Below, piece by piece: positions 1-64,000 of a stretch of DNA of 64,000 nt. Position 1 is the first letter of the stretch. Each line of letters opens with the position of its first letter. The notes under the pieces are model-generated. The model was given only the letters and a program-made list of their open reading frames with translations. It was not told the DNA's origin and did no database searches. The stretch comes from Rhodobacteraceae bacterium Water-Bin34 (lineage in GTDB: Bacteria > Pseudomonadota > Alphaproteobacteria > Rhodobacterales > Rhodobacteraceae), in contig FZLS01000004.1 of the NCBI GenBank assembly GCA_900197625.1, positions 1 to 64,000 of the forward strand. Direction: 5' to 3'. A program made the translations under genes and the position numbers.

Positions 1-84
1 AATCAATCAAGATTGCCAGAAGAGTTAGATTACAAATTAAAATTTAGAATTCAAAACAGAGAGTTTTTCCACTTTTTAATTTAA
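1..84 (+). CDS. Possible C-terminal end of a gene cut by the window start
   Basis: Frame 1 is open from the first base to a TAA at 82-84 and would encode a 27-residue charged tail ending in F-H-F-L-I. No domain can be recognised from so short a piece. It could be chance, since the stretch is short and AT-rich. The bases up to 136 hold nothing else that I can support. Confidence 0.25.
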   Translation, partial: NQSRLPEELDYKLKFRIQNREFFHFLI

Positions 85-136
85 ATCTCTTTTGGTTTTT
101 ATTTAAACCATCAAAATTTTACCGTATGAAAGTAAG

Positions 137-220
137 TGGTGGGCGACCCTGGAATCGAACCAGGCGTGCGTCTCCGCGAGGGAGTTACAGTCCCCTGCCA
201 CACCTTGCGGCCTGTCGCCC
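137..220 (-). tRNA. tRNA-Tyr (anticodon GTA)
   Basis: Read on the minus strand, the 7-bp acceptor stem GGGCGAC/GTCGCCC closes a cloverleaf with anticodon loop CTGTAAC, giving GTA for tyrosine. A long variable arm, as expected for a class II tRNA, precedes the T arm GGTTCGATTCC. The discriminator base is A and CCA is encoded (137-139). The total of 84 nt fits tRNA-Tyr. It lies upstream of rlmB on the opposite strand. Confidence 0.97.
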
Positions 221-357
221 TTAGATATGTAAACATACCCAACGAAGGCCTGAATAGGCGGAGTGAACACGTTCGTCAACATCAAAAAACAACAAAGTGA
301 ACTTGCAGTGCAAGCTTAAGCAGTGCAAAGAGTAATAAATTGATAAGGACATCTCAA

Positions 358-1152
358 ATGGCACCAAGATCAAAGAAAAAACCACTTTGGATTGTTGAAA
401 AAGAACGCCAAAGAAGTGCTGGGAATGCCGAAACTGTTTGGTTATTTGGGCTACACGCAGTGCGTGATGCCTTAGAGAATCCCATGCGGGAACGCATTCG
501 CCTTATGGTGACTAAAAATGCGAGCGATAAATTATCTGACTCAATACTAAAATCTGGAATTAATGCCGAGGTCATTGATCCAAGAAAATTCAATCCACCT
601 ATTGACCCTCAATCAGTTCATCAAGGCGCCGCACTTGAGGTAAAGCCTTTAGATTGGGGAAATATGTCAACAGTTTGCGCACCTCGAAATGATAAAAATG
701 CAAGATTAGTTATTCTAGATAGAGTAACTGATCCACATAACGTAGGCGCAATATTGCGATCAGCAGAAGTATTTGGTGCTAGAGCTGTAATCGCTACAGC
801 AAGGAATTCAGCGCCTGAAACTGGTGCATTAGCAAAAACAGCATCAGGGGCTCTCGAACGTCAACCATATCTGCGAGTTAGAAATCTTGCCACCTCGATT
901 AAATCATTAAAAGAAATGGGTTACTATGTAGTAGGTCTAGATGGTACAGCTGAAAATAGCATTGATGATATCGTGGAACTCAATATCAATAAACCTTTAG
1001 CGATAGTGCTTGGAGCTGAAGGACCAGGCTTAAGAGAATTAACTAAAGAAACATGCGATGAACTGGTGAAAATAAAATACGCCGCGGCTTTTGGATCACT
1101 TAATGTTTCAAACGCTGCTGCAGTTGCGTTATATGCCACAAAACCCAAGTAA
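358..1152 (+). CDS. rlmB: 23S rRNA 2'-O-methyltransferase, RlmB/TrmH (SpoU) family
   Basis: This 264-aa protein belongs to the SPOUT superfamily and probably methylates the 2'-OH of a 23S rRNA guanosine (G2251 in E. coli) with S-adenosylmethionine. An N-terminal substrate-binding domain with LFGLHAVRDAL is followed by the SpoU catalytic domain. Visible motifs are LDRVTDPHNVGAILRSA (motif 1), LGAEGPGLR (motif 2) and GSLNVSNAAAVALY (motif 3, knot). The start was set at ATG 358 because AAGGA at 345-349 sits 8 nt upstream. A TTG at 340 would add six residues but lacks a ribosome-binding site. Length is normal. A TrmH-type tRNA substrate cannot be excluded, but the N-terminal domain favours RlmB. 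Confidence 0.93.
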   Translation: MAPRSKKKPLWIVEKERQRSAGNAETVWLFGLHAVRDALENPMRERIRLMVTKNASDKLSDSILKSGINAEVIDPRKFNPPIDPQSVHQGAALEVKPLDWGNMSTVCAPRNDKNARLVILDRVTDPHNVGAILRSAEVFGARAVIATARNSAPETGALAKTASGALERQPYLRVRNLATSIKSLKEMGYYVVGLDGTAENSIDDIVELNINKPLAIVLGAEGPGLRELTKETCDELVKIKYAAAFGSLNVSNAAAVALYATKPK

Positions 1153-1275
1153 AATTTATCATTTTGAATATTATTTTACATTTCATTGCTCAATGAGGTT
1201 ACTTAATTAAGTCACTACTTGTGAATAAATTTTTAATCAAATAACCTTAAGTAAATTTACCAATGAGCTAATAAA

Positions 1276-1881
1276 ATGAAAATACAATTTTCATATTTAA
1301 ACAGAAAATTTATTTTTAAATTATTTGCAAATATTTCTTTATTAATTTTTATTTTATGTACCCCAAGCAAAGTATTTTCTGCAATTATTCAAGAAAATAT
1401 AATTTTGAAAAATGCATTCTCTGAAAATATAGAAAATTATGAACCAAAATTACGACCAGTAAATTTATCAGCAAAAAAAATAACTTTGATTAATAATTCA
1501 GATGAAAATTACATCATCCCTCCGACGAAGCCAAAAAATTTCGATGCGTTAGTAAAGCAAGCTAAAATTTCTGAATTAATGAATAGTAATATATCATTTA
1601 ATGAATCCAGCAGACAAAATATCGATAAGGTTGATTTATTTTTGGAAAATGACAATCAAAAATTTAATTTTATTAATAGATTTGACACTGATTTATACAC
1701 CTTAATCAGTACATTTGGTTCAATTGAACAAAAATGTGCATTATTTAGGAAAAATAATGGAATTTACCAGTCTGCAAAAATTGACCAAGAAATAGATGGC
1801 TGGAAAATATTAGAAATAAATCCAAAAAGTATAAAAGTTAAAAAAGGCAACCAATCAGAAACTATCAAAATACTTAATTAA
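1276..1881 (+). CDS. Exported hypothetical protein with a PilP/GspC-like C-terminal part
   Basis: The 201-aa product is very lysine-, asparagine- and isoleucine-rich. Residues about 12-35 form a hydrophobic segment ending in V-F-S-A, which looks like a signal peptide or membrane anchor. A PPTKPKNFDALV motif lies near residue 82. The last 65 residues (LISTFGSIEQKCALFR... IDGWKILEINPKSIKVKKG) follow the pattern of small beta domains in PilP/GspC-type proteins: a short NLIGxxG-like strand, a residue-rich turn, then D-G-W-K-I and a V-K-K-G strand. I have a memory of Rhodobacterales proteins with PTRPxNF plus such a C-terminus, so it may be a diverged member. Function is unknown. It is convergent with mgtE, 4 bases apart. 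Confidence 0.7.
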   Translation: MKIQFSYLNRKFIFKLFANISLLIFILCTPSKVFSAIIQENIILKNAFSENIENYEPKLRPVNLSAKKITLINNSDENYIIPPTKPKNFDALVKQAKISELMNSNISFNESSRQNIDKVDLFLENDNQKFNFINRFDTDLYTLISTFGSIEQKCALFRKNNGIYQSAKIDQEIDGWKILEINPKSIKVKKGNQSETIKILN

Positions 1882-1885
1882 ATAT

Positions 1886-3268
1886 CTACAATAAAATTGC
1901 AGCTGCCAATCCAAGGAACGCAAAGAAACCAATTACGTCAGTAAATGTCGTTACCAAGGCGCTGGAGCCCAGAGCAGGATCTAAATTGAACTTATCAAGG
2001 ACTAAGGGCACTAATATCCCTGCCAATCCAGCCATTAACAAATTTAAAATCATGGCCACTGCCAGTACAATCCCCAACATTGGAAATCCATACCAATAAT
2101 ACCCAATAAATCCGATAATAATAGCAAAAATCAAACCATTAAGAAGTCCAACCAACGCTTCTCGTCTAATAACACGCAAAGCATTTGCGGATGTTAAATC
2201 TTTAGTTGCCAGAGCTCGCACAGCAACTGTTAAAGTTTGTGTTCCAGCGTTTCCTCCCATAGAAGCCACAATTGGCATTAAAACAGCAAGTGCCACAATA
2301 GCTTCGATGGTTGATGAGAATTGAGCAATTACAATTGACGCAAAAATTGATGTGATCAAATTTAGTCCAAGCCAAGGGAACCTTTGCCGGACTGTAACAA
2401 GTATAGTATCAGTTAAGCTTTCATCACCTACACCTGCTAACAGCTTAATATCTTCATCTGCTTCATCCCCTAAGACTTCCATAGCGTCGTCCATTGTTAT
2501 GACACCTACCAGCCTATTTTCTTCATCTACAACAGGGGCAGACACCATATTATATTGATTAAATGCGTAAGCTACATCCTCTTGAGATTGCAAAACTGGA
2601 ATTGTCCTAAATTCTTCATCAATCAATTCTACTAACTGAGTGGACCTTTGAGCACGTAACAAAGTTGACAAAGCAATCTTTCCAATTGGTTTTGACATTG
2701 GATCGATGACAATAATATCATAAAACTGCTGGGGTAAAGTTTTACTTTTTCTTAAATTGTCTATTGCTTGCCCAACGCTCCAGTGGGTTGGCGCCATAAC
2801 CAACTCTCTAGCCATTAATCGCCCTGCTGTCCCCTCTGGGTATTTTAATGAATTTAAAACAGCAATTTGATCAGTAGTATCTAATACTTCAATAACACGG
2901 TTTTGTTCAGATTTTTCTAGATCTTCAACTAAATCAACAACATCATCTGTCTCTAAATCCTTCAAAACTTGAGAGACTAATTCATCAGACATTTCTTCAA
3001 TCAATTCACCAGAGAGACCTTCATCCATTTCGGCGAAGACCTCACCATCTATTTCTTTTCCCCAAAGTTGGATAAGGGCAGAACGGCTAGTTGGATCGAT
3101 TTGTTCGAACAGATCTGCAATATCAGCAGCATGATATTGATCAAATAATGTTACTAGACCGTTTTTATCTTGAGTTTCAATAAATGAAAGTACGTTATCA
3201 ACTAAATTAGCGTCCATTTCATAGGCACGCTCAGGTAGTTCATTTTCAATATCAGGGTTATCATCCAT
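1886..3268 (-). CDS. mgtE: Magnesium transporter MgtE
   Basis: MgtE is a homodimeric inner-membrane Mg2+ channel gated by cytosolic Mg2+. The 460-aa chain has the full architecture: an N-terminal helical superhelix (about 20-130, with Y-H-A-A-D-I-A-D-L-F-E), two CBS domains (about 135-260, including VVDEENRLVGVITMDDAMEV), a plug helix and five membrane segments. The channel signature MGGNAGTQTLTVAVRALA is present in the membrane domain. The start was moved to ATG 3268, with GAGG a few bases upstream, rather than the TTG at 3292. No Mg2+ riboswitch is recognisable upstream, where prpE ends only about 115 bases away in the same direction. Confidence 0.95.
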   Translation of the reverse strand: MDDNPDIENELPERAYEMDANLVDNVLSFIETQDKNGLVTLFDQYHAADIADLFEQIDPTSRSALIQLWGKEIDGEVFAEMDEGLSGELIEEMSDELVSQVLKDLETDDVVDLVEDLEKSEQNRVIEVLDTTDQIAVLNSLKYPEGTAGRLMARELVMAPTHWSVGQAIDNLRKSKTLPQQFYDIIVIDPMSKPIGKIALSTLLRAQRSTQLVELIDEEFRTIPVLQSQEDVAYAFNQYNMVSAPVVDEENRLVGVITMDDAMEVLGDEADEDIKLLAGVGDESLTDTILVTVRQRFPWLGLNLITSIFASIVIAQFSSTIEAIVALAVLMPIVASMGGNAGTQTLTVAVRALATKDLTSANALRVIRREALVGLLNGLIFAIIIGFIGYYWYGFPMLGIVLAVAMILNLLMAGLAGILVPLVLDKFNLDPALGSSALVTTFTDVIGFFAFLGLAAAILL

Positions 3269-3384
3269 GAAACGCCTCAGGCAATAAAGCAAATAAGCTA
3301 GAAATTAATTTGTAGTTATAAATAAACTAGGGATTATTTTAAGTATACACAACGTATCAAAATTTTATTGAATTTATTCATCGC

Positions 3385-5277
3385 CTATACTGTTGGATAT
3401 CCGATATCATTTAAAGCCAAAGTTATTTCATCAAGGATTTTTGGATCATCAATTGTAGCAGGTGCTTTATAAGTTTCTCCATCTGCAATTTTAACGATTA
3501 TACCTCTTAAAATTTTACCTGAACGTGTTTTGGGAAGTCGTTCTACTATTATACCTTTTTTAAAGGCTGCGACTGGTCCAATCTTTTCTCTAACTAATTG
3601 AATACATTCATTTATAATTTCTTCATCTGATTTTTTAGTGCCTACGTTTGTACACAGTAGACCAATAGGCAATTGACCTTTCAGCGCGTCAGCGGCACCT
3701 ATTACCGCACATTCAGCAACATCTGGATGGCTTGCTAAAACCTCTTCCATTTGACCAGAAGACAATCTATGACCTGCAACATTCATTACATCGTCCGTAC
3801 GAGCCATAATGTAGAGATAATTGTCTTCATCCTTATAACCTGCGTCGCCTGTTTCATAGTAACCAGGAAATGTGTCTAGGTATGATTTGTTATATCGGTG
3901 ATCAGCGTTCCAGATAGTGCTTAAAGTTCCAGGTGGGAGTGGCAATTTTATGGCAATAGAACCTAGATTTCCATTTGGAAGTTCTTTGCCAAATTCATCA
4001 AGTATCTGGATATTATAGCCTGGCATTGCAACAGTAGGAGATCCAAGCTTAATAGGTAATTTTTCAATACCCCAGGGATTTGAGGCAATTGCATAGCCTG
4101 TCTCTGTTTGCCACCAATGGTCTATCACCGGTATCTTTAAATGATGTTTTGCCCACTCAATAGTATCTGGATCAGCACGCTCACCAGCAAGAAATAAACT
4201 CTCAAGAGAACTCAAATTATATTTTTTTATGTATTCTCCCTGAGGATCAACTCGTTTAATTGCACGAAATGCTGTTGGCGCCGTGAATAATACTTTTATA
4301 TTATATTCTTCAATAATTCGCCAAAAAGTTCCAGGGTCTGGAGTACCAATTGGCTTACCCTCAAACACAACAGTAGTATTTCCATTAAATAATGGGGCGT
4401 AACAAATATAAGAATGTCCAACTATCCAGCCAACATCTGATGCCGCCCAAAAAACCTCACCAGGGTTAACATCATAAACATTTTTCATGGTCCAAGTTAG
4501 TGCTACAATATGACCTGCAATTGGCCTTAAAACGCCTTTGGGTTGCCCAGTAGTTCCTGAAGTATAAAGAATATACGCAGGATCTGACCCACTCATCTTC
4601 TCACATTCAGCAGGATTTATGCCCTGCTGAGCCTCAACCCAATCTAAATCTCGTCCTTCTATCAGTTCTGCCTGTAAAATTTCACGTTGATAAATGATAC
4701 ATTTTTCTGGTTTGTGCGTTGCTATATTAATCGCTGCATCAATCAACGGCTTATATGCAATAATTCCAGATGGCTCAACGCCACAGGATCCCGCCAATAT
4801 GACCTTTGGTGTACAATCATCAATTCTAGTAGCTAATTCATTTGCAGCAAAACCACCAAATACTACTGAATGAACTGCACCAATTCTTGCACATGCAAGC
4901 ATTGCAACAATCGCTTCAGGTATCATAGGCATGTAGATTATGACCCTATCACCTTTTTCAACTCCTTGGCTTTTTAGTAAGCCACCTAATTTTGAAGTTT
5001 GGTTTTGGAGTTTTAAAAAAGATGTTTTACTTTTATTTCCAGTTATCGGGCTGTCATAGATAATGGCTGTTTGCTCACCATTGCCTGCTAAAACATGTCG
5101 ATCAACTGCGTTATAACATGTATTGACTTCAGCATCACTAAACCATTCATAAAACGGCGCATTATCTTCAAAAAGTGCTTTTGTGGGTGGTGTTATCCAT
5201 TCAACTTGGTTTGCAGCTTCCATCCAAAACTTTTCTGGGTCGGATTTTGCAGCTTCGTATATAGTCTCATATGACAT
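3385..5277 (-). CDS. prpE: Propionyl-CoA synthetase PrpE
   Basis: This 630-aa AMP-forming acyl-CoA synthetase activates propionate to propionyl-CoA. Such propionate can come from odd-chain substrates or from DMSP-derived acrylate. The ANL-family core is visible: the P-loop YTSGTTGQPKGVL at about residue 235, the adenine motif HWWQTETGYAI, the hinge region YYETGDAGYKDEDNYLYIMARTDDVMNVAGHRLS, and the catalytic lysine in LPKTRSGKILRGI. The N-terminus (W-F-S-D-A-E-V-N-T-C-Y-N-A-V-D-R-H) is typical of the Acs/PrpE group. Length matches PrpE (about 630) rather than Acs (about 650). Acetyl-CoA synthetase is the main alternative. Confidence 0.9.
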   Translation of the reverse strand: MSYETIYEAAKSDPEKFWMEAANQVEWITPPTKALFEDNAPFYEWFSDAEVNTCYNAVDRHVLAGNGEQTAIIYDSPITGNKSKTSFLKLQNQTSKLGGLLKSQGVEKGDRVIIYMPMIPEAIVAMLACARIGAVHSVVFGGFAANELATRIDDCTPKVILAGSCGVEPSGIIAYKPLIDAAINIATHKPEKCIIYQREILQAELIEGRDLDWVEAQQGINPAECEKMSGSDPAYILYTSGTTGQPKGVLRPIAGHIVALTWTMKNVYDVNPGEVFWAASDVGWIVGHSYICYAPLFNGNTTVVFEGKPIGTPDPGTFWRIIEEYNIKVLFTAPTAFRAIKRVDPQGEYIKKYNLSSLESLFLAGERADPDTIEWAKHHLKIPVIDHWWQTETGYAIASNPWGIEKLPIKLGSPTVAMPGYNIQILDEFGKELPNGNLGSIAIKLPLPPGTLSTIWNADHRYNKSYLDTFPGYYETGDAGYKDEDNYLYIMARTDDVMNVAGHRLSSGQMEEVLASHPDVAECAVIGAADALKGQLPIGLLCTNVGTKKSDEEIINECIQLVREKIGPVAAFKKGIIVERLPKTRSGKILRGIIVKIADGETYKAPATIDDPKILDEITLALNDIGYPTV

Positions 5278-5333
5278 TTAAACTTATTCATCCTATACTT
5301 TTGAGAAAATACCTATTTATGCAATTAAGGTAA

Positions 5334-5690
5334 TTATTCATATTCTTCAGTAAAAATTTTTGAGAAACTAACCATAGTTTTACCAAGATCAATCCTCATC
5401 CTAGCTTCATAGTCACATGGATCGAATGGATCATCAACAGGCAAGACTTCGCGTCCAAATAACCAACTTAATCTTCCAGCATCTAAATTGCCTCGAACAA
5501 AAATTTCCTCACCAAAGCTCTCAATTAAGGATAACATAAATACTTCATCAGCTTTTCGATCTACATTGCGCCTATCGGCATATCTTTCCCTGCGAATTAT
5601 TGGTGTTGGCCCTTTTTTATTTGGCCGTCTGATTGTAAATTGAAAATCAGATCCGGGTAACCTCGATGGAAATCCTCTGTGTTTATGCAT
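5334..5690 (-). CDS. Conserved-looking hypothetical protein
   Basis: A 118-aa soluble basic-then-acidic protein that I do not recognise. The first half is rich in R, K and P (a stretch around R-R-P-N-K-K-G-P-T-P and R-R-E-R-Y-A-D-R-R). The second half has an ordered look, with F-M-L-S-L-I-E-S-F-G-E-E-I-F-V-R-G and L-S-W-L-F-G-R-E-V. There is no signal peptide or membrane segment. ATG 5690 was chosen because a GGGG ribosome-site-like run lies 6 nt upstream. An upstream ATG at 5729 would add 13 residues. The gene follows the presumed pnt terminator and is about 56 bases upstream of prpE on the same strand, so co-transcription is possible. Confidence 0.6.
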   Translation of the reverse strand: MHKHRGFPSRLPGSDFQFTIRRPNKKGPTPIIRRERYADRRNVDRKADEVFMLSLIESFGEEIFVRGNLDAGRLSWLFGREVLPVDDPFDPCDYEARMRIDLGKTMVSFSKIFTEEYE

Positions 5691-5884
5691 TTTAACCCCA
5701 TCTAATATTTCTTTGTTGATGCAATGCATAAAGAAGAAATAATACTTAATTTATAGTATTTATGAATTACTAGATTTTTTTACTCTAAAAATTGATTTAT
5801 GGTCAATATCCAGATGTTTATTCAAACAAATTTTTGAAGGAATAATTATAATGATTTCTATAGCTTTAAAAAAACATAAAATTA

Positions 5885-5920
5885 AACCTAACAATTAAGA
5901 TTATTTTTAATTGTTAGGTT
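5885..5920 (-). terminator. Perfect 14-bp hairpin downstream of pntB
   Basis: AACCTAACAATTAA at 5885-5898 is perfectly complementary to 5907-5920, with an 8-base loop. It lies 64 bases beyond the pntB stop. In the minus direction it is followed by a T-rich stretch (TTTAATTTTATGTTTTTTT), so it is probably the terminator of the pntAB operon. The stem is AT-rich, so efficiency is uncertain. Confidence 0.6.
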
Positions 5921-5983
5921 AAATATTATTCAAAGTATATGAAGTTAGATTCAGATTTTTATCTATAAAAAAATAGTTCTCTA

Positions 5984-7363
5984 TCAAGTCAAAGATTGTA
6001 ATATCTGATCTAAACTAACCTTTGCATCACCATATAACATTCTAGTATTTTCCTTGAAGAAAAGCGGGTTTTCAATTCCAGAATAACCTGTTCCTTGACC
6101 GCGTTTAGACACGATAACAGATTTTGCCTTCCAGCATTCTAGAACAGGCATACCTGCAATGGGGCTATTTGGATCCTCTTGAGCAGCAGGGTTAACAATA
6201 TCATTTGAGCCAATCACAATTGCAATATCAGTTTCAGGAAAATCATCATTGATTTCATCCATTTCTAAAACAATATCATAGGGCACCTTTGCCTCAGCTA
6301 ATAAAACATTCATATGTCCAGGCAATCGACCAGCCACTGGATGAATTGCAAAACGAACATTTTTTCCTTTATCTCTCAAGCGCCTAGTAAGCTCTGAGAC
6401 TGATTGCTGTGCTTGTGCAACGGCCATTCCATAGCCAGGAATTATTACAATGTTTGTTGCTTCATTTAATTGTGCAGCCACAGAATTTACATCAGTAGCA
6501 ACCATCTCACCATCAATCTCCATTGCAGGGCCTTTTGCACCACCAAATCCACCTAATATGACAGATATAAATGATCGGTTCATTGCCTTACACATTATGT
6601 ATGAAAGAATAGCACCTGACGAACCTACTAAAGCCCCAGTTACAATAAGCAAATCATTTCCGAGTAAGAAGCCAGTTGCAGCTGCCGCCCAACCTGAATA
6701 GCTATTAAGCATTGATACAACCACCGGCATATCAGCACCACCAATTGCTGCTACCAAATGCGCACCTAATGCAAATGCAATTATCATCATTAAATATAAC
6801 GTCCATGATCCAACATGGTTCATGTACATTATCAGTAAAATTAAACTGAGGATTAATGCAGCAATGTTGAGTACATGCCTAAAAGGAAGAACTAGAGCTT
6901 TACCATCAATTTTTCCAGCTAGTTTCCCATATGCAATTATTGAACCCGTGAATGTAATCGCGCCAATAAATACTCCTAGAAATACTTCCACTTCGTGTAT
7001 AGCAATCTCAGCTCCTACTAATCCATGAGTTCCTAAAATATCAGAATTCAAACCAATAAAAACTGCCGCTAATCCTACAAATGAATGTAATGCTGCAACG
7101 AGTTGGGGCATTTCAGTCATTTCGACTCTTTGAGCCACAACCATACCAATGAATGCGCCAACACCTAACAACGGAATTAATAGGACTATAGACCAGCCTC
7201 CTATTCCAGGGCCAAACACAGTTGCGATAACGGCAAATGCCATTCCCACAATACCATACCAAACAGCTCTTTTTGCTTTTTCTTGATTGCTAAGGCCACC
7301 AAGCGCTAGAATGAACAAAACTGATGCGGCAATATATGTAGCTGTTACAATACCAATACCCAT
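5984..7363 (-). CDS. pntB: NAD(P) transhydrogenase subunit beta
   Basis: PntB is the beta subunit of the proton-translocating transhydrogenase of the inner membrane. That enzyme uses the proton gradient to reduce NADP+ with NADH and is a main NADPH source. The 459-aa chain has about nine membrane helices (residues 1-255), then the NADP(H)-binding domain III with [14 protein letters not shown] near residue 310 and [15 protein letters not shown] near 385. The C-terminal V-L-E-C-W-K-A-K and K-R-G...G-Y-S-G-I are family features. A strong GGAGG precedes the ATG. It lies 11 bases downstream of pntA and is surely in its operon. Confidence 0.97.
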
Positions 7364-7374
7364 AATTATCCCTC

Positions 7375-8943
7375 CTAAGATTTCTGAAACATTTGTAACA
7401 TTCGTCTGGTAACCATGAAGCCACCCACGATGTTAATCATGGCAATAAGCACCGAAATACTAGCCAGAACTGTTATTATAAAACCACCACTACCAATTTG
7501 GAGTAAAGCGCCCAAAATAATAATGCCTGATATGGCATTAGTTATCGCCATCAAAGGAGTATGAAGTGAGTGACTTACATTCCAAATAACTTGAAAGCCA
7601 ATAAAGCACGACAAAACAAAAACAATAAAATGCTGCATAAAGGATGCTGGAGCATATGCTCCAATTAGTAACATAAGTAATCCACCAAATACTAATAATG
7701 CGGTTTGTTGCGATCCAGCTTTCTTTAACTTTAAAGCTTCTTGTGCCATTAATTCTTCACTCGATGGCTCTGGAGCACTTGGTGCTTTTGCTGCTATTGC
7801 AGCAATTTTAGGAGGGGGCGGTGGAAAAGTTATTTTTCTTTTATAAGCTGCAGTAGCTCCACGTATTACATCATCTTTCATATCATGTTTTAATTTCCCA
7901 TCCTTGTTAGGAGTTAAATCTGACATCATATGACGTATGTTTGTTGAGTATAATGTTGATGATTGAGCTGCCATCTGGCTTGGGAAATCAGTATAGCCAA
8001 CTATTGTGACACCATTCTCAGATACTACCTTCTTATCCATCACAGTTAAGTCACAATTGCCACCTCGTTCAGCAGCCAAATCAACTACTACAGACCCTGG
8101 CTTCTGTAATTTAACCATGTCCTCAAGCCATAACTTTGGCGCATCCCGTCCAGGTATTAATGCAGTGGTAATTACAATATCCATTTCAGGTGCAAGTTCA
8201 CGGAATTTAGCTAATTGCTTTTCTCTAAACTCTGGGCTTGATGGAGAGGCATACCCTCCAGTTTCTGCACCATCAGATTGTGCTTCTTCAAAGTCTAAAT
8301 ACACGAACTCTGCACCCATACTTTCTATCTGTTCTGCTACTTCTGGTCTCACATCAAAAGCATAAACCATAGCACCAAGAGAAGTTGCAGCACCGATTGC
8401 TGCGAGGCCAGCAACGCCAGCACCCACAATCAATACTTTAGCTGGAGGCACTTTTCCTGCTGCGGTTACTTGACCAGTAAAAAAGCGCCCAAAATTATTA
8501 CCAGCTTCCATAACTGATCGATAACCCGCGATATTTGCCATAGAAGAAAGAGCATCCATCTTCTGTGCACGACTAATACGTGGCACCATGTCCATTGCAA
8601 TAACATGGGCGCCTTTTTTATTAGTCGCCTCCAGGAGAGATGAGTTTTGACCTGGATAAAAAAAGGAAATTAAAGTTTGACCTTCTTTTAAACGCTTTAC
8701 TTCAATGTCTTCAGGTGGGCGAACCTTTGCGACAATGTCCACTTCTTTAAATAATGATGCAGCACTAGATAAAACTTTCACTCCAGCATCTTTGTAATCT
8801 TTGTCAGAAAATCTTGCAGCTTCTCCTGCACCTTTTTCAATATAACATTCATAACCAAGCTTTTGCAGCTGTATAGCTGACTCAGGTGTCATTGCTACTC
8901 GGTTTTCTCCGAGGAAAATTTCTTTAGGTGTCCCTATGCGCAT
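7375..8943 (-). CDS. pntA: NAD(P) transhydrogenase subunit alpha (unsplit PntA)
   Basis: The alpha subunit carries the NAD(H)-binding domain I and part of the membrane domain. In the 522-aa chain, residues 1-375 resemble alanine dehydrogenase (start M-R-I-G-T-P-K-E, nucleotide fold [13 protein letters not shown] near 170). A proline-rich linker (P-P-P-P-P) follows, then four membrane helices from about 415. Some Alphaproteobacteria (for example Rhodospirillum) split this subunit into PntAA and PntAB; here it is one chain. GGAGG lies upstream of ATG 8943. The 205 bases to yebC hold no recognised element beyond a presumed promoter. Confidence 0.97.
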
Positions 8944-9147
8944 GACAAACCTCCATTGTTCAAGCGTCGCCGAATTTAGACTCGACAGATTTATACATTA
9001 TTTAGGTAACTTAGCATTATTAAAAATTTACGCCAGCGGTCATCATAAAATAATTAGATATTTGGGTAAGACAAAACTAAATTCCATTTTTTTGGATTAT
9101 ATTTTGTTCAAGAAATGATAATTATTCTAAAATATTTAGATAAAATT

Positions 9148-9888
9148 TTATAATTGAGCCATAATCTCGTCTGATACATCCATGTTAGTAGTAACATTTT
9201 GTACATCATCATCATCTTCTAAGCTTTCAATTAATCTCATCAGCTTTTCAGCCCCACTCAAATCTAATTCTGTCATTGTGGTAGGTTTCCATATTAACTT
9301 TGTAGTCTCACTTTCTCCTAGAGCGGCTTCTAGAGCCTTTGAGACATCATTGAGATCTGTTGAATCACAATATATATCATGCCCATCCTTTGTTGATTCA
9401 ACATCTTCTGCACCTGCTTCAATTGCATGTTCAAATATTGCATCATCATCACCGGCATCTGGACCATAAACAACTAAACCTTTTCGCTCAAACATAAATG
9501 AAACAGCACCTGTTTCAGCTAAATTCCCTCCCGATTTAGTAAATAATGAACGAACTGATGAAGCGGTTCTATTTTTATTGTCAGTCATTGCTTCAACAAT
9601 TACTGCTACTCCATTAGGACCATATCCTTCATATCGGATTTCATCATAATTTTCGTCATCTCCCCCAGTAGCTTTACCAATTGCTCTATCGATAACATCT
9701 TTGGGTACAGAATTTGATTTGGCTTCCTTAACTGCCAGACGCAGTCTTGGGTTTTTTTCCGGGTCTGGATCACCCATTTTTGCAGCAACAGTTATTTCCT
9801 TTGATAGCTTAGAAAATAGCTTTGATCGAAGTTTATCTTGGCGACCTTTACGATGCTGGATATTTGCCCACTTAGAATGGCCTGCCAT
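9148..9888 (-). CDS. yebC: YebC/PmpR family protein
   Basis: A 246-aa YebC-family protein. The N-terminus [18 protein letters not shown] is the family hallmark. The three-domain fold is readable: an N-terminal helical bundle, then [17 protein letters not shown] near 95, and an acidic C-terminal domain ending D-E-I-M-A-Q-L. Family members are described as DNA-binding transcription regulators, and more recently as factors that relieve ribosome stalling at proline-rich stretches. Which role applies here cannot be told from the sequence. The gene stands alone between pntA and a DMT transporter. Length is normal. Confidence 0.95.
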
Positions 9889-9994
9889 GATATTAATTCC
9901 TTAAAATAATGTTTGTAGATTGCTTCATACAAATATGACAAATATTTTTCAATACCATGCCGATATAGTTTATAAAAATATATAAAAAAAATAC

Positions 9995-10900
9995 TTATTT
10001 AGTTTGTATTTTTTTCACATCATTTCGTGGGCGAACTAAAAATACCCCAAAACACATCACTGCAAATGCTGCCCAAATGAATTCAGAATAAGTTTCCTTA
10101 AGCAAAATCATTGACCAAATGACCCCAAAAAATGTCACTAGGTAGGCCACAAGTCCTGCGAAAACTGGTCCGCCTTGCCCAATCAACCAAATAAAACCTG
10201 CATAAGCAAAGCCTGTAGTTAACCCTATTATTAAGATAGCAAAATCAGTAAGTTCAATTCCATTTTCCCATAGTGGAATAAATGAGCCTTGTGAAAAAAC
10301 AATTACACCTAAAACTAATGAGCCTAATGCTGCAGACCCCAACAACGTTTCTACTGGCGTCATCCCATCCAATCCAAAATATGCAATGAAGTTATCTTCA
10401 ACCGCGTAACATAATGGTGATAATATCGCTAAAAGAACAAACCCAGCCTTTGTAGGATCTGGCAAACTTGCTTGAGGGCCTATTAGAAGAATAATAGATA
10501 TTGCTCCCATCAAAACTCCAAGTACACGTTTTTTTTGATAGCTCTCATGCCCTGTCAAAATAGCTATTGGCATTATGAATATTGGAACCATAGCTATCGT
10601 GATGGCCATTACGCCAGCTGGAAGGTGGAATGCAGCTGAGTAAGTTATTATACCTGGCAATATTGTACCAAATGCCATGATCCAACCAAAAAGAATTATC
10701 CTCTTTTGTGTTAACTTTAAAATTCGTCTTTTTGGTAAAAAAAGAATTAAAGCTACAATGGCTGCTAGAAATACTTGCCAAAACAAAACACCTAAGACCG
10801 GATAGCCACCAGATACAGCAACTTTAATTGCTGGTATTGTTAATCCCCATGTAGCGCCTATTATAATAAGTGGAATAAACAGCCAAGTCTTAGTATTCAT
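9995..10900 (-). CDS. DMT-superfamily (EamA) transporter
   Basis: A 301-aa inner-membrane protein with ten predicted helices in two EamA repeats (about 5-140 and 155-290). Family features include G-A-T-W-G-L in helix 1 and the E-D-N-F region opening the second repeat. Members export amino acids, nucleobases or other metabolites, and the substrate cannot be inferred here. The ATG overlaps the stop of the upstream ymdB-like gene (ATGA-type, 10897-10900), so the two are translationally coupled, though their functions look unrelated. Confidence 0.88.
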   Translation of the reverse strand: MNTKTWLFIPLIIIGATWGLTIPAIKVAVSGGYPVLGVLFWQVFLAAIVALILFLPKRRILKLTQKRIILFGWIMAFGTILPGIITYSAAFHLPAGVMAITIAMVPIFIMPIAILTGHESYQKKRVLGVLMGAISIILLIGPQASLPDPTKAGFVLLAILSPLCYAVEDNFIAYFGLDGMTPVETLLGSAALGSLVLGVIVFSQGSFIPLWENGIELTDFAILIIGLTTGFAYAGFIWLIGQGGPVFAGLVAYLVTFFGVIWSMILLKETYSEFIWAAFAVMCFGVFLVRPRNDVKKIQTK

Positions 10901-11712
10901 GATGGTTCAGATTGCTGTAATCTTCCACCAATACGAATTTGGACGACATTTTTTGCTAGTCCAGTTTTATCATCTGTTTCAACATAAATACCACATAAAG
11001 TTGCTTCATCAGCAGCAGGTGTAAATCTATCTTTGTTCATCCCTGTAATAAACCTTCGCAATGGTTCATCTTTTTGCATACCAATTATACTATTGTAATC
11101 ACCACACATTCCCGCATCAGACTGATGTGCCGTTCCTTTAGGAAGAATTTGTGTATCTGCCGTTGGGATATGCGTATGAGTTCCTATTACCAGAGAAGCA
11201 CGACCATCAAGCCAATGTCCAATTGCAACTTTTTCTGAAGTGGCCTCCGCATGGAAATCAACAATTACTGCATCAGCCATTCCACCTAATGGCGCAGCTT
11301 TTAAAGCTGTGTCGAGGGCTGAAAACGGATCATCATATGGTTTCTTCATAAAAACTTGACCTAAAGCCTGAGCAACTAGAACTTTCTTACCATTTTGAGC
11401 CTTTATTAATCGAGATCCTTTTCCAGGTGCTGTTTTAGCAAAATTTAAAGGGCGTATAATTCTTGGCTCTTGTTCACAGAAAGTTAACATATCCCTTTGA
11501 TCAAATGCGTGGTCACCTAAGGTTATACAATCTACTCCAGAATCAATTAAAACTTTTGCATGACTTCCAGAAAGCCCCATGCCACCAGTTGCATTTTCAC
11601 CGTTTACAACCACAAAATCTAAACGCCATTTTTCACGTAAACTTTTCAATCGCTCACTAATAGCTTTACGGCCAGACCGGCCCATTATATCACCAAGAAA
11701 TAAAAGTCTCAT
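10897..11712 (-). CDS. YmdB/TIGR00282-family metallophosphoesterase
   Basis: A 271-aa di-metal phosphoesterase. Metal-binding motifs are in order: LFLGDIMGRSGR at residue 4, VVNGENATGGMGL near 36, LGDHAFDQ near 65, and V-D-F-H-A-E-A-T-S-E-K near 150 with V-I-G-T-H-T-H-I-P-T-A-D near 175. Homologues such as Bacillus YmdB hydrolyse cyclic 2',3' or 3',5' nucleotides, but the physiological substrate is uncertain. It sits between 5-formyl-THF cyclo-ligase (23 bases upstream) and the EamA gene (4-base overlap), forming a three-gene unit that begins beside the 6S RNA. Confidence 0.88.
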   Translation of the reverse strand: MRLLFLGDIMGRSGRKAISERLKSLREKWRLDFVVVNGENATGGMGLSGSHAKVLIDSGVDCITLGDHAFDQRDMLTFCEQEPRIIRPLNFAKTAPGKGSRLIKAQNGKKVLVAQALGQVFMKKPYDDPFSALDTALKAAPLGGMADAVIVDFHAEATSEKVAIGHWLDGRASLVIGTHTHIPTADTQILPKGTAHQSDAGMCGDYNSIIGMQKDEPLRRFITGMNKDRFTPAADEATLCGIYVETDDKTGLAKNVVQIRIGGRLQQSEPS

Positions 11713-11735
11713 ATAAACCCGATATCCGTATTATA

Positions 11736-12314
11736 TCAAAAGGACAAGATACCTTGTTCGGTTATTATTGCGTCTAGCTTATAATCAGTAGCTTCTCTAG
11801 GAACCAGTAATACTTCCTGAGCACTATAAGCAAACCCTACTGCAACAATCTTTTTTAAATTAGAAATTTCTTCAAAAGATCGATCATAAAAACCACCTCC
11901 ATATCCTAACCTATATCCATTTGTATCAAATGCAGCCAATGGAGTAATTATTACATCCGGTATTAAAAGGTTACTTTTTTCAGGTATCTGAGCTCCAAAT
12001 GCACCAGAAACCATTTTAGTTTCAGGTGTCCATTCTAAAAACTTAAGTGGCGCACCATCTTTCACTACAACTGGAACACAAATCTTGTATCCACGCTGCC
12101 AAATTTTTTTCATCGCCATTAATGGACTTATTTCAGTTCGAATTGGCATATAAGCGCCAATAACAAGATTAGTGTCATGGGTTTTTAGATAATTAAACAA
12201 TTGAGCATTTGCTTTCTTATCAAGTTCGGCCGCATGGGCTTCTGCTCTTGCTCTGAACGCTGCTTTTCTACAAAGCGTTTTTAAATTTTGTATATTTTCC
12301 ATTTCAAATTTCAT
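11736..12314 (-). CDS. 5-formyltetrahydrofolate cyclo-ligase
   Basis: Also called MTHFS or YgfA, this enzyme converts 5-formyl-THF to 5,10-methenyl-THF with ATP, returning a stored folate to the one-carbon pool. In the 192-aa chain, residues near 15 (R-K-A-A-F-R-A-R) supply the ATP-binding basic patch. I-G-A-Y-M-P-I-R-T-E-I-S-P gives the folate site, and L-G-Y-G-G-G-F-Y-D-R-S is the invariant C-terminal loop. The start is uncertain. An open frame reaches 12356, but that would lie inside the 6S RNA gene, so ATG 12314 (or 12302) is preferred. Neither has a clear ribosome site, which suggests translation depends on the 6S-proximal leader. The ssrS-ygfA pairing is conserved in Proteobacteria. Confidence 0.92.
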   Translation of the reverse strand: MKFEMENIQNLKTLCRKAAFRARAEAHAAELDKKANAQLFNYLKTHDTNLVIGAYMPIRTEISPLMAMKKIWQRGYKICVPVVVKDGAPLKFLEWTPETKMVSGAFGAQIPEKSNLLIPDVIITPLAAFDTNGYRLGYGGGFYDRSFEEISNLKKIVAVGFAYSAQEVLLVPREATDYKLDAIITEQGILSF

Positions 12315-12343
12315 TATTTGTATTGCTAAATTATCTATTAAGT

Positions 12344-12538
12344 GGCGGGCCCACATCAGAACGCGATATCATTGCAATCGCATTCAACGCAGCGGTGGAA
12401 GGGGTTAATTTCCCGGAGCCTGTGTAATACAGGTGGGTACCGGATATGATATACCAGGGTAAGTCACAGAGCCAGTTCCCTCAAGAAAGCTTATCGGCCA
12501 CTGAAATTGAGCTTCTCACAAGAAGGGCAGAACCCGCC
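12344..12538 (-). ncRNA. ssrS: 6S RNA (ssrS)
   Basis: About 195 nt on the minus strand. The ends pair (5' GGCGGG with 3' CCCGCC). The interior holds the G-A-G-G-G-A-A-C-T and CCGGGAAATTAACCCC-type segments and a central region that can form the open-promoter-mimicking bubble. It lies immediately upstream of 5-formyl-THF cyclo-ligase, the usual place for 6S RNA in Alphaproteobacteria. 6S RNA binds sigma-70 RNA polymerase and down-regulates it in stationary phase. The exact ends are inferred from the terminal helix. Confidence 0.88.
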
Positions 12539-12598
12539 TAAAATTTTTTTAATGAGTTTTATTCAAATTTTCAAGTAGTCAAAGTCAATCTTTGGAAA

Positions 12599-12790
12599 CT
12601 ATTTACGAGCGTTTGCCCGAGCGGAAGCTGCAGCTGAACGGATTTCTTCAGCTATTTCATCTGCTTCTTCAGGGTCAAAATCTAAAGGTACTTCTATTCC
12701 CTTTGCTTCTACAAACAATCGAACCATTCCTTCACTGGTTGGACCAATTTGCAAATTAGCTTCCATATCAACTTCTGAATTAATTCCCAT
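12599..12790 (-). CDS. Small conserved acidic protein (DUF6324-like)
   Basis: A 63-aa soluble protein that opens MGINSEVDMEANLQIGPTSE and ends in an acidic helix (F-D-P-E-E-A-D-E-I-A-E-E-I) followed by an alanine/arginine tail. I recall near-identical small proteins in Rhodobacterales, filed as DUF6324. There is no known function, catalytic motif or membrane segment. It stands alone between 6S RNA and tRNA-His. Its conserved sequence across such a distance suggests a real housekeeping role. Confidence 0.75.
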   Translation of the reverse strand: MGINSEVDMEANLQIGPTSEGMVRLFVEAKGIEVPLDFDPEEADEIAEEIRSAAASARANARK

Positions 12791-12908
12791 GATTTAATAC
12801 CATATCTGTTTCTATCTGTTTGTTTTTCTTCGCTATCAAGAGAAAGTACTAAATTCAAGTATGATCGGACTTGCCAGACATGAATGCATAAGTTAAATGA
12901 CGCCCAGT

Positions 12909-12985
12909 GCCGGCGTAGCTCAGTAGGTTAGAGCGCTTGATTGTGGATCAAGAGGCCCCCCGTTCGAGCCGGGGCGCTGGTACCA
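12909..12985 (+). tRNA. tRNA-His (anticodon GTG), no encoded G-1
   Basis: The cloverleaf has acceptor GCCGGCG paired with CGCTGGT (two G-U pairs), anticodon loop TTGTGGA giving GTG, T arm CCCGTTCGAGCCGGG, discriminator A at 12982 and an encoded CCA (12983-12985). The base before position 1 is T (12908), so the near-universal G-1 of tRNA-His is not encoded, and position 73 is A rather than C. That combination is known from a subgroup of Alphaproteobacteria. Confidence 0.96.
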
Positions 12986-13008
12986 TTTAAATTCAGCAAA
13001 GAGTTTAA

Positions 13009-14559
13009 TCAAAAATCAGTCGGTGCTCCACCTTCAGATTTCCTTTTCTCTACAAAACTTTTTAGTTCTTCTTTGATTGCGACATCCATCGGAGGAGCTA
13101 CAAAATCTTTTATAATTTGTTTGTACATTTTATGAGCTCTTTGAGCAGTCCAAGTTCCACCATTTAATTCCCAAGCCTCATAATTCGTCCAGTCAGATAT
13201 TAATGGAGTGTAAAAAGCGTCTTCATATCTTTCCTGAGTATGTTTGGCGGAGAAATAATTTGCTCCCGGTAAATACCCAACCTCTTTTACAGCACTAATT
13301 GCTATATCATCTGGGCTTGTATTACATAAAGATGGTTCCATATATCTTTGTATATGCTGCAGTATTTCACAATCCATAATGAACTTTTCTGGACTTGCAA
13401 TCAATCCTCCCTCAAGCCATCCAGCTGCGTGATAAACAAGATTAGTTCCAGATTGGACGGCTGCCCACAAAGAGTTAGATGTCTCCCAGATAGCCTGACC
13501 ATCTGGTACGTTAGCAGTACAAACACCAGATGATCTCATCGGCAAACCATAATATCTAGCCATTTGTCCAGTCATCTGAGTAGCGCGCATATATTCTGGA
13601 GTACCAAATGCAGGCGCACCTGATTTCATATCAACGTTTGAGGTGAATGTACCTATCATTGAAGGGCAACCTTTACGAATCATTTGGATCATAACGATTG
13701 CGGCCAAGCCTTCAGCCAAAGACAATGTAACCGCACCAGACATTGTAACTGGAGCCATGGCACCTGCTAAAGTAAATGGCGTCACAACAATAGGTTGGCC
13801 TCGCTTAGCTAAACGAATCGTACCATCTAACATTGGGAAATCATGCTTTAGAGGAGAAACAGAATTAATATTAGTATACATTCTAGGTTTTTCTTCAAAC
13901 TCTTCGTGTGTAAGTCCACCAGCTATTCTAACCATCTCCATGACATCTTCGACACGTTCTTTTCCTAAAGAATAGGCATGTACGACTTTGTCAGTTAGAA
14001 CTAATTTCTCATATAAACAATCAAGGTGTCTAACCGATGCGTGAATATCAATAGGTTCAACTGGATATCCACCAGCTACATGAATACAGTTAAAAAACTG
14101 TGTAAGCTTCATAAAATCCCTGAAACCCTCAAAATCACCTGCTCGCTTTCCACGTTCCAAATCCCACATATTAGGTGGAGATGATACATTTACAAACGCC
14201 ATTTTTGTTCCACCAAGTGTGATTTTTCGTTCAGGATTACGTGGAGTTATGGTGAATTCTTGAGGCACATAAGAGAGCATTTCTGCTAGAAGGTCACGAC
14301 CGATACGAACATTCTCCCCATTTACTTTTGCACCACCTTTTTTTAAAATTTTCAGCGCTTCTGGGTTCATAAATTCAATTCCAATATTTTCCAATATTTC
14401 CAAAACACCCTCATGAATATTCTGAATGCCGTCCTCACCAAGAGGTTCTATTGGATTGTCAGTATTGACAACTTGTCGCCAAGGCATCTGGCTAATCGAT
14501 GAACTTGAAGTGCGTTGATTTCCTGCTCTTCCACCAGATCTTTTTCGCTTTAATGTCAT
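13009..14559 (-). CDS. Trimethylamine methyltransferase (MttB) family protein, non-pyrrolysine type
   Basis: A 516-aa member of the MttB superfamily (COG5598), whose enzymes move a methyl group from a quaternary or tertiary amine to a corrinoid protein. The basic R-K-R-S-G-G-R-A-G-N N-terminus leads into a TIM-barrel fold with L-G-G-T-K-M-A-F-V-N-V-S-S-P-P-N, TPFTLAGAMAPVTMSGA and TFTSNVDMKSGAPAFGTPEY. The frame has no in-frame amber codon, so it is not the pyrrolysine-dependent enzyme. It resembles the glycine-betaine-type group, but the substrate is unknown. GGGGGAG lies just before ATG 14559. No corrinoid protein or reactivase is nearby. Close relatives are common in marine Rhodobacterales. 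Confidence 0.85.
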   Translation of the reverse strand: MTLKRKRSGGRAGNQRTSSSSISQMPWRQVVNTDNPIEPLGEDGIQNIHEGVLEILENIGIEFMNPEALKILKKGGAKVNGENVRIGRDLLAEMLSYVPQEFTITPRNPERKITLGGTKMAFVNVSSPPNMWDLERGKRAGDFEGFRDFMKLTQFFNCIHVAGGYPVEPIDIHASVRHLDCLYEKLVLTDKVVHAYSLGKERVEDVMEMVRIAGGLTHEEFEEKPRMYTNINSVSPLKHDFPMLDGTIRLAKRGQPIVVTPFTLAGAMAPVTMSGAVTLSLAEGLAAIVMIQMIRKGCPSMIGTFTSNVDMKSGAPAFGTPEYMRATQMTGQMARYYGLPMRSSGVCTANVPDGQAIWETSNSLWAAVQSGTNLVYHAAGWLEGGLIASPEKFIMDCEILQHIQRYMEPSLCNTSPDDIAISAVKEVGYLPGANYFSAKHTQERYEDAFYTPLISDWTNYEAWELNGGTWTAQRAHKMYKQIIKDFVAPPMDVAIKEELKSFVEKRKSEGGAPTDF

Positions 14560-14645
14560 ATTACTCCCCCATAATGTTCAAAGAATGCGGTATAATACCT
14601 AGCAAGCTTATCCATTTACGACAAAAAAGTCGGTCTTGTATCTTT

Positions 14646-15335
14646 TTACAATATTTCAGGAAGCTCTAATATATCGTCCAAAACGACATCTGCTAAACCT
14701 GATATTTGATCAATATTAGCAGGCCCAGACAAGACGCCAACATTCAAACCTACTCCAGCATTACGGCCAGCATTCAAATCGTGCGTACTATCTCCAACCA
14801 TAGCTATTTCATCTGGTTTCAAGCCAAGTGCATCACAGAAGCCTAAAATTGTATCACCAGATGGCTTAGGCTTGAAGCCACTATCACATCCAATAACTTC
14901 ATCAAATAAATGCAAACAAGAAAGTTTTTCCAATTGTATCAATGTCGGTGCTTCTGCAGCATTAGTGATTACACTCAAAAAATAACCTTTTTTCTTCAAA
15001 TCTGACATGAAAACTTCAAGGTTACAGAGTGCAATAGGTTCTAAATCATTAAATGCAATCTCACTTTTTTGCATTATATCTTCAACAACTAAATCAGGAA
15101 AAGCTTTCTTCCATACATCAATCACATCATTAGTTGTACCATTTACAAAAACAGAGCCTCCAACGAATTTTTCCAAAGCTAAATTGAAACCCGCTTCTTC
15201 TGCTAAAACTAATTGTTTATCACTTTGATTAGGGAATATGCTTTCAATTAATGAGATTAATCCTTTTGACCAGCTAGCTTCAAAATCAATTAACGTCCCG
15301 TCTTTATCAAAAGCTATTCCTTTTATTTTATCCAT
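14646..15335 (-). CDS. HAD-superfamily hydrolase, phosphoglycolate phosphatase-like
   Basis: A 229-aa haloacid-dehalogenase phosphatase. Motif I is FDKDGTLIDF (Asp nucleophile near residue 9), motif II is the S/T in L-S-V-I-T-N-A, motif III the lysine in G-F-K-P-K-P-S-G-D, and motif IV is MVGDSTHDLNAGRNAG. A helical cap lies between motifs I and II, as in the Gph group. The substrate is probably a small phosphate ester such as phosphoglycolate, but this is not proven. The start was set at ATG 15335, one base after the stop of the DUF3572 gene, which gives a tightly coupled pair. Confidence 0.85.
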   Translation of the reverse strand: MDKIKGIAFDKDGTLIDFEASWSKGLISLIESIFPNQSDKQLVLAEEAGFNLALEKFVGGSVFVNGTTNDVIDVWKKAFPDLVVEDIMQKSEIAFNDLEPIALCNLEVFMSDLKKKGYFLSVITNAAEAPTLIQLEKLSCLHLFDEVIGCDSGFKPKPSGDTILGFCDALGLKPDEIAMVGDSTHDLNAGRNAGVGLNVGVLSGPANIDQISGLADVVLDDILELPEIL

Positions 15336-15336
15336 G

Positions 15337-15621
15337 TCACGTCCAATTAGGTAAATTCCCACCAGGTAAAAACTGCCTGGCTAAGAATGGTTCATTAAAT
15401 TCAAAACACTTTGTTTCACAAAAATCTTGAACCCATGCGTCATCCATAAGTATAAAATCAAGCACAGAGCCCAAAAATACTAAATCCTTTGCTCCAGCCT
15501 TAACATCACTTATATCTGCACCCGAACTGCTTAAAAATATTCCAAATAGTTCATGATCAGCTGCTAACCAATCTATTGCTTTTATTGCTAGGATTTCAGC
15601 TGATGCTGGATTAGAAACCAT
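15337..15621 (-). CDS. DUF3572 family protein
   Basis: A 94-aa soluble protein matching the remembered alphaproteobacterial DUF3572 pattern. It opens P-A-S-A-E-I-L-A-I-K-A-I-D-W-L-A and continues with L-F-G-I-F-L, F-L-G-S-V-L-D-F-I-L-M-D-D-A-W and a final R-Q-F-L-P-G-G. Function is unknown. The start at ATG 15621 aligns with the family N-terminus and has AGGGAAG just upstream; an ATG at 15642 would add seven residues. It is coupled to the HAD phosphatase gene downstream. Confidence 0.75.
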   Translation of the reverse strand: MVSNPASAEILAIKAIDWLAADHELFGIFLSSSGADISDVKAGAKDLVFLGSVLDFILMDDAWVQDFCETKCFEFNEPFLARQFLPGGNLPNWT

Positions 15622-15773
15622 AAACTTCCCTATCTTTATCATTAAATTATTATTGAATTTAAAAAATTATTTAAGCAAAACCATTAACTTATGTGAAAAA
15701 ATTTATGCGACATCCCGCCACTAGGTCAACTTGTCACTTTTTAATTTTGACTTCAATAAATTATTTGTGGTTC

Positions 15774-16148
15774 ATGAAACTAAATGCATCTCGACAAGAT
15801 AGGTTAGTCAAACCAGCTTTATTACGTGGTTGGAAACGTAAGTGCCCAAACTGTGGATCTGGACCTATGATGGATGGATATTTAGCAGTTAGAGACGAAT
15901 GTGCAGTTTGCTCTCAAGAGCTATATCATCAAAGAGCAGATGATGGTCCAGCATATATTACAATATTAATCTCTGGCCATATTCTAGCACCATTAATGTT
16001 AGTTATTTTTGAATGGTACCGTCCAGACCCTTTACTTTTAGCTGTTAGTTTCATTCTGATTTTTATCACAATTGCTCTATTTTTGTTACCACGAGTCAAA
16101 GGCGCTTTCATTGGTTTGCAATGGGCCAAAAGAATGCATGGGTTTTGA
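15774..16148 (+). CDS. DUF983 family membrane protein
   Basis: A 124-aa protein with a zinc-ribbon-like N-terminus (K-C-P-N-C-G-S-G-P-M near residue 27, then C-A-V-C near 47) followed by P-A-Y-I-T-I and two membrane helices at about 62-82 and 87-107. This is the DUF983 layout found next to basic membrane or cytochrome-oxidase genes in many Alphaproteobacteria. Its biochemical role is unknown. An open frame extends back to 15693, but ATG 15774 begins the conserved part. It converges with the aldo/keto reductase gene, 12 bases away. Confidence 0.8.
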   Translation: MKLNASRQDRLVKPALLRGWKRKCPNCGSGPMMDGYLAVRDECAVCSQELYHQRADDGPAYITILISGHILAPLMLVIFEWYRPDPLLLAVSFILIFITIALFLLPRVKGAFIGLQWAKRMHGF

Positions 16149-16160
16149 TTAATTCAATCG

Positions 16161-17204
16161 CTAGAACGGCATTGGATGTTTTTTGTGAACCATTTCAATG
16201 TCTCGCAAACAATCCTCAGATAAATTCACATTTACGGAAGCAAGTGCATTAGACAATTGATCTTTTGTTCGAGCTCCAAATATTGCTGAAGCCATGAAAG
16301 GTCGTGTCCTGCACCATGCTAGAGCCATTTGGCAGGTGTCTAAATCATACTTATCTGCAATTTCGATGTATGCACGAGTTGCTGCATCAATCTTTGGAGT
16401 CATTCTACCTGATAATCCATTTACAATAGAACCTCTTGAGCCTTTTGGTATGGCACCATCTAAATATTTACCTGATAGTATACCCGTAGCTAATGGTGAA
16501 AATGATAATAATCCAACATTCTCATTATGACTAAGTTCAGCTAAGTCAGTATCAAAAATTCTGCACATCAAGCTATATTCATTTTGTATACTCGCCATGC
16601 GAGGTAAATCTTTATCTTCTGAAATACGTAACCATTGTGCAGTTCCCCAAGCACTTTCGTTTGATAATCCGAAAGCACGCACTTTACCTTCTTTTTTGAG
16701 TATATCGCAGGCTTCAAGAACCTCATTCATATGATCTAAAACAAGATTTTTATCTTGCTTTGTTGGGTCAAAACGCCAATTCTGGCGGAAGTGGTAAGAA
16801 CCTCGATTTGGCCAATGAAGTTGATATAAATCAATGTAATCAGTTTTTAATGACTTTAATGAAGCATTGATTGCGGTGAATAGTGACTTATTAGTAATGC
16901 CTTCACCATTACGGATGTGTTTTGGGCCATTTCCTGCAATTTTTGTTGCAATGATTAATTCATCTCTGACATTTGATCTACTGAGCCACTCACCTAAAAT
17001 TCGTTCACTTTCACCTTGTGTAACACCACTGATTGGATTCACTGGATACAACTCTGCAGTGTCTATAAAATTTATACCTGCATCTATTGATTTTTCAATT
17101 TGGTAGAAAGCATCATCTGCTGAATTTTGTGTGCCCCAAGTCATAGTACCCAAACAAAGTTCACTCACAACCAAATCTGTTTGGCCTAACTTATTGTATT
17201 TCAT
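16161..17204 (-). CDS. Aldo/keto reductase (Tas-like)
   Basis: A 347-aa NADPH-dependent oxidoreductase of the aldo/keto reductase superfamily. The barrel motifs are present: LGTMTWG near residue 20, the catalytic Asp/Tyr in NFIDTAELYPVNP, the Lys in I-I-A-T-K, the His in Y-Q-L-H-W-P-N-R-G, and the coenzyme-binding G-A-R-T-K-D-Q-L near the C-terminus. The L-Y-P-V-N-P segment resembles E. coli Tas. The physiological substrate is unknown. It is a stand-alone gene whose promoter region faces pepF. Confidence 0.88.
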   Translation of the reverse strand: MKYNKLGQTDLVVSELCLGTMTWGTQNSADDAFYQIEKSIDAGINFIDTAELYPVNPISGVTQGESERILGEWLSRSNVRDELIIATKIAGNGPKHIRNGEGITNKSLFTAINASLKSLKTDYIDLYQLHWPNRGSYHFRQNWRFDPTKQDKNLVLDHMNEVLEACDILKKEGKVRAFGLSNESAWGTAQWLRISEDKDLPRMASIQNEYSLMCRIFDTDLAELSHNENVGLLSFSPLATGILSGKYLDGAIPKGSRGSIVNGLSGRMTPKIDAATRAYIEIADKYDLDTCQMALAWCRTRPFMASAIFGARTKDQLSNALASVNVNLSEDCLRDIEMVHKKHPMPF

Positions 17205-17405
17205 TTTATTTCCTCAATTTGAACAGATCATTACTTATTTCTCAAAAGTGTCAATAATATCAGAAGTAAAGTTTATAATAACTATAAGTTATTGGTTAAG
17301 TTATCAGAAAATTAAATAATTTTAATTGGTAATTCAGATAGATATAAATTGCTTTCAGTTTTCTATTTGCGTACTTAATTCTGTAGCGAATCTAAGGAGC
17401 TTGAT

Positions 17406-19235
17406 ATGTTTAAATCTTTTCAATTACCTCAAATTAATTTTGACTCTCATGACGCCGCAAATAGCGACTACGGAGACCTGCCAAATTGGGATTTGAAAGA
17501 TCTTTATCCATCGCCAGATGGAGATGAAATCACAAAAGATTTAAAATCTCTTCAAAATAATTGTAATAGTTTCGCTTCTGACTATCAGGGCCAACTAGAT
17601 GGCCTCACAGCTGAAGGTCTTTTAAACTGTATTGAACGCTATGAAGACATCCAAAATGTTGCTGGACGTATAATGTCATATGCAGGGTTAAGTTACTATC
17701 AAGATACAAGTGACGCCAATCGTAGTAAATTTATGGCAGATATGCAGTCAAAAATCACAGATTTTACAACACCTTTGGTTTTTTTCAGTTTAGAAATAAA
17801 TAGTATAAGTGATGACCAAATACATAGCCTATTGAACTCAAACCTTAAATTATCTCGCTATAAACCAGTAATTGATAATTTACGTAAAATGAAACCGCAT
17901 CAATTATCAGATGAATTGGAACAATTTTTACATGATCAATCAGTTGTTGGAGCTGCCGCATGGAACCGTTTATTCGACGAAACAATGGCTTCTCTGCAGT
18001 TTAATGTAGATGATGAAGTGTTAAACTTAGAGGCTACACTTAATTTACTTTCTGATACAAATCGCGAAATAAGGGAAAAAGGAACACGTGCATTAATCAC
18101 AGTTTTTAGAGAAAATATTTCATTATTTTCTAGAATAACCAACACGTTAGCAAAAGATAAAGAAGTTGAAGACCGGTGGCGTAAAATGCCTACACCACAA
18201 TTTAGCCGCCACCTTGCAAATCAAGTAGAGCCTGAAGTTGTAGAAGCACTCCGTGATGCAGTCGTTGCTGCATATCCAAAAATTTCACACCGCTATTATG
18301 CTTTAAAAGCAAAATGGTTAGGCTTAGATACATTGGAGGTATGGGACAGGAATGCTCCGCTAGATAGTGACAACAGTTCAGATATTCAGTGGGAAGATGC
18401 AAAAAAAATTGTTTTAGATGCATATGCAGATTTTTCACCAAAAATGGCAGATATAGCTGAACCATTCTTTACTAAGGGATGGATTGATGCAGGAGTAAAA
18501 CCTGGCAAAGCACCCGGTGCTTTTGCCCATCCAACAGTAACTAATGTACATCCATATGTAATGTTGAATTATATGGGAAAACAACGAGATGTTATGACTT
18601 TAGCACATGAACTTGGTCACGGAGTACATCAAGTATTAGCAGCATCTCAAGGTGAACTTCTTTCATCAACACCACTAACTTTAGCTGAAACAGCCTCGGT
18701 TTTTGGAGAAATGTTAACATTCAGAAAAATGTTAGAAAATACTACAGATCCAGTTAAGCGAAAACACCTGCTAGCAAATAAAGTTGAAGACATGATCAAT
18801 ACTGTTGTTCGTCAAATTGCTTTTTATGACTTCGAATGCAAACTCCATGCAGCAAGAGTTAATGGAGAATTAACACCAGACCAAATCAATGAAATTTGGA
18901 TGTCAATACAAGGTGAAAGCTTAGGCCCAGTATTTAATTTTGTTGAAGGCTATGAAACTTTCTGGACATACATCCCACATTTTATCCATTCACCTTTTTA
19001 TGTGTATGCATACGCATTTGGAGATGGATTAGTAAATGCTTTGTATGCAGTATATGAGGAAGGAGATACCGACTTCCAAGATAAATATTTTGACATGCTT
19101 TCTGCTGGTGGTTCAATGCATCATAAAGAGTTACTCGCACCTTTTGGATTAGATGCAAGTGATCCTAAGTTTTGGGACAAGGGCTTAAGCTTAATAAGTT
19201 CTATGATTGATGAATTAGAAACCATGGAAGATTAA
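17406..19235 (+). CDS. pepF: M3-family oligoendopeptidase (PepF)
   Basis: A 609-aa cytosolic zinc metallopeptidase that cleaves peptides of roughly 7-17 residues in the family. The zinc site LAHELGHGVHQ (HExxH) lies near residue 400, with the third ligand in the ETASVFGEML helix about 25 residues later. The N-terminal helical domain (W-D-L-K-D-L-Y-P) and the C-terminal signature F-Y-V-Y-A-Y-A-F-G-D are typical of the PepF/M3B clade. AAGGAGC precedes ATG 17406. It is monocistronic and convergent with rluD. Confidence 0.93.
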   Translation: MFKSFQLPQINFDSHDAANSDYGDLPNWDLKDLYPSPDGDEITKDLKSLQNNCNSFASDYQGQLDGLTAEGLLNCIERYEDIQNVAGRIMSYAGLSYYQDTSDANRSKFMADMQSKITDFTTPLVFFSLEINSISDDQIHSLLNSNLKLSRYKPVIDNLRKMKPHQLSDELEQFLHDQSVVGAAAWNRLFDETMASLQFNVDDEVLNLEATLNLLSDTNREIREKGTRALITVFRENISLFSRITNTLAKDKEVEDRWRKMPTPQFSRHLANQVEPEVVEALRDAVVAAYPKISHRYYALKAKWLGLDTLEVWDRNAPLDSDNSSDIQWEDAKKIVLDAYADFSPKMADIAEPFFTKGWIDAGVKPGKAPGAFAHPTVTNVHPYVMLNYMGKQRDVMTLAHELGHGVHQVLAASQGELLSSTPLTLAETASVFGEMLTFRKMLENTTDPVKRKHLLANKVEDMINTVVRQIAFYDFECKLHAARVNGELTPDQINEIWMSIQGESLGPVFNFVEGYETFWTYIPHFIHSPFYVYAYAFGDGLVNALYAVYEEGDTDFQDKYFDMLSAGGSMHHKELLAPFGLDASDPKFWDKGLSLISSMIDELETMED

Positions 19236-19292
19236 CATATTTAGATATCACCGCGTGATTTATTAACATTTGTGTGATGAATGAATTAAATT

Positions 19293-20318
19293 TTATTTTT
19301 TCTTCAAGATTTCAATTAATTCATTCAAGTCATTAGGTATATCAGAGTCGAAATTCATATATTCATTTGTAATTGGGTGTAGGAAACCTATTGATTTTGC
19401 ATGAAGTGCTTGGCGAGTAAAACCTTTCACAATATTTATATCTTCAGGCTCGAAGACGGAACTAGGCATTGCTTTGCGTAATCCATAAATAGGATCACCA
19501 ATCAAACCATGTCCAATATGAGAAAAATGAACACGTATTTGATGAGTTCTGCCTGTTTCCAACCAACATTCCAAAAGTGCTGAGTGCCCGAAGTTTTCAA
19601 GGACATTTGCACGTGTGATTGCATGTCTTCCAGCGTCTTGCACAACAGCCATTCTCTTTCTATCAGTTTTATGTCGAGCTATATTTGTTGCGACTCTTAT
19701 TACGCCACCATCTTCAAAATTTACACCGCGTAAACCCGCAAGCCTTGGGTCACTTTTTTGAGGCACACCTTTTGAAACGGCTAAATATCTTCTAGAAATA
19801 GAATGGTCAGCAAATTGTTTAGCCAATCCTGCATGAGCTGTATCAGACTTTGCAACTACCAACAGGCCTGATGTATCTTTATCAATTCGATGAACTATTC
19901 CTGGTCTTTTTTCTCCACCAACACCAGATAAATTACCATCAAAATAAAATAATAATGCATTAACTAATGTACCATTTTCAGAACCTGGTGCAGGATGAAC
20001 AACCATTCCTGCAGGTTTATTTACAATAATTAAATGTTCATCTTCAAAAACTATATCCAACGGTATGTTTTCAGGTTGTGCATTCTCATAATCTTGTGTT
20101 GGAGGCATAACTATCTTAAAAACACTTCCTGCTGGGGCTTTATATTTGAGTTTTGTTATAGGCTCCCCTGCCAAAGTAACTGCACCTTCGGCAATCAGCT
20201 TTGTAATTCGCGAACGACTCAATGTAACTTCGGCTGGAACAACAGAAGCTAATGCCTTATCTAGGCGGGGCGCAGGGTTTTCGCCCAAAGTCAATTCAAC
20301 TACATAAGGTGCAGACAT
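19293..20318 (-). CDS. rluD: Ribosomal large subunit pseudouridine synthase RluD
   Basis: A 341-aa RluA-family pseudouridine synthase expected to modify helix 69 of 23S rRNA. An N-terminal S4 domain (R-L-D-K-A-L-A-S-V ... L-S-R-S-R-I-T-K-L-I) precedes the catalytic domain. The catalytic Asp is in HRIDKDTSGLLVVAKSD near residue 140. E-T-G-R-T-H-Q-I-R-V-H and H-A-K-S-I-G-F complete the fold. The frame stays open to 20453, but the family N-terminus begins M-S-A-P-Y at 20318. That ATG shares bases with the ATG of the divergent DUF6476 gene. Confidence 0.94.
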   Translation of the reverse strand: MSAPYVVELTLGENPAPRLDKALASVVPAEVTLSRSRITKLIAEGAVTLAGEPITKLKYKAPAGSVFKIVMPPTQDYENAQPENIPLDIVFEDEHLIIVNKPAGMVVHPAPGSENGTLVNALLFYFDGNLSGVGGEKRPGIVHRIDKDTSGLLVVAKSDTAHAGLAKQFADHSISRRYLAVSKGVPQKSDPRLAGLRGVNFEDGGVIRVATNIARHKTDRKRMAVVQDAGRHAITRANVLENFGHSALLECWLETGRTHQIRVHFSHIGHGLIGDPIYGLRKAMPSSVFEPEDINIVKGFTRQALHAKSIGFLHPITNEYMNFDSDIPNDLNELIEILKKK

Positions 20319-20625
20319 GGATGATCCTTCAGAATATTCAGCAGAGCCAGCTAATTTAAAATTATTACGCCGCTTAGTGACGACCTTATTAGCAGTTATG
20401 ATCATAGGGTTCTTAACCTTAATTTTTATGTTTGTCATGCGTTTCTCCGACAATAATCAAACATTTCAAATAAGTGATATAACTTTACCAATTGGGGTTT
20501 CTGCAACTGCTTACACTCAAGGTGATAATTGGTATGCAATCATTGACGAAAAAAACAAAATTTTAATTTTTAATAAATCAGATAATACTTTACGCCAGAC
20601 CATCAAAATTCAAAAAGAAAAATGA
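20317..20625 (+). CDS. DUF6476-like single-span membrane protein
   Basis: A 102-aa protein with an acidic start (M-D-D-P-S-E), the conserved-looking N-L-K-L-L-R-R-L-V-T-T-L-L-A-V-M-I-I-G stretch running into one membrane helix (about 28-48), and a short beta-rich exposed domain. Rhodobacterales carry such a protein divergent from rluD, catalogued, as I recall, as DUF6476. Function is unknown. Its ATG (20317-20319) overlaps that of rluD in the tetranucleotide CATG. Confidence 0.72.
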   Translation: MDDPSEYSAEPANLKLLRRLVTTLLAVMIIGFLTLIFMFVMRFSDNNQTFQISDITLPIGVSATAYTQGDNWYAIIDEKNKILIFNKSDNTLRQTIKIQKEK

Positions 20626-20707
20626 TCCTAAAATCCAATTTTTTTATAATATTAAAAAAGACATATATCCACTTGCCTAAAAGTATATGCGTAAGCATTA
20701 TAATGAT

Positions 20708-22672
20708 ATGAGTCTGCCCCCTGGTTTTTTAGAAGAATTACGAAATCGTTCATCACTTTCACAAGTTGTTGGGCGCAAAGTCACATGGGAACAAAAGAAA
20801 ACAAATATCACAAAAGGTGATTACTGGGCACCATGTCCATTTCATTCTGAAAAAACCGCATCTTTTCATGTAGATGATAAAAAAGGATTTTATTACTGTT
20901 TTGGGTGCCATGAAAAAGGGGATGCAATTTCATTTGTTCGCAATTCTGAAAATGTAAGCTTTATTGAAGCGGTTGAAATACTAGCGCGTGAAGCTGGTTT
21001 GAGCATGCCTGCTAGAGATCCAAAGGCACAAGAAAAAATTGACATAAACAAAGAATTAGCAAGCATAATGGAAAATGCCGTTCAATTCTATAAAATGCAA
21101 TTTAATGGATCCAATGCAAAAAGTGCTAAAGCATATATAAAATCTCGAGGTTTAACTGAAGATATAGTAAACACTTTTGAAATTGGATTTGCGCCAAACG
21201 ATAGAGTTTCTTTATCTCAATTTTTATTAAATAAAGGAGTCAAAGAAAATAAGATAATTGATGCCGGCCTTGCAATTAAACCTGATGATGGTGGCAATAT
21301 TTTTGATCGCTTTCGAGGGCGAATAATGTTTCCAATTAGAAACACACAGGGGCGATGCATAGCTTTTGGTGGACGCGCAATGGACCCAAATGCTCGAGCA
21401 AAATATTTAAACTCAAACGAAACTGCTCTATTTGATAAAGGCAGGAGTTTATACAACCACGGTCCAGCACGTGAAGCAGCAGGAAAGGCTGATTCTCTTA
21501 TAGTTGCAGAGGGGTATATGGATGTAATTGCTCTTTCCCAATTTGGTTTCAAAAATGCAGTAGCACCTCTTGGAACTGCAATAACTGAAAATCAATTGGC
21601 TTTAATTTGGCGAATTCACCATGAACCGATTATTGCACTTGATGGCGACACAGCAGGCCTAAGAGCTGCTATGAGACTTATTGATTTGGCACTACCTCTA
21701 CTTGAGGCAGGCAAGTCACTTCGATTTTGTATACTGCCTCTAGGTCAAGACCCTGATGATATTTTAAAAGACAAAGGTGCAACATTTATGCAAGAACTGC
21801 TAAATAATGCTGTGCCAATGGTAAATCTACTATGGCAACGTGAAACTGAAGGCAAAAATTTTGATAGTCCAGAAAGACGAGCTCTTTTAGATAAATCCCT
21901 GAGAAGTGCAGTATTAACTATTCGAGATAAGTCAATCAGACACCATTATGGCCAAGCCATAAAAGAACTACGGTACCAACTGTTTGCATCAGACAATTCA
22001 AGTATAAAAAATAAATCTAGATCTTATGGTCCTACTCAAAGTTGGAATAAAAAACCAAAATTGATGGCTTCAACTAATACAAAATTATCTATGTTAGCAA
22101 CGCAATCTGATGAAACCAATTGGCGTCTTCGTGAAAGTCTCATATTAGTCTGTGCAATAAGAAACCAAGCTGCAGCGCTTAACAATGAGAGCGCCCTAGA
22201 AAGATGCCCAATCACTACACCAGATTTGGTAGAGATCATGAATGCCATTTTAATAAATTTACATGATAACAAAACAGATACAGATGAGAAAAATAGTTTT
22301 GAAAAAAATATACAAAACTTATTAGGCTATTCTCCTTTGGACAAATTAATGAAATTAAAACCAATAAAAAATCACCCATATTTGAAGAAAAACTCAGCTC
22401 CCGATCTGATACAACAAACATTAGAAGAAGAGTTAACCAAACACGTGGCATTAATTGGTGCATTTAATGAAATTAAAGAAGCCGAACAAGACTTGACAGG
22501 TTTGGTCGATGAAGGCCTCACTTGGCGCCTACAACAAGCTTCAATCGCAAAGGCAAAAGCAACTCGAGCAGTTGAAGAAGAGTACTCAGATACTGATGAA
22601 AACACATTGGAAATGTCAAAAAATCTACAAAATATGCTAGATAACCAAATTTGGGTAAAAAAAACACGTTAA
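20708..22672 (+). CDS. dnaG: DNA primase DnaG
   Basis: A 654-aa primase that makes RNA primers at the replication fork. The CHC2 zinc finger is C-P-F-H-S-E-K ... Y-Y-C-F-G-C-H-E-K-G-D (about 38-65). The TOPRIM catalytic core holds L-I-V-A-E-G-Y-M-D-V-I-A-L near 265 and I-I-A-L-D-G-D-T-A-G-L-R near 310. The C-terminal DnaB-interacting region is long and charged. The M-S-L-P-P-G-F-L-E-E-L start at 20708 matches the usual alphaproteobacterial N-terminus, and an upstream in-frame ATG adds seven residues. It sits directly before rpoD, part of the classical macromolecular-synthesis arrangement without rpsU. Confidence 0.96.
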   Translation: MSLPPGFLEELRNRSSLSQVVGRKVTWEQKKTNITKGDYWAPCPFHSEKTASFHVDDKKGFYYCFGCHEKGDAISFVRNSENVSFIEAVEILAREAGLSMPARDPKAQEKIDINKELASIMENAVQFYKMQFNGSNAKSAKAYIKSRGLTEDIVNTFEIGFAPNDRVSLSQFLLNKGVKENKIIDAGLAIKPDDGGNIFDRFRGRIMFPIRNTQGRCIAFGGRAMDPNARAKYLNSNETALFDKGRSLYNHGPAREAAGKADSLIVAEGYMDVIALSQFGFKNAVAPLGTAITENQLALIWRIHHEPIIALDGDTAGLRAAMRLIDLALPLLEAGKSLRFCILPLGQDPDDILKDKGATFMQELLNNAVPMVNLLWQRETEGKNFDSPERRALLDKSLRSAVLTIRDKSIRHHYGQAIKELRYQLFASDNSSIKNKSRSYGPTQSWNKKPKLMASTNTKLSMLATQSDETNWRLRESLILVCAIRNQAAALNNESALERCPITTPDLVEIMNAILINLHDNKTDTDEKNSFEKNIQNLLGYSPLDKLMKLKPIKNHPYLKKNSAPDLIQQTLEEELTKHVALIGAFNEIKEAEQDLTGLVDEGLTWRLQQASIAKAKATRAVEEEYSDTDENTLEMSKNLQNMLDNQIWVKKTR

Positions 22673-22680
22673 GCCCATTG

Positions 22681-22737
22681 CGAATCACCCCATCAATGTG
22701 TTGATTCGTGCCAATATCAACTGATTCGCCGAATCAG
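22681..22737 (+). promoter_or_regulatory. Four-copy TGATTCG/CGAATCA repeat in the dnaG-rpoD spacer
   Basis: CGAATCA at 22681-22687, TGATTCG at 22702-22708, TGATTCG at 22722-22728 and CGAATCA at 22730-22736 make two adjacent hairpins. The second, CTGATTC-GCC-GAATCAG, is perfect. Because the arms are identical, alternative pairings between outer and inner copies are possible. The element ends about 15 bases before the rpoD ribosome site (AAGGAG), so it could be an operator pair or an RNA switch. No known family is recognised. Confidence 0.45.
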
Positions 22738-22764
22738 TCGAGGGATCCATTTAAGGAGCTTCCA

Positions 22765-24735
22765 ATGGCCGCAAAAGACGATAGTTCAAAAAAAGGTGAA
22801 GTTAACGAAGGCATGGGCGATATGAGCCAAGCTGCAGTTAAAAAAATGATCGCAGTGGCTCGCGAGCGTGGCTACATAACCTATGACGAGCTAAACGATG
22901 TCATGCCACCTGATCAGGTTGCTTCTGAGCAAATTGAAGACGTCATGTCCATGCTTTCTGAAATGGGTATTAATATCATTGAAGCCGATGAAGTTGAAGA
23001 TGACGGACCAACAGATGTAACTGTTGTAGCTAACGATGCAAAAGAAGTTACTTTAGCCGCGACAGGAAAAGAAACTTTAGACAGAACTGATGATCCTGTA
23101 CGTATGTATTTGCGTGAAATGGGCTCAGTAGAACTACTGTCCCGTGAAGGCGAAATTGCGATAGCAAAAAGAATTGAAGCTGGTCGCAAAACAATGATTG
23201 AAGGTTTATGTGAAAGTCCTTTAACATTTCAAGCAATTACAATCTGGAGAGATGAGCTTTTAGAAGAAGAAATACTTCTTCGAGATGTTATTGATTTAGA
23301 AACTACATTTAGTGACACCTTAGACGATGATGAAGATCCAATGGTTGGCCCTCTCTCAGGAGCACCAAAGCCATCTTCTTCACCATCACACGAATTAGAT
23401 GCTGACGGTAATCGTTTAAATGATGACGAAGACGATGATGAAGATGAAGATGAAGCAGCAAACATATCTTTAGCTGCAATGGAAGAAACGCTCAAGCCAG
23501 ATGTTTTAGCAACATTAGCAAAAATAGCGAAAGATTATAATAAATTATCGAATATGCAGGATGAAAGAATTTCTGCTACAATTAATGAAGATGATACATT
23601 CTCTGATAAATCAGAAAAATCATACCAAAAATTACGAAATAGTCTTGTTGAACAAGTTAATGCTTTGCATTTTCACAATAATCGAATTGATGCTCTTATT
23701 GACCAATTATATGGAATAAATAGAAAAATTATGTCTATTGATTCAGGCATGGTTAAAATCGCTGACCAATCTAGAATTAACCGACGCGAATTTGTTGATA
23801 AATATCGTGGTCAAGAATTAGACCCAATGTGGTTAGACAAAATTGCTGAAAATGAAGATGGACGTGGCTGGAAAACTTTCATTGAAAAACATCGTGAAAA
23901 GGCTGAAGAATTACGAGCTGACATGGCACAAGTAGGCCATTATGTTGGGGTAGATATTCCAGAATTTCGCAGAATTGTTAATCAAGTTCAAAAAGGCGAA
24001 AAAGAAGCTCGAAGTGCAAAGAAAGAAATGGTTGAAGCGAATCTGCGCTTAGTTATCTCAATTGCAAAAAAATATACTAATCGTGGATTACAATTCTTGG
24101 ATTTAATTCAAGAAGGCAATATTGGGCTTATGAAAGCTGTTGATAAATTTGAATACCGTCGTGGGTATAAATTCAGCACTTATGCTACTTGGTGGATCAG
24201 ACAAGCAATAACTCGTTCTATTGCAGATCAAGCACGAACTATTCGAATTCCGGTTCATATGATAGAAACAATCAATAAACTGGTACGTACCGGTCGCCAA
24301 ATGCTTCACGAAATTGGACGCGAGCCAACACCTGAAGAGCTAGCCTCAAAACTACAAATGCCTTTAGATAAAGTTCGAAAAGTTATGAAAATAGCAAAAG
24401 AACCAATCTCCTTAGAAACACCAATTGGGGATGAGGAAGATTCACAGTTAGGTGATTTCATAGAAGATAAAAACGCTATCCTACCATTGGAGTCAGCTAT
24501 ACAAGGCAACCTAAAAGAAACGACTACTCGTGTATTAGCCTCACTTACTCCTCGTGAAGAACGTGTTTTACGAATGCGCTTTGGTATAGGGATGAATACT
24601 GATCATACACTCGAAGAAGTTGGTCAACAATTCAGCGTAACAAGAGAACGTATCCGACAAATAGAAGCCAAGGCTTTACGTAAATTAAAGCATCCTAGTA
24701 GAAGTCGCAAACTAAGAAGTTTCCTTGATCAATAA
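22765..24735 (+). CDS. rpoD: RNA polymerase primary sigma factor RpoD (sigma-70)
   Basis: The 656-aa housekeeping sigma factor. Region 1.1 starts near residue 20 ([21 protein letters not shown]). Region 1.2 holds [16 protein letters not shown]. An acidic D/E run near 215 is the usual non-conserved region. Regions 2.3-2.4 have [18 protein letters not shown], and region 4.2 has [28 protein letters not shown] lies before ATG 22765. The frame is open back to 22708, but that start lacks a ribosome site and would lie in the repeat element. The gene is adjacent to dnaG. Confidence 0.96.
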
Positions 24736-24736
24736 T

Positions 24737-24760
24737 TTAAAGGCGAATTAGCGCCTTTAA
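24737..24760. terminator. Shared bidirectional terminator of rpoD and the DUF302 gene
   Basis: TTAAAGGCG (24737-24745) pairs perfectly with CGCCTTTAA (24752-24760) around a 6-base loop. It directly follows the rpoD stop and is followed by TATTTTATAG, a T-rich tail. On the other strand it overlaps the last bases of the DUF302 gene, so the two convergent genes share it. Confidence 0.75.
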
Positions 24761-25188
24761 TATTTTATAGCTTTAACAATAATTTTACTTAAGAGCTCTT
24801 GCACAATTTGCATTGGACCCTCGGGGTATGTTCTGTGTCCAATATGCACACCGATATTATCTTCAAAAACAAATATATTATAAGGACAATGTGCAATATT
24901 TAATGGGTCTAATTCCATTACTTGTCTGGAAATAGAAGCTGAACAAAATAAGAAAATATCTGCGGCTTTAAAAATTTCCACATTAGTCCCTAGATCTTTC
25001 CCTGTTCTTGAAAGCATTTCACCAGTATGACTCACATGATCTATTACGTATCCCTCTCCTAATATTGCATCTTCAACACTAAAAGTCGCGTCATCAAAAC
25101 TACCTTCATAATTATATAAAACTGCAGTTTGCGCTTTGACTGCACATGTAAAAAACAATGGAATAATACAAAAGGCCAAAAAACGCAT
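24757..25188 (-). CDS. DUF302-domain exported protein of the sox locus
   Basis: A 143-aa protein with a signal peptide (hydrophobic residues 3-16 and cleavage after V-K-A) followed by a DUF302 domain: Y-N-Y-E-G-S-F-D-D-A ... G-Y-V-I-D-H-V-S-H-T-G-E-M-L ... K-A-A-D-I-F-L-F-C-S-A ... C-P-Y-N-I-F-V-F-E. Two cysteines are kept in the mature part. GAGGAG precedes ATG 25188, so the open frame upstream to 25290 is not used. It is divergent from soxCD and shares with it the spacer holding a SoxR-like operator. DUF302 proteins often travel with sulfur-oxidation genes, but their reaction is not known. Confidence 0.82.
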   Translation of the reverse strand: MRFLAFCIIPLFFTCAVKAQTAVLYNYEGSFDDATFSVEDAILGEGYVIDHVSHTGEMLSRTGKDLGTNVEIFKAADIFLFCSASISRQVMELDPLNIAHCPYNIFVFEDNIGVHIGHRTYPEGPMQIVQELLSKIIVKAIKY

Positions 25189-25295
25189 GATGAACTCCTC
25201 ATTTATTATATAGTTAACATTCCAAGTATCTAGTATGTAAGTGTTTATGACTAGATTTATTGCACTTTCTAAGTGATAAAAATTTATCAAATGTT

Positions 25296-25315
25296 ATATT
25301 CAATAATATGAATTT
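25296..25315. promoter_or_regulatory. Candidate SoxR/SqrR operator before soxC
   Basis: ATATTC-N8-GAATTT at 25296-25315 contains an exact ATTC-N8-GAAT, the consensus I remember for SqrR. It ends 67 bases before the soxC ATG. A -10-like TAATAT lies at 25304-25309 inside it, and a TATTAT reads in the opposite direction towards the DUF302 gene. Binding would therefore block both promoters. Confidence 0.65.
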
Positions 25316-25381
25316 AACATTGTTTTATCTTTTTTTTATGTTAACATATCTATGTAATAATTCCAAAGGGACTTCTGAGCT

Positions 25382-26656
25382 ATGGGAACCAAAAAAAAAG
25401 CATCTTCACGGCGTGCATTTTTACGCGGCACAGCAGCTGCAATTACAGGTACATTAGCAACTGCAACAACTGCAAGTGAAGCAGATCCATTAATAACAAA
25501 TGTTCAAGATTGGGCATCTTTTACAGGAGATGGCGTTGATGAAACGCCATATGGCTTGCCAATAGAGTTTGAAAATGACGTCATCAGACGCAATGTATCC
25601 TGGTTAACAGCTGGTCCAATTTCATCAATAAATTTTACACCAATACATGCTTTAGAAGGTACCATAACACCACAAGGCTGTGCTTTTGAACGCCATCATT
25701 CAGGTGCAATAGAATTACAAAAGAAAGACTATAGGTTAATGATAAATGGGTTAGTAGATAACCCACTTATATTTACTTATGAAGACCTTGAAAGGTTTCC
25801 AAGAGAAAATCATGTCTATTTCTGTGAATGCGCTGCCAATACTGGAATGGAATGGGCTGGAGCGCAATTGAATGGAGCGCAATTTACACATGGTATGATA
25901 CATAATATGGAATATACAGGTGTACCCTTAAGATTATTACTAAATGAAGCCGGACTAAACAAAGCTAAAGATTTGAAAGATAAATGGGTCTATGTTGAGG
26001 GCGCAGATGCTTCATCAAATGGTCGATCAATTCCAATGGAAAAAGCGCTTGATGATGTCTTGATTGCCTTCAAAGCAAACGGGGAAGCCCTTAGAAAAGA
26101 GCATGGTTATCCAGTACGCCTTGTTGTTCCAGGCTGGGAAGGAAACATGTGGGTCAAATGGATCCGTAGAATAGAAGTATCTGATGTTCCAGTCGAAAGC
26201 AGAGAGGAAACTTCAAAATATACAGACGTTTTAGCAAATGGTATCGCACGTAAATGGACTTGGGTAATGGATGCAAAGTCTGTTATTACATCTCCAAGCC
26301 CACAAAGCCCAATTAAGCATGGGAATGGTCCTTTGGTTATATCTGGATTAGCTTGGTCCGGTCATGGAAAAATCACAAGAGTTGATATTTCTAAAGATGG
26401 TGGAATTTCATGGGAAAAAGCGCGATTAGGCAATCAAAGTGAAAATAAAGCATTAACACGGTTTTACTTAGACACTAATTGGAACGGTGAAGATTGGCTA
26501 CTCCAAGCACGAGCTATTGATGAAACAGGTTATGTTCAACCAACAAAGCAGCAACTTCGTGAAATTCGTGGTGAGAACTCTGTTTACCATAACAATTGCA
26601 TTCAAACATGGAATTTAAAAACTTCAGGCGAGGTCGAAAATGTTGAAGTATCTTAG
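25382..26656 (+). CDS. soxC: Sulfane dehydrogenase subunit SoxC (molybdenum cofactor)
   Basis: SoxC is the molybdoenzyme half of Sox(CD)2, which oxidises the sulfane sulfur bound to SoxY in the periplasm and releases six electrons. The 424-aa precursor has a twin-arginine signal (S-R-R-A-F-L-R-G-T, residues 9-17). The sulfite-oxidase-type Moco domain follows, with the candidate Mo-ligand cysteine in F-C-E-C-A-A-N-T-G-M-E-W (C150), and then the Mo-co dimerisation domain from about residue 300. Length fits SoxC (about 430). It overlaps soxD by 17 bases. Unlike the Paracoccus order soxABCD, soxCD here faces soxB. Confidence 0.95.
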   Translation: MGTKKKASSRRAFLRGTAAAITGTLATATTASEADPLITNVQDWASFTGDGVDETPYGLPIEFENDVIRRNVSWLTAGPISSINFTPIHALEGTITPQGCAFERHHSGAIELQKKDYRLMINGLVDNPLIFTYEDLERFPRENHVYFCECAANTGMEWAGAQLNGAQFTHGMIHNMEYTGVPLRLLLNEAGLNKAKDLKDKWVYVEGADASSNGRSIPMEKALDDVLIAFKANGEALRKEHGYPVRLVVPGWEGNMWVKWIRRIEVSDVPVESREETSKYTDVLANGIARKWTWVMDAKSVITSPSPQSPIKHGNGPLVISGLAWSGHGKITRVDISKDGGISWEKARLGNQSENKALTRFYLDTNWNGEDWLLQARAIDETGYVQPTKQQLREIRGENSVYHNNCIQTWNLKTSGEVENVEVS

Positions 26657-27653
26657 CTTTATTACAATAGGTTTTTTGTTAGCAACACCTATTTATGCTG
26701 ATGGCAAATATGGTTTAGGAAGAACCGCATTACCTTCTGAAATACAAGCATGGGATATAGATGTCTTACCTGATGGAAGAGGGCTACCCGCTGGAAATGG
26801 TGATGCGATAGTAGGTGAAGAAATCTTTGCAAATAAGTGTGCTTCATGTCACGGAGATTTTGCGGAAGGTGTCGGCAACTGGCCAGCACTTGCTGGAGGT
26901 TTTGACACACTAGCAGATGAAGATCCGGTTAAAACAGTAGGGTCTTATTGGCCATATCTTTCTACTCTTTGGGATTATATTAATAGATCAATGCCTTTTG
27001 GAGGAGCTCAAACCCTTAGCAGTGACGAAGTGTATTCAATTGTTGCTTATATATTATATTCTAATGATTTAATCGAAGACGACTTTGTTTTGAACGATCA
27101 AAATTTTTCAGAATTCAACATGTATAATAGTAAAGGCTTTATCGTGGATGATCGCAAAAATAGCGAATATTTAAATTGGTCAAAAGAACCATGTATGGAG
27201 AATTGTAAACCATCTTCAAAAATTGTTATGCGAGCGAGTGTAATTGATGTTACTCCAGAAGAGACAGCTACAATACAAAAAACAGAGCAACCTGTGTCAA
27301 CTTTGGAAAAAGTAGATGTAGTGTCTATTGATCCTGAACTGATAAAAGCTGGCAAGAAAGTATTTAAAAAATGTAAAGCCTGCCATGCGGTTGGTGAAGG
27401 CGCTAAGAACAAGTCAGGTCCTCAATTATATAACATAATTGGCCGAAAGATGGGCTCAGCAGATCGATACAAATACTCAAAGGGCTTTAAGCTAGCCTTG
27501 GATGAAGGTCGCATCTGGAATGAAGAACTTATGATTGAATTTTTAAGAAAACCAAAAAAATTCATCAAAGGCACAAAAATGTCTTTTGGCGGCTTAAAAA
27601 AAGATAAAGATTTAAATGCCATTGTTGCTTATTTGAAAATGCAGGATGAATAG
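26640..27653 (+). CDS. soxD: Diheme cytochrome c subunit SoxD of sulfane dehydrogenase
   Basis: SoxD passes electrons from the SoxC molybdenum centre to small cytochromes. The 337-aa precursor has a Sec signal peptide (cleavage after I-Y-A, about residue 20). Heme motifs are C-A-S-C-H at 67-71 and C-K-A-C-H at 245-249. The second domain ends in G-T-K-M-S-F, which provides the Met axial ligand, and A-Y-L-K. It starts inside soxC (17-base overlap), so translation is coupled. It is slightly shorter than the Paracoccus protein, mainly in the linker between the two heme domains. Confidence 0.95.
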   Translation: MLKYLSFITIGFLLATPIYADGKYGLGRTALPSEIQAWDIDVLPDGRGLPAGNGDAIVGEEIFANKCASCHGDFAEGVGNWPALAGGFDTLADEDPVKTVGSYWPYLSTLWDYINRSMPFGGAQTLSSDEVYSIVAYILYSNDLIEDDFVLNDQNFSEFNMYNSKGFIVDDRKNSEYLNWSKEPCMENCKPSSKIVMRASVIDVTPEETATIQKTEQPVSTLEKVDVVSIDPELIKAGKKVFKKCKACHAVGEGAKNKSGPQLYNIIGRKMGSADRYKYSKGFKLALDEGRIWNEELMIEFLRKPKKFIKGTKMSFGGLKKDKDLNAIVAYLKMQDE

Positions 27654-27700
27654 TTTTATTAAATCTAAAGTTTTTTGTTAAAATATTAACATAAATTATT

Positions 27701-27732
27701 AATAGCATAATCCTTTAAATAGTTATGCTATT
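27701..27732. terminator. Hairpin between convergent soxD and soxB (first)
   Basis: AATAGCATAA at 27701-27710 is perfectly complementary to TTATGCTATT at 27723-27732, with a 12-base loop. It lies 48 bases after the soxD stop. There is no long T run on the plus strand, so it may act with the second hairpin just beyond it. Confidence 0.5.
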
Positions 27733-27742
27733 GTTGATTATG

Positions 27743-27768
27743 AGTTTTGTTTTTTAAATAACAAAACT
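27743..27768. terminator. Hairpin between convergent soxD and soxB (second)
   Basis: AGTTTTGTT at 27743-27751 pairs with AACAAAACT at 27760-27768 around TTTTAAAT. It begins 4 bases after the soxB stop on the minus strand. Stem pairing is mostly A-T, so it is a weak terminator at best. Confidence 0.45.
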
Positions 27769-27771
27769 AAT

Positions 27772-29454
27772 TTATGCTCCTGAAACCTTTACTGAAGTAT
27801 TTGGATCTATGCTAATAAATTCTTGTTTTTTAATCCAACTTTCAGCAACATCCCAAATTGCTGGACCTTCAGTATTCTCATTAACAGAAGCCCATCCCGC
27901 AACTTGATAAGATTTATTTGCTTCAACTTTTTCACCAGTTTTCAGAATTGTCATATCTGTAATTCTTGATCCTTGGGGTTTTAATACATCTATTGAATAA
28001 CCCATACCCCCTACCCTTACCATGTCACCACCTTGTTGGTAATACGGATCAGGATTAAACAAATTGTCTGCTACATCTTCTAAAATTATATGTAAGAACT
28101 CACCTGACATTTCAGTGCGATACGCCTCAGGGTAAGACATTGCAGTAGCATTAAATAAATCTTCTCTCGTAATATCTTGACCTGGCAATAAGCTTGGCCC
28201 CCAACGAAACCCCGGTGATAGGGCAATGTCAGCCTCACGTTCATCAATTAATGCATTGCACAATAAATCATCCCAAGTACCATTGAAATTACCACGTCTA
28301 TATAATTCTTGATCCGTGGTCCCTAAAACCTCTTTAAGCTGATTTGCAAATGGAGCTCTTTGTTCATCTATCAATGCTCTTACATATGGATCAGGAGCTA
28401 TTACATCACTAAAAATTGGAATTAATTTATGAGAAAATCCTTTTACTTCTCCCTCTCTGACATCCAAGTCTAAACGAGTAACAAATTTACCATTTGATCC
28501 AGATGCAATTAACATGGTTGAACCAACTAAAACTGGTTCTGGCAGAGCATCGTGAGTATGACCTGTAAGAATGACATCAATTCCATTTACACGGCTAGCC
28601 AATTTTCTATCTACATCAAATCCGTTATGAGATAACAAAACTACAAGTTCAGCACCTAGACCCTTAACTTCGTCTACAACTTCAATCATCCGCTCTTCAC
28701 GAACTCCAAAAGATAAATTTGGAAACATCCATCCAGGATTGGCAATTGGCATGTACGGAAAGGCTTGGCCTATGACAGCAATCTTAACACCACCACGTTC
28801 AAACATTTTATAAGGCTCATATGCTGGCTCATCCCATTCATTGTCAAAAATGTTTGCTCCTAAAAATGGGAAATCTAAATTTTCTACAATCTCTGTTACT
28901 CGATCAATGCCCAAAGTAAATTCCCAATGAGATGTCATTGCATCAGGTTTTAATGCATTCATAACATTAACCATATCTTGGCCTTGAGTATGATGGGTAG
29001 TATAAGATCCTTGCCATGTATCACCACCATCAAGAAGCAATGCATCCGGCCGTTCTGATCGTATTGAGTTTAGAACAGTTGCGACTCGATCTAAACCGCC
29101 CATTCTTCCATAAGTTTTAGCTAGTGAACTAAAGTCATTATAAGTAAGTGCATAAGCTTCTGGCGAACCAGGAGTCATATTGAAAAGTTTTAAAAAATCT
29201 TTTCCAGTTACATGTGGTGGCAAACCATTTACCGAACCTATGCCTAAATTTATTTCTGGTTCACGAAAGTAGACTGGGTTCAATTGCCCATGAATATCAG
29301 TAATATGGATTAGTGTTACATTCCCAGTAGTATTAAATTCTAAAAGTTTATCCTGGGATAAACTTTGCTGAGCTGATGCTCGTGTAAAGCTCCCTGCGCC
29401 ATAAATGGCAGATGCTGCAACAGTTGCTTGTAAAAAATCACGGCGTGAAATCAT
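27772..29454 (-). CDS. soxB: Thiosulfohydrolase SoxB
   Basis: SoxB is the di-manganese hydrolase that releases sulfate from thiosulfate bound to the SoxY cysteine. The 560-aa precursor has a twin-arginine signal (I-S-R-R-D-F-L-Q-A-T). It belongs to the 5'-nucleotidase/calcineurin superfamily, with metal ligands in H-I-T-D-I-H-G-Q-L near residue 53, L-L-D-G-G-D-T-W-Q-G-S near 140, V-L-L-S-H-N-G near 275 and L-T-G-H-T-H-D near 300. The C-terminal nucleotidase-like domain is complete. GAGGAA is 8 nt before ATG 29454. It has its own candidate promoter and operator, and a terminator separates it from soxA. Confidence 0.97.
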   Translation of the reverse strand: MISRRDFLQATVAASAIYGAGSFTRASAQQSLSQDKLLEFNTTGNVTLIHITDIHGQLNPVYFREPEINLGIGSVNGLPPHVTGKDFLKLFNMTPGSPEAYALTYNDFSSLAKTYGRMGGLDRVATVLNSIRSERPDALLLDGGDTWQGSYTTHHTQGQDMVNVMNALKPDAMTSHWEFTLGIDRVTEIVENLDFPFLGANIFDNEWDEPAYEPYKMFERGGVKIAVIGQAFPYMPIANPGWMFPNLSFGVREERMIEVVDEVKGLGAELVVLLSHNGFDVDRKLASRVNGIDVILTGHTHDALPEPVLVGSTMLIASGSNGKFVTRLDLDVREGEVKGFSHKLIPIFSDVIAPDPYVRALIDEQRAPFANQLKEVLGTTDQELYRRGNFNGTWDDLLCNALIDEREADIALSPGFRWGPSLLPGQDITREDLFNATAMSYPEAYRTEMSGEFLHIILEDVADNLFNPDPYYQQGGDMVRVGGMGYSIDVLKPQGSRITDMTILKTGEKVEANKSYQVAGWASVNENTEGPAIWDVAESWIKKQEFISIDPNTSVKVSGA

Positions 29455-29467
29455 CTAAAAATTCCTC

Positions 29468-29487
29468 ATATTCATTATACTGAATGT
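29468..29487 (-). promoter_or_regulatory. soxB promoter -10 within a SoxR/SqrR-like operator
   Basis: ATATTC-N8-GAATGT at 29468-29487 contains an exact ATTC-N8-GAAT. Inside it, a perfect TATAAT reads on the minus strand at 29479-29474. The expected start of transcription falls close to the ribosome site GAGGAA (29467-29462). No good -35 is visible, which would fit a promoter needing little more than its -10 or an activator. Confidence 0.6.
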
Positions 29488-29490
29488 CTA

Positions 29491-29531
29491 AAAAGAAATA
29501 ACCCCACAACAATTTATTGTTGCGGGGTTAT
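29491..29531 (-). terminator. Intrinsic terminator between soxA and soxB
   Basis: ATAACCCC-A-CAACAA pairs with TTGTTG-C-GGGGTTAT (29498-29512 with 29517-29531, one mismatch, 4-base loop). On the minus strand the stem is followed by TTTCTTTTT. This is a strong rho-independent terminator at the end of soxXYZA, so soxB is expressed mainly from its own promoter or by read-through. Confidence 0.8.
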
Positions 29532-29545
29532 AAATTAAATTAAAT

Positions 29546-30391
29546 TTAGTTTCTTACAGATGGGCTTTCGACAGATAAGCCATTTCCACGAGATGCTACA
29601 TATAACTCTAAAGCACGGAACTCATCAGATCCCTCTTTGAATGGTGTTGCACGAATATTCTTCATACAACCCTTAAAACGAGCATGTACAGAATTCATCT
29701 TTGCATTTTTTAAGCGATATGTTGGAAATCCATTGATTTGCCCTTGTGATAAATGATCAGCTCGGATCATATTGCCATAATTATCTTCATGACAATTAGC
29801 ACAGGACATATCTAACTGACCAACTCGAGTGTAGTAAAGATCTTTACCTAGTTCGTAGGCATTAGCAGCATCTCCATCAACTTTTACATTGATTGCCATT
29901 CCACGAGATTGCAATGAGATTAATGAAGTCATTGCTGTCATCTTCCCTTTGGACCACTTCCATGGCTCTGCACCCATTCTCTCAGTACGACAATTATTAA
30001 CTAATGTTTCCATTGTATCCAATTTGCCAGTTGATGCGTTGTGTCGTGGTAATGATGATTTTAAACCTTTAAATGAAGCAACATCTTCATGACATGACGC
30101 ACAGGATTTTCCTTCAGATCCATCTACTTTTGCATATAAATCTTCACCTTGCTCTATAAATATAAATGAAGGATTATCAAAATCGTCCATTTGTAGAGCT
30201 TGTGTTTCGTTAGTTCTAAAACGCCATCCTGATATCAATTCATCTAATGCACTATCCGCAGGAGCTGCAGCTTTAGTAGATATATCCAATTCGCCATTAA
30301 TAACTAATTCAGCATCTTCATCAGCAATAGCAACTGATACGATGGTCGACAAAGCAAAAATGCAAGTCAGAGTTCTTGAGAACTTCTTCAT
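29546..30391 (-). CDS. soxA: Diheme cytochrome c SoxA
   Basis: SoxA is the catalytic subunit of SoxAX, which joins thiosulfate to the SoxY cysteine. The 281-aa precursor has a Sec signal (cleavage after A-I-A, about 23). Heme sites are C-A-S-C-H at 97-101 and C-A-N-C-H at 197-201. C242 in F-K-G-C-M-K-N-I-R-A-T-P-F is the axial ligand that carries the persulfide in this family. It is therefore the two-heme type, like those of Paracoccus and Rhodovulum. GGGAGGA precedes ATG 30391; the open frame to 30418 is not needed. It follows soxZ in the operon. Confidence 0.96.
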   Translation of the reverse strand: MKKFSRTLTCIFALSTIVSVAIADEDAELVINGELDISTKAAAPADSALDELISGWRFRTNETQALQMDDFDNPSFIFIEQGEDLYAKVDGSEGKSCASCHEDVASFKGLKSSLPRHNASTGKLDTMETLVNNCRTERMGAEPWKWSKGKMTAMTSLISLQSRGMAINVKVDGDAANAYELGKDLYYTRVGQLDMSCANCHEDNYGNMIRADHLSQGQINGFPTYRLKNAKMNSVHARFKGCMKNIRATPFKEGSDEFRALELYVASRGNGLSVESPSVRN

Positions 30392-30417
30392 TATTTGATC
30401 CTCCCTTGTTATCCGCA

Positions 30418-30738
30418 TTAAGCGACAGTGATAGTTTTGGTTTGTTCTACGGTTGAGCCGTCATCATCAGTCCATTGCATAACCAAATCACCAGTAGCTG
30501 GTACAGTAAAGCTGAACTGAAAATATGGGTTAGTTGAAATTGCTGGTTCAAATTTGGCGGATATAACTTCTTCCCCACCAAAAGTTGCAGTGAATGCATT
30601 AATTATTTTTCGTGGAATTAGATTACCATCCCCATCTTTACGACGGCCAGATTCCATTTTGTGATTTACTAATGTTTTTATTGTTACCAATTCTCCTGCT
30701 GCTGCAGTTTTTGGTGCTTTTACACGCGCTTTTGCCAT
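30418..30738 (-). CDS. soxZ: Thiosulfate-carrier subunit SoxZ
   Basis: SoxZ (106 aa) is the small immunoglobulin-like partner of SoxY in the periplasmic carrier complex. The sequence shows the usual A-K-A-R-V-K-A-P start, T-L-V-N-H-K-M-E-S-G-R-R-K-D near 25, the F-T-A-T-F-G-G-E-E-V strand, and Y-F-Q-F-S-F-T-V-P-A-T-G-D-L near 75. No signal peptide is present, as expected, because it is co-exported with SoxY through Tat. It lies 18 bases downstream of soxY. Confidence 0.97.
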   Translation of the reverse strand: MAKARVKAPKTAAAGELVTIKTLVNHKMESGRRKDGDGNLIPRKIINAFTATFGGEEVISAKFEPAISTNPYFQFSFTVPATGDLVMQWTDDDGSTVEQTKTITVA

Positions 30739-30756
30739 GTGATATCTCCTTTTCTG

Positions 30757-31179
30757 CTAGCCGCCACAGCCGCCTATTGTTACTTTTACTGTCTTTGCTA
30801 CTTGAGCGAATGAACCGTCTGCCATTTCAGCTAGTGCAATTACATTTTGTGTGCCAGCCAGTCTAATTCTGGTAGAACCTGACGCATCACTTAATTCACC
30901 AAAATTAAATGTCCCAACTCCTGGCGTTGGGTTTCCATCAGCTAGTATCATAACACGCTTTGCACCTGATGCAGAAAATTGAATTGGAACAGTATTTCCA
31001 TTTTCCGCAATTTCTGGTGTTGTTAAACTTATTCCACCTTCAGATACTGCACTTCCACCTGTAAAAGATTTGATTGCAGCCATTGTTTCATCTGATGCTG
31101 CAAATGCATTTAAAGGCAAAAGAGTGACTACAAATGATGCTGAGCCTAATGCTAAGGCATTTCTTCGAGTTAAAGACAT
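30757..31179 (-). CDS. soxY: Thiosulfate-carrier protein SoxY
   Basis: SoxY carries the sulfur intermediates on a C-terminal cysteine swinging arm. The 140-aa precursor opens with a twin-arginine signal (L-T-R-R-N-A-L-A-L-G) and an A-F-A cleavage site near residue 28. The mature domain is immunoglobulin-like. It ends in V-T-I-G-G-C-G-G, the invariant GGCGG carrier motif with C138. It begins 3 bases after the soxX stop, so soxXYZA is a tight operon. Confidence 0.98.
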   Translation of the reverse strand: MSLTRRNALALGSASFVVTLLPLNAFAASDETMAAIKSFTGGSAVSEGGISLTTPEIAENGNTVPIQFSASGAKRVMILADGNPTPGVGTFNFGELSDASGSTRIRLAGTQNVIALAEMADGSFAQVAKTVKVTIGGCGG

Positions 31180-31182
31180 TCC

Positions 31183-31641
31183 CTACTCCTCTTTTAATGT
31201 TAATATATACGCAACAACATCTTCAATTTGTTGGGCTGATAAAATAGTTTTACCCTCAAATTTCTTTAATGTTCTTACGCCATTTTCAGTACTGTAAAAT
31301 GCTGGCATTATTGTTCCCTCAAATGTATGCTTTGAGTTCACAACTATTCCTCTCAACTCTTCTTCACTCCATCTAGATCCTGCTCCATTTAATGCAGGCC
31401 CAACTTCTCCATGGAAAGATTGAGAAGAGGCGTCATCATTTACATGACAAGCCAAACAGTTACCTAATTTACGGTTGATTGATACTTTTTTGCCAACAAC
31501 TGGATCACCAGCAACACCAGTCAATGAAGCCATCACTTCTCCGTATTCACTGAATGACACATTACTTGGTGCAGTATCTTCAGCAATAACGGATGTGGAT
31601 ATTAACGTTGCCGATACGGCAATAAAACTGCGAAGCAGCAT
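31183..31641 (-). CDS. soxX: Monoheme cytochrome c SoxX
   Basis: SoxX receives electrons from SoxA during thiosulfate binding. The 152-aa precursor has a Sec signal peptide (residues 1-20, V-I-A cleavage). The single heme site is C-L-A-C-H at 62-66, preceded by N-R-K-L-G-N. The distal Met ligand is probably in G-T-I-M-P-A-F-Y near residue 110. GGAGGAAAT lies upstream of the ATG. It is the first gene of soxXYZA, and its 124-base upstream spacer contains a SoxR-like operator. Confidence 0.95.
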   Translation of the reverse strand: MLLRSFIAVSATLISTSVIAEDTAPSNVSFSEYGEVMASLTGVAGDPVVGKKVSINRKLGNCLACHVNDDASSQSFHGEVGPALNGAGSRWSEEELRGIVVNSKHTFEGTIMPAFYSTENGVRTLKKFEGKTILSAQQIEDVVAYILTLKEE

Positions 31642-31695
31642 ATGATTTCCTCCCTAATCCCTAAATTCTGAGATCAGGTTAGTCGCATAAAGTGA

Positions 31696-31707
31696 GTCTT
31701 GCAAGAC
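31696..31707. repeat. 12-bp perfect palindrome GTCTTGCAAGAC
   Basis: GTCTTGCAAGAC at 31696-31707 is fully self-complementary. It directly abuts the SoxR-like site at 31708-31727, on the soxX side. It would fall at or just after the start of soxX transcription. It may bind a second regulator or be chance. Confidence 0.4.
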
Positions 31708-31727
31708 AAATTCTATTTTTTGAATTT
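31708..31727. promoter_or_regulatory. Candidate SoxR/SqrR operator before soxX
   Basis: AAATTC-N8-GAATTT at 31708-31727 is a perfect 6+6 inverted repeat containing ATTC-N8-GAAT. It starts 67 bases upstream of the soxX ATG, the same offset as the site before soxC. A -10-like TAGAAT on the minus strand (31715-31710) overlaps it. In Paracoccus, SoxR is known to bind in the soxW-soxX spacer. Confidence 0.7.
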
Positions 31728-31765
31728 ATTTAGTAAAATGTTCTAACTTATAAATTTGATTTAGA

Positions 31766-32323
31766 TTATTTTTTTTGTTCAGCAAACTTTCTAGCATGAT
31801 ATTTTTGGAAGTGCTCACCACTTTCATATCCTTTTTCTAAAACATAATTTAATAAATTTTTGGTAGTATACTTACCGAAAGCACCAGGCATTGTGATGAT
31901 TGCATTTTGTGAAGCTGATTTTGTCGTATCAATATTTTCAGGCATAAACATTAAGGTAGGAGTAAAAACTACACCCCAGACTTTTGCAATTTCTTTTTCA
32001 GACATCACATTACCGTTAAAATCGATAACTTCATTATCTCCAAATAAATTCATTTGAACAACGAAGTACTCTTCTGAAAGTATTTTATGTATCTCAGCAT
32101 TAGGAAAAACATCTTCATGCATCTTTGTGCAGTAAATGCATCCTCTTTGTTCAAACATTATTAACAATCGCTTACCTTCAGATCTTGCTTCATCAAAATC
32201 TTCAACCATATCGTTAAATGTAAACCTTAACCAATCAGGCTTGTGCAAACCATCATCACCTATAGGTGCAGCATTCGCAGGGCTTAAAAAGATATAGACT
32301 AAGAATATCATAATTTTTTTCAT
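31766..32323 (-). CDS. soxW: Periplasmic thioredoxin SoxW
   Basis: A 185-aa exported thioredoxin-fold protein with a signal peptide (M-K-K-I-M-I-F-L-V-Y ... A-N-A). The redox motif is C-I-Y-C within M-F-E-Q-R-G-C-I-Y-C-T-K-M-H-E-D-V-F. The cis-proline loop is V-V-F-T-P-T-L-M-F. In Sox systems SoxW is kept reduced by the membrane protein SoxV, and the pair is thought to hold SoxYZ or other Sox thiols in the active state. It is 9 bases downstream of soxV and is separated from soxX by the operator spacer. Confidence 0.88.
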   Translation of the reverse strand: MKKIMIFLVYIFLSPANAAPIGDDGLHKPDWLRFTFNDMVEDFDEARSEGKRLLIMFEQRGCIYCTKMHEDVFPNAEIHKILSEEYFVVQMNLFGDNEVIDFNGNVMSEKEIAKVWGVVFTPTLMFMPENIDTTKSASQNAIITMPGAFGKYTTKNLLNYVLEKGYESGEHFQKYHARKFAEQKK

Positions 32324-32332
32324 TGAAATCTC

Positions 32333-33070
32333 CTATCCTATTGACGAAAACCAGGGTGCGTACTTTATCATTAAATTTGCTAAATAATTTACACTATTTG
32401 AAGCGATTAATAAACCAAATACAATTAACATCGCACCCATAACTTTTTCAACATACTGAATATAATAGCGTTTACGATGCATCCATCGTAAAAAGGGTTT
32501 AGCAAAAATTGCTGTAATTACAAAAGGTAGTGTCATGGAAAGGCCATAAGTCAACAATAAGATGGTTCCATAATAAACATCACCCATTCCACCAGCAATC
32601 ACCAGAATTGACGCTAACGCTGGGCCAACACATGGGGTCCAGCCAAAACCAAATGCTAACCCCATAATATAGGACCCCAACCAAGTTGATGAGTTTGCTT
32701 TGGTTTCTAATTTGGATTCTCTATAAAATAATCCAACGCGAATAATACCTAAAAAATGGAGCCCAAAAGCAATTAAAAAAGCAGCAGCAAAATAAGATAA
32801 TTCTTGCTTCCAAATTCTAAGGAATTGCCCCAAAAATGAAGCACCCAAGCCTAACAAAACAAAAATTGTTGTTGTTCCTAATGCAAAGAATATACTTGCA
32901 ATAACTAATTTACGATGAGTTGTGGGCGGAATATCTTTCTCATCTTTCAATTCATTCATACTAATGCCAGCAAGATAACATAAATAGAAAGGCACCATTG
33001 GCATAATACACGGAGATAGGAAACTAAGAAGTCCCGCTATAATTGCCCCCGAGAATGTAATTTCAAGCAT
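32333..33070 (-). CDS. soxV: CcdA/DsbD-type thiol transporter SoxV
   Basis: A 245-aa inner-membrane protein with six helices that moves reducing equivalents from cytosolic thioredoxin to periplasmic SoxW. The two redox cysteines are in helix 1 (S-F-L-S-P-C-I-M-P-M-V-P) and helix 4 (F-G-W-T-P-C-V-G-P-A-L), the standard CcdA positions. Placement with soxW and next to soxS identifies it as SoxV rather than a cytochrome-c-maturation CcdA. However, it could serve both roles, since no other CcdA is in the window. Confidence 0.9.
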   Translation of the reverse strand: MLEITFSGAIIAGLLSFLSPCIMPMVPFYLCYLAGISMNELKDEKDIPPTTHRKLVIASIFFALGTTTIFVLLGLGASFLGQFLRIWKQELSYFAAAFLIAFGLHFLGIIRVGLFYRESKLETKANSSTWLGSYIMGLAFGFGWTPCVGPALASILVIAGGMGDVYYGTILLLTYGLSMTLPFVITAIFAKPFLRWMHRKRYYIQYVEKVMGAMLIVFGLLIASNSVNYLANLMIKYAPWFSSIG

Positions 33071-33094
33071 CTAAAGCCTTGTCCTTTTAATCAA

Positions 33095-33120
33095 AACATA
33101 TTACATTTTTTATATATGTT
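33095..33120. promoter_or_regulatory. AT-rich palindrome in the soxV-soxS divergent spacer
   Basis: AACATAT at 33095-33101 is complementary to ATATGTT at 33114-33120 with a 12-base spacer. The central 20 bases (33098-33117) match the soxX site at 14 of 20 positions, although the ATTC and GAAT ends are lost. SoxR of Paracoccus binds in the equivalent spacer. This is a degenerate candidate operator. Confidence 0.5.
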
Positions 33121-33135
33121 AAAAAGGTATCACAA

Positions 33136-33507
33136 ATGAAGTCAATGCTATTAGCAGCAATTTTATTTTTTATTGCAAATGTGACTTTAGCCCAAGGCAT
33201 TAAATTATTAATGTTTGAGCAAGATGGCTGCTATTGGTGTGAAATATGGGATCATGAAATCGCAGCAATTTATCCTAAAACATTAGAAGGAGATGTAGCT
33301 CCATTACAAAGAATTGATATTCATTCGAAATTATCGACAGATATAATTCTTAAGAGTTCCCCACAATTCACACCAACATTTATTGTAGTAAGTAATAATA
33401 AAGAAGTTGGACGTATCGAAGGTTATCCTGGTGAGGATTTCTTCTGGGGACTTATAGATAAAATCCTATTGCAAATTCCAGAATATTCTCAAAAAAAAGG
33501 TGTATGA
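33136..33507 (+). CDS. soxS: SoxS-like periplasmic thioredoxin
   Basis: A 123-aa small thioredoxin-fold protein with a signal peptide (cleavage after T-L-A, about residue 19). The motif is C-Y-W-C in M-F-E-Q-D-G-C-Y-W-C-E-I-W-D. The cis-Pro loop is Q-F-T-P-T-F-I-V. In Paracoccus, SoxS reactivates SoxY and is encoded next to soxR, divergent from soxVW, exactly as here. Its stop overlaps the start of the GlcG-like gene by 4 bases. Confidence 0.88.
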   Translation: MKSMLLAAILFFIANVTLAQGIKLLMFEQDGCYWCEIWDHEIAAIYPKTLEGDVAPLQRIDIHSKLSTDIILKSSPQFTPTFIVVSNNKEVGRIEGYPGEDFFWGLIDKILLQIPEYSQKKGV

Positions 33508-34010
33508 TGAAAAATTTATTATTAGTGATTATTTTAGGCATTACCCCAACATATCTGGCACAAGCTGCTGAAGATGACGCATTTGTTGAATTTAAAGTTT
33601 TAAAACCAGAAATAGCAATAAAAGCTGCGATTTCTGCAATGGATTTCTGTCGCGAAGAAGGTTACCAAGTTGGTGTGTCTGTAGTAGATAGGTTTGGCCT
33701 TACTCAAGCATTTATTAAATCTCGCTACGCAGGACTTCATGTCCAGGAAACAGCAACACGGAAAGCATGGACATCTGTTAGCTTCAGAACTCCAACATTG
33801 TCTCTTGATGAGAGTACGCAACCTGGCAAAGAAGCTTTTGGTATAAGATTTATTTCCAAGCCATTGCCATTAGGCGGTGGCGTGCCTATTGAAGCAGAGG
33901 GTTCCATTGTTGCCGGGATTGGGGTATCTGGAGCACCAGGGACTGATATTGATGATGAGTGTGCAAGGGCAGGAATTGCCGCAATTGAAGAAGATTTGTT
34001 AGGATTTTGA
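33504..34010 (+). CDS. Exported GlcG/HbpS-family (DUF336) protein
   Basis: A 168-aa protein with a signal peptide (cleavage near A-Q-A, about residue 21) and one GlcG/HbpS domain: A-I-S-A-M-D-F-C-R-E-E-G-Y-Q-V-G-V-S-V-V-D, then T-A-T-R-K-A-W-T-S-V-S-F near 80, and L-P-L-G-G-G-V-P-I and I-G-V-S-G-A-P-G-T-D-I-D near the end. Family members bind heme (HbpS) or small ligands. It is embedded between soxS (ATGA overlap) and soxR (1 base), so it probably serves the sox system, perhaps in heme or redox handling for its cytochromes. That role is inference. Confidence 0.85.
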   Translation: MMKNLLLVIILGITPTYLAQAAEDDAFVEFKVLKPEIAIKAAISAMDFCREEGYQVGVSVVDRFGLTQAFIKSRYAGLHVQETATRKAWTSVSFRTPTLSLDESTQPGKEAFGIRFISKPLPLGGGVPIEAEGSIVAGIGVSGAPGTDIDDECARAGIAAIEEDLLGF

Positions 34011-34011
34011 T

Positions 34012-34344
34012 ATGAATTTAGCTGAAGAATTATCTGAAAAATTTGACATAGAGGAAATGTTTGAAAAAGGGCGTGGAGCAGCGAATTTTCTTAAAGCAAT
34101 GGCTCATGAAGGTCGCTTAATGATACTCTGCCATTTGGTAATGGGTGAGAAATCAGTAACCGAACTAGAAAATTTATTATCCTCACGACAAGCTGCAGTC
34201 AGTCAACAGCTTGCTAGATTGCGCATTGAGGGAATTGTTAGCTTCCGTAGAGAAGGTAAAGCTATATATTATTCAATAAAAGATGAGAAAGTACTCAAGT
34301 TAGTATCACTGTTATACGAAGAATTCTGTGCAAAGGATAATTAA
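34012..34344 (+). CDS. soxR: ArsR-family sulfur-responsive repressor SoxR (SqrR/BigR type)
   Basis: A 110-aa winged-helix repressor. The recognition helix is in S-S-R-Q-A-A-V-S-Q-Q-L-A-R-L (about 57-70), and the wing in F-R-R-E-G-K-A-I-Y-Y. Only two cysteines occur, C40 in M-I-L-C-H-L and C106 in E-E-F-C-A-K. In SqrR of Rhodobacter capsulatus, C41 and C107 form a tetrasulfide bridge with sulfane sulfur and release DNA. The spacing is identical. It is co-transcribed with soxS and the transporters and probably represses the sox promoters at the ATTC-N8-GAAT sites. Confidence 0.92.
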   Translation: MNLAEELSEKFDIEEMFEKGRGAANFLKAMAHEGRLMILCHLVMGEKSVTELENLLSSRQAAVSQQLARLRIEGIVSFRREGKAIYYSIKDEKVLKLVSLLYEEFCAKDN

Positions 34345-34353
34345 GGTTTTAGT

Positions 34354-35388
34354 ATGGAACCTAGCATTCTTGCTACATTCTTAGGCCTTGGATCAGGAGT
34401 TATTCTAGGATTAGCAGCAAGGTTAGGTCAATTTTGTACATTTGGCGCAATTGAAAGTGCTTATTTAGGCAATGATCAGCGCCGCATTCGCCTTTGGGGA
34501 ATCGTCCTTGGGATCGCAATCATCACGATTTACAGTCTGGACTCATTAGGGCAACTTAATGTTTCAGATACAGCATATCATCGAATTAAATGGAACCCAA
34601 TTGGTAGTATAATTGGTGGTCTTTTATTTGGGTATGGCATGGGATTAGCAGGCAACTGTGGTTTTGGAGCATTAGCAAAATTAGCAGGGGGTGATTTAAG
34701 ATCACTTATAATACTTATAGTTATGGCATTATCTAGTTACTTTATACTAAGTGGTCCATTAGCTAGCCTAAGAGTTATGATATTCCCAATCGAAATATCA
34801 AACGGGAGTAATGCTTTACCACAGTTAGCGAAAAGTTTACTTGGCATTAACCCAATAATAATTGCTTCATTAATAAGTCTCATATTAATTTTATGGGCAT
34901 TAAATTATAAACCTCTTCGCCAAGATGCTGCAATGGTAATTTGGTCAGTATTAGCAGGCCTATCAATCGCAGCTGCTTTTTGGGGCACCTATGAATTAAA
35001 TATTAGCAGCTTAGCTGAGATACCAGTACAGGGGCATACATTTACGGCGCCACTTGGAAAAACATTATTATACATGATGACTTCTTCTAGTAGTTCATTA
35101 AGCTTTCCAATTGGTAGTGTCATTGGAGTAATTTTCGGTGCATTCATTGGAAGCATAATAAAAGGCCATTTCAGATGGGAAGCTTGTGAAGATGCCAGAG
35201 AATTAGGGCGACAAATGTTAGGTGCTGTTTTAATGGGATTTGGCGGTGTAATTGCAATGGGATGTTCAATTGGGCAAGGTGTGAGTGCATTTTCTACTCT
35301 TGCAATCAGCGGCCCTATTACTTTAGCTGCGATTATAATTGGAAGTATTTTAGCTATTCGAAAAATATTAACGGGCTATCAACCTTAA
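34354..35388 (+). CDS. YeeE/YedE-family sulfur transporter (first copy)
   Basis: A 344-aa membrane protein with about nine helices. Cysteine motifs typical of thiosulfate transporters of the TsuA/YeeE family are present: G-Q-F-C-T-F-G (C28), L-A-G-N-C-G-F-G-A (C101) and A-M-G-C-S-I-G-Q-G near 310. In TsuA such cysteines relay thiosulfate through the membrane. It follows soxR by 9 bases, so it is in the soxS operon, and is often called SoxT. It probably imports thiosulfate or another sulfur species. No separate TusA-like partner is present. Confidence 0.85.
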   Translation: MEPSILATFLGLGSGVILGLAARLGQFCTFGAIESAYLGNDQRRIRLWGIVLGIAIITIYSLDSLGQLNVSDTAYHRIKWNPIGSIIGGLLFGYGMGLAGNCGFGALAKLAGGDLRSLIILIVMALSSYFILSGPLASLRVMIFPIEISNGSNALPQLAKSLLGINPIIIASLISLILILWALNYKPLRQDAAMVIWSVLAGLSIAAAFWGTYELNISSLAEIPVQGHTFTAPLGKTLLYMMTSSSSSLSFPIGSVIGVIFGAFIGSIIKGHFRWEACEDARELGRQMLGAVLMGFGGVIAMGCSIGQGVSAFSTLAISGPITLAAIIIGSILAIRKILTGYQP

Positions 35389-35587
35389 GATCATACATCA
35401 TGAAATTAAGAATAAATTTCCAATTCTACATTAAATAAGAACATTTTATTCCTATAAATTACCAATTAATTAATGTTATTCCAAGCATTTTACAGGTTGT
35501 AGAATAGTGTTTCTATTCAGTTAGTTGCAAAAAAATTCATAACAATTCAAAGAATAAAAAAGTAATTTTGCATACAAGGCAATTAAT

Positions 35588-36640
35588 ATGTTTGATCAAT
35601 TAGGTTTTGATAATTTAACACCAAAGCTCGCTTCTGTAATATTTGCATTAGTTATAGGCTTAATATTCGGCTCTATAAGTCAGCGAATAAAATTTTGTTT
35701 TAGGCGTAGCATTGTTGGATCTGGTCAAGAACGGAAATCTGCACAAGGTGTATGGTTTGCTGCATTAGCTTCAGCAATAATTGGCACTCAGCTTTTAATA
35801 TTTTATAATTTCATATCATTTTCAGAACATCGTTTTTTTAATTCAAACATGCCACTTCTTGCCATTATTTTTGGTGGAATTATGTTTGGTGTTGGCATGG
35901 TATTAACAAGAGGATGTATTTCTCGGCTAGTAGTTCTAACTGGGACTGGCAACATAAGAGCTTTCATTGTTTTTATTGTTTTTGCAATAACGGCTCATGC
36001 TACTCTTAAAGGTATCTTTGCTCCAATAAGAGTGTGGTTAGGTTCATTTACATTAAATTTAAACGAAGTAACGGGGTTTTCAAAATTAATAGGTGGTCCA
36101 ATTTTATGGAGTATAATAATTTTTTCATTATCAATACTTATTGCATATAGATCAAAATCTAAAACTTCTCATTTAATATTAGCAGTATTTATTGGATTGT
36201 TAGTACCATTATCATATCTTGGAACTGGTTTTATTTTATTTGACGAATTTGATCCTATCCAATTGGAATCTCTCTCATTTACGTCTCCAAGCTCAGATTT
36301 ATTATTTTGGACCATAGCATCTAGTGCTATCCCTGCAGGATTTGGAGTTGGATTACTTGGTGGTGTATTACTGGGATCGTTTATATCTGCAATTACTAGA
36401 AATGAATTTAAATGGATAACTTTTGAAAATCAGCAGCAAACTAAACAATATTTAATTGGAGCATCATTAATGGGCTCAGGGGGTGTACTTGCCGGTGGAT
36501 GTACAGTTGGCGCAGGCCTCTCTGGAGTACCTACTTTAAGCTTTGCTGCGATCATTGCTTTGATTTTCATAGTATTTGGTGCCATTAGTGCAAAATATCT
36601 TATAAATCTTACCAAAAATTCCAATTATTCTTTTGCTTAA
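35588..36640 (+). CDS. YeeE/YedE-family sulfur transporter (second copy)
   Basis: A 350-aa paralogue of the preceding transporter with low similarity but the same cysteine plan: I-K-F-C-F-R-R (C37), L-T-R-G-C-I-S-R-L (C110) and L-A-G-G-C-T-V-G-A-G near 302. About nine membrane helices are visible. It is separated from the first copy by 199 bases, so it may have its own promoter. I see no ATTC-N8-GAAT there, only a 6-bp hairpin (35502-35518). In other bacteria a YeeE/YedE pair (PmpAB, SoxT1/T2) accompanies sulfur or persulfide metabolism. Confidence 0.83.
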   Translation: MFDQLGFDNLTPKLASVIFALVIGLIFGSISQRIKFCFRRSIVGSGQERKSAQGVWFAALASAIIGTQLLIFYNFISFSEHRFFNSNMPLLAIIFGGIMFGVGMVLTRGCISRLVVLTGTGNIRAFIVFIVFAITAHATLKGIFAPIRVWLGSFTLNLNEVTGFSKLIGGPILWSIIIFSLSILIAYRSKSKTSHLILAVFIGLLVPLSYLGTGFILFDEFDPIQLESLSFTSPSSDLLFWTIASSAIPAGFGVGLLGGVLLGSFISAITRNEFKWITFENQQQTKQYLIGASLMGSGGVLAGGCTVGAGLSGVPTLSFAAIIALIFIVFGAISAKYLINLTKNSNYSFA

Positions 36641-36749
36641 TAAAATAAATCTCATACACCCTATATAGACTTATCAACAAGACTCTATCCAAATCTAGTT
36701 TATGGGTATATATGTGGTTTTATAAGTTCTAACACATGAGGATAAGTTA

Positions 36750-37214
36750 ATGAGATGTCCATTTTGCGGTAATACCGATACTCAAGTTAAAGATAGCCGC
36801 CCTGCAGAAGATCATGTGGCCATAAGGAGAAGACGTTTCTGTTCATCATGCGGCGGTAGGTTTACAAGTTATGAGCGTGTCCAACTTCGTGACTTAGTTG
36901 TAATAAAGAAAAATGGTAAACGTGAAGATTTTGATCGTGAAAAGCTTTCGCGATCAATCCGAATGGCATTACAAAAAAGACCCGTGGAAGTAGACAGAGT
37001 TGACCAATTAATATCAGGAATAGTTCGAAGACTTGAAAGCATGGGGGAGTCTGATATTGCAAGTGACAAAATAGGTTCCATTGTAATGGATACTTTAGCA
37101 CGAATTGATACTGTAGCTTATGTCAGATTTGCTTCGGTTTACAAAAATTTTCAGGATGCTGATGATTTTGAAGATTTTGTTCACCAACTTCGCCCTCCTG
37201 AGCCTTCTGAATAA
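36750..37214 (+). CDS. nrdR: Transcriptional repressor NrdR
   Basis: A 154-aa repressor of ribonucleotide reductase genes that senses dATP/ATP. It has an N-terminal zinc ribbon (M-R-C-P-F-C-G-N, then [15 protein letters not shown]) and an ATP-cone domain starting [16 protein letters not shown]. Length is standard. It heads nrdR-ribD, with only 2 bases before ribD, the common alphaproteobacterial arrangement. Confidence 0.97.
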
Positions 37215-37216
37215 AT

Positions 37217-38314
37217 ATGATGGAAAAAAATATAGACGAGCGCTGGATGCGTCTTGCCTTATCTTTAGGGTCTAGAGGCTCTGGCCAAACATGGCCTAAC
37301 CCTTTTGTTGGATGTGTAATTGTAAAAGATTCCTTAGTTGTTGGAAGAGGCTTTACTCAAAAAAGTGGAAGACCTCATGCAGAAATTGTGGCCTTAGCTC
37401 AAGCTTCTAGCCATGCAAAAGATTCTACTGTTTATGTGACTTTAGAGCCATGCGCTCATACCGGGAAAACTCCACCTTGCGTTGATAATTTAATCAAAGC
37501 TGGTGTAAAAAAGGTGGTTATTGCAACAATTGATCCAGATCCTAGAGTAGCCGGACAAGGTATAAAAATTTTAAAAGATGCAGGTGTTGAAATTACACTA
37601 GGCGTCTTGAAAGAAGAAGCCGAACAAGCCCATTCAGGATTTTTTTCAAGGTTAAATAAAAAGAGACCATTTGTTTCACTTAAAATTGCTACGAGTATAG
37701 ATGGACGAATTGCTACTCAAACTGGTAATAGCAAATGGCTTACTGGACCTGAGTCACGCCAATTTGTGCACTATCTTCGTGCAACCCATGATGCGATATT
37801 AATAGGTCGAGGGACAGCAGAAGCAGACAACCCAAGGTTAGATGTACGAGGATTTGGAAAAGACATAAATCAACCAGTCAGAATTGTCATAGATAGCGAT
37901 GTAAAGATTGACGTTAATAGTAATCTCGCATCAACCGCTAATGATGTTCCATTATTAATTTGCCATACTAACAAAACAAATTTCACAGATATTTCAGGGA
38001 CTGGTGCTGTGAGTATATTATGTAACCGCTCAGATTCTGGAGTTGACTTAGAGAATGCTATGGAACAGCTAGCTCAATATGGTTTGACTCGAGTCTTATG
38101 TGAAGGTGGAGGCAAATTAGGTGCCGCTTTGATCAAAGCAAATCTTGTAGACGAATTAATCCTAATGCAAGCAGGTTTGGCAATTGGTTCTGAAGGAACT
38201 GCATCATTAGGAAAAATGGATATTAGCACATTAAATGATGCACCAAATTTTATGCTAAAAGAAACAAGAAAAATTGGTAATGATACATTAAGTATTTGGT
38301 CTAGGGGCGCTTAA
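37217..38314 (+). CDS. ribD: Bifunctional riboflavin deaminase/reductase RibD
   Basis: RibD performs the second and third steps of riboflavin synthesis. The 365-aa chain has an N-terminal cytidine-deaminase-like domain with zinc ligands in P-H-A-E-I-V-A-L and L-E-P-C-A-H-T-G-K-T-P-P-C. The C-terminal reductase domain begins about residue 150 with P-F-V-S-L-K-I-A-T-S-I-D-G-R and contains G-R-G-T-A-E-A-D-N-P-R-L and V-L-C-E-G-G-G-K-L-G. It is coupled to nrdR. The 130 bases to ribE show no FMN riboswitch. Confidence 0.97.
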   Translation: MMEKNIDERWMRLALSLGSRGSGQTWPNPFVGCVIVKDSLVVGRGFTQKSGRPHAEIVALAQASSHAKDSTVYVTLEPCAHTGKTPPCVDNLIKAGVKKVVIATIDPDPRVAGQGIKILKDAGVEITLGVLKEEAEQAHSGFFSRLNKKRPFVSLKIATSIDGRIATQTGNSKWLTGPESRQFVHYLRATHDAILIGRGTAEADNPRLDVRGFGKDINQPVRIVIDSDVKIDVNSNLASTANDVPLLICHTNKTNFTDISGTGAVSILCNRSDSGVDLENAMEQLAQYGLTRVLCEGGGKLGAALIKANLVDELILMQAGLAIGSEGTASLGKMDISTLNDAPNFMLKETRKIGNDTLSIWSRGA

Positions 38315-38444
38315 CTTTATCAAAATTTTTATTTAAAAGACAAAATTAATAAATATTGTTTGCTAAACCGCTATACTTTTAATAGCTCTCAGTAATAAAT
38401 TTAATTAACCTCTGGTTCACCAAATAAAAACAATAAGGTATTTT

Positions 38445-39065
38445 ATGTTTACAGGAATAATAACAGACGTTGGAACGATTGCTGAGCTAAAGCAAACAGG
38501 TGATCTAAGAGCTCGAATTAATACTTCATATGACGTTGATAATATAGATATAGGTGCCTCAATTGCATGCAATGGAGTTTGCCTAACTGTAGTAACCAAA
38601 GGTCGGGAAGAAGGCCAAAATTGGTTTGATGTGGAGATTTCTGCTGAGTCTGTTTCTATAACAAATATTAGCTCAGGAAGAAAAGCTTGGGCTATTGGGC
38701 AAAGTGTGAACTTAGAGCGAGCCTTAAAAATGGGAGATGAACTTGGTGGCCATATCGTGTCTGGCCATGTAGATGGTGTGGCAATTATTACTGATGTTGA
38801 AATTTCTGGAGATAGTACTGTTGTAAACTTTCAAATACCAAATGATCTTTCACACTTTATCGCTCCAAAAGGTTCAGTTACGCTAGACGGCACCTCATTA
38901 ACCGTGAACGACGTTTCGGCTAATACATTCAAAGTAAACTTAATATCACATACTAAAGACAATACGACTTGGAATGACATAGAGGTTGGTGACAAAATAA
39001 ACCTAGAAATTGATACTCTTGCACGATATGTCGCTCGTCTTGCAGAAGTAAGAAAATCACAATAA
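38445..39065 (+). CDS. ribE: Riboflavin synthase alpha chain
   Basis: A 206-aa enzyme that dismutates two 6,7-dimethyl-8-ribityllumazines to riboflavin. Two lumazine-binding repeats are visible: M-F-T-G-I-I-T-D-V-G opens the first, and G-G-H-I-V-S-G-H-V-D-G-V-A opens the second. Catalytic-site residues in I-A-C-N-G-V-C-L-T-V are kept. The lumazine-synthase gene that makes its substrate (ribH) normally follows in relatives but is not here; nusB comes next. Confidence 0.96.
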   Translation: MFTGIITDVGTIAELKQTGDLRARINTSYDVDNIDIGASIACNGVCLTVVTKGREEGQNWFDVEISAESVSITNISSGRKAWAIGQSVNLERALKMGDELGGHIVSGHVDGVAIITDVEISGDSTVVNFQIPNDLSHFIAPKGSVTLDGTSLTVNDVSANTFKVNLISHTKDNTTWNDIEVGDKINLEIDTLARYVARLAEVRKSQ

Positions 39066-39101
39066 TTTATATTAATTAGCCCACGAGGCCAAAGAAATAC
39101 T

Positions 39102-39557
39102 ATGACGTCAAATAAACAAATGAAATCTGCATCTAGATTGTATGCGGTCCAAGCACTTTTTCAAATGGAAGCTTCCGCGCAAGGAATGAATGAAGTTCGA
39201 GATCAGTTTATAAACCATCGATTTGGGGCTACCTATGAAGGACAAGAGTATGTAGATGGTAATATCGAACTGTTTGAAAAATTACTTTTCACAGCTGTAA
39301 ATCAACAAGCAGCAATTGATCAAATGACTGATCGTGCTTTAGTAGCAAAATGGCCCATAGATAGAATTGATCCAACTTTACGGGCTTTATTTCGAACTGC
39401 TGGCGCAGAGTTTATTATAGATGACACCCCTCCAAAAGTTGCAATTGTTGAGTTTGTTGACGTAGCAAAAGCTTTTTTCCCAGATGGTAATGAAACTCGA
39501 TTTGTTAATGCAATACTAGACCATATGGCGCGAGAAATTCATCCAGATAAATTTTAA
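39102..39557 (+). CDS. nusB: Transcription antitermination factor NusB
   Basis: A 151-aa all-helical RNA-binding protein that acts with NusE at boxA in rRNA operons. Family features are A-S-R-L-Y-A-V-Q-A-L-F-Q-M-E near the N-terminus, the middle helix W-P-I-D-R-I-D-P-T-L-R-A-L-F-R, and V-A-I-V-E-F-V-D-V-A-K-A-F-F plus F-V-N-A-I-L-D at the end. It lies 36 bases after ribE, where ribH-nusB would be expected. Confidence 0.95.
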   Translation: MTSNKQMKSASRLYAVQALFQMEASAQGMNEVRDQFINHRFGATYEGQEYVDGNIELFEKLLFTAVNQQAAIDQMTDRALVAKWPIDRIDPTLRALFRTAGAEFIIDDTPPKVAIVEFVDVAKAFFPDGNETRFVNAILDHMAREIHPDKF

Positions 39558-39658
39558 AATATTACTTTTGTAAACTGTGATGAAAAACTATACTAAACTA
39601 GACTAGCCCATCATCACTCTTTCATATAAATCAAAAAGAAAATAATGAGAGTAGCCCA

Positions 39659-41371
39659 ATGAATAGGACGCTTATAACTTCTGCCCTACCTTACATAAAT
39701 GGGGTAAAACATCTTGGAAATCTAATAGGTAGTCAGTTGCCATCTGATGTTTATGCACGCTTCTGCAGAGCAAAAGGTCATGAAGTCATGTTTATTTGCG
39801 CAACTGATGAACATGGTACACCAGCTGAATTAGCTGCGGCAAAGGCAGGAAAAGAAGTAGCAAATTATTGCTCGGAAATGCATGAAGTACAATCTGAATT
39901 AGCTCGTGGATTTCGTTTGTCGTTTGATCACTTCGGGCGCTCATCAAGTGAACAAAATCACCAACTTACACAATATTTTGCAGGTAAATTAGCTGAAAAT
40001 GGTTTAGTAGAAGAAATAAGCGAAAAACAAGTTTACTCAAATACCGATAATAGATATTTACCAGATCGTTATATTGAGGGTGAATGCCCAAATTGTGGCT
40101 CTCCGGACGCACGTGGTGACCAATGTGAGAATTGTACAAAACAATTAGAACCTACTGACCTAATAAACCCAAGGTCTGCCATATCTGGCTCAACTGATTT
40201 AGAAGTTCGAGAAACAAAACATTTATACCTCAAACAGTCAAAAATGCGTGATACGTTAAACAATTGGATAAATCAAAAGTCAAATTGGCCAATACTTACA
40301 ACATCTATAGCTAAAAAATGGCTTCATGACGGTGACGGCCTACAAGACCGAGGCATAACTCGTGATTTAGATTGGGGCGTGCCAGTAAAAAAAGGCGCCG
40401 ATAAATGGGATGGTATGGAAGGTAAAGTTTTCTATGTATGGTTTGATGCTCCTATTGAATATATTGCAGCTACAGCTGAATGGGCAGCACTAAATGGTAA
40501 ACCGAAAGAAGAATGGCAACGATGGTGGCGAACAGACAAAGGTGCTGATGATGTAAATTATGTCCAGTTCATGGGTAAAGACAATGTTCCATTTCATACA
40601 TTGTCATTTCCAGCTACAATTATGGGTACAAACGATAATTGGAAATTAGTCGATTTCATAAAATCATTTAACTATTTAAATTATGATGGTGGGCAATTCT
40701 CAACATCAAAAGGTCGTGGTGTATTTATGAACCAAGCCTTGGAGATTCTACCTTCAGATTATTGGAGATGGTGGTTATTATCCAATGTACCCGAAAGTTC
40801 AGACTCTGAATTTACATGGGAAAGCTTCCAGCAAGGTATAAATAAAGATCTTGCAGATGTATTAGGTAATTTTGTTTCTCGTATTACTAAATTTTGCCGT
40901 TCAAAATTTGGAGAAATTGTCCCAGAAGGCAACAATTATGGTCCTAGGGAATTTGCAGTTATGGATCAACTCAAAGAACGAATTACTTCATATGAGAATA
41001 ACATGGCAAAAATGGAAGTACGCAAATCAGCTTCAGATTTACGTGCAATATGGTCTATAGGAAACGAATATTTACAAGATGCAGCACCTTGGGCGTTGTT
41101 TAAAGAAGATCCAACTTCATCAGCAACAATAGTTCGTTTTGCATTAAATTTAATCCCACTTTATGCAGCTCTGTCTGAACCTTTTATACCCGATGCATCT
41201 GAAACTATGAATAATGCCATGAATGTAAATAACACTTGGCCTGATGACATTAGCAAAGCTTTAGATTTACTTGAAGTAGGACATGTATTTAGCGTTCCAG
41301 AAGTTATGTTTGCAAAAATAACAGATGAAGCACGTGATGAAATGAAAAATAAATTTTCTGGGAATAGGTAA
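39659..41371 (+). CDS. metG: Methionyl-tRNA synthetase
   Basis: A 570-aa class I synthetase. The nucleotide signature is H-L-G-N near residue 19. A zinc knuckle C-P-N-C-G-S ... C-E-N-C lies near 145. The second signature is F-S-T-S-K-G-R-G in place of the classical K-M-S-K-S. This F-S-T-S form with the knuckle is the subtype I recall from Rhodobacterales, whereas many other Alphaproteobacteria use the shorter KMSKS form. No C-terminal tRNA-binding EMAP domain is present. It stands alone, convergent with the next gene. Confidence 0.95.
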
Positions 41372-41380
41372 ACTACTAAA

Positions 41381-41400
41381 TAGAATAGAATAGAATAGAT
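41381..41400. repeat. TAGAA tandem repeat between convergent genes
   Basis: Three TAGAA units followed by TAGAT occupy 41381-41400, ending at the stop region of the acyl-CoA ligase gene. It is a short 5-base microsatellite in the 29-base spacer to metG. It is not in a coding frame that would be affected, so it may merely be slippage-prone spacer. Confidence 0.7.
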
Positions 41401-43296
41401 TTAATTCCACTGCCAAGGTATTATAAATTGACCTAAAACATTATTAATTTGTTGATCTGAGGTTTCACTATCTATTTTATCTAACTTGGCTACTAAGCCA
41501 AGTTTTTTATCCTCTATAACATTATTCACTTTAGCATTTATATTATTTTCAACTAAAATATCGTTAAATGTACGAATTATTGCCAATCGCCTTAAATCAG
41601 GTTTAAATACCTTCCCAATTGCAGTTTTGGGAAGCTCTTCTAAAATTTCAATATATTTCGGACAAGCTGTCTTATCAGATACGTTTTGTTGAGCATATTC
41701 CATTAATTCTCCGACAGATGTAGCAGAACCACTTACAAGTTCTACATAAGCACACGGTAATTCTCCTGAGTAAATATCCGGTTGACCAATAGCACCTGCT
41801 AAACTTATGGAGGGATGTCCAGCTAAAGCTTCCTCGATAATCAATGGATCAATATTATGTCCGCCACGCATTATGACATCTTTTGCCCTTCCAGTAAGCC
41901 AAAGATACCCATCGGCGTCCATATAGCCTATATCCCCCGTTCTCAAAAATTTATCATCTACAAATAGTGATATATTTTTATTTGGATCAGTATATGTCGA
42001 TCCAACAACTATTCCAGGATTGTTAATGCAAATTTCACCAGGTTCATCAAATTGACATTCTCTCACAACTTCATCTTTACGATTTATCTCTAAAATTTTT
42101 ACATCAGTGAATGGAAGTGGCAACCCAACAGAGCCTATTTTATGTTCACCATCTGGTGGGTTACATGAGACTAAACATGTTGCCTCAGTCATCCCGTAAC
42201 CTTCTATGATAGATACACCAGTTTCTTTTTGAAATTTTTCAAAGAGCTTTGTGGGCATAGGTGCAGAACCACAAAAAATATTTTTTAAGGTAGAAATATT
42301 TGCATCAATGGGATGGTTCATTAAAGCAGCCGCCGCAGTTGGAACAGTTATTACAAATGTACCCTTATAACGTTCAACTAGCTTCCAAAAGTTTTTAAAT
42401 ACACCATCACCACGGTATCCAGCAGGAGTTGGCATTACCATATGAGAGCCAGCAGACATAACGCATAGCCACGCAGGGTATGCAGCAAAAACATGAAATA
42501 AGGGCATCGGGCAAATCACCACATCATATTCATCCATTAATATCTCTGCACCCAACCAACCATTATATAAGGCACCAGAATGTCGGTGTTGAACTATCTT
42601 TGGCATCCCAGTGGTTCCACCGGTATGAAAATATGCACAAAATGGATCATTATCCTTTTCAACAAACTCCAAGTTTGTATTTTGTTTGAGCGTTTCTGAA
42701 TTAAATTCTATTACCCTTGCATTATGTTCAATATTTAATTTTGGACGCAAAAAAGGAATAATTAATTTTAAGGGTGGGCTAACATGTGGTAGCAAATCTA
42801 CTTCCACAACAGTTTCAACACATTTTGCATTTTTAACTGCATTATGAGCAAGTTGCGCAACTTGTGTTTTTGGGAATGGTTTCAATGTCACCAAAACCTT
42901 GGCATTAACTTCTTTAAGAAGTGCGCTGATGTGATCAGCTGAAAGTGTCGGATTAATTGGCGCTACAATACCTGCAGTCATACCAGCCATAAGTGTAATT
43001 AATGTCTCATGAGTTGTTGGCAATAAATAGGCAACAACATCATCAGGCCCAACTCCTAATGATCGAAACAAATTGGCGGTTTGCGTAACTCGGTCGGTTA
43101 ATTCATCATAACTTAATGTTATGTTTTTATCTTTATTTCCTGATTTGAGCTGAAAACTTACAGCAGGCCTTTGCCCGTGTATATCTCGAGTTTGACATAA
43201 TCTTTGATAAACTGTTTTAGAACTCAAACGATCTTCTATTGGCATTTCATTTTCTAAATTAATAAAATCCGATCGGTCAGAAAATATTTTATTCAT
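41401..43296 (-). CDS. AMP-dependent acyl-CoA synthetase of unknown substrate
   Basis: A 631-aa ANL-superfamily ligase. Motifs are the P-loop F-H-T-G-G-T-T-G-M-P-K near 226, E-G-Y-G-M-T-E-A-T near 370, the hinge D-G-Y-L-W-L-T-G-R-A-K-D-V-I-M-R-G-G, and the catalytic Lys in E-L-P-K-T-A-I-G-K-V-F. The long, asparagine- and lysine-rich C-terminal tail (about 50 residues past the usual end) is unusual. The substrate may be a medium or long fatty acid or an aromatic acid; neighbours give no hint. Confidence 0.85.
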   Translation of the reverse strand: MNKIFSDRSDFINLENEMPIEDRLSSKTVYQRLCQTRDIHGQRPAVSFQLKSGNKDKNITLSYDELTDRVTQTANLFRSLGVGPDDVVAYLLPTTHETLITLMAGMTAGIVAPINPTLSADHISALLKEVNAKVLVTLKPFPKTQVAQLAHNAVKNAKCVETVVEVDLLPHVSPPLKLIIPFLRPKLNIEHNARVIEFNSETLKQNTNLEFVEKDNDPFCAYFHTGGTTGMPKIVQHRHSGALYNGWLGAEILMDEYDVVICPMPLFHVFAAYPAWLCVMSAGSHMVMPTPAGYRGDGVFKNFWKLVERYKGTFVITVPTAAAALMNHPIDANISTLKNIFCGSAPMPTKLFEKFQKETGVSIIEGYGMTEATCLVSCNPPDGEHKIGSVGLPLPFTDVKILEINRKDEVVRECQFDEPGEICINNPGIVVGSTYTDPNKNISLFVDDKFLRTGDIGYMDADGYLWLTGRAKDVIMRGGHNIDPLIIEEALAGHPSISLAGAIGQPDIYSGELPCAYVELVSGSATSVGELMEYAQQNVSDKTACPKYIEILEELPKTAIGKVFKPDLRRLAIIRTFNDILVENNINAKVNNVIEDKKLGLVAKLDKIDSETSDQQINNVLGQFIIPWQWN

Positions 43297-43369
43297 ATTA
43301 TGCTTTCTTATTAAATAATAAGTGTATGATTAAATCACATGAACAAAAATTTCAAACATTATGAAAAAT

Positions 43370-45160
43370 TTAGATGTTTTCATTTGTAAACTGCAATTTA
43401 GCTAGCCTTGCATATAACCCGCCTTGTGAAACTAATTCACTATGTGTTCCTTGAGCTACTATTTTGCCTTCGTCCACTACAACAATACGATCAGCTTTTT
43501 TAACTGTTGCCAATCTATGCGCAATTATAATTGTTGTTCGTGTTCTTGCTAATGCTTCAACAGCTTCCTGAACAGCAAACTCACTTTCTGCATCCAGGGC
43601 ACTTGTTGCTTCGTCTAAAAGAAGAATAGGTGCGTCTCTTAAAATAGCTCTTGCTATCGCTAACCTTTGTTTCTGTCCACCAGAGAGCATGACACCTTGT
43701 TCTCCAACAAAACTCTCGTAACCATCAGGTAACATTTCTAGAAAATTATGTGCTGCAGCTGCTTTTGCAGCTTCTATTACTTCTTTGTCACTGGCATCAG
43801 GCCTACCGAAACGAATATTTTCCATAGCTGAAGTCCCAAAAATTACAGGATCTTGAGTAACTATTGATAGATGTTTTCGGAAGTCCTCTCTTTTCAAAGA
43901 GCTGATAGGTTTACCATCCAGCATAATCCTACCAGATGTAGGATCAAAAAATCTCATTAAAAGCTGAAAGATTGTTGACTTTCCAGCCCCAGACGGCCCC
44001 ACCAAAGCAATCGTTTCACCAGATTCAACCTTTAATGACAAAGTATCAAGTGCAGCAATATTAGGTCTCGAAGGGTAGAAAAAACTTATTTTTTCAAATT
44101 CAAGTTCACCTCTAACAGGAAAATCTAATTGATCTGGTGCTTCTGGGTCTTTTACCACATCTTCTGAATTCAATAATTCAATTAAACGTTCAGTTGCTCC
44201 GGCTGCCCTTTGCATTTCGCCCCAAAATTCAGCAAATGCTGTTACAGATGACCCTACTAAGACAGCATAGATTACAAACTGCACCAGCACACCAGCAGTC
44301 ATGTTGCCAGCTTTTACATCTCTTGCACCTATCCAAATAACAGCAACAACCCCTGTGAAAATCAAGAATATAACAATAGCTGTCATCAAAGCTCTTATTG
44401 TTACCCTTTTTCGAGTAGCATCATATGCTTCCTCAGTTAGTTTTGCAAAAAGTGTTCGTGATACAGCCTCATGAGTAAATGCTTGAACAGTTTGAGAAGC
44501 TAATAAACTTTCAGAAGCATTTCCTGAACTTTCTGCGATCTTATCTTGATTTATTTTACTTAATACCCTTACACGGCGTCCAATACCAAATATTGGAATT
44601 AAAATAAAAGGAACTATTAATAACACTAGTCCTGTTAATTTAGCTGAGGTTATAAATAATAAAATTAAACCTCCTACAAACATTATTGCATTACGTAGTG
44701 CATACGAAAGATATGATCCTATTACTGAAAGAATTAATGTCGTGTCCGTGGTAATTCTGCTTAAGACTTCGCCTGTCATGATGCGTTCATAAAAAGCAGG
44801 ACTCATTCCAATCATTTTATCATACACAGCGCGCCTTATATCTGCCACCACCCTCTCACCAAGCCTTGTAACTAGAGCATACCTTACAGCAGACCCTACA
44901 GCTAAAAGCCCAGCAACAAAAATTGCATATACAAAATAATTATCTAAAATGTCTAAATCTTCACTAAATCCATCAACAACCCCACGAACCGCTAGAGGTA
45001 AAATTAAAGATATTGCGGCAGTAAAAGTTAACATAAATAATGCAGCAGTTACCAAAATTTTATAGGGCTTTAGAAATGGAATAAGCCCACGCAATGCTGA
45101 CACATTTTTACCTTTTTTTCGGTCTTGGGATATTGCACGAGTTGATTCAGGGGTGGACAT
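43370..45160 (-). CDS. ABC exporter, fused membrane and ATPase domains (MsbA-like)
   Basis: A 596-aa half-transporter. Six helices (about 30-310) form an ABC type-1 exporter domain. The ATPase domain has Walker A G-P-S-G-A-G-K-S-T, Q-loop T-Q-D-P-V-I-F, signature L-S-G-G-Q-K-Q-R, Walker B I-L-L-L-D-E-A-T-S-A-L-D and the H-loop I-I-A-H-R-L. The closest groups are lipid or multidrug exporters (MsbA, BmrA). The substrate cannot be assigned. Its promoter region faces the tRNA-Gly gene. Confidence 0.9.
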   Translation of the reverse strand: MSTPESTRAISQDRKKGKNVSALRGLIPFLKPYKILVTAALFMLTFTAAISLILPLAVRGVVDGFSEDLDILDNYFVYAIFVAGLLAVGSAVRYALVTRLGERVVADIRRAVYDKMIGMSPAFYERIMTGEVLSRITTDTTLILSVIGSYLSYALRNAIMFVGGLILLFITSAKLTGLVLLIVPFILIPIFGIGRRVRVLSKINQDKIAESSGNASESLLASQTVQAFTHEAVSRTLFAKLTEEAYDATRKRVTIRALMTAIVIFLIFTGVVAVIWIGARDVKAGNMTAGVLVQFVIYAVLVGSSVTAFAEFWGEMQRAAGATERLIELLNSEDVVKDPEAPDQLDFPVRGELEFEKISFFYPSRPNIAALDTLSLKVESGETIALVGPSGAGKSTIFQLLMRFFDPTSGRIMLDGKPISSLKREDFRKHLSIVTQDPVIFGTSAMENIRFGRPDASDKEVIEAAKAAAAHNFLEMLPDGYESFVGEQGVMLSGGQKQRLAIARAILRDAPILLLDEATSALDAESEFAVQEAVEALARTRTTIIIAHRLATVKKADRIVVVDEGKIVAQGTHSELVSQGGLYARLAKLQFTNENI

Positions 45161-45262
45161 ATATTCAGCTTTCAGAATTTACTAATATCGATAGCGCGCA
45201 ATAGCAAAAGCATCAAGACAACAATCTGTACAAAATGGGTTTTTTATTTTTATGAAGATTTT

Positions 45263-45336
45263 TGGAGCGGATAGCGGGAATCGAACCCGCGTCATCAGCT
45301 TGGAAGGCTGAGGTCTTACCATTACACAATATCCGC
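45263..45336 (-). tRNA. tRNA-Gly (anticodon TCC)
   Basis: On the minus strand, acceptor GCGGATA/TATCCGC closes a standard cloverleaf with D arm, anticodon loop CTTCCAA (TCC, glycine) and T loop GGTTCGATTCC. The discriminator is T and the CCA end is encoded (45263-45265), for a total of 74 nt. Confidence 0.97.
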
Positions 45337-45427
45337 GTCTGGAATTCTTGTCCTATTTGAAACAACGTTTGGCGTCAATAAGTTAGTTCTACAATACCAA
45401 AACAAAATTAATATTTTTTTTGAAAAA

Positions 45428-46456
45428 TTACCAATTTCCAGTACAAAGCTCTCTAATTGAATAAAGCTTACCATCGTACCCTTGCAATGCAGATGTTTCA
45501 ATATTTTCTACTGATATGGGTGGATTCGGAGTGTAATTTATGAATTTTTCTAAAGCACCTTGAGTAAGATATTCATCAATTAGTTTTATCGCTAACTGAC
45601 CTTCATGAAGTGGAGATTGGAGTGTTGTACCATATTGCTTTCCTTCATCTAATAAACTTCTACTTCCATTACAAACTGCACCTATTGCAATAACATCTTG
45701 ACCAATAATTTTTCCAGCATCTTCAAAAGCTTTCAAAGCTCCAGTTAAAATTGAGTCATCCATTCCAAAAACAAAATCAATACTCTGATCTCCCATAGCT
45801 CCAATTAATTCTAAGGTTCCCTCATAACCATTCAGTCGGCCAAAACCTACTTCTGCATCACTTATTATTTTAAGGTCAGTTCCAGCAATTGCATTCTCAA
45901 AAGCATTAATTGTTAAATCATAACCAGTAAAGTCATGCGGATAGGATAAGACCGCTACATTAAACCCAAAGCCACCATTTTCTTTTTTTGAAGCAGCGGC
46001 TTCTCTCATCATATAACCGGCACTTCGCCCTCTTAAAGAAAAATCAGGACCCGCAAATCCAATAATATATTCTTTATCAAATTCATTTGGTAATTGATTA
46101 ACTTTCAAAACTGGAACACCAGTTTCTGCTAAAAGTTGCAATGCTTCTAAACCTGAAACATCGTCAGTTGGAAACCAAATAAAAGCATTTGGCAATTCAC
46201 CCAACGCTAGAAATTGTTGTATTTGTTGATTTTGCTGAGCCTGATTGAATTGGTTTTCAAATATACTTATTTCATAACCTTTTAATCCAGCCATACCTTT
46301 TAGGCCTCTAACATATTTTCCAATGTAAGCTTCTTTAACAGGCCCATTAAAAGAAACTATTAATCCCTTTGAATCTTCCGAAGCTTTTGCCGGAGTCGAG
46401 ATTATCATAAGTACAAATATACTTAGAAAATTAAATACATTTATAAAATTTTTCAT
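45428..46456 (-). CDS. Sugar-type ABC transporter substrate-binding protein (orphan)
   Basis: A 342-aa periplasmic protein with a signal peptide (M-K-N-F-I-N-V-F-N-F-L-S ... A-K-A). It has the two-lobed LacI/RbsB-like fold (Peripla_BP_4): I-V-S-F-N-G-P-V near residue 30, G-L-E-A-L-Q-L-L-A-E-T-G-V-P-V-L near 115, and D-F-V-F-G-M-D-D-S-I-L-T-G-A near 225. ATG 46456 has GGAAGGAAG upstream, so the longer frame to 46495 is not used. No permease or ATPase lies nearby. It follows the M20 hydrolase and M24 enzyme on the same strand, so its ligand may relate to theirs, for example an ectoine-like solute, but the family usually binds sugars. Confidence 0.82.
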   Translation of the reverse strand: MKNFINVFNFLSIFVLMIISTPAKASEDSKGLIVSFNGPVKEAYIGKYVRGLKGMAGLKGYEISIFENQFNQAQQNQQIQQFLALGELPNAFIWFPTDDVSGLEALQLLAETGVPVLKVNQLPNEFDKEYIIGFAGPDFSLRGRSAGYMMREAAASKKENGGFGFNVAVLSYPHDFTGYDLTINAFENAIAGTDLKIISDAEVGFGRLNGYEGTLELIGAMGDQSIDFVFGMDDSILTGALKAFEDAGKIIGQDVIAIGAVCNGSRSLLDEGKQYGTTLQSPLHEGQLAIKLIDEYLTQGALEKFINYTPNPPISVENIETSALQGYDGKLYSIRELCTGNW

Positions 46457-46507
46457 AACTTCCTTCCAAATACTTTCGCACATAGTTTCTTGCAATCGCT
46501 ATACTGG

Positions 46508-47662
46508 CTATACCAATTCATTTGCAAGTCGATCAAGCATTTTAAGGCACAACACAAGTTGGTTTTCAGAAACATACTCATCAGGTTTGTGGGCTTGCTC
46601 AATACTTCCAGGGCCGCATAACACTGAACTTATTCCAGCTCTACTAAATAATCCTGCTTCTGTACCAAAAGCTACTACTTCAGTTGAATTGCCACCAGTC
46701 AACTCTTGGACTATCTTTACAGCTTCACTGTCTGGATTTGGCTCTAGACCTTCAGTTTCAATACAAACAGTTTCAAATATATCTGCAGCTGGCGATATTT
46801 TTTTCATTTCAGGCCTTAAAACTTCATCCACATATCGCCCCATCTGGCCACGCAACCATTCTCTATCAGTGCGTTGGACCACTCGCATCTCCCATTCAAC
46901 CTCTGCTTTGCTTGGTATTACATTATGCGTTGTGCCTGAATGACACGCACAAACCGAAGAAGTGGAGTATGGTGGATTAAAACGAGATCCTTCAGGAGCC
47001 ATTCCTGGTAATTCTTGTCTGACTTCCATCAATTTATTAATAAATCGGTGCGCATACTCTAATGCATTAACGCATAATTCTGGTTGGCTAGAATGCCCCT
47101 CCAAGCCTTTAAATTCAGTTGTATATTCACACATACCTTTGTGGCCTTCTATTATACGCATAGAAGTTGGTTCACCAACTATACAAGCACTAGGCTTTAA
47201 ACCAGATTCAATTAATTGATTAACAAGTACTCGTGCGCCTAAACACCCAACTTCTTCATCATAAGTAAATGCAAAATGAAGCGGACGCTTTAAATTCATC
47301 TTTGCGTACTTTGGGACCATAGCTAAAGTTGAAGCGATGAAACCCTTCATATCACATGTTCCCCTTCCATAATATGCACCATTTTCATGCTTCATTTTAA
47401 ACGGATCACTAGACCAGTTTTGGCCAATAATGGGAACAACATCCGTGTGGCCAGATAAAATTATTCCACCATCACTATCTGGGCCTAAAGTTGCAAAAAT
47501 ATTTGCCTTTCCCTCTGCTTCAGACGATATTTCACATCTTGCACCATATGATTTTAAGTAATCACTTATCCAATCAATGCAATCTCTGTTACTCTCACTA
47601 GATATTGTTGGATAGCTAATTAATTTATCTAGAATTTCGATCGTTTTTTGAATTTCATTCAT
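46508..47662 (-). CDS. M20-family acetylornithine deacetylase-like hydrolase
   Basis: A 384-aa zinc amidohydrolase of the ArgE/DapE group. Ligand motifs are L-S-G-H-T-D-V-V-P near residue 70, the metal-bridging Asp in Y-G-R-G-T-C-D-M-K-G, the general base in T-Y-D-E-E-V-G-C-L-G-A near 130, V-G-E-P-T near 160, and the last His in G-S-I-E-Q-A-H-K-P near 355. The sequence fits acetylornithine deacetylase. It begins 1 base after the stop of the doeA-like gene, so the two are coupled. That position suggests it may remove the acetyl group from the product of ectoine hydrolysis. ArgE function in arginine metabolism is the alternative. Confidence 0.85.
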   Translation of the reverse strand: MNEIQKTIEILDKLISYPTISSESNRDCIDWISDYLKSYGARCEISSEAEGKANIFATLGPDSDGGIILSGHTDVVPIIGQNWSSDPFKMKHENGAYYGRGTCDMKGFIASTLAMVPKYAKMNLKRPLHFAFTYDEEVGCLGARVLVNQLIESGLKPSACIVGEPTSMRIIEGHKGMCEYTTEFKGLEGHSSQPELCVNALEYAHRFINKLMEVRQELPGMAPEGSRFNPPYSTSSVCACHSGTTHNVIPSKAEVEWEMRVVQRTDREWLRGQMGRYVDEVLRPEMKKISPAADIFETVCIETEGLEPNPDSEAVKIVQELTGGNSTEVVAFGTEAGLFSRAGISSVLCGPGSIEQAHKPDEYVSENQLVLCLKMLDRLANELV

Positions 47663-47663
47663 T

Positions 47664-48854
47664 TTAAGATTTCACAAATAATTTACGTGGGACATTTGCT
47701 AACGATTCAGCGATTCCGTCTTCTCGAATACGTAATGTTTCAGTTATTTCCAAACCCCAATCAGTCATCCATAATGCTGGCATGAAGTGAAAAGTCATAT
47801 TGGGCTTCAAAACTGTTTCATCACTTGGTCTGATAGAATATGTTCTTTCTCCCCAGTCAGGTGGATAGCTAATTCCGATAGGATAACCACACCGACCCTC
47901 TCTTTTTACACCATGCTTTTTCAAAACATTATAAAAAGCTCTAGCAACATCTCCTGCTGTATTACCAGAAATTGCTTTCGAAATTCCTGCCTCAATACCT
48001 TCAAGAACTACTTCTTCTGCGTGTGAAATATCTCTTGGGGGTTCACCCAACCAAATTGTACGTGACAAAGGAACATGATAATGCCGATGAACTCCTGCAA
48101 TTTCAAAAAAAGTACCTGAATTATTTGGAATTATTTTATCATTCCAAGTTAAATGCGCCGCAGTTGCTTCTTTGTTTGTAGGTAATAATGGACAAATTGC
48201 AGCATAATCACCTCCAAACAATCCATCCTCATCTTCTCCACCCCAAATACCTGTATGATATATTTCAGCGGCTACTTCATTTTTGCGCTTTCCTACTTCA
48301 AATATATCAAAAATTTTAGCATGCATTCGTTCAACTATTTGCCCAGCGCGTCGCATGTATTTTAATTCTTGGTCTGATTTTATCGCTCGACACCAATTTA
48401 TCAATCCAGTCGTATCAATAATTTTACCACTATGATTTGAAGATAGTGTATTGTGAGCTTTTGCTGAATAATAATAATTATCCATTTCAACACCAAGAGC
48501 CATGTCTTTCCACCCATAATCAGATATTATTTTAGACAAATCATGCATTGCATGATTGTCTGACATTACAAAATCATCAGTATAACCGTGAATGCGGTCA
48601 TTACTCATATAACATGTAAGTGTAGCCCCAATAGCATCCATTTTACGGCCCCAAAATATTGGATCTCCTTTAGGTCCAACTATCACTCCTTGATGAACAT
48701 AAAAACTCCAACCATCATAACCCGTTAGCCAGGCCATATTACTTGGATCACATGTAAAAAGAATTTCAACGTTATTAAGCTCCATAGACTTTCTAACTGA
48801 GTCTAATCTAGCTTCATATTCAGAACGAGAGAATGGGAGTTCTAAATTTGACAT
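47664..48854 (-). CDS. doeA: Ectoine hydrolase DoeA-like M24 enzyme
   Basis: A 396-aa creatinase/aminopeptidase-P-fold enzyme. The sequence follows ectoine hydrolase (DoeA/EutD) closely as I recall it: M-S-N-L-E-L-P-F-S-R-S-E-Y, then D-P-S-N-M-A-W-L-T-G-Y-D-G-W-S-F-Y-V-H-Q, V-E-M-D-N-Y-Y-Y-S, H-L-T-W-N-D, and G-Y-P-I-G-I-S-Y-P-P-D-W-G-E-R-T near 330. DoeA opens the ectoine ring to N-acetyl-diaminobutyrate. ATG 48854 begins the conserved N-terminus; a start at 48869 would add five residues. No doeB, doeC or doeD is in the window. A general Xaa-Pro peptidase is less likely. Confidence 0.82.
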   Translation of the reverse strand: MSNLELPFSRSEYEARLDSVRKSMELNNVEILFTCDPSNMAWLTGYDGWSFYVHQGVIVGPKGDPIFWGRKMDAIGATLTCYMSNDRIHGYTDDFVMSDNHAMHDLSKIISDYGWKDMALGVEMDNYYYSAKAHNTLSSNHSGKIIDTTGLINWCRAIKSDQELKYMRRAGQIVERMHAKIFDIFEVGKRKNEVAAEIYHTGIWGGEDEDGLFGGDYAAICPLLPTNKEATAAHLTWNDKIIPNNSGTFFEIAGVHRHYHVPLSRTIWLGEPPRDISHAEEVVLEGIEAGISKAISGNTAGDVARAFYNVLKKHGVKREGRCGYPIGISYPPDWGERTYSIRPSDETVLKPNMTFHFMPALWMTDWGLEITETLRIREDGIAESLANVPRKLFVKS

Positions 48855-48869
48855 CATAAAATCTTTCAA

Positions 48870-49069
48870 GGAACAATATGATTATTATTAAAGCAGTTTA
48901 AGAAATTAGCAAAAGAAAATGTAGTTTTTATTTTTAACTTTTATTTTAGATTAACAGCAAACAGACATTATTAAATTTATTTAATTGATGCCAGAATCTT
49001 ATATTTTTTTCAAAAATTAATTATAAAAATTTTATATTTCTCTTTTTAAAACTTAATTATGTTACATTC
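48870..49069. other. Gene-free AT-rich spacer between doeA and infC
   Basis: The spacer from the doeA start to infC is about 360 bases, the longest here without a protein or RNA gene. The first 200 bases are almost pure A/T, with no ORF, tRNA or clear repeat. They should hold the doeA promoter on the minus strand, but no convincing -35/-10 pair stands out. Confidence 0.6.
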
Positions 49070-49097
49070 TTACATTAATTTTATAAAAAACTATAAA
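49070..49097 (+). promoter_or_regulatory. Candidate sigma-70 promoter for infC
   Basis: TTACAT at 49070-49075 and TATAAA at 49092-49097 are separated by 16 bases and point towards infC. Transcription would begin near 49104 and give a leader of about 125 nt containing the hairpin at 49170-49202. In such AT-rich DNA similar pairs occur by chance. Confidence 0.4.
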
Positions 49098-49169
49098 ATA
49101 TATGGTATTTTTGTACACTAGGTAATCAATTGGCTTGACCTGAGGGCGTTCCCAATACAAGACAGTGTC

Positions 49170-49202
49170 ATTAATTTAGAATAGAATCTAAATTAATTTT
49201 TA
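49170..49202 (+). terminator. Terminator-like hairpin in the infC leader
   Basis: ATTAATTTAGA at 49170-49180 pairs perfectly with TCTAAATTAAT at 49187-49197 around ATAGAA, and five bases, mostly T, follow. It lies about 28 bases before the infC start codon. It could attenuate infC or end a short upstream RNA. The stem is weak because it is nearly all A-T. Confidence 0.5.
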
Positions 49203-49229
49203 CATTGGACAATAAAAGGACCAAAGACC

Positions 49230-49781
49230 ATAGCTCGTAGACCACATAACGCGCCACCACAGCGCGACACAGGACCTCTCGCGAACGAACGCGTAACATC
49301 ACCCGAAATCAGACTAATTGGTGCCGACGGAGAAAACGTAGGTGTAGTTTCACCTGAGCGCGGCAACGAATTAGCCCGCATAGCAGGATTAGATTTAGTT
49401 GTAATTTCGCCAAATGCACAACCACCAGTTTGTAAAATTATGGATTTGGGTAAGTTCAAATACGAACAACAAAAACGTGAAGCAGAAGCCCGTAAAAAAC
49501 AAAAAACAATTGAAATCAAAGAAGTAAAGTTTAGACCAAACACAGACACTCATGATTTTGATGTTAAAATGCGTAGCGTTTTTAAGTTTCTCGAAAATGG
49601 AGATAAAGTAAAAATTACAATGCGCTTCCGTGGAAGAGAAATGGCTCACCAGAATCTTGGCCTAGAACTGCTTAAACGTGTTGAAGGTGTTGTGATTGAA
49701 GCTGAAGCAGGCAAAATTGAAAATCATCCCAAAAGTGAAGGTCGTCAAATGACCATGCTTATCGGTCCTAATACCAAGTAA
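49230..49781 (+). CDS. infC: Translation initiation factor IF-3, AUA start codon
   Basis: IF-3 (183 aa) binds the 30S subunit and discriminates start codons. The frame runs in phase from ATA 49230 through [25 protein letters not shown] and [10 protein letters not shown] into the C-terminal domain K-F-K-Y-E-Q-Q-K-R and F-R-G-R-E-M-A-H. No ATG, GTG or TTG lies between the upstream stop and this ATA. AAAGGA is 9 nt before it. Non-canonical starts are a known self-regulating feature of infC (AUU in E. coli). A purely ATG-based call at 49440 would lose the N-terminal domain. Confidence 0.92.
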
Positions 49782-49796
49782 TTAAAAAATATATAA

Positions 49797-49824
49797 AAGA
49801 CTATCTAACTGATGGTCTTTTTTT
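49797..49824 (+). terminator. Intrinsic terminator of infC
   Basis: AAGACTATC at 49797-49805 pairs with GATGGTCTT at 49811-49819 (one G-U pair), and a run of T follows to 49824. It is 16 bases after the infC stop and well formed for a rho-independent terminator. Confidence 0.8.
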
Positions 49825-49834
49825 CTATCAAAAT

Positions 49835-50281
49835 CTATAAAAACCAAATCCATCTACCAGTCTTACTAAAATAACGTTCAGCCTCTTCTCCCATAGCTTC
49901 CATTAGTTTACGTTCTTCTGGTAAAACATAATTGTTTTTTAGAAAGAAAAATAACCAGACTGATGGTATTATTGCTTGAAATGAACCAAGACTTAATCCA
50001 AAGCCAAAAGATAACAATATCATCCCAAGATACATTGGATTACGCGACATTTTAAATGGCCCATCAACAATCAAGGTTGTTGGCTTTCTGCGGGGAATAA
50101 TTGTTGTGTTTTTACGTTTAAACCATATGGGACTTGCAATAATTAAATATAATCCTATTCCAATTATACCAGTATCAATTGCAAGAAATTGAAAAAAAAC
50201 TACTGGATAAATGAAATGCAACAATACAGCAAAGATCATTGAAATAAATGTCCAAACAGGTGGTATGTTAAAATTTTTCAT
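49835..50281 (-). CDS. Isoprenylcysteine methyltransferase-family (ICMT/PEMT) membrane protein
   Basis: A 148-aa membrane protein with about four helices. The C-terminal region has G-P-F-K-M-S-R-N-P-M-Y-L-G-M-I-L near residue 85 and E-E-R-K-L-M-E-A-M-G-E-E-A-E-R-Y near 125, the SAM-binding features of bacterial ICMT/phospholipid-methyltransferase-like proteins. The substrate is unknown. ATG 50281 was chosen; an alternative at 50335 adds 18 hydrophilic residues. Neither has a strong ribosome site. It is convergent with infC and downstream of acnA's terminator. Confidence 0.78.
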   Translation of the reverse strand: MKNFNIPPVWTFISMIFAVLLHFIYPVVFFQFLAIDTGIIGIGLYLIIASPIWFKRKNTTIIPRRKPTTLIVDGPFKMSRNPMYLGMILLSFGFGLSLGSFQAIIPSVWLFFFLKNNYVLPEERKLMEAMGEEAERYFSKTGRWIWFL

Positions 50282-50349
50282 TAATTTCAACCAATGCAAT
50301 TTCGTTTTTGAATCTTTATTGTAAAATAAAAACAAAAGTTAACTGCTTA

Positions 50350-50390
50350 AAAATAAAAAGGCCAGATTAATACTGGCCTTTTTTATTTTT
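50350..50390. terminator. Strong terminator after acnA
   Basis: AAAAAGGCCAG (50355-50365) pairs with CTGGCCTTTTT (50373-50383) around a 7-base loop, flanked by A- and T-rich arms on both sides. It is 17 bases past the acnA stop (minus strand) and can work in both directions. Confidence 0.88.
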
Positions 50391-50406
50391 AGATAATGAT
50401 ATTTTT

Positions 50407-53100
50407 TTAACTAGCTTTCGCAAGGTTACGAAGAACATAATGTAAAACACCACCATGTTCTAAATATTCGATCTCAACTGCTGTATCTATTCGAGATTTT
50501 AATGTAATTTCTTTCACATCCCCATTTGGAAAAGTAATATTACATGGAACTAGTGATTGGGGCTTGATGTCGCCTTCCAACTCACCAATCGAAACTGTTT
50601 CTGAACCCGTTAATCCAAGTGATTTTCTTGTATCACCATTTGTAAATTCGAAAGGAATTACTCCCATACCAACTAGATTTGAACGATGAATTCTTTCGAA
50701 GCTTTCTGCAATAACTGCAGATATCCCCAGCAAGTTCGTGCCCTTAGCAGCCCAATCACGCGAAGACCCAGCTCCATATTGTTCTCCACCAAATATAACC
50801 AGCGGAATACCTGCTTTTTTATATGCCATTGCTGCGTCATAAATAGAGGTTTTTGAACCGTCAGGTCCTTTTGTATAACCGCCCTCTACGTTATCTAGCA
50901 TCTCATTCTTTATTCGAATATTAGCAAATGTTCCACGCATCATAATCTCATGATTTCCACGTCTTGAACCATATGAATTAAATTCACGTACTGGAACTTG
51001 CCTATCTGTCAAATATTGACCAGCAGGGGTACTTTCAGCGAACCCACCCGCAGGTGAAATATGATCAGTTGTTATCATATCGCCTAAAATTGCGAGTACT
51101 TTTGCATCTTTAACATCTGAAATAACACCAGGTTCTTTTGACATTCCTTGAAAATATGGAGGATTTTGAACGTATGTTGATGCTGCTGGCCAGTCATATG
51201 TTTTAGCTTCTGTTGTGTTAACACTTTGCCACTTTTCATCGCCCTCGAATACATTTGCATACTTTGAAAGAAAAGCCTCTCGAGTAACAGTTTTTTCAAC
51301 CATTTCCGCAACTTCTTGTGTAGTTGGCCATATATCTTTCAAATATACATCATTACCTTCTTTATCTGTTCCAATTGCATCAGAGGCAAGGTTTATATCC
51401 ATTGTTCCAGCAATAGCATAAGCCACAACTAACGGTGGTGACGCCAAATAATTAGCACGAACGTCAGGAGAAATTCTTCCTTCAAAATTACGGTTACCTG
51501 AAAGCACTGCAGTTGCGACTAAATCACCTTCAGAAATTGCTTCAGATAATTCTGACTGAATTGGTCCTGAATTACCTATGCAGGTCGTACAGCCATAACC
51601 AACCAAGTTAAACCCAACTGAGTCCAGATCTTTTTGGAGATCTGCGGCTTCAAGGTATGCGGAAACTACTTGAGATCCTGGTGCAAGCGATGTTTTAACC
51701 CATGGCTTTCTGTTCAATCCAAGGGCAGCTGCTTTACGCGCTACCAAACCAGCACCAATCATTACATAAGGATTGGATGTATTTGTACATGAAGTTATTG
51801 AAGCTATTACAACTTTGCCGCTAGACATAGAATAATCTTCACCTTTTACAGCCACTTCTTTTCCAAGAGGCCTTTTGAAAGTTTCTTCCATTTCTTTTGC
51901 AAATGCTTGTTTGGCATTTGTCAGTGCAACATAATCCTGCGGTCTCTTAGGACCAGAAATAGCTGGAACAATTGTTCCCATATCTAATGCTAATGTATCA
52001 GTATAAACAGGTGCGTAGTTTTCATCACGCCAGAAACCATTTTCTTTAGCATAAGCTTCAACTAAAGCTATTCTATCTTTGTCACGCCCAGTTGTATTCA
52101 AGTAGCGAATTGTTTCATTATCAATTGGGAAAAAGCCACATGTAGCACCATATTCAGGGGCCATATTAGCTATAGTAGCCCTATCTGCTAATGGTAAAGT
52201 GTCTAAGCCTGAACCATAAAATTCAACAAATTTTCCAACAACACCTTTTTCACGTAACATTTCAACTACTTTGAGAACTAGGTCAGTACCAGTAGTTCCC
52301 TCCATCATTGCGCCAGTTAATTCAAATCCAATCACTTCTGGTATTAACATAGAAATTGGTTGTCCAAGCATTGCAGCTTCGGCTTCAATGCCACCAACAC
52401 CCCATCCTAAGACCGCAGCACCATTGACCATAGTCGTATGGCTATCTGTACCAACCAATGTATCAGGATAAGCTATCTCAACACCATTTTGATCCACATC
52501 TTTCCAAACTGTTTGCGCAAGATATTCAAGATTCACTTGGTGACAAATTCCTGTACCTGGAGGAACAACACGAAAATTATTAAACGCTTTTTGGCCCCAC
52601 TTTAAAAATGTATAGCGCTCTAAATTTCGCTCATATTCTCTATCCACATTCATTTTAAATGCACGCGGATTTCCAAACTCATCTATCATAACTGAGTGAT
52701 CAATAACTAAATCTACGGGATTTAATGGATTAATTTTTTCAGGATCTCCTCCTAGAGACATTAACCCATCTCTCATTGCAGCAAGATCCACTACAGCTGG
52801 AACGCCTGTAAAATCCTGCATAAGCACTCTTGCTGGACGGTATGCAATTTCACGTGGATTTTTACCACCTTTTAATGCCCAATCAGAAAATGCTTTGATA
52901 TCATCCACTGATACAGTTCGACCATTATCTTCAAAGCGCAACATATTTTCTAAAACAACTTTTAAAGCAGCTGGCAATTTAGAAAAATCGCCTAAACCTG
53001 CAGCAGTTGCAGCTGGAATTGAGTAGTAATCTATGGATTTTTCACCAATAGAAAGTGATTTACGTGTTTTACTGGAATCTATGCCGACTTGAACTGTCAT
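50407..53100 (-). CDS. acnA: Aconitate hydratase A
   Basis: An 897-aa citric-acid-cycle enzyme that isomerises citrate and isocitrate with a 4Fe-4S cluster. Domains 1-3 hold P-G-T-G-I-C-H-Q-V-N, D-S-H-T-T-M-V-N-G and the cluster cysteines in I-T-S-C-T-N-T-S-N-P (near 440) and Y-G-C-T-T-C-I-G-N-S-G. The C-terminal swivel domain has G-D-M-I-T-T-D-H-I-S-P and G-A-G-S-S-R-D-W-A-A-K-G. The frame is open back to 53151, but M-T-V-Q-V-G at 53100 is the family start. It is divergent from ccmA, a neighbourhood I recall from Rhodobacterales. Confidence 0.97.
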   Translation of the reverse strand: MTVQVGIDSSKTRKSLSIGEKSIDYYSIPAATAAGLGDFSKLPAALKVVLENMLRFEDNGRTVSVDDIKAFSDWALKGGKNPREIAYRPARVLMQDFTGVPAVVDLAAMRDGLMSLGGDPEKINPLNPVDLVIDHSVMIDEFGNPRAFKMNVDREYERNLERYTFLKWGQKAFNNFRVVPPGTGICHQVNLEYLAQTVWKDVDQNGVEIAYPDTLVGTDSHTTMVNGAAVLGWGVGGIEAEAAMLGQPISMLIPEVIGFELTGAMMEGTTGTDLVLKVVEMLREKGVVGKFVEFYGSGLDTLPLADRATIANMAPEYGATCGFFPIDNETIRYLNTTGRDKDRIALVEAYAKENGFWRDENYAPVYTDTLALDMGTIVPAISGPKRPQDYVALTNAKQAFAKEMEETFKRPLGKEVAVKGEDYSMSSGKVVIASITSCTNTSNPYVMIGAGLVARKAAALGLNRKPWVKTSLAPGSQVVSAYLEAADLQKDLDSVGFNLVGYGCTTCIGNSGPIQSELSEAISEGDLVATAVLSGNRNFEGRISPDVRANYLASPPLVVAYAIAGTMDINLASDAIGTDKEGNDVYLKDIWPTTQEVAEMVEKTVTREAFLSKYANVFEGDEKWQSVNTTEAKTYDWPAASTYVQNPPYFQGMSKEPGVISDVKDAKVLAILGDMITTDHISPAGGFAESTPAGQYLTDRQVPVREFNSYGSRRGNHEIMMRGTFANIRIKNEMLDNVEGGYTKGPDGSKTSIYDAAMAYKKAGIPLVIFGGEQYGAGSSRDWAAKGTNLLGISAVIAESFERIHRSNLVGMGVIPFEFTNGDTRKSLGLTGSETVSIGELEGDIKPQSLVPCNITFPNGDVKEITLKSRIDTAVEIEYLEHGGVLHYVLRNLAKAS

Positions 53101-53278
53101 TTCGGGTCTCCGATTAAGATAATTATTGGAATTATTGAGCTTATGCTTCAAAAAAACGAGTCGAGCAAGTGTTTATTGGTATGCCATTGTATACTATTTA
53201 AAATTTGATTTTACATTCAAGAGATTATCTATAATTACATCACTTCCCTATACGATAAGATTAAGTTACTTCTTAAAT

Positions 53279-53884
53279 ATGTTGTTGAAAATTAAAAATT
53301 TAGATTGCAGGCGTGGTAATAAGCTTATTATCGCCAATGTATCCTTCAATTTAAAATCTGGTGAATGCTTGATTTTGAAAGGTCCAAACGGCTCTGGAAA
53401 AACAACCTTATTAAGGTACATAGCTGGGTTATCCACAAACAACTTATTAAACGATAATATTGCGTATTCAGGACATCTTGATGGAGTTAAATCCACTTTA
53501 ACAGTTCAAGAAAATTTAAAATTTTGGTCGGGCATATATAATACTAATAATATGGCTAATGTAATCAAAACGCTTAAACTAAATGACTTCCAAAATAGGA
53601 TAGCTGGTGAACTATCAGCAGGCCAGAAACGTCGCTTAGGTTTAGCAAGAATGCTAATAACAAATGCAAAAATATGGCTAATGGATGAGCCAACTGTATC
53701 ATTAGATAAAACAACAACAACATTGATTTCTGAAATAATAACGCAACACTGTAAAGAGGGTGGAGCTGCAATCATTTCAACTCATGTAAATTTAAATTTA
53801 CCATCATCAAAGGTCTTAGATATTAGCGAGTTTAAACCAGAAATAGATAAAGAATTTGATCCTTTCCTCGAAGGTGTATTTTAA
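53279..53884 (+). CDS. ccmA: Heme exporter ATP-binding protein CcmA
   Basis: A 201-aa ABC ATPase of the cytochrome-c maturation system I, which with CcmB and CcmC releases heme-loaded CcmE. Walker A G-P-N-G-S-G-K-T-T lies near residue 35, the signature L-S-A-G-Q-K-R-R near 120, and Walker B I-W-L-M-D-E-P-T near 142. ATG 53279 is used because the longer frame to 53126 encodes no family sequence. Its stop shares a base with the ccmB start. Confidence 0.93.
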   Translation: MLLKIKNLDCRRGNKLIIANVSFNLKSGECLILKGPNGSGKTTLLRYIAGLSTNNLLNDNIAYSGHLDGVKSTLTVQENLKFWSGIYNTNNMANVIKTLKLNDFQNRIAGELSAGQKRRLGLARMLITNAKIWLMDEPTVSLDKTTTTLISEIITQHCKEGGAAIISTHVNLNLPSSKVLDISEFKPEIDKEFDPFLEGVF

Positions 53885-54534
53885 TGTGGTCATTAATTCT
53901 ACGCGATATTAGATTGGCTCTTCGCTCTGGTGGTGGGTTTGTGCTGACCTTAGCATTTTTCTTAATCGTCATAATGATTGTTCCTTTTGGGGTAGGTGCA
54001 GATTTAGGATTATTGTCACGGATAGCTCCAGGCATTCTCTGGATAGGTGCATTACTATCCTGCTTACTGTCCTTAGACAGAATTTTTCAACTCGATTGGG
54101 AGGATGGAACTCTTGAAGCATTAGCAACATCACCTATACCTCTTTCAGGCATAGCAACTGCAAAAGCAACAGCACATTGGCTTACCACAGGACTTCCAAT
54201 TACATTAGCCTCTCTTCCTTTAGGTTATTTATTAAATCTAAATCACAATTCATATTTTTTACTTCTAACATCCCTTGCAATAGGAACCCCTGCTCTTTCA
54301 TTCATTGGAACTTTTGGTGCAGCCCTTACAGTAGGAGTAAAGAGAGGTGGCCTTTTACTTTCTCTTTTGATTTTGCCATTATATATTCCAACATTAATGC
54401 TTGGAGCTCAATCAATGAGTGTAGGAACCAATAATCCTATTGAGTTATTAGCATTAATTGCCGCAATATCATTTATGTGTATTGCTCTTTTACCGTTCGC
54501 ATGCGCAATAGCACTTCGCGCAAATCTAAAATAG
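53884..54534 (+). CDS. ccmB: Heme exporter membrane protein CcmB
   Basis: A 216-aa inner-membrane protein with six helices. The D-I-R-L-A-L-R-S-G-G-G start, L-A-S-L-P-L-G-Y-L and L-I-L-P-L-Y-I-P-T-L-M-L-G-A are CcmB features. It forms the ABC-like CcmAB complex with the gene before it. It overlaps ccmA by one base and is followed 14 bases later by ccmC. Confidence 0.93.
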   Translation: MWSLILRDIRLALRSGGGFVLTLAFFLIVIMIVPFGVGADLGLLSRIAPGILWIGALLSCLLSLDRIFQLDWEDGTLEALATSPIPLSGIATAKATAHWLTTGLPITLASLPLGYLLNLNHNSYFLLLTSLAIGTPALSFIGTFGAALTVGVKRGGLLLSLLILPLYIPTLMLGAQSMSVGTNNPIELLALIAAISFMCIALLPFACAIALRANLK

Positions 54535-54548
54535 GATATCTAAGCACA

Positions 54549-55271
54549 ATGTCTTTATGGGAATACGCTAATCCAGCAAAATTTATGACTCTATCAGCTC
54601 GTATTTTACCTGCTTTAGCAATTACATCTTCTTGCCTTTTATTGATAGGACTTCTTTGGGGCTTTTTTTTTACTCCTGCAGATTACAAACAAGGGTCTAC
54701 AGTTAAAATTATCTTTTTACACGTTCCTACTGCATTGATGGCAATAAACGCATGGCTAATGATGCTTGTAGCTTCTTTAATATGGCTTATTAGACGTCAC
54801 CACGTTTCTGCATTAGCCGCAAAAGCTGCCGCTCCTATTGGAATAACCATGACACTTATTGCTATTGCAACTGGTGCTATATGGGGAAAGCCTATGTGGG
54901 GAACCTATTGGGCGTGGGACCCTCGATTAACTTCATTTATGATATTGTTAGTATTTTATTTTGGCTATTTAGCTTTATGGGAAGCAATAGAAGATAAAGA
55001 CACTGCTGCAGATCTAACATCGATTTTATGCATAGTGGGCTCTGTTTTTGCATTATTATCAAGATATGCAGTAAATTTTTGGTCACAAGGTCTTCATCAA
55101 GGTGCTTCTTTGTCACTTGATAAAGAACAACATGTTGACAATGCATTTTATTTCCCACTTTTGGTATGTATTGCAGGTATGGTTTTATTATTTGTAACTT
55201 TAGTTTTGATACGCACTAGAACAGAAATCAGATTACGTCGCTTATTAACACTTCGGTTGAGGAATAGTTAA
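54549..55271 (+). CDS. ccmC: Heme-handling protein CcmC
   Basis: A 240-aa membrane protein of the heme-handling family that attaches heme to CcmE. The tryptophan-rich loop W-G-K-P-M-W-G-T-Y-W-A-W-D-P-R-L-T (WWD domain) lies between helices 3 and 4. Histidine ligands are in L-H-V-P-T-A-L and W-S-Q-G-L-H-Q-G-A-S. The start M-S-L-W-E-Y-A-N-P at 54549 begins the family sequence; the open frame to 54477 runs into ccmB. Confidence 0.94.
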   Translation: MSLWEYANPAKFMTLSARILPALAITSSCLLLIGLLWGFFFTPADYKQGSTVKIIFLHVPTALMAINAWLMMLVASLIWLIRRHHVSALAAKAAAPIGITMTLIAIATGAIWGKPMWGTYWAWDPRLTSFMILLVFYFGYLALWEAIEDKDTAADLTSILCIVGSVFALLSRYAVNFWSQGLHQGASLSLDKEQHVDNAFYFPLLVCIAGMVLLFVTLVLIRTRTEIRLRRLLTLRLRNS

Positions 55272-55272
55272 G

Positions 55273-55428
55273 ATGTTTGAACTTGATAAATATGCAGACA
55301 CTGTACTCACAGCATATGCTGTTTCAATATTACTTCTTGGAGTGCTAGTTTGGACAACATTGTCGAAATCAAAAAAAATAAAGAATGCACTAAATTCTCA
55401 AGAAAACAAATCTAATGAAAAACATTAA
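55273..55428 (+). CDS. ccmD: Heme exporter protein CcmD
   Basis: A 51-aa single-helix membrane protein encoded 1 base after ccmC. It starts M-F-E-L-D-K-Y-A-D-T-V-L-T-A-Y-A, the expected CcmD N-terminus, then has one hydrophobic helix (about 10-29) and a lysine-rich cytosolic tail. CcmD holds CcmA-B-C together with CcmE. Its last 14 bases overlap the start of ccmG. Confidence 0.85.
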   Translation: MFELDKYADTVLTAYAVSILLLGVLVWTTLSKSKKIKNALNSQENKSNEKH

Positions 55429-55942
55429 ACCACTCTATCTTATACCACCCTTCATTTTTTTTATTTTAGCGATTATTATGTTTATAGGGCTTGGTAGAGA
55501 CAAACCAAATGAATTACCAAGTGCAATGATTGGTCGTTATGCACCTGATTTAACGATTACTCCACTCTCAAGCTTACCATTTTTGGACAAAACACATCTC
55601 AAATCACCTAATATTAAAATTGTTAACTTTTGGGCAAGCTGGTGTGCACCTTGCCGAGTTGAACACCCAAATATTCAACAATTATCAGACCTTGGCTTTA
55701 TGGTTTACGGCATTAATTATAAAGATAAAGCACCTCAAGCTTTACAGTTCCTCAACTCACTTGGTAACCCATATGAACGAATTGGCAGTGATGAAGGGCG
55801 AACTGGATTAGACTGGGGTTTATATGGTGTACCTGAAACCTTTATCATTGATAATGAAGGTAAAGTCCTATTACGGCATGCGGGTCCAATTACTAATAAA
55901 ATCATGACAAATGAAATTTTGCCAGTATTGACCAATCAATAA
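55415..55942 (+). CDS. ccmG: Thiol:disulfide interchange protein CcmG (DsbE)
   Basis: A 175-aa membrane-anchored periplasmic thioredoxin that reduces apocytochrome c cysteines. One N-terminal helix (about 7-27) precedes the thioredoxin fold with W-A-S-W-C-A-P-C-R-V-E-H and the acidic-loop motif L-D-W-G-L-Y-G-V-P-E-T-F-I typical of CcmG. It completes ccmABCDG; ccmE, ccmF, ccmH and ccmI are not in the window. The 220 bases that follow hold no clear element. Confidence 0.94.
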   Translation: MKNIKPLYLIPPFIFFILAIIMFIGLGRDKPNELPSAMIGRYAPDLTITPLSSLPFLDKTHLKSPNIKIVNFWASWCAPCRVEHPNIQQLSDLGFMVYGINYKDKAPQALQFLNSLGNPYERIGSDEGRTGLDWGLYGVPETFIIDNEGKVLLRHAGPITNKIMTNEILPVLTNQ

Positions 55943-56164
55943 CACTTTTATGAGAAAAAAGACTTAAAACTAATTCAGTTTGATAAATAGTTTTCCTAAC
56001 AAAACCAAAAGTTTAAACTCACATTTTTTAAAAAAGCTATAAATGTGAAAAAAATACTGCTATTAAGTATAAATCAAAATATTTTTCTTAAATATAAATA
56101 TATCTAGCATTAAATACGAATTATATTCTATATTAGGGTAAATTTAAGTTTGCTAGGGAATAAA

Positions 56165-57583
56165 ATGAAGCATTTTCCAATTTTTATTACAGTAGAAGGA
56201 CGTCGTATTATTATATCTGGTGGCCAAGAAGCGGCTTTGGCTAAACTAAGATTGTTATTAAAAACTTCTGCTTCTATCACTGTTTATGCTGAAGACATTC
56301 ATAAAGACATTATGAAACTTGCAACTGAAGGAAAGATAACAATTGTAAATAGAGCTTTGGCAAAAGGAGATGCAATATGCGCAACTTTATTTTATGGGGC
56401 CAATGAAGATAAGATTGAAGATGCAAGAAGTGCTAAAATTGCACGTGAAGAAGGTGCATTAATTAACATAGTTGATAACTTAAATGATAGTCAATTTATA
56501 ACACCAGCAATCGTTGATCGTGATCCTGTGACTATAGCAATTGGAACAGAAGGAGCCGCGCCTGTCTTAGCAAGAGCAATAAAGTCAGATCTTGAAAAAA
56601 CTCTTCCAGCACATCTTGGAATACTAGCCAAAATTGGTAAGGCATTTAGAGAAAATGTGAATATTCTTCCAATGGGTCGTATACGGCGAGATTTTTGGAC
56701 AGAATTTTACTTTAAAAAAGGACCTGAAGCACTCGAATTCAACGGCATAGCTGGAATTGAAAAATCACTGCAATCTCTTTTAAATGTGTTTAAATCAAAA
56801 AAAACAGCCGAGGGGCATGCTGTTTTTGTGAGTGCAGGTCCCGGCGATCCAGATCTCTTAACATTAAAAGCAAGAAAAGAATTAGATATTGCAGATGTAA
56901 TAATCCATGATCGCCTGATAAGTAATGAAATTCTTGAATTAGCAAGGCGTGAAGCAGTTATCATCAATGCTGGGAAAGAAGGATTTGGGCCATCAATTTC
57001 ACAAAATGAAATTAATGATTTAATCATAGAACACGCTCTAAAAGGTGCTCGAGTAGTACGCCTGAAAGGTGGTGATTGCAGCATTTATGGTCGTCTTGAT
57101 GAAGAAATTGATGCAATAAGTAAATTTGGGATTAATTACCATATTATACCAGGCATCACTGCTGCTTCAGCTTCTGCAGCAGTGATAAAACAATCTTTAA
57201 CTAAGCGTAATCGTAATGGCTCAATAAGCTTTTTGACTGGTCATGACATGAAAGGATATGCAGATTATGATTGGCAAAAGCTAGCAAAGAAGAACTCAAT
57301 TGTAGCTATTTACATGGGTAAAAAAGCATCTCGATTCATTCAAGGAAGATTGATTATGCATGGCGCTGATCCAAAAACCCCAATAAGTTTAATCGAAAAT
57401 GTTTCCAAAAAAAATCAACGGATATTCTCCACAACACTTTCAGAACTTCCAAAATGTATTTTACAATATGACATCTCAGGCCCTGTGCTGACACTTTATG
57501 GCTTAGCACCTCGAGAAGCATCACATGTAACTGCATTCATTGACCATCCAAACGATATGCCCAGTGAGATGGAATTAGCATAA
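56165..57583 (+). CDS. cysG: Siroheme synthase CysG (trifunctional)
   Basis: A 472-aa fusion that turns uroporphyrinogen III into siroheme, the cofactor of the sulfite reductase encoded two genes later. The N-terminal dehydrogenase/ferrochelatase domain has a Rossmann loop I-I-I-S-G-G-Q-E-A-A-L-A-K near 12. The C-terminal SAM methyltransferase domain (from about 220) has V-S-A-G-P-G-D-P-D-L-L-T-L-K-A, V-V-R-L-K-G-G-D and F-L-T-G-H. ATG 56165 has AGGGA 6 nt upstream. The stop overlaps the next start in TAATG. Confidence 0.94.
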   Translation: MKHFPIFITVEGRRIIISGGQEAALAKLRLLLKTSASITVYAEDIHKDIMKLATEGKITIVNRALAKGDAICATLFYGANEDKIEDARSAKIAREEGALINIVDNLNDSQFITPAIVDRDPVTIAIGTEGAAPVLARAIKSDLEKTLPAHLGILAKIGKAFRENVNILPMGRIRRDFWTEFYFKKGPEALEFNGIAGIEKSLQSLLNVFKSKKTAEGHAVFVSAGPGDPDLLTLKARKELDIADVIIHDRLISNEILELARREAVIINAGKEGFGPSISQNEINDLIIEHALKGARVVRLKGGDCSIYGRLDEEIDAISKFGINYHIIPGITAASASAAVIKQSLTKRNRNGSISFLTGHDMKGYADYDWQKLAKKNSIVAIYMGKKASRFIQGRLIMHGADPKTPISLIENVSKKNQRIFSTTLSELPKCILQYDISGPVLTLYGLAPREASHVTAFIDHPNDMPSEMELA

Positions 57584-57885
57584 TGTCAAATACACAACCA
57601 AATAAAGTTATAACTGCAAACCACTTATTAAATGGCAATGTAGTTTATTTAAATTCACAATTTGATTGGGTTAATAGACTCAGTGATGCAAAAGTTTTTA
57701 CGGATGAGACCTCGATTGAAGAGGCAATCATAAATGCAAATAGTCAACAACATGTTGTTGTTGGAGTTTATTCAATCAACATAGCTGTATTAAATGAAAT
57801 TATAACTCCAAAACATTTTCGTGAGCAGTTTAGAAACAAAGGCCCATCTAATTACAATCATGGCAAACAATCGGAGGTTTTATAA
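57583..57885 (+). CDS. DUF2849 family protein
   Basis: A 100-aa small protein matching the alphaproteobacterial DUF2849 family: V-I-T-A-N-H-L-L-N-G-N-V-V-Y-L, W-V-N-R-L-S-D-A, and I-T-P-K-H-F-R-E-Q-F-R-N-K-G-P-S near the end. It always seems to lie between cysG and cysI in relatives, so it probably assists sulfite reductase, though its reaction is unknown. TAATG overlaps join it to both neighbours. Confidence 0.85.
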   Translation: MSNTQPNKVITANHLLNGNVVYLNSQFDWVNRLSDAKVFTDETSIEEAIINANSQQHVVVGVYSINIAVLNEIITPKHFREQFRNKGPSNYNHGKQSEVL

Positions 57886-59573
57886 TGTATAATTATACAG
57901 AGTTTGATGATGCTTTTATTAAAGCAAGAAATTCCCAATTTCGCAATCAAGTTAAAAGACGGATTGATGGGAATTTAACCGAAGATGAATTTAAACCACT
58001 ACGTCTCATGAACGGATTATACTTACAATTACATGCCTATATGCTCAGAGTGGCTATTCCATATGGCACTTTAAATAGCTCTCAAATGGAAAAGCTTGCT
58101 ATAATTGCAGATCGTTGGGACAAAGGATATGGACATTTTACAACTCGCCAAAATATACAATTTAATTGGCCAAAATTGAATGACGTTCCCGACATATTAG
58201 ATGCTTTAGCAGAAGTAAAAATGCATGCCATTCAAACTAGCGGTAATACTATTAGAAATGTAACAGCAGATCACTTTTCTGGAGCAGCTTCAGACGAAAC
58301 TGTAGACCCTCGACCATACGCGGAACTTATCCGTCAATGGTCAACTGATCATCCAGAATTCCAATTCTTACCAAGAAAATTCAAAGTGGCTATAACAGGA
58401 TCAAAAAATGATCGGGCTGTTATTCGTGCTCACGATATTGGGCTTCGTATATTGCGTCGCAACGAAAAGCTCGGGTTTGAAATTATAGTTGGGGGCGGCT
58501 TAGGGCGCACACCAATGATTGGAAAGATAATCCATGAGTTTTTACCTGTCTCAGATATCTTACCTTATTTAGAAGCAGTGGTTAGCGTTTGGAATACATT
58601 GGGACGTAGAGATAATAAATATAAAGCAAGAATAAAAATTACAGTTCATGAGCATGGTATAAAATCCATCAAACAACTAGTTCAAAAGCGCTATAATGAA
58701 ATTAGACCAAATTTCACTGGTGTAGACCCAGATTTGCTAGAACAAATTAATTCTGCATTTGCTCCTCCAATCTTCAAATCAGCGGATACAACTGGCTTTA
58801 AATATACTTACGAAAATGATGTGTTATTTAGATCTTGGGTAGATACAAATACACAAAAACATAAAGAATCTGACTATGCGATTACTTCAATAAGCTTAAA
58901 AGCACATGGCAAAACTCCTGGTGACGCGAGCTCAGAACAAATGAAGTTAATCGCTGACATTGCTAGGCTTTATGCACATGATGAAATTCGTATAAGTCAT
59001 GAACAAAATATTATTCTACCTCATGTGCACAAGTCAGACTTGCCCAGAGTTTATGATTTACTAAGGACTAAAAATTTAAATACGGCTAATATTGGATTAA
59101 TCTCTGACATAATTGCTTGTCCAGGTATGGATTATTGTGCACTTGCAACTGCCCGATCAATACCAATTGCACAAGAAATATCCATGCGCTTCGATGATTT
59201 GAAATTGGAACATGAGGTTGGGCATATCCAAATAAAAATATCTGGCTGTATAAATGCATGTGGGCATCACCATGTTGGGCATATTGGGGTTTTAGGTTTA
59301 GACCGTGCAGGTGTTGAAAATTACCAAATAACACTTGGAGGCGATGCAACAGAAACTGCTAAAATCGGTGAACGAGCTGGCCCTGGATTTTCAGCTGAAC
59401 AAATAGTTCCAGCGGTAGAAAGAATTATTTTAGCTTATCTAGATATACGAATGAATAAAAGTGAAAGCTTTATTGAAACATTTCAACGCTTGGGTATAGC
59501 GCCCTTTAAAAAAGCATTATATCCAAATTTAAAGCAATCAGTAAAAATAGAAAACCAAGGGAAAGCAGCATGA
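57885..59573 (+). CDS. cysI: Siroheme-dependent sulfite reductase (CysI-like)
   Basis: A 562-aa nitrite/sulfite reductase that makes sulfide from sulfite. The siroheme arginine region is Y-G-H-F-T-T-R-Q-N-I-Q-F near 85. The 4Fe-4S cysteines are in A-C-P-G-M-D-Y-C-A-L-A and I-S-G-C-I-N-A-C-G-H-H near 450. No flavoprotein subunit (cysJ) is nearby, which suggests ferredoxin as donor, as in other alphaproteobacterial operons of this kind. It is linked to siroheme synthase and DUF2849. Nitrite reduction is a less likely role because no nitrogen genes are adjacent. Confidence 0.9.
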   Translation: MYNYTEFDDAFIKARNSQFRNQVKRRIDGNLTEDEFKPLRLMNGLYLQLHAYMLRVAIPYGTLNSSQMEKLAIIADRWDKGYGHFTTRQNIQFNWPKLNDVPDILDALAEVKMHAIQTSGNTIRNVTADHFSGAASDETVDPRPYAELIRQWSTDHPEFQFLPRKFKVAITGSKNDRAVIRAHDIGLRILRRNEKLGFEIIVGGGLGRTPMIGKIIHEFLPVSDILPYLEAVVSVWNTLGRRDNKYKARIKITVHEHGIKSIKQLVQKRYNEIRPNFTGVDPDLLEQINSAFAPPIFKSADTTGFKYTYENDVLFRSWVDTNTQKHKESDYAITSISLKAHGKTPGDASSEQMKLIADIARLYAHDEIRISHEQNIILPHVHKSDLPRVYDLLRTKNLNTANIGLISDIIACPGMDYCALATARSIPIAQEISMRFDDLKLEHEVGHIQIKISGCINACGHHHVGHIGVLGLDRAGVENYQITLGGDATETAKIGERAGPGFSAEQIVPAVERIILAYLDIRMNKSESFIETFQRLGIAPFKKALYPNLKQSVKIENQGKAA

Positions 59574-59623
59574 ACAACAAAGTTCACATTACTTATAAAA
59601 CCATCAAATTATTACAGGAATAA
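59570..59623 (+). pseudogene. 17-codon ORF at the expected position of cysH
   Basis: An ATG overlaps the cysI stop (ATGA), exactly as a translationally coupled next gene would, but the frame ends after 17 codons (M-N-N-K-V-H ... L-L-Q-E). In relatives, cysH (PAPS or APS reductase) lies here between cysI and DUF934. The remainder may be the trace of a cysH deletion. No CysH sequence is left, so this is inference from position. Confidence 0.35.
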
Positions 59624-59626
59624 ACA

Positions 59627-60043
59627 ATGAATAAAATTGTTTCTGATTTAGGCTTTAGATCTTTGGATAATATAATAATTTACGAAAACTGGAGTAATTT
59701 TTCAGCGTCAGCTACATCCATTGATTTACCTCCAGATGCAGATTTGAGTTTATTTAAAGGTAATTTGAATAAATTCAAAATAATACGTATTGATTTTCCA
59801 ACATTCGCTGATGGTCGCGGATTTACACTTGCAAAACTAATTCGCACACGTGGATTTACAGGCCATTTGCGTGCAAAAGGGCATATTATTTCAGACCAAT
59901 ATGCAATGCTTAGAAGATCTGGCTTTGATGATGTTGAAATATCTCAAAATCTTGCTGAGCGGCAACCTGAAGCAGAATGGCTTTTTCGTAGCAATTGGAA
60001 AAAACACTATTACCAAAACCGTCTTGGCTTTAAAAAATGCTAA
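59627..60043 (+). CDS. DUF934 family protein (sulfite-reduction operon)
   Basis: A 138-aa protein with DUF934 features: I-D-F-P-T-F-A-D-G-R-G-F-T-L-A-K-L-I-R, G-F-T-G-H-L-R-A-K-G-H-I-I-S-D-Q-Y-A-M-L-R-R-S-G-F-D. DUF934 proteins accompany sulfate and sulfite assimilation genes, and I recall a proposed link to electron transfer to CysI. It ends the cysG operon, 54 bases after cysI. The first part resembles the usual M-x-L-I-V-x-D start. Confidence 0.85.
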   Translation: MNKIVSDLGFRSLDNIIIYENWSNFSASATSIDLPPDADLSLFKGNLNKFKIIRIDFPTFADGRGFTLAKLIRTRGFTGHLRAKGHIISDQYAMLRRSGFDDVEISQNLAERQPEAEWLFRSNWKKHYYQNRLGFKKC

Positions 60044-60077
60044 CGTTATGGAATTTTTGAAATTTATTATATAATGA

Positions 60078-60980
60078 TTAAATATTCATATTTTCTATCT
60101 CTTTAACACATTTTTGAAAAAACCTCTGGGTGGCAACACCCATTATCCCTCGAGATGAAGTAACAAAGTTAACATATCCAACTCCCAATTCTTTAGCAGA
60201 AAGGGGTACAAGCTTATATCCTGCGTCGGTATATTGTTTAAATTCATCTTGAAATGGCAAACAAAATGAAACTCGGTTGTTGTGTAATAAATTTAAGCAA
60301 ATAAGTGGGTCATTACTTTCTAATTGTGTAAATAGACTAATTCCGAGCTTTGCACATGCACCATCAATTTTATTTCGTAATTGAGTATTTTTTAATGGTA
60401 ATAATATCTGCTGATCAATTATTTCATAAAACATTAATCCATTTGGATTCTTTACAGGCAAATTTTCTGGTAATACTGCATGAACTTTAATTTCAAATGC
60501 ATTTATAATATTTAAATTTTTTGTTAATATTGGCTGATAAAAGAAAGCAATATCAATTCGATTTGAACTTAAATCATTTTCCATTGCATTTTGATCGACT
60601 ACTTTTATTTGTATTGATATTTGTGGATATTCTTTTTGAAATTCAGCTATCTGATTATTAATAAATACACCGTTTAGTTCTGCGCTAACTCCCAATCTAA
60701 TAATACCAGTTTGTAGGCCTTTAATATCATTAATTTGAGATTGAAGCCGTTCAAATCCTCTCAATTGCAATAAAGCAAATTGATAGAATAATTCACCTTC
60801 AGTTGATAATCTTACTCCTACATTAAGTCGGTCAAAAATTTTAATACCAATATCAAGTTCTAAATTCTGAATATGTCGATTTAATGCTGAAGGAGAAATT
60901 GCACAACTTTCAGCGGCACCTCTAATAGACCCAATTTCAGCAATCAATTTGACATATTTAAATGATTGTAAATGTCTCAT
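60078..60980 (-). CDS. LysR-family transcriptional regulator
   Basis: A 300-aa regulator. The helix-turn-helix spans about 5-60 (L-I-A-E-I-G-S-I-R-G-A-A-E-S-C-A-I-S-P-S-A-L-N-R-H-I). A periplasmic-binding-protein-like effector domain follows from about 90. ATG 60980 starts the family sequence. It is divergent from urtA across 174 bases, so it may control urea uptake. It is convergent with the DUF934 gene, so a sulfur role is also possible. No clear T-N11-A operator stands out. Confidence 0.85.
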   Translation of the reverse strand: MRHLQSFKYVKLIAEIGSIRGAAESCAISPSALNRHIQNLELDIGIKIFDRLNVGVRLSTEGELFYQFALLQLRGFERLQSQINDIKGLQTGIIRLGVSAELNGVFINNQIAEFQKEYPQISIQIKVVDQNAMENDLSSNRIDIAFFYQPILTKNLNIINAFEIKVHAVLPENLPVKNPNGLMFYEIIDQQILLPLKNTQLRNKIDGACAKLGISLFTQLESNDPLICLNLLHNNRVSFCLPFQDEFKQYTDAGYKLVPLSAKELGVGYVNFVTSSRGIMGVATQRFFQKCVKEIENMNI

Positions 60981-61117
60981 GTAATCATCTTTTAGTAGCA
61001 ATATAGACACCGGTGCAAAAAACACAACAGTACTATACAAATTTTGTCGCAGACTGCACCGCATTTAATTTTTAGTTTACTAGGAATCATAGAGAATAAC
61101 GTCTCTGAGATTAAATC

Positions 61118-61137
61118 TAGCGCATCCTCCCGCGCTA
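61118..61137 (+). promoter_or_regulatory. Hairpin in the urtA leader
   Basis: TAGCGC at 61118-61123 pairs perfectly with GCGCTA at 61132-61137 around an ATCCTCCC loop, and the structure ends 5 bases before the urtA ribosome site AAAGGA. In the leader RNA it could modulate translation; as DNA it could be an operator half. It is only a 6-bp stem. Confidence 0.35.
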
Positions 61138-61154
61138 AAATTAAAGGAATTAAA

Positions 61155-62417
61155 ATGAAAAAAACACTTCTTGCATCAGCCTTAACAACATTGTGCGTGT
61201 CAAGCGCAATGGCAGATATAAAGGTAGGCATATTACACTCACTATCGGGAACAATGGCAATTTCCGAAACCACACTTAAAGATACAATGCTAATGTTGAT
61301 TGATCAGCAGAACGAAAAAGGTGGTATAAACGGAGAAAAAATTATACCCGTTGTGGTAGATCCTGCCTCAGACTGGCCATTATTTGCAGAAAAAGCTCGG
61401 GAATTATTAACTGTTGAAAATGTGGATGTAATTTTTGGCAATTGGACTTCTGTATCTCGTAAATCTGTACTCCCAGTCATTGAAGAACTTAATGGACTTT
61501 TATTCTATCCAGTACAGTATGAAGGCGAAGAAAGCTCTAAAAATGTATTCTATACCGGTGCAGCTCCAAATCAGCAGGCTATACCAGCAACTGATTATTT
61601 TCTTGAAGAACTAGGTGTAGAAAAATTCGCTCTACTTGGAACAGATTACGTGTACCCCAGAACGACTAATAATATTCTTGAACAATATTTAAAAGATAAA
61701 GGAATTGACCAAGATGATATCTTTGTAAATTACACTCCATTTGGTCATTCAGATTGGTCTAAAATTGTAGCAGATGTTGTTGCTTTAGGAGCCGATGGAA
61801 AAAAAGTTGGTGTTATTTCGACTATTAATGGTGATGCAAATATTGGTTTTTATAAAGAACTTGCTGCTGCCGGAATTTCTGCAGACGACATACCTGTAGT
61901 TGCATTTTCAGTAGGTGAAGAAGAGTTGGCTGGGCTTGATACAACAAATCTTGTGGGACATTTGGCTGCTTGGAATTATTTTCAGTCAGCTGAAGGTGAT
62001 GTAAATGCTAATTTTATAAAAACTTGGAAAAAAACTATGGGTGAGAATCGTGTAACGAATGATCCTATGGAAGCACATTACATTGGGTTCAATATGTGGG
62101 TAAATGCTGTAGAAGCTGCTGGTTCCACAGATGTAGATTTAGTAAGAGCAGAAATGTATGGACAAAAATTTCCTAATCTTACAGGTGGTGTTGCCGAAAT
62201 GCTACCAAACCACCATCTAAGCAAGCCAGTTTTGATAGGTGAAATTCAAGATAATGGCCAATTTGATATAATAAGCCAAACCACAGAAGTTGCAGGTGAT
62301 GCTTGGACAGATTTCCTACCAGCATCAGCAGTGCTTAAGTCAGACTGGAAAGACTTAGAGTGTGGAATGTATAACACTGAAACAAAAAGCTGCGTACAAT
62401 TAAAATCAAACTACTAA
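61155..62417 (+). CDS. urtA: Urea ABC transporter substrate-binding protein UrtA
   Basis: A 420-aa periplasmic binding protein. A signal peptide (A-M-A cleavage near 20) is followed by D-I-K-V-G-I-L-H-S-L-S-G-T-M-A-I-S-E-T, the UrtA hallmark, and by F-Y-P-V-Q-Y-E-G-E-E-S and D-Y-V-Y-P-R-T-T-N. These match the urea-specific group of the branched-chain amino acid family. AAAGGAA is 4 nt before ATG 61155; the upstream frame is not used. It is followed by a hairpin and urtB. Amide or short urea analogues could also be ligands. Confidence 0.94.
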   Translation: MKKTLLASALTTLCVSSAMADIKVGILHSLSGTMAISETTLKDTMLMLIDQQNEKGGINGEKIIPVVVDPASDWPLFAEKARELLTVENVDVIFGNWTSVSRKSVLPVIEELNGLLFYPVQYEGEESSKNVFYTGAAPNQQAIPATDYFLEELGVEKFALLGTDYVYPRTTNNILEQYLKDKGIDQDDIFVNYTPFGHSDWSKIVADVVALGADGKKVGVISTINGDANIGFYKELAAAGISADDIPVVAFSVGEEELAGLDTTNLVGHLAAWNYFQSAEGDVNANFIKTWKKTMGENRVTNDPMEAHYIGFNMWVNAVEAAGSTDVDLVRAEMYGQKFPNLTGGVAEMLPNHHLSKPVLIGEIQDNGQFDIISQTTEVAGDAWTDFLPASAVLKSDWKDLECGMYNTETKSCVQLKSNY

Positions 62418-62444
62418 CTTGGATGCCGTCTAACAGGGTGGTTT

Positions 62445-62465
62445 GGGGACACTTTCTGTGTCCCC
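62445..62465 (+). terminator. GC-rich hairpin between urtA and urtB
   Basis: GGGGACAC at 62445-62452 pairs perfectly with GTGTCCCC at 62458-62465 around TTTCT. Only ATTTAT follows, so it is a weak terminator or an mRNA-stabilising stem. This is a common arrangement after abundant binding-protein genes, giving more urtA than urtB. Confidence 0.7.
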
Positions 62466-62486
62466 ATTTATATCGGAAATCAAACA

Positions 62487-64000
62487 ATGCAGATAATATC
62501 AAAAATTATTTTCTTTATAATTTTATTTTCAAATTCGGCATTTGCCCAAGCAAAATTTCAATCTTTAGTACAATCTCAAGCCTTAAGTATTATTAAACCA
62601 TCTGTAAAAACAGCCCCTAATGTAATAGATGCCATTCAAACATTTGATAGTAAAATTTCAAATAATTTTTTATTGGCATGGAAACAAAAGAAACTTTGGT
62701 ATCAAAGAAACGATAACTCAATCTTTTTTGTGAAAAGTCATACAAATTCGCAATATTACATATTTGATTTAGTGACTAATAAAAATTTGGGATTAGTTGA
62801 AAAAAATACACTCAAACAAATCAAACCAAATTCTGGTGTTCGAAAATTAATTGGATCAGCTTTGGTAACATCTCAGCTCAATAGTCATTTAATAAAAAAT
62901 CGTATTTCAAGCTTAGAAAATATTAGCCGCAATCCAAAAGCAATTCATCTCAATCCACTACGTGAAGCACTATCAAAAGAAAGTGACGAAAATTTAAAAA
63001 TTCAAATGATAAGGCTGGAGAGATTACTTACAGTTAAATATGAAATTAACGAAACAATTAGAAAAAGTGCAATTTTGAGCTTTGCTAATGACTTAAGCTT
63101 AGATGTTCGCGCTACATTGAACCCGATTTTAAATACTACTATTGAAGTTTCCCAATCTCCTCCCGATCCAGGAACTTATGCTGACATTATCGATATAGAA
63201 AATTTCTCTAAACTAAATCGTTCACAAGCATATGAAATGATTGTTAGCAAAGGTTGGGCTAGTAAAGATATTTCAGAAGAAATGAAACGCTCATCACTGA
63301 TAAAAAATATAAAGAATGGTGAAGTTTCTGGAATAAAAATAAAAAATTTAAATACTGAAAAATTCAGGGAATTAGCATACTCAAGGCTCGTGAGTTCTGG
63401 TTTGGCTCCAAAAGACGTCAGTGAACCTGAAATACAAAGAGCTATAGACAACACATTTTTTTATAAAAAATATATAGAAAAATCACCCAGTATAATTTTA
63501 GCAACAAAAGAAACTTTAGATAATATACAAAATAAAGTTCATATATCCCGTGCAATTGATCTATTCTTAGATGCCTTATCACTAGCTTCTATATTTTTCC
63601 TTGCTGCAATTGGACTAGCAATTACGTTTGGTGTCATGGGAGTCATTAATATGGCTCATGGTGAGTTCATAATGATGGGAGCATATACTGGATACTTAGT
63701 TCAACAGTATGTTCCAAATTATACTGTATCAATTATCCTTGCCCTTCCGATTGCTTTTGCAGTCACATTCATTGCGGGAATATTAATGGAAAGATCAATT
63801 ATTCGTTATCTTTATCACCGCCCATTAGAAACTTTACTAGCGACATTTGGAGTTTCAATTGCCTTACAACAGTTGGCAAAAAACATCTTTGGAACACAAG
63901 CCAGACCATTAACATCACCTGATTGGCTTGATGGTTCTATGATTATCAATGATGTAATTTCTATTAGTTGGATAAGAGTTGCAATTTTTTGTTTATCTTT
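62487..64000 (+). CDS. urtB: Urea ABC transporter permease UrtB (truncated by window end)
   Basis: The frame opens at ATG 62487 and stays open to the last base, 504 codons with no stop. A signal-like hydrophobic start (M-Q-I-I-S-K-I-I-F-F-I-I-L-F) is followed by an unusually long soluble N-terminal part of about 350 residues, then the permease core: L-A-A-I-G-L-A-I-T-F-G-V-M-G-V-I-N-M-A-H-G-E-F-I-M-M-G-A-Y, and H-R-P-L-E-T-L-L-A-T-F-G-V-S. UrtB has a soluble extension in general. The core matches the urea/branched-chain permease family. The rest of the urt operon should lie beyond the window. Confidence 0.9.
   Translation, partial: MQIISKIIFFIILFSNSAFAQAKFQSLVQSQALSIIKPSVKTAPNVIDAIQTFDSKISNNFLLAWKQKKLWYQRNDNSIFFVKSHTNSQYYIFDLVTNKNLGLVEKNTLKQIKPNSGVRKLIGSALVTSQLNSHLIKNRISSLENISRNPKAIHLNPLREALSKESDENLKIQMIRLERLLTVKYEINETIRKSAILSFANDLSLDVRATLNPILNTTIEVSQSPPDPGTYADIIDIENFSKLNRSQAYEMIVSKGWASKDISEEMKRSSLIKNIKNGEVSGIKIKNLNTEKFRELAYSRLVSSGLAPKDVSEPEIQRAIDNTFFYKKYIEKSPSIILATKETLDNIQNKVHISRAIDLFLDALSLASIFFLAAIGLAITFGVMGVINMAHGEFIMMGAYTGYLVQQYVPNYTVSIILALPIAFAVTFIAGILMERSIIRYLYHRPLETLLATFGVSIALQQLAKNIFGTQARPLTSPDWLDGSMIINDVISISWIRVAIFCLS

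Follow-up and report, generated by a model that had tools for sequence, protein, structure and literature searches.

Candidate SqrR-type operators of the repressor SoxR upstream of soxC, soxB and soxX in a Rhodobacteraceae genome

The window analysed here, a stretch of 64,000 nucleotides from the marine Rhodobacteraceae bacterium Water-Bin34, carries ATTC-N8-GAAT dyads in the spacers before soxC, soxB and soxX. These are very probably the operators of SoxR, a repressor encoded in the same cluster (Table 1) that sulfane sulfur would release. A preliminary description of this DNA had proposed such a sox regulon; the placement of the sites, their recurrence in other genomes and their matrix ranks support that reading, the exact motif being only one form of the site. 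GCAT often replaces one half of it, above all at soxB. Both the type of repressor and the type of operator are already known, the operator from the sister protein SqrR.

Table 1. Genes, predicted operators and other features of the sox cluster in the window
Feature	Position	Strand	Basis or remark
soxC operator (predicted)	25290..25321	.	core 25298-25313; 32-bp imperfect palindrome, 24/32 positions symmetric; window matrix rank 2
soxC, sulfite dehydrogenase, first gene of soxCD	25382..26656	+	TIGR04555 587 bits, cut-off 420
soxD-like c-type cytochrome	26640..27653	+	two Cytochrom_C stretches; position after soxC
soxB, thiosulfohydrolase	27772..29454	-	TIGR04486 837 bits, cut-off 550
soxB operator (predicted)	29470..29485	.	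15 nt before soxB ATG; just after soxA terminator-like hairpin; matrix rank 3
intrinsic-terminator-like hairpin, soxA/soxB interval	29498..29531	-	15 pairs, then T-rich tail
soxA	29546..30418	-	TIGR04484 above cut-off
soxZ	30418..30738	-	TIGR04490 above cut-off
soxY	30757..31179	-	TIGR04488 above cut-off
soxX, first gene of soxXYZA	31183..31641	-	TIGR04485 above cut-off
soxX operator (predicted)	31710..31725	.	68 nt before soxX ATG; matrix rank 1
thioredoxin-like gene, soxW by position	31766..32323	-	Thioredoxin_2
CcdA/DsbD-like membrane protein, soxV by position	32333..33070	-	DsbD-type matches below cut-off; gene order
soxV-soxS spacer, upstream of soxS-soxR	33071..33135	.	without consensus operator; best matrix site ranks 209th
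soxS, by position only	33136..33507	+	no Pfam or NCBIfam match
SoxR, SqrR/BigR-type ArsR repressor, Cys40 and Cys106	34012..34344	+	structure-chain matches; conserved cysteines
YeeE/YedE-type sulfur transporter adjoining soxR, SoxT-like	34354..35388	+	Sulf_transp 199.8 bits
second YeeE/YedE-type transporter	35588..36640	+	Sulf_transp 164.7 bits

The exact dyads begin at 25298 (soxC), 29470 (soxB) and 31710 (soxX), just as had been described, and their assignment to spacers before these genes holds, the products of all three exceeding the NCBIfam cut-offs. The distance from site to ATG is indeed equal at soxC and soxX, at 68 bases rather than the 67 given before, and is 15 bases at soxB. The three spacers amount to 408 bases instead of about 340. 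By chance, 2.43 exact sites are expected in the window. Four exact sites are observed in the window, the fourth at 45163-45178 before an ABC-transporter ORF. This count is not significant because at least four occur in 24 of 100 shuffles, and a motif count in the window or in the genome (119 sites) was discarded as an uninformative measure of significance. The placement is significant: when the dinucleotides of the three spacers were shuffled 20,000 times, a site arose in the soxC spacer in 169, in the soxB spacer in 55 and in the soxX spacer in 179, at least two sites arose in 2, and no set had a site in all three. Since the three spacers were picked after the sites had been seen, this result counts as support only, and clean tests come from the other genomes.

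Comparison of spacers within the genus demonstrates that the sites are conserved where the flanking sequence has diverged. Among 5,376 dyads ranked over 46 spacers of this genus set, the exact dyad comes first with 22 matches; the next ones (14, 10, 9, 9 and 8 matches) are nested in or overlap the ATTC-N8-GAAT site, and the first dyad separate from the operator is the soxA hairpin (7 matches). The exact site occurs in 9 of 17 soxX spacers, in 10 of 16 soxB spacers and in only 3 of 13 soxC spacers. The form ATTC-N8-GMAT, which is found in 16 of the 17 soxX spacers, was chosen by visual inspection of the genus set before being applied to other genomes as a test.

The evidence from these other genomes, which comprise 76 loci, 46 of them named to a genus that is not Amylibacter, argues strongly for the sites. 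At soxX the exact dyad is present in 41 of 70 spacers, again first of 5,376 dyads, and it keeps this rank in the 46 non-Amylibacter loci (22 of 44). ATTC-N8-GMAT occurs in 46 of 70 soxX and 34 of 76 soxB spacers. With the gap set to any of the eight other lengths from 4 to 12, the same form is seen in 0 to 3 soxX and 0 to 2 soxB spacers; the non-Amylibacter loci alone give 26 of 44 and 23 of 46, with 0 to 3 and 0 to 1 at the other gaps. The density of the exact dyad is 2.02 per kb in soxX and soxB spacers versus 0.029 per kb elsewhere, a difference of about 70-fold. At soxB the exact dyad does not lead the ranking, being present in 6 of 76 spacers while the best dyads reach 13, and outside the genus the second half is mostly GCAT, giving ATTC-N8-GCAT. 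Quartiles of the distance from site to ATG are 64 to 89 at soxX (n=46) and 25 to 31 at soxB (n=34). With both halves present at the 8-base gap, and kept at orthologous soxX and soxB promoters, the sites would qualify as SqrR-type operators.

ATTC-N8-GMAT is missing from 24 of 70 soxX and 42 of 76 soxB spacers of the other genomes, and SoxR is encoded at the locus in 20 and 34 of these, respectively. The soxX spacers of Paracoccus pantotrophus and P. denitrificans carry ATTC-N8-CTAT in place of the GMAT or GAAT form, unlike the window, even though SoxR is reported to have binding regions in Paracoccus. Of 36 loci from beyond the family, 7 carry ATTC-N8-GMAT at most 200 bp before a gene of the sox set. 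The notion that half-site drift tracks changes in the recognition helix was set aside, as the helix is almost invariant and deviating cases are too few: the soxX consensus is missing where the helix deviates in both Paracoccus species (Ala to Val) and in loci L091 and L097, but present in L125, which also deviates.

Matrices built from either the 76 or the 46 other-genome loci rank the soxX, soxC and soxB sites first, second and third in the window. Because the matrix derives from sites chosen by their core, it is mainly the core that determines this ranking. For the positions outside it, the scores are 8.1 for soxX, 1.5 for soxC, 0.6 for soxB and -1.6 for the fourth exact site; the soxX site thus has clear support beyond the core, while that of soxC is mainly, and that of soxB almost wholly, core. 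In the density check proposed for the whole genome, the raw count (119 exact sites versus 61 for a reversed control) fails to separate sox from the rest, but among the 58 of these 119 sites that were scored, three of the five best are those of soxX (21.0), soxC (15.9) and soxB (15.1), the other two being a site before a SoxH-related gene (18.6) and an unassigned site (18.0). The SoxH-related gene is located on another contig, with its exact site, second best of the 58, 16 nt upstream. Including this gene, SoxH-like orthologues in the genus have the site in 11 of 16 cases; low-identity SoxH homologues, whose upstream DNA was taken from the open-frame start, have it in 1 of 13. The regulon is probably wider than the soxC, soxB and soxX set described before, and would take in soxH.

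The predicted repressor matches chains 6o8k, 6o8l and 13ct over residues 5-109 with E about 1e-38 (phmmer); the source table labels these chains as ArsR family, and we take them to be SqrR of Rhodobacter capsulatus. Its Cys40 and Cys106 align with the sensor cysteines Cys41 and Cys107 of SqrR (PMC9995734). Both are conserved in the alignment, Cys40 in each of 85 rows and Cys106 in each of the 81 that have a residue at that position. The recognition helix is near-identical to that of SqrR and differs from that of BigR, and the HTH_5 match lies above its cut-off. The soxR gene sits with the sox genes and is followed by Sulf_transp ORFs, an arrangement shared by relatives; in the window, an HbpS-like gene lies between soxS and soxR. 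Judged by its winged-helix kinship, both cysteines and the sox/YeeE neighbourhood, the protein appears to be an SqrR/SoxR-type ArsR repressor. For the BigR equivalog NF040642, it scores 94 bits, below the cut-off of 155.

The SqrR motif named in the preliminary description proved accurate, as ATTC-N8-GAAT is printed as the deduced recognition site of R. capsulatus SqrR (PMC9774250). The window sites share its core and 8-base gap, and the window SoxR is a homologous ArsR protein. The genes that SqrR is said to control belong to sulfide-dependent photosynthesis (PMC10451225), whereas the window sites precede sox genes and the regulator gene lies within the sox cluster. In this respect the system resembles SoxR of Hyphomicrobium denitrificans, Paracoccus and Pseudaminobacter, an ArsR repressor with two conserved cysteines and a soxS-soxR-soxT neighbourhood that acts on sox operons and responds to polysulfide (PMC10451225, PMC11582611), although the HbpS-like gene sets the window apart from these clusters. 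The portions of these reports available give bound regions without an operator consensus. BigR of Xylella and Agrobacterium, one structure of which matches SoxR at E 6e-19, and YgaV of Escherichia coli fall into the same subgroup of ArsR proteins. At ygaV, the region footprinted by YgaV contains a sequence similar to ATTC-N8-GAAT; katG is another target of YgaV, but one at which such a site was not observed (PMC9774250). In the literature searched, we found neither the footprint of these sites nor the soxX/soxB half-site bias nor the soxH extension.

It seems unlikely that the sites are real and conserved but bound by another regulator, be it a sox activator or a different ArsR protein. The genome does hold three other HTH_5 matches, one of them strong (C106, 40.8 bits), and the sites are retained in two incomplete genomes that lack a SoxR match (G013, 83% complete; G300, 62%). 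Nevertheless, SoxR is the sole match to itself in its own genome at E 0.001 or better, the motif equals that of SqrR, whose recognition helix SoxR nearly shares, and the site is absent at both soxX and soxB from G012, G179 and G216, three genomes of 97% completeness or more that have a full sox cluster but lack a SoxR match. Loci L089, L092, L107 and L112, which at first appeared to be missing both soxR and the sites, were dropped from this count because SoxR-like genes lie elsewhere in their genomes.

The ATTC and GAAT blocks could instead be promoter parts kept for RNA polymerase, with SoxR binding elsewhere, in keeping with the conserved TTGC block that the soxX site abuts and with the nearness of the soxB site to its ATG. 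We regard this as very improbable, as the 8-base gap is strict, the spacing between site and ATG is variable at soxX and different at soxB, and the same form precedes soxH. Chance matches in AT-rich spacers are hardly credible: the window count is within expectation and exact sites abound genome-wide, but the shuffles never fill all three spacers, and the sites persist amid diverged flanks and recur in other genomes.

A fourth operator, in the soxV-soxS spacer, was considered and rejected. An AT-rich dyad-like sequence is conserved there, but ATTC-N8-ATAT occurs in 8 of 67 soxV spacers versus 4 with a gap of 10 and 5 with a gap of 12, and therefore no operator is claimed; the exact dyad is present in 3 of 67 soxV spacers of other genomes. 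The window spacer lacks the consensus operator expected of an autoregulated soxSR promoter. Thiosulfate is reported to have no effect on soxR transcription in H. denitrificans (PMC11582611). The soxA hairpin is predicted in 48 of 49 soxB spacers with the operator and 36 of 49 without it (Fisher p 0.0008, ignoring relatedness); the hairpin test is loose, and a link between the two is kept only as a weak statement. Across 25150-33200, a scan found 7 terminator-like sites versus a shuffle mean of 5.6, and a sigma-70 scan found 20 promoter-like sites, below the shuffle mean of 30; promoters at the operators are what we infer.

The SoxR reading suggests the following course of events. A SoxR dimer would sit on each site and block RNA polymerase. 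The TTGC block beside the soxX site resembles a -35 element, and the soxB site probably overlaps the core promoter because it is so close to the soxB ATG; its position just after the soxA hairpin would place soxB under a separate promoter that SoxR controls. Once thiosulfate becomes available, sulfane sulfur, perhaps entering via the adjacent SoxT-like transporters, would bridge Cys40 and Cys106, and the bridged SoxR would let go, allowing soxXYZA, soxB, soxCD and soxH to be transcribed together. Tentatively, the operators might also form a graded regulon, in which each part of the Sox system responds to its own level of sulfane sulfur and soxR itself is unregulated. Its grammar, an equally speculative proposal, could consist of a near-symmetric ATTC-N8-GAAT at soxX, the regularly changed half of ATTC-N8-GCAT at soxB behind the soxA terminator, and separate soxC and stand-alone soxH operators.

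The predicted sites define precisely which bases to mutate. Should SoxR use the SqrR operator, the sox regulons of marine Rhodobacterales would become predictable from sequence; beyond the cluster, the matrix has already singled out a SoxH-related gene.

Exact ATTC-N8-GAAT motifs precede soxC, soxB and soxX at the positions assigned to them in the preliminary description. The soxC and soxX sites are also equally distant from their ATGs as it proposed, at 68 nt instead of 67 nt, and the 32 bp that include the soxC site form a palindrome in which 24 positions are symmetric. Three such sites had been regarded as striking against chance; their raw number is uninformative, since the window is expected to contain 2.43 and contains four including that at 45163, but their placement is exceptional. 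In 20,000 shuffle sets, all three spacers never carried a site together, and two or more did so only twice. The genome-wide scan suggested earlier yields 119 exact motifs versus 61 for the reversed motif, a raw count that means little. The signal is the placement of the sites, not their number.

Motif sites and neighbouring genes discussed in the text (matrix score and score outside the core)
Feature	Position	Distance to gene start (nt)	Rank in window	Matrix score	Score outside core
DUF302 protein gene, divergent from soxC	24757-25188				
soxC site	25298-25313	68	2	15.9	1.5
soxB site	29470-29485	15	3	15.1	0.6
soxX site	31710-31725	68	1	21.0	8.1
HbpS-like gene (haem-degrading family), between soxS and soxR	33504-34010				
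soxR (+)	34012-34344				
ABC-transporter ORF	43370-45160				
Fourth site, before the ABC-transporter ORF	45163-45178	2 (to ATG)	7		-1.6
Site before SoxH-related gene	G000:C156:16558	16		18.6	
C144 intergenic site	L156:1501-1516 (G000:C144:4270)	~254		18.0	

The genome comprises 3.6 Mb in 274 contigs, and the window is its contig C84. The cluster is ordered soxC-soxD (+), soxB (-), soxXYZA (-), soxW and soxV (-), soxS, the HbpS-like gene, soxR and two YeeE-type transporter genes (+), where soxW, soxV and soxS are named by position only. The conservation of the sites was surveyed in the window plus 20 loci (L046-L065) from 19 related genomes (18 share the window's genus, the other its family), with 17 soxX, 16 soxB and 13 soxC spacers usable. 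Among all 5,376 dyads (256 four-letter words, gaps 0 to 20), ATTC with gap 8 comes first, in 22 spacers; the runners-up (14, 10, 9, 9 and 8) overlap or nest within the same site, and the first independent dyad is a hairpin before soxB (7 spacers). The relaxed form ATTC-N8-GMAT, which was picked on these data themselves, occurs in 16/17 soxX, 14/16 soxB and 3/13 soxC spacers. The HbpS-like gene is present in 9 of the 20 loci, some of the remaining ones being incomplete, and DUF302 homologues in 10.

To extend the comparison to other genomes, contigs were scanned by SoxB alignment, which confirmed at least 508 places; the best 80 were kept with three plasmid loci, and 76 of the 83 were used after removal of seven whose genomes were already in use. 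In these 76 loci the exact dyad is found in 41/70 soxX, 6/76 soxB and 3/67 soxV spacers, and the GMAT form in 46/70, 34/76 and 3/67, respectively; with other gaps from 4 to 12, soxX gives 0 to 3 and soxB 0 to 2. At soxX the exact dyad ranks first of the 5,376, but not at soxB, where it scores 6 against 13 for the best dyads. Since some of the 76 are unnamed MAGs, the count was repeated for the 46 loci titled with the name of a different genus: the exact dyad again ranks first at soxX (22/44) and occurs in 4/46 soxB spacers, the GMAT form in 26/44 and 23/46, and other gaps in 0 to 3 and 0 to 1. Across the 76 loci, the density of exact sites is 2.02 per kb in the spacers of soxX and soxB versus 0.029 per kb elsewhere, and 11 lie within 200 bp upstream of soxC. 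Outside the family, 7/36 SoxB loci carry ATTC-N8-GMAT within 200 bp before a gene of the sox set. In the loci sampled, the operator is mainly a trait of the window's own family. ATTC-N8-CTAT replaces the consensus in the soxX spacers of P. pantotrophus and P. denitrificans.

The two promoters differ in the partner of the ATTC half: in the 76 loci it is GAAT 41 times and GCAT 5 times at soxX, versus 6 and 28 times at soxB. In the site-anchored soxX alignment (45 sequences), the information per column rises from 0.10 bits upstream to 1.16 bits within the operator and is 0.81 bits immediately downstream; there, a TTGC block directly follows the operator as a putative -35 element. A symmetric matrix trained on 80 sites drawn from the 76 loci places the three sox sites on top of every window position, in an order identical to that from 49 sites of the 46 other-genus loci; the fourth site scores far below them. 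Since the training sites were selected by their core, the core supplies most of the score, and the ranking supports soxX well and soxC and soxB modestly. The Paracoccus regions reported to be bound by SoxR include soxS-soxV and soxW-soxX. In the matrix scan of the window, the best position of the soxV-soxS spacer ranked 209th.

The encoded SoxR matches the SqrR chains with an E value of 1e-38 (PDB 6o8k, 6o8l and 13ct, which we take to be R. capsulatus SqrR). Its helix reads SSRQAAVSQQLARLR against STRQAAVSQQLARLR in SqrR, and the BigR helix differs. Cys40 is invariant in 85 SoxR rows and Cys106 in all 81 rows with a letter there. SoxR is the sole match to its own sequence in the genome at E 0.001, and one of four places found in an HTH_5 search. 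Among genomes that have a complete sox cluster and lack a SoxR match, no site precedes soxX or soxB in three (G012, G179, G216), each at least 97% complete; two incomplete genomes (G013, G300) do carry sites.

The motif had been taken earlier for the SqrR operator, and the same string is indeed the deduced SqrR recognition site in the excerpts of PMC9774250, the only one of the matches listed to contain it. According to excerpts of PMC10451225, the SoxR protein of H. denitrificans attaches to intergenic regions of the sox genes and polysulfide releases it, and binding regions are also reported from Paracoccus and Pseudaminobacter; those of PMC11582611 describe signalling from SoxT1B to SoxR and thiosulfate as without effect on soxR transcription. 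A SoxR consensus was found neither in the excerpts of PMC12423496 nor among the titles and abstract openings listed, and a printed one may exist; a term search of PMC9143464 gave no match. It is highly likely that the sites are SqrR-type operators used by SoxR, with our confidence slightly reduced because the ranking of soxC and soxB leans on the core. The observation itself is right, and its interpretation is very probably right.

Across the genome, 58 distinct exact sites of the 119 had sufficient flank for matrix scoring. The top scores are those of the sox, SoxH-related and C144 sites, together with a coding-region site (15.1). The C144 site, third-best of the 58, stands before a 312-aa ORF that is HlyD-like in appearance. 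Closely similar ORFs resembling phage structural proteins, with the motif inside, occur on two different contigs (stretches L006 and L160), and the genome bin may hold foreign contigs. The SoxH-related gene encodes a protein of 320 aa with a metallo-beta-lactamase fold; the NCBIfam models that match it best are related to SoxH (TIGR04559, 131 bits, under the cut-off of 280). ATTC-N8-GMAT lies upstream of 11/16 SoxH-like orthologues of the genus (at least 66% identity, the own one included). Four of these 11 (L251, L254, L255, L258) adjoin soxX, divergently in the three that could be placed, and 7/12 carry the site without them. Of 13 SoxH homologues below 40% identity, one has a site, an ATTC-N8-GAAT upstream of L270 (35% identity, genome G023).

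The kind of system to which the sites belong is already known; what is added here is the family-wide footprint, the half-site bias between soxX and soxB, and the extension to soxH.
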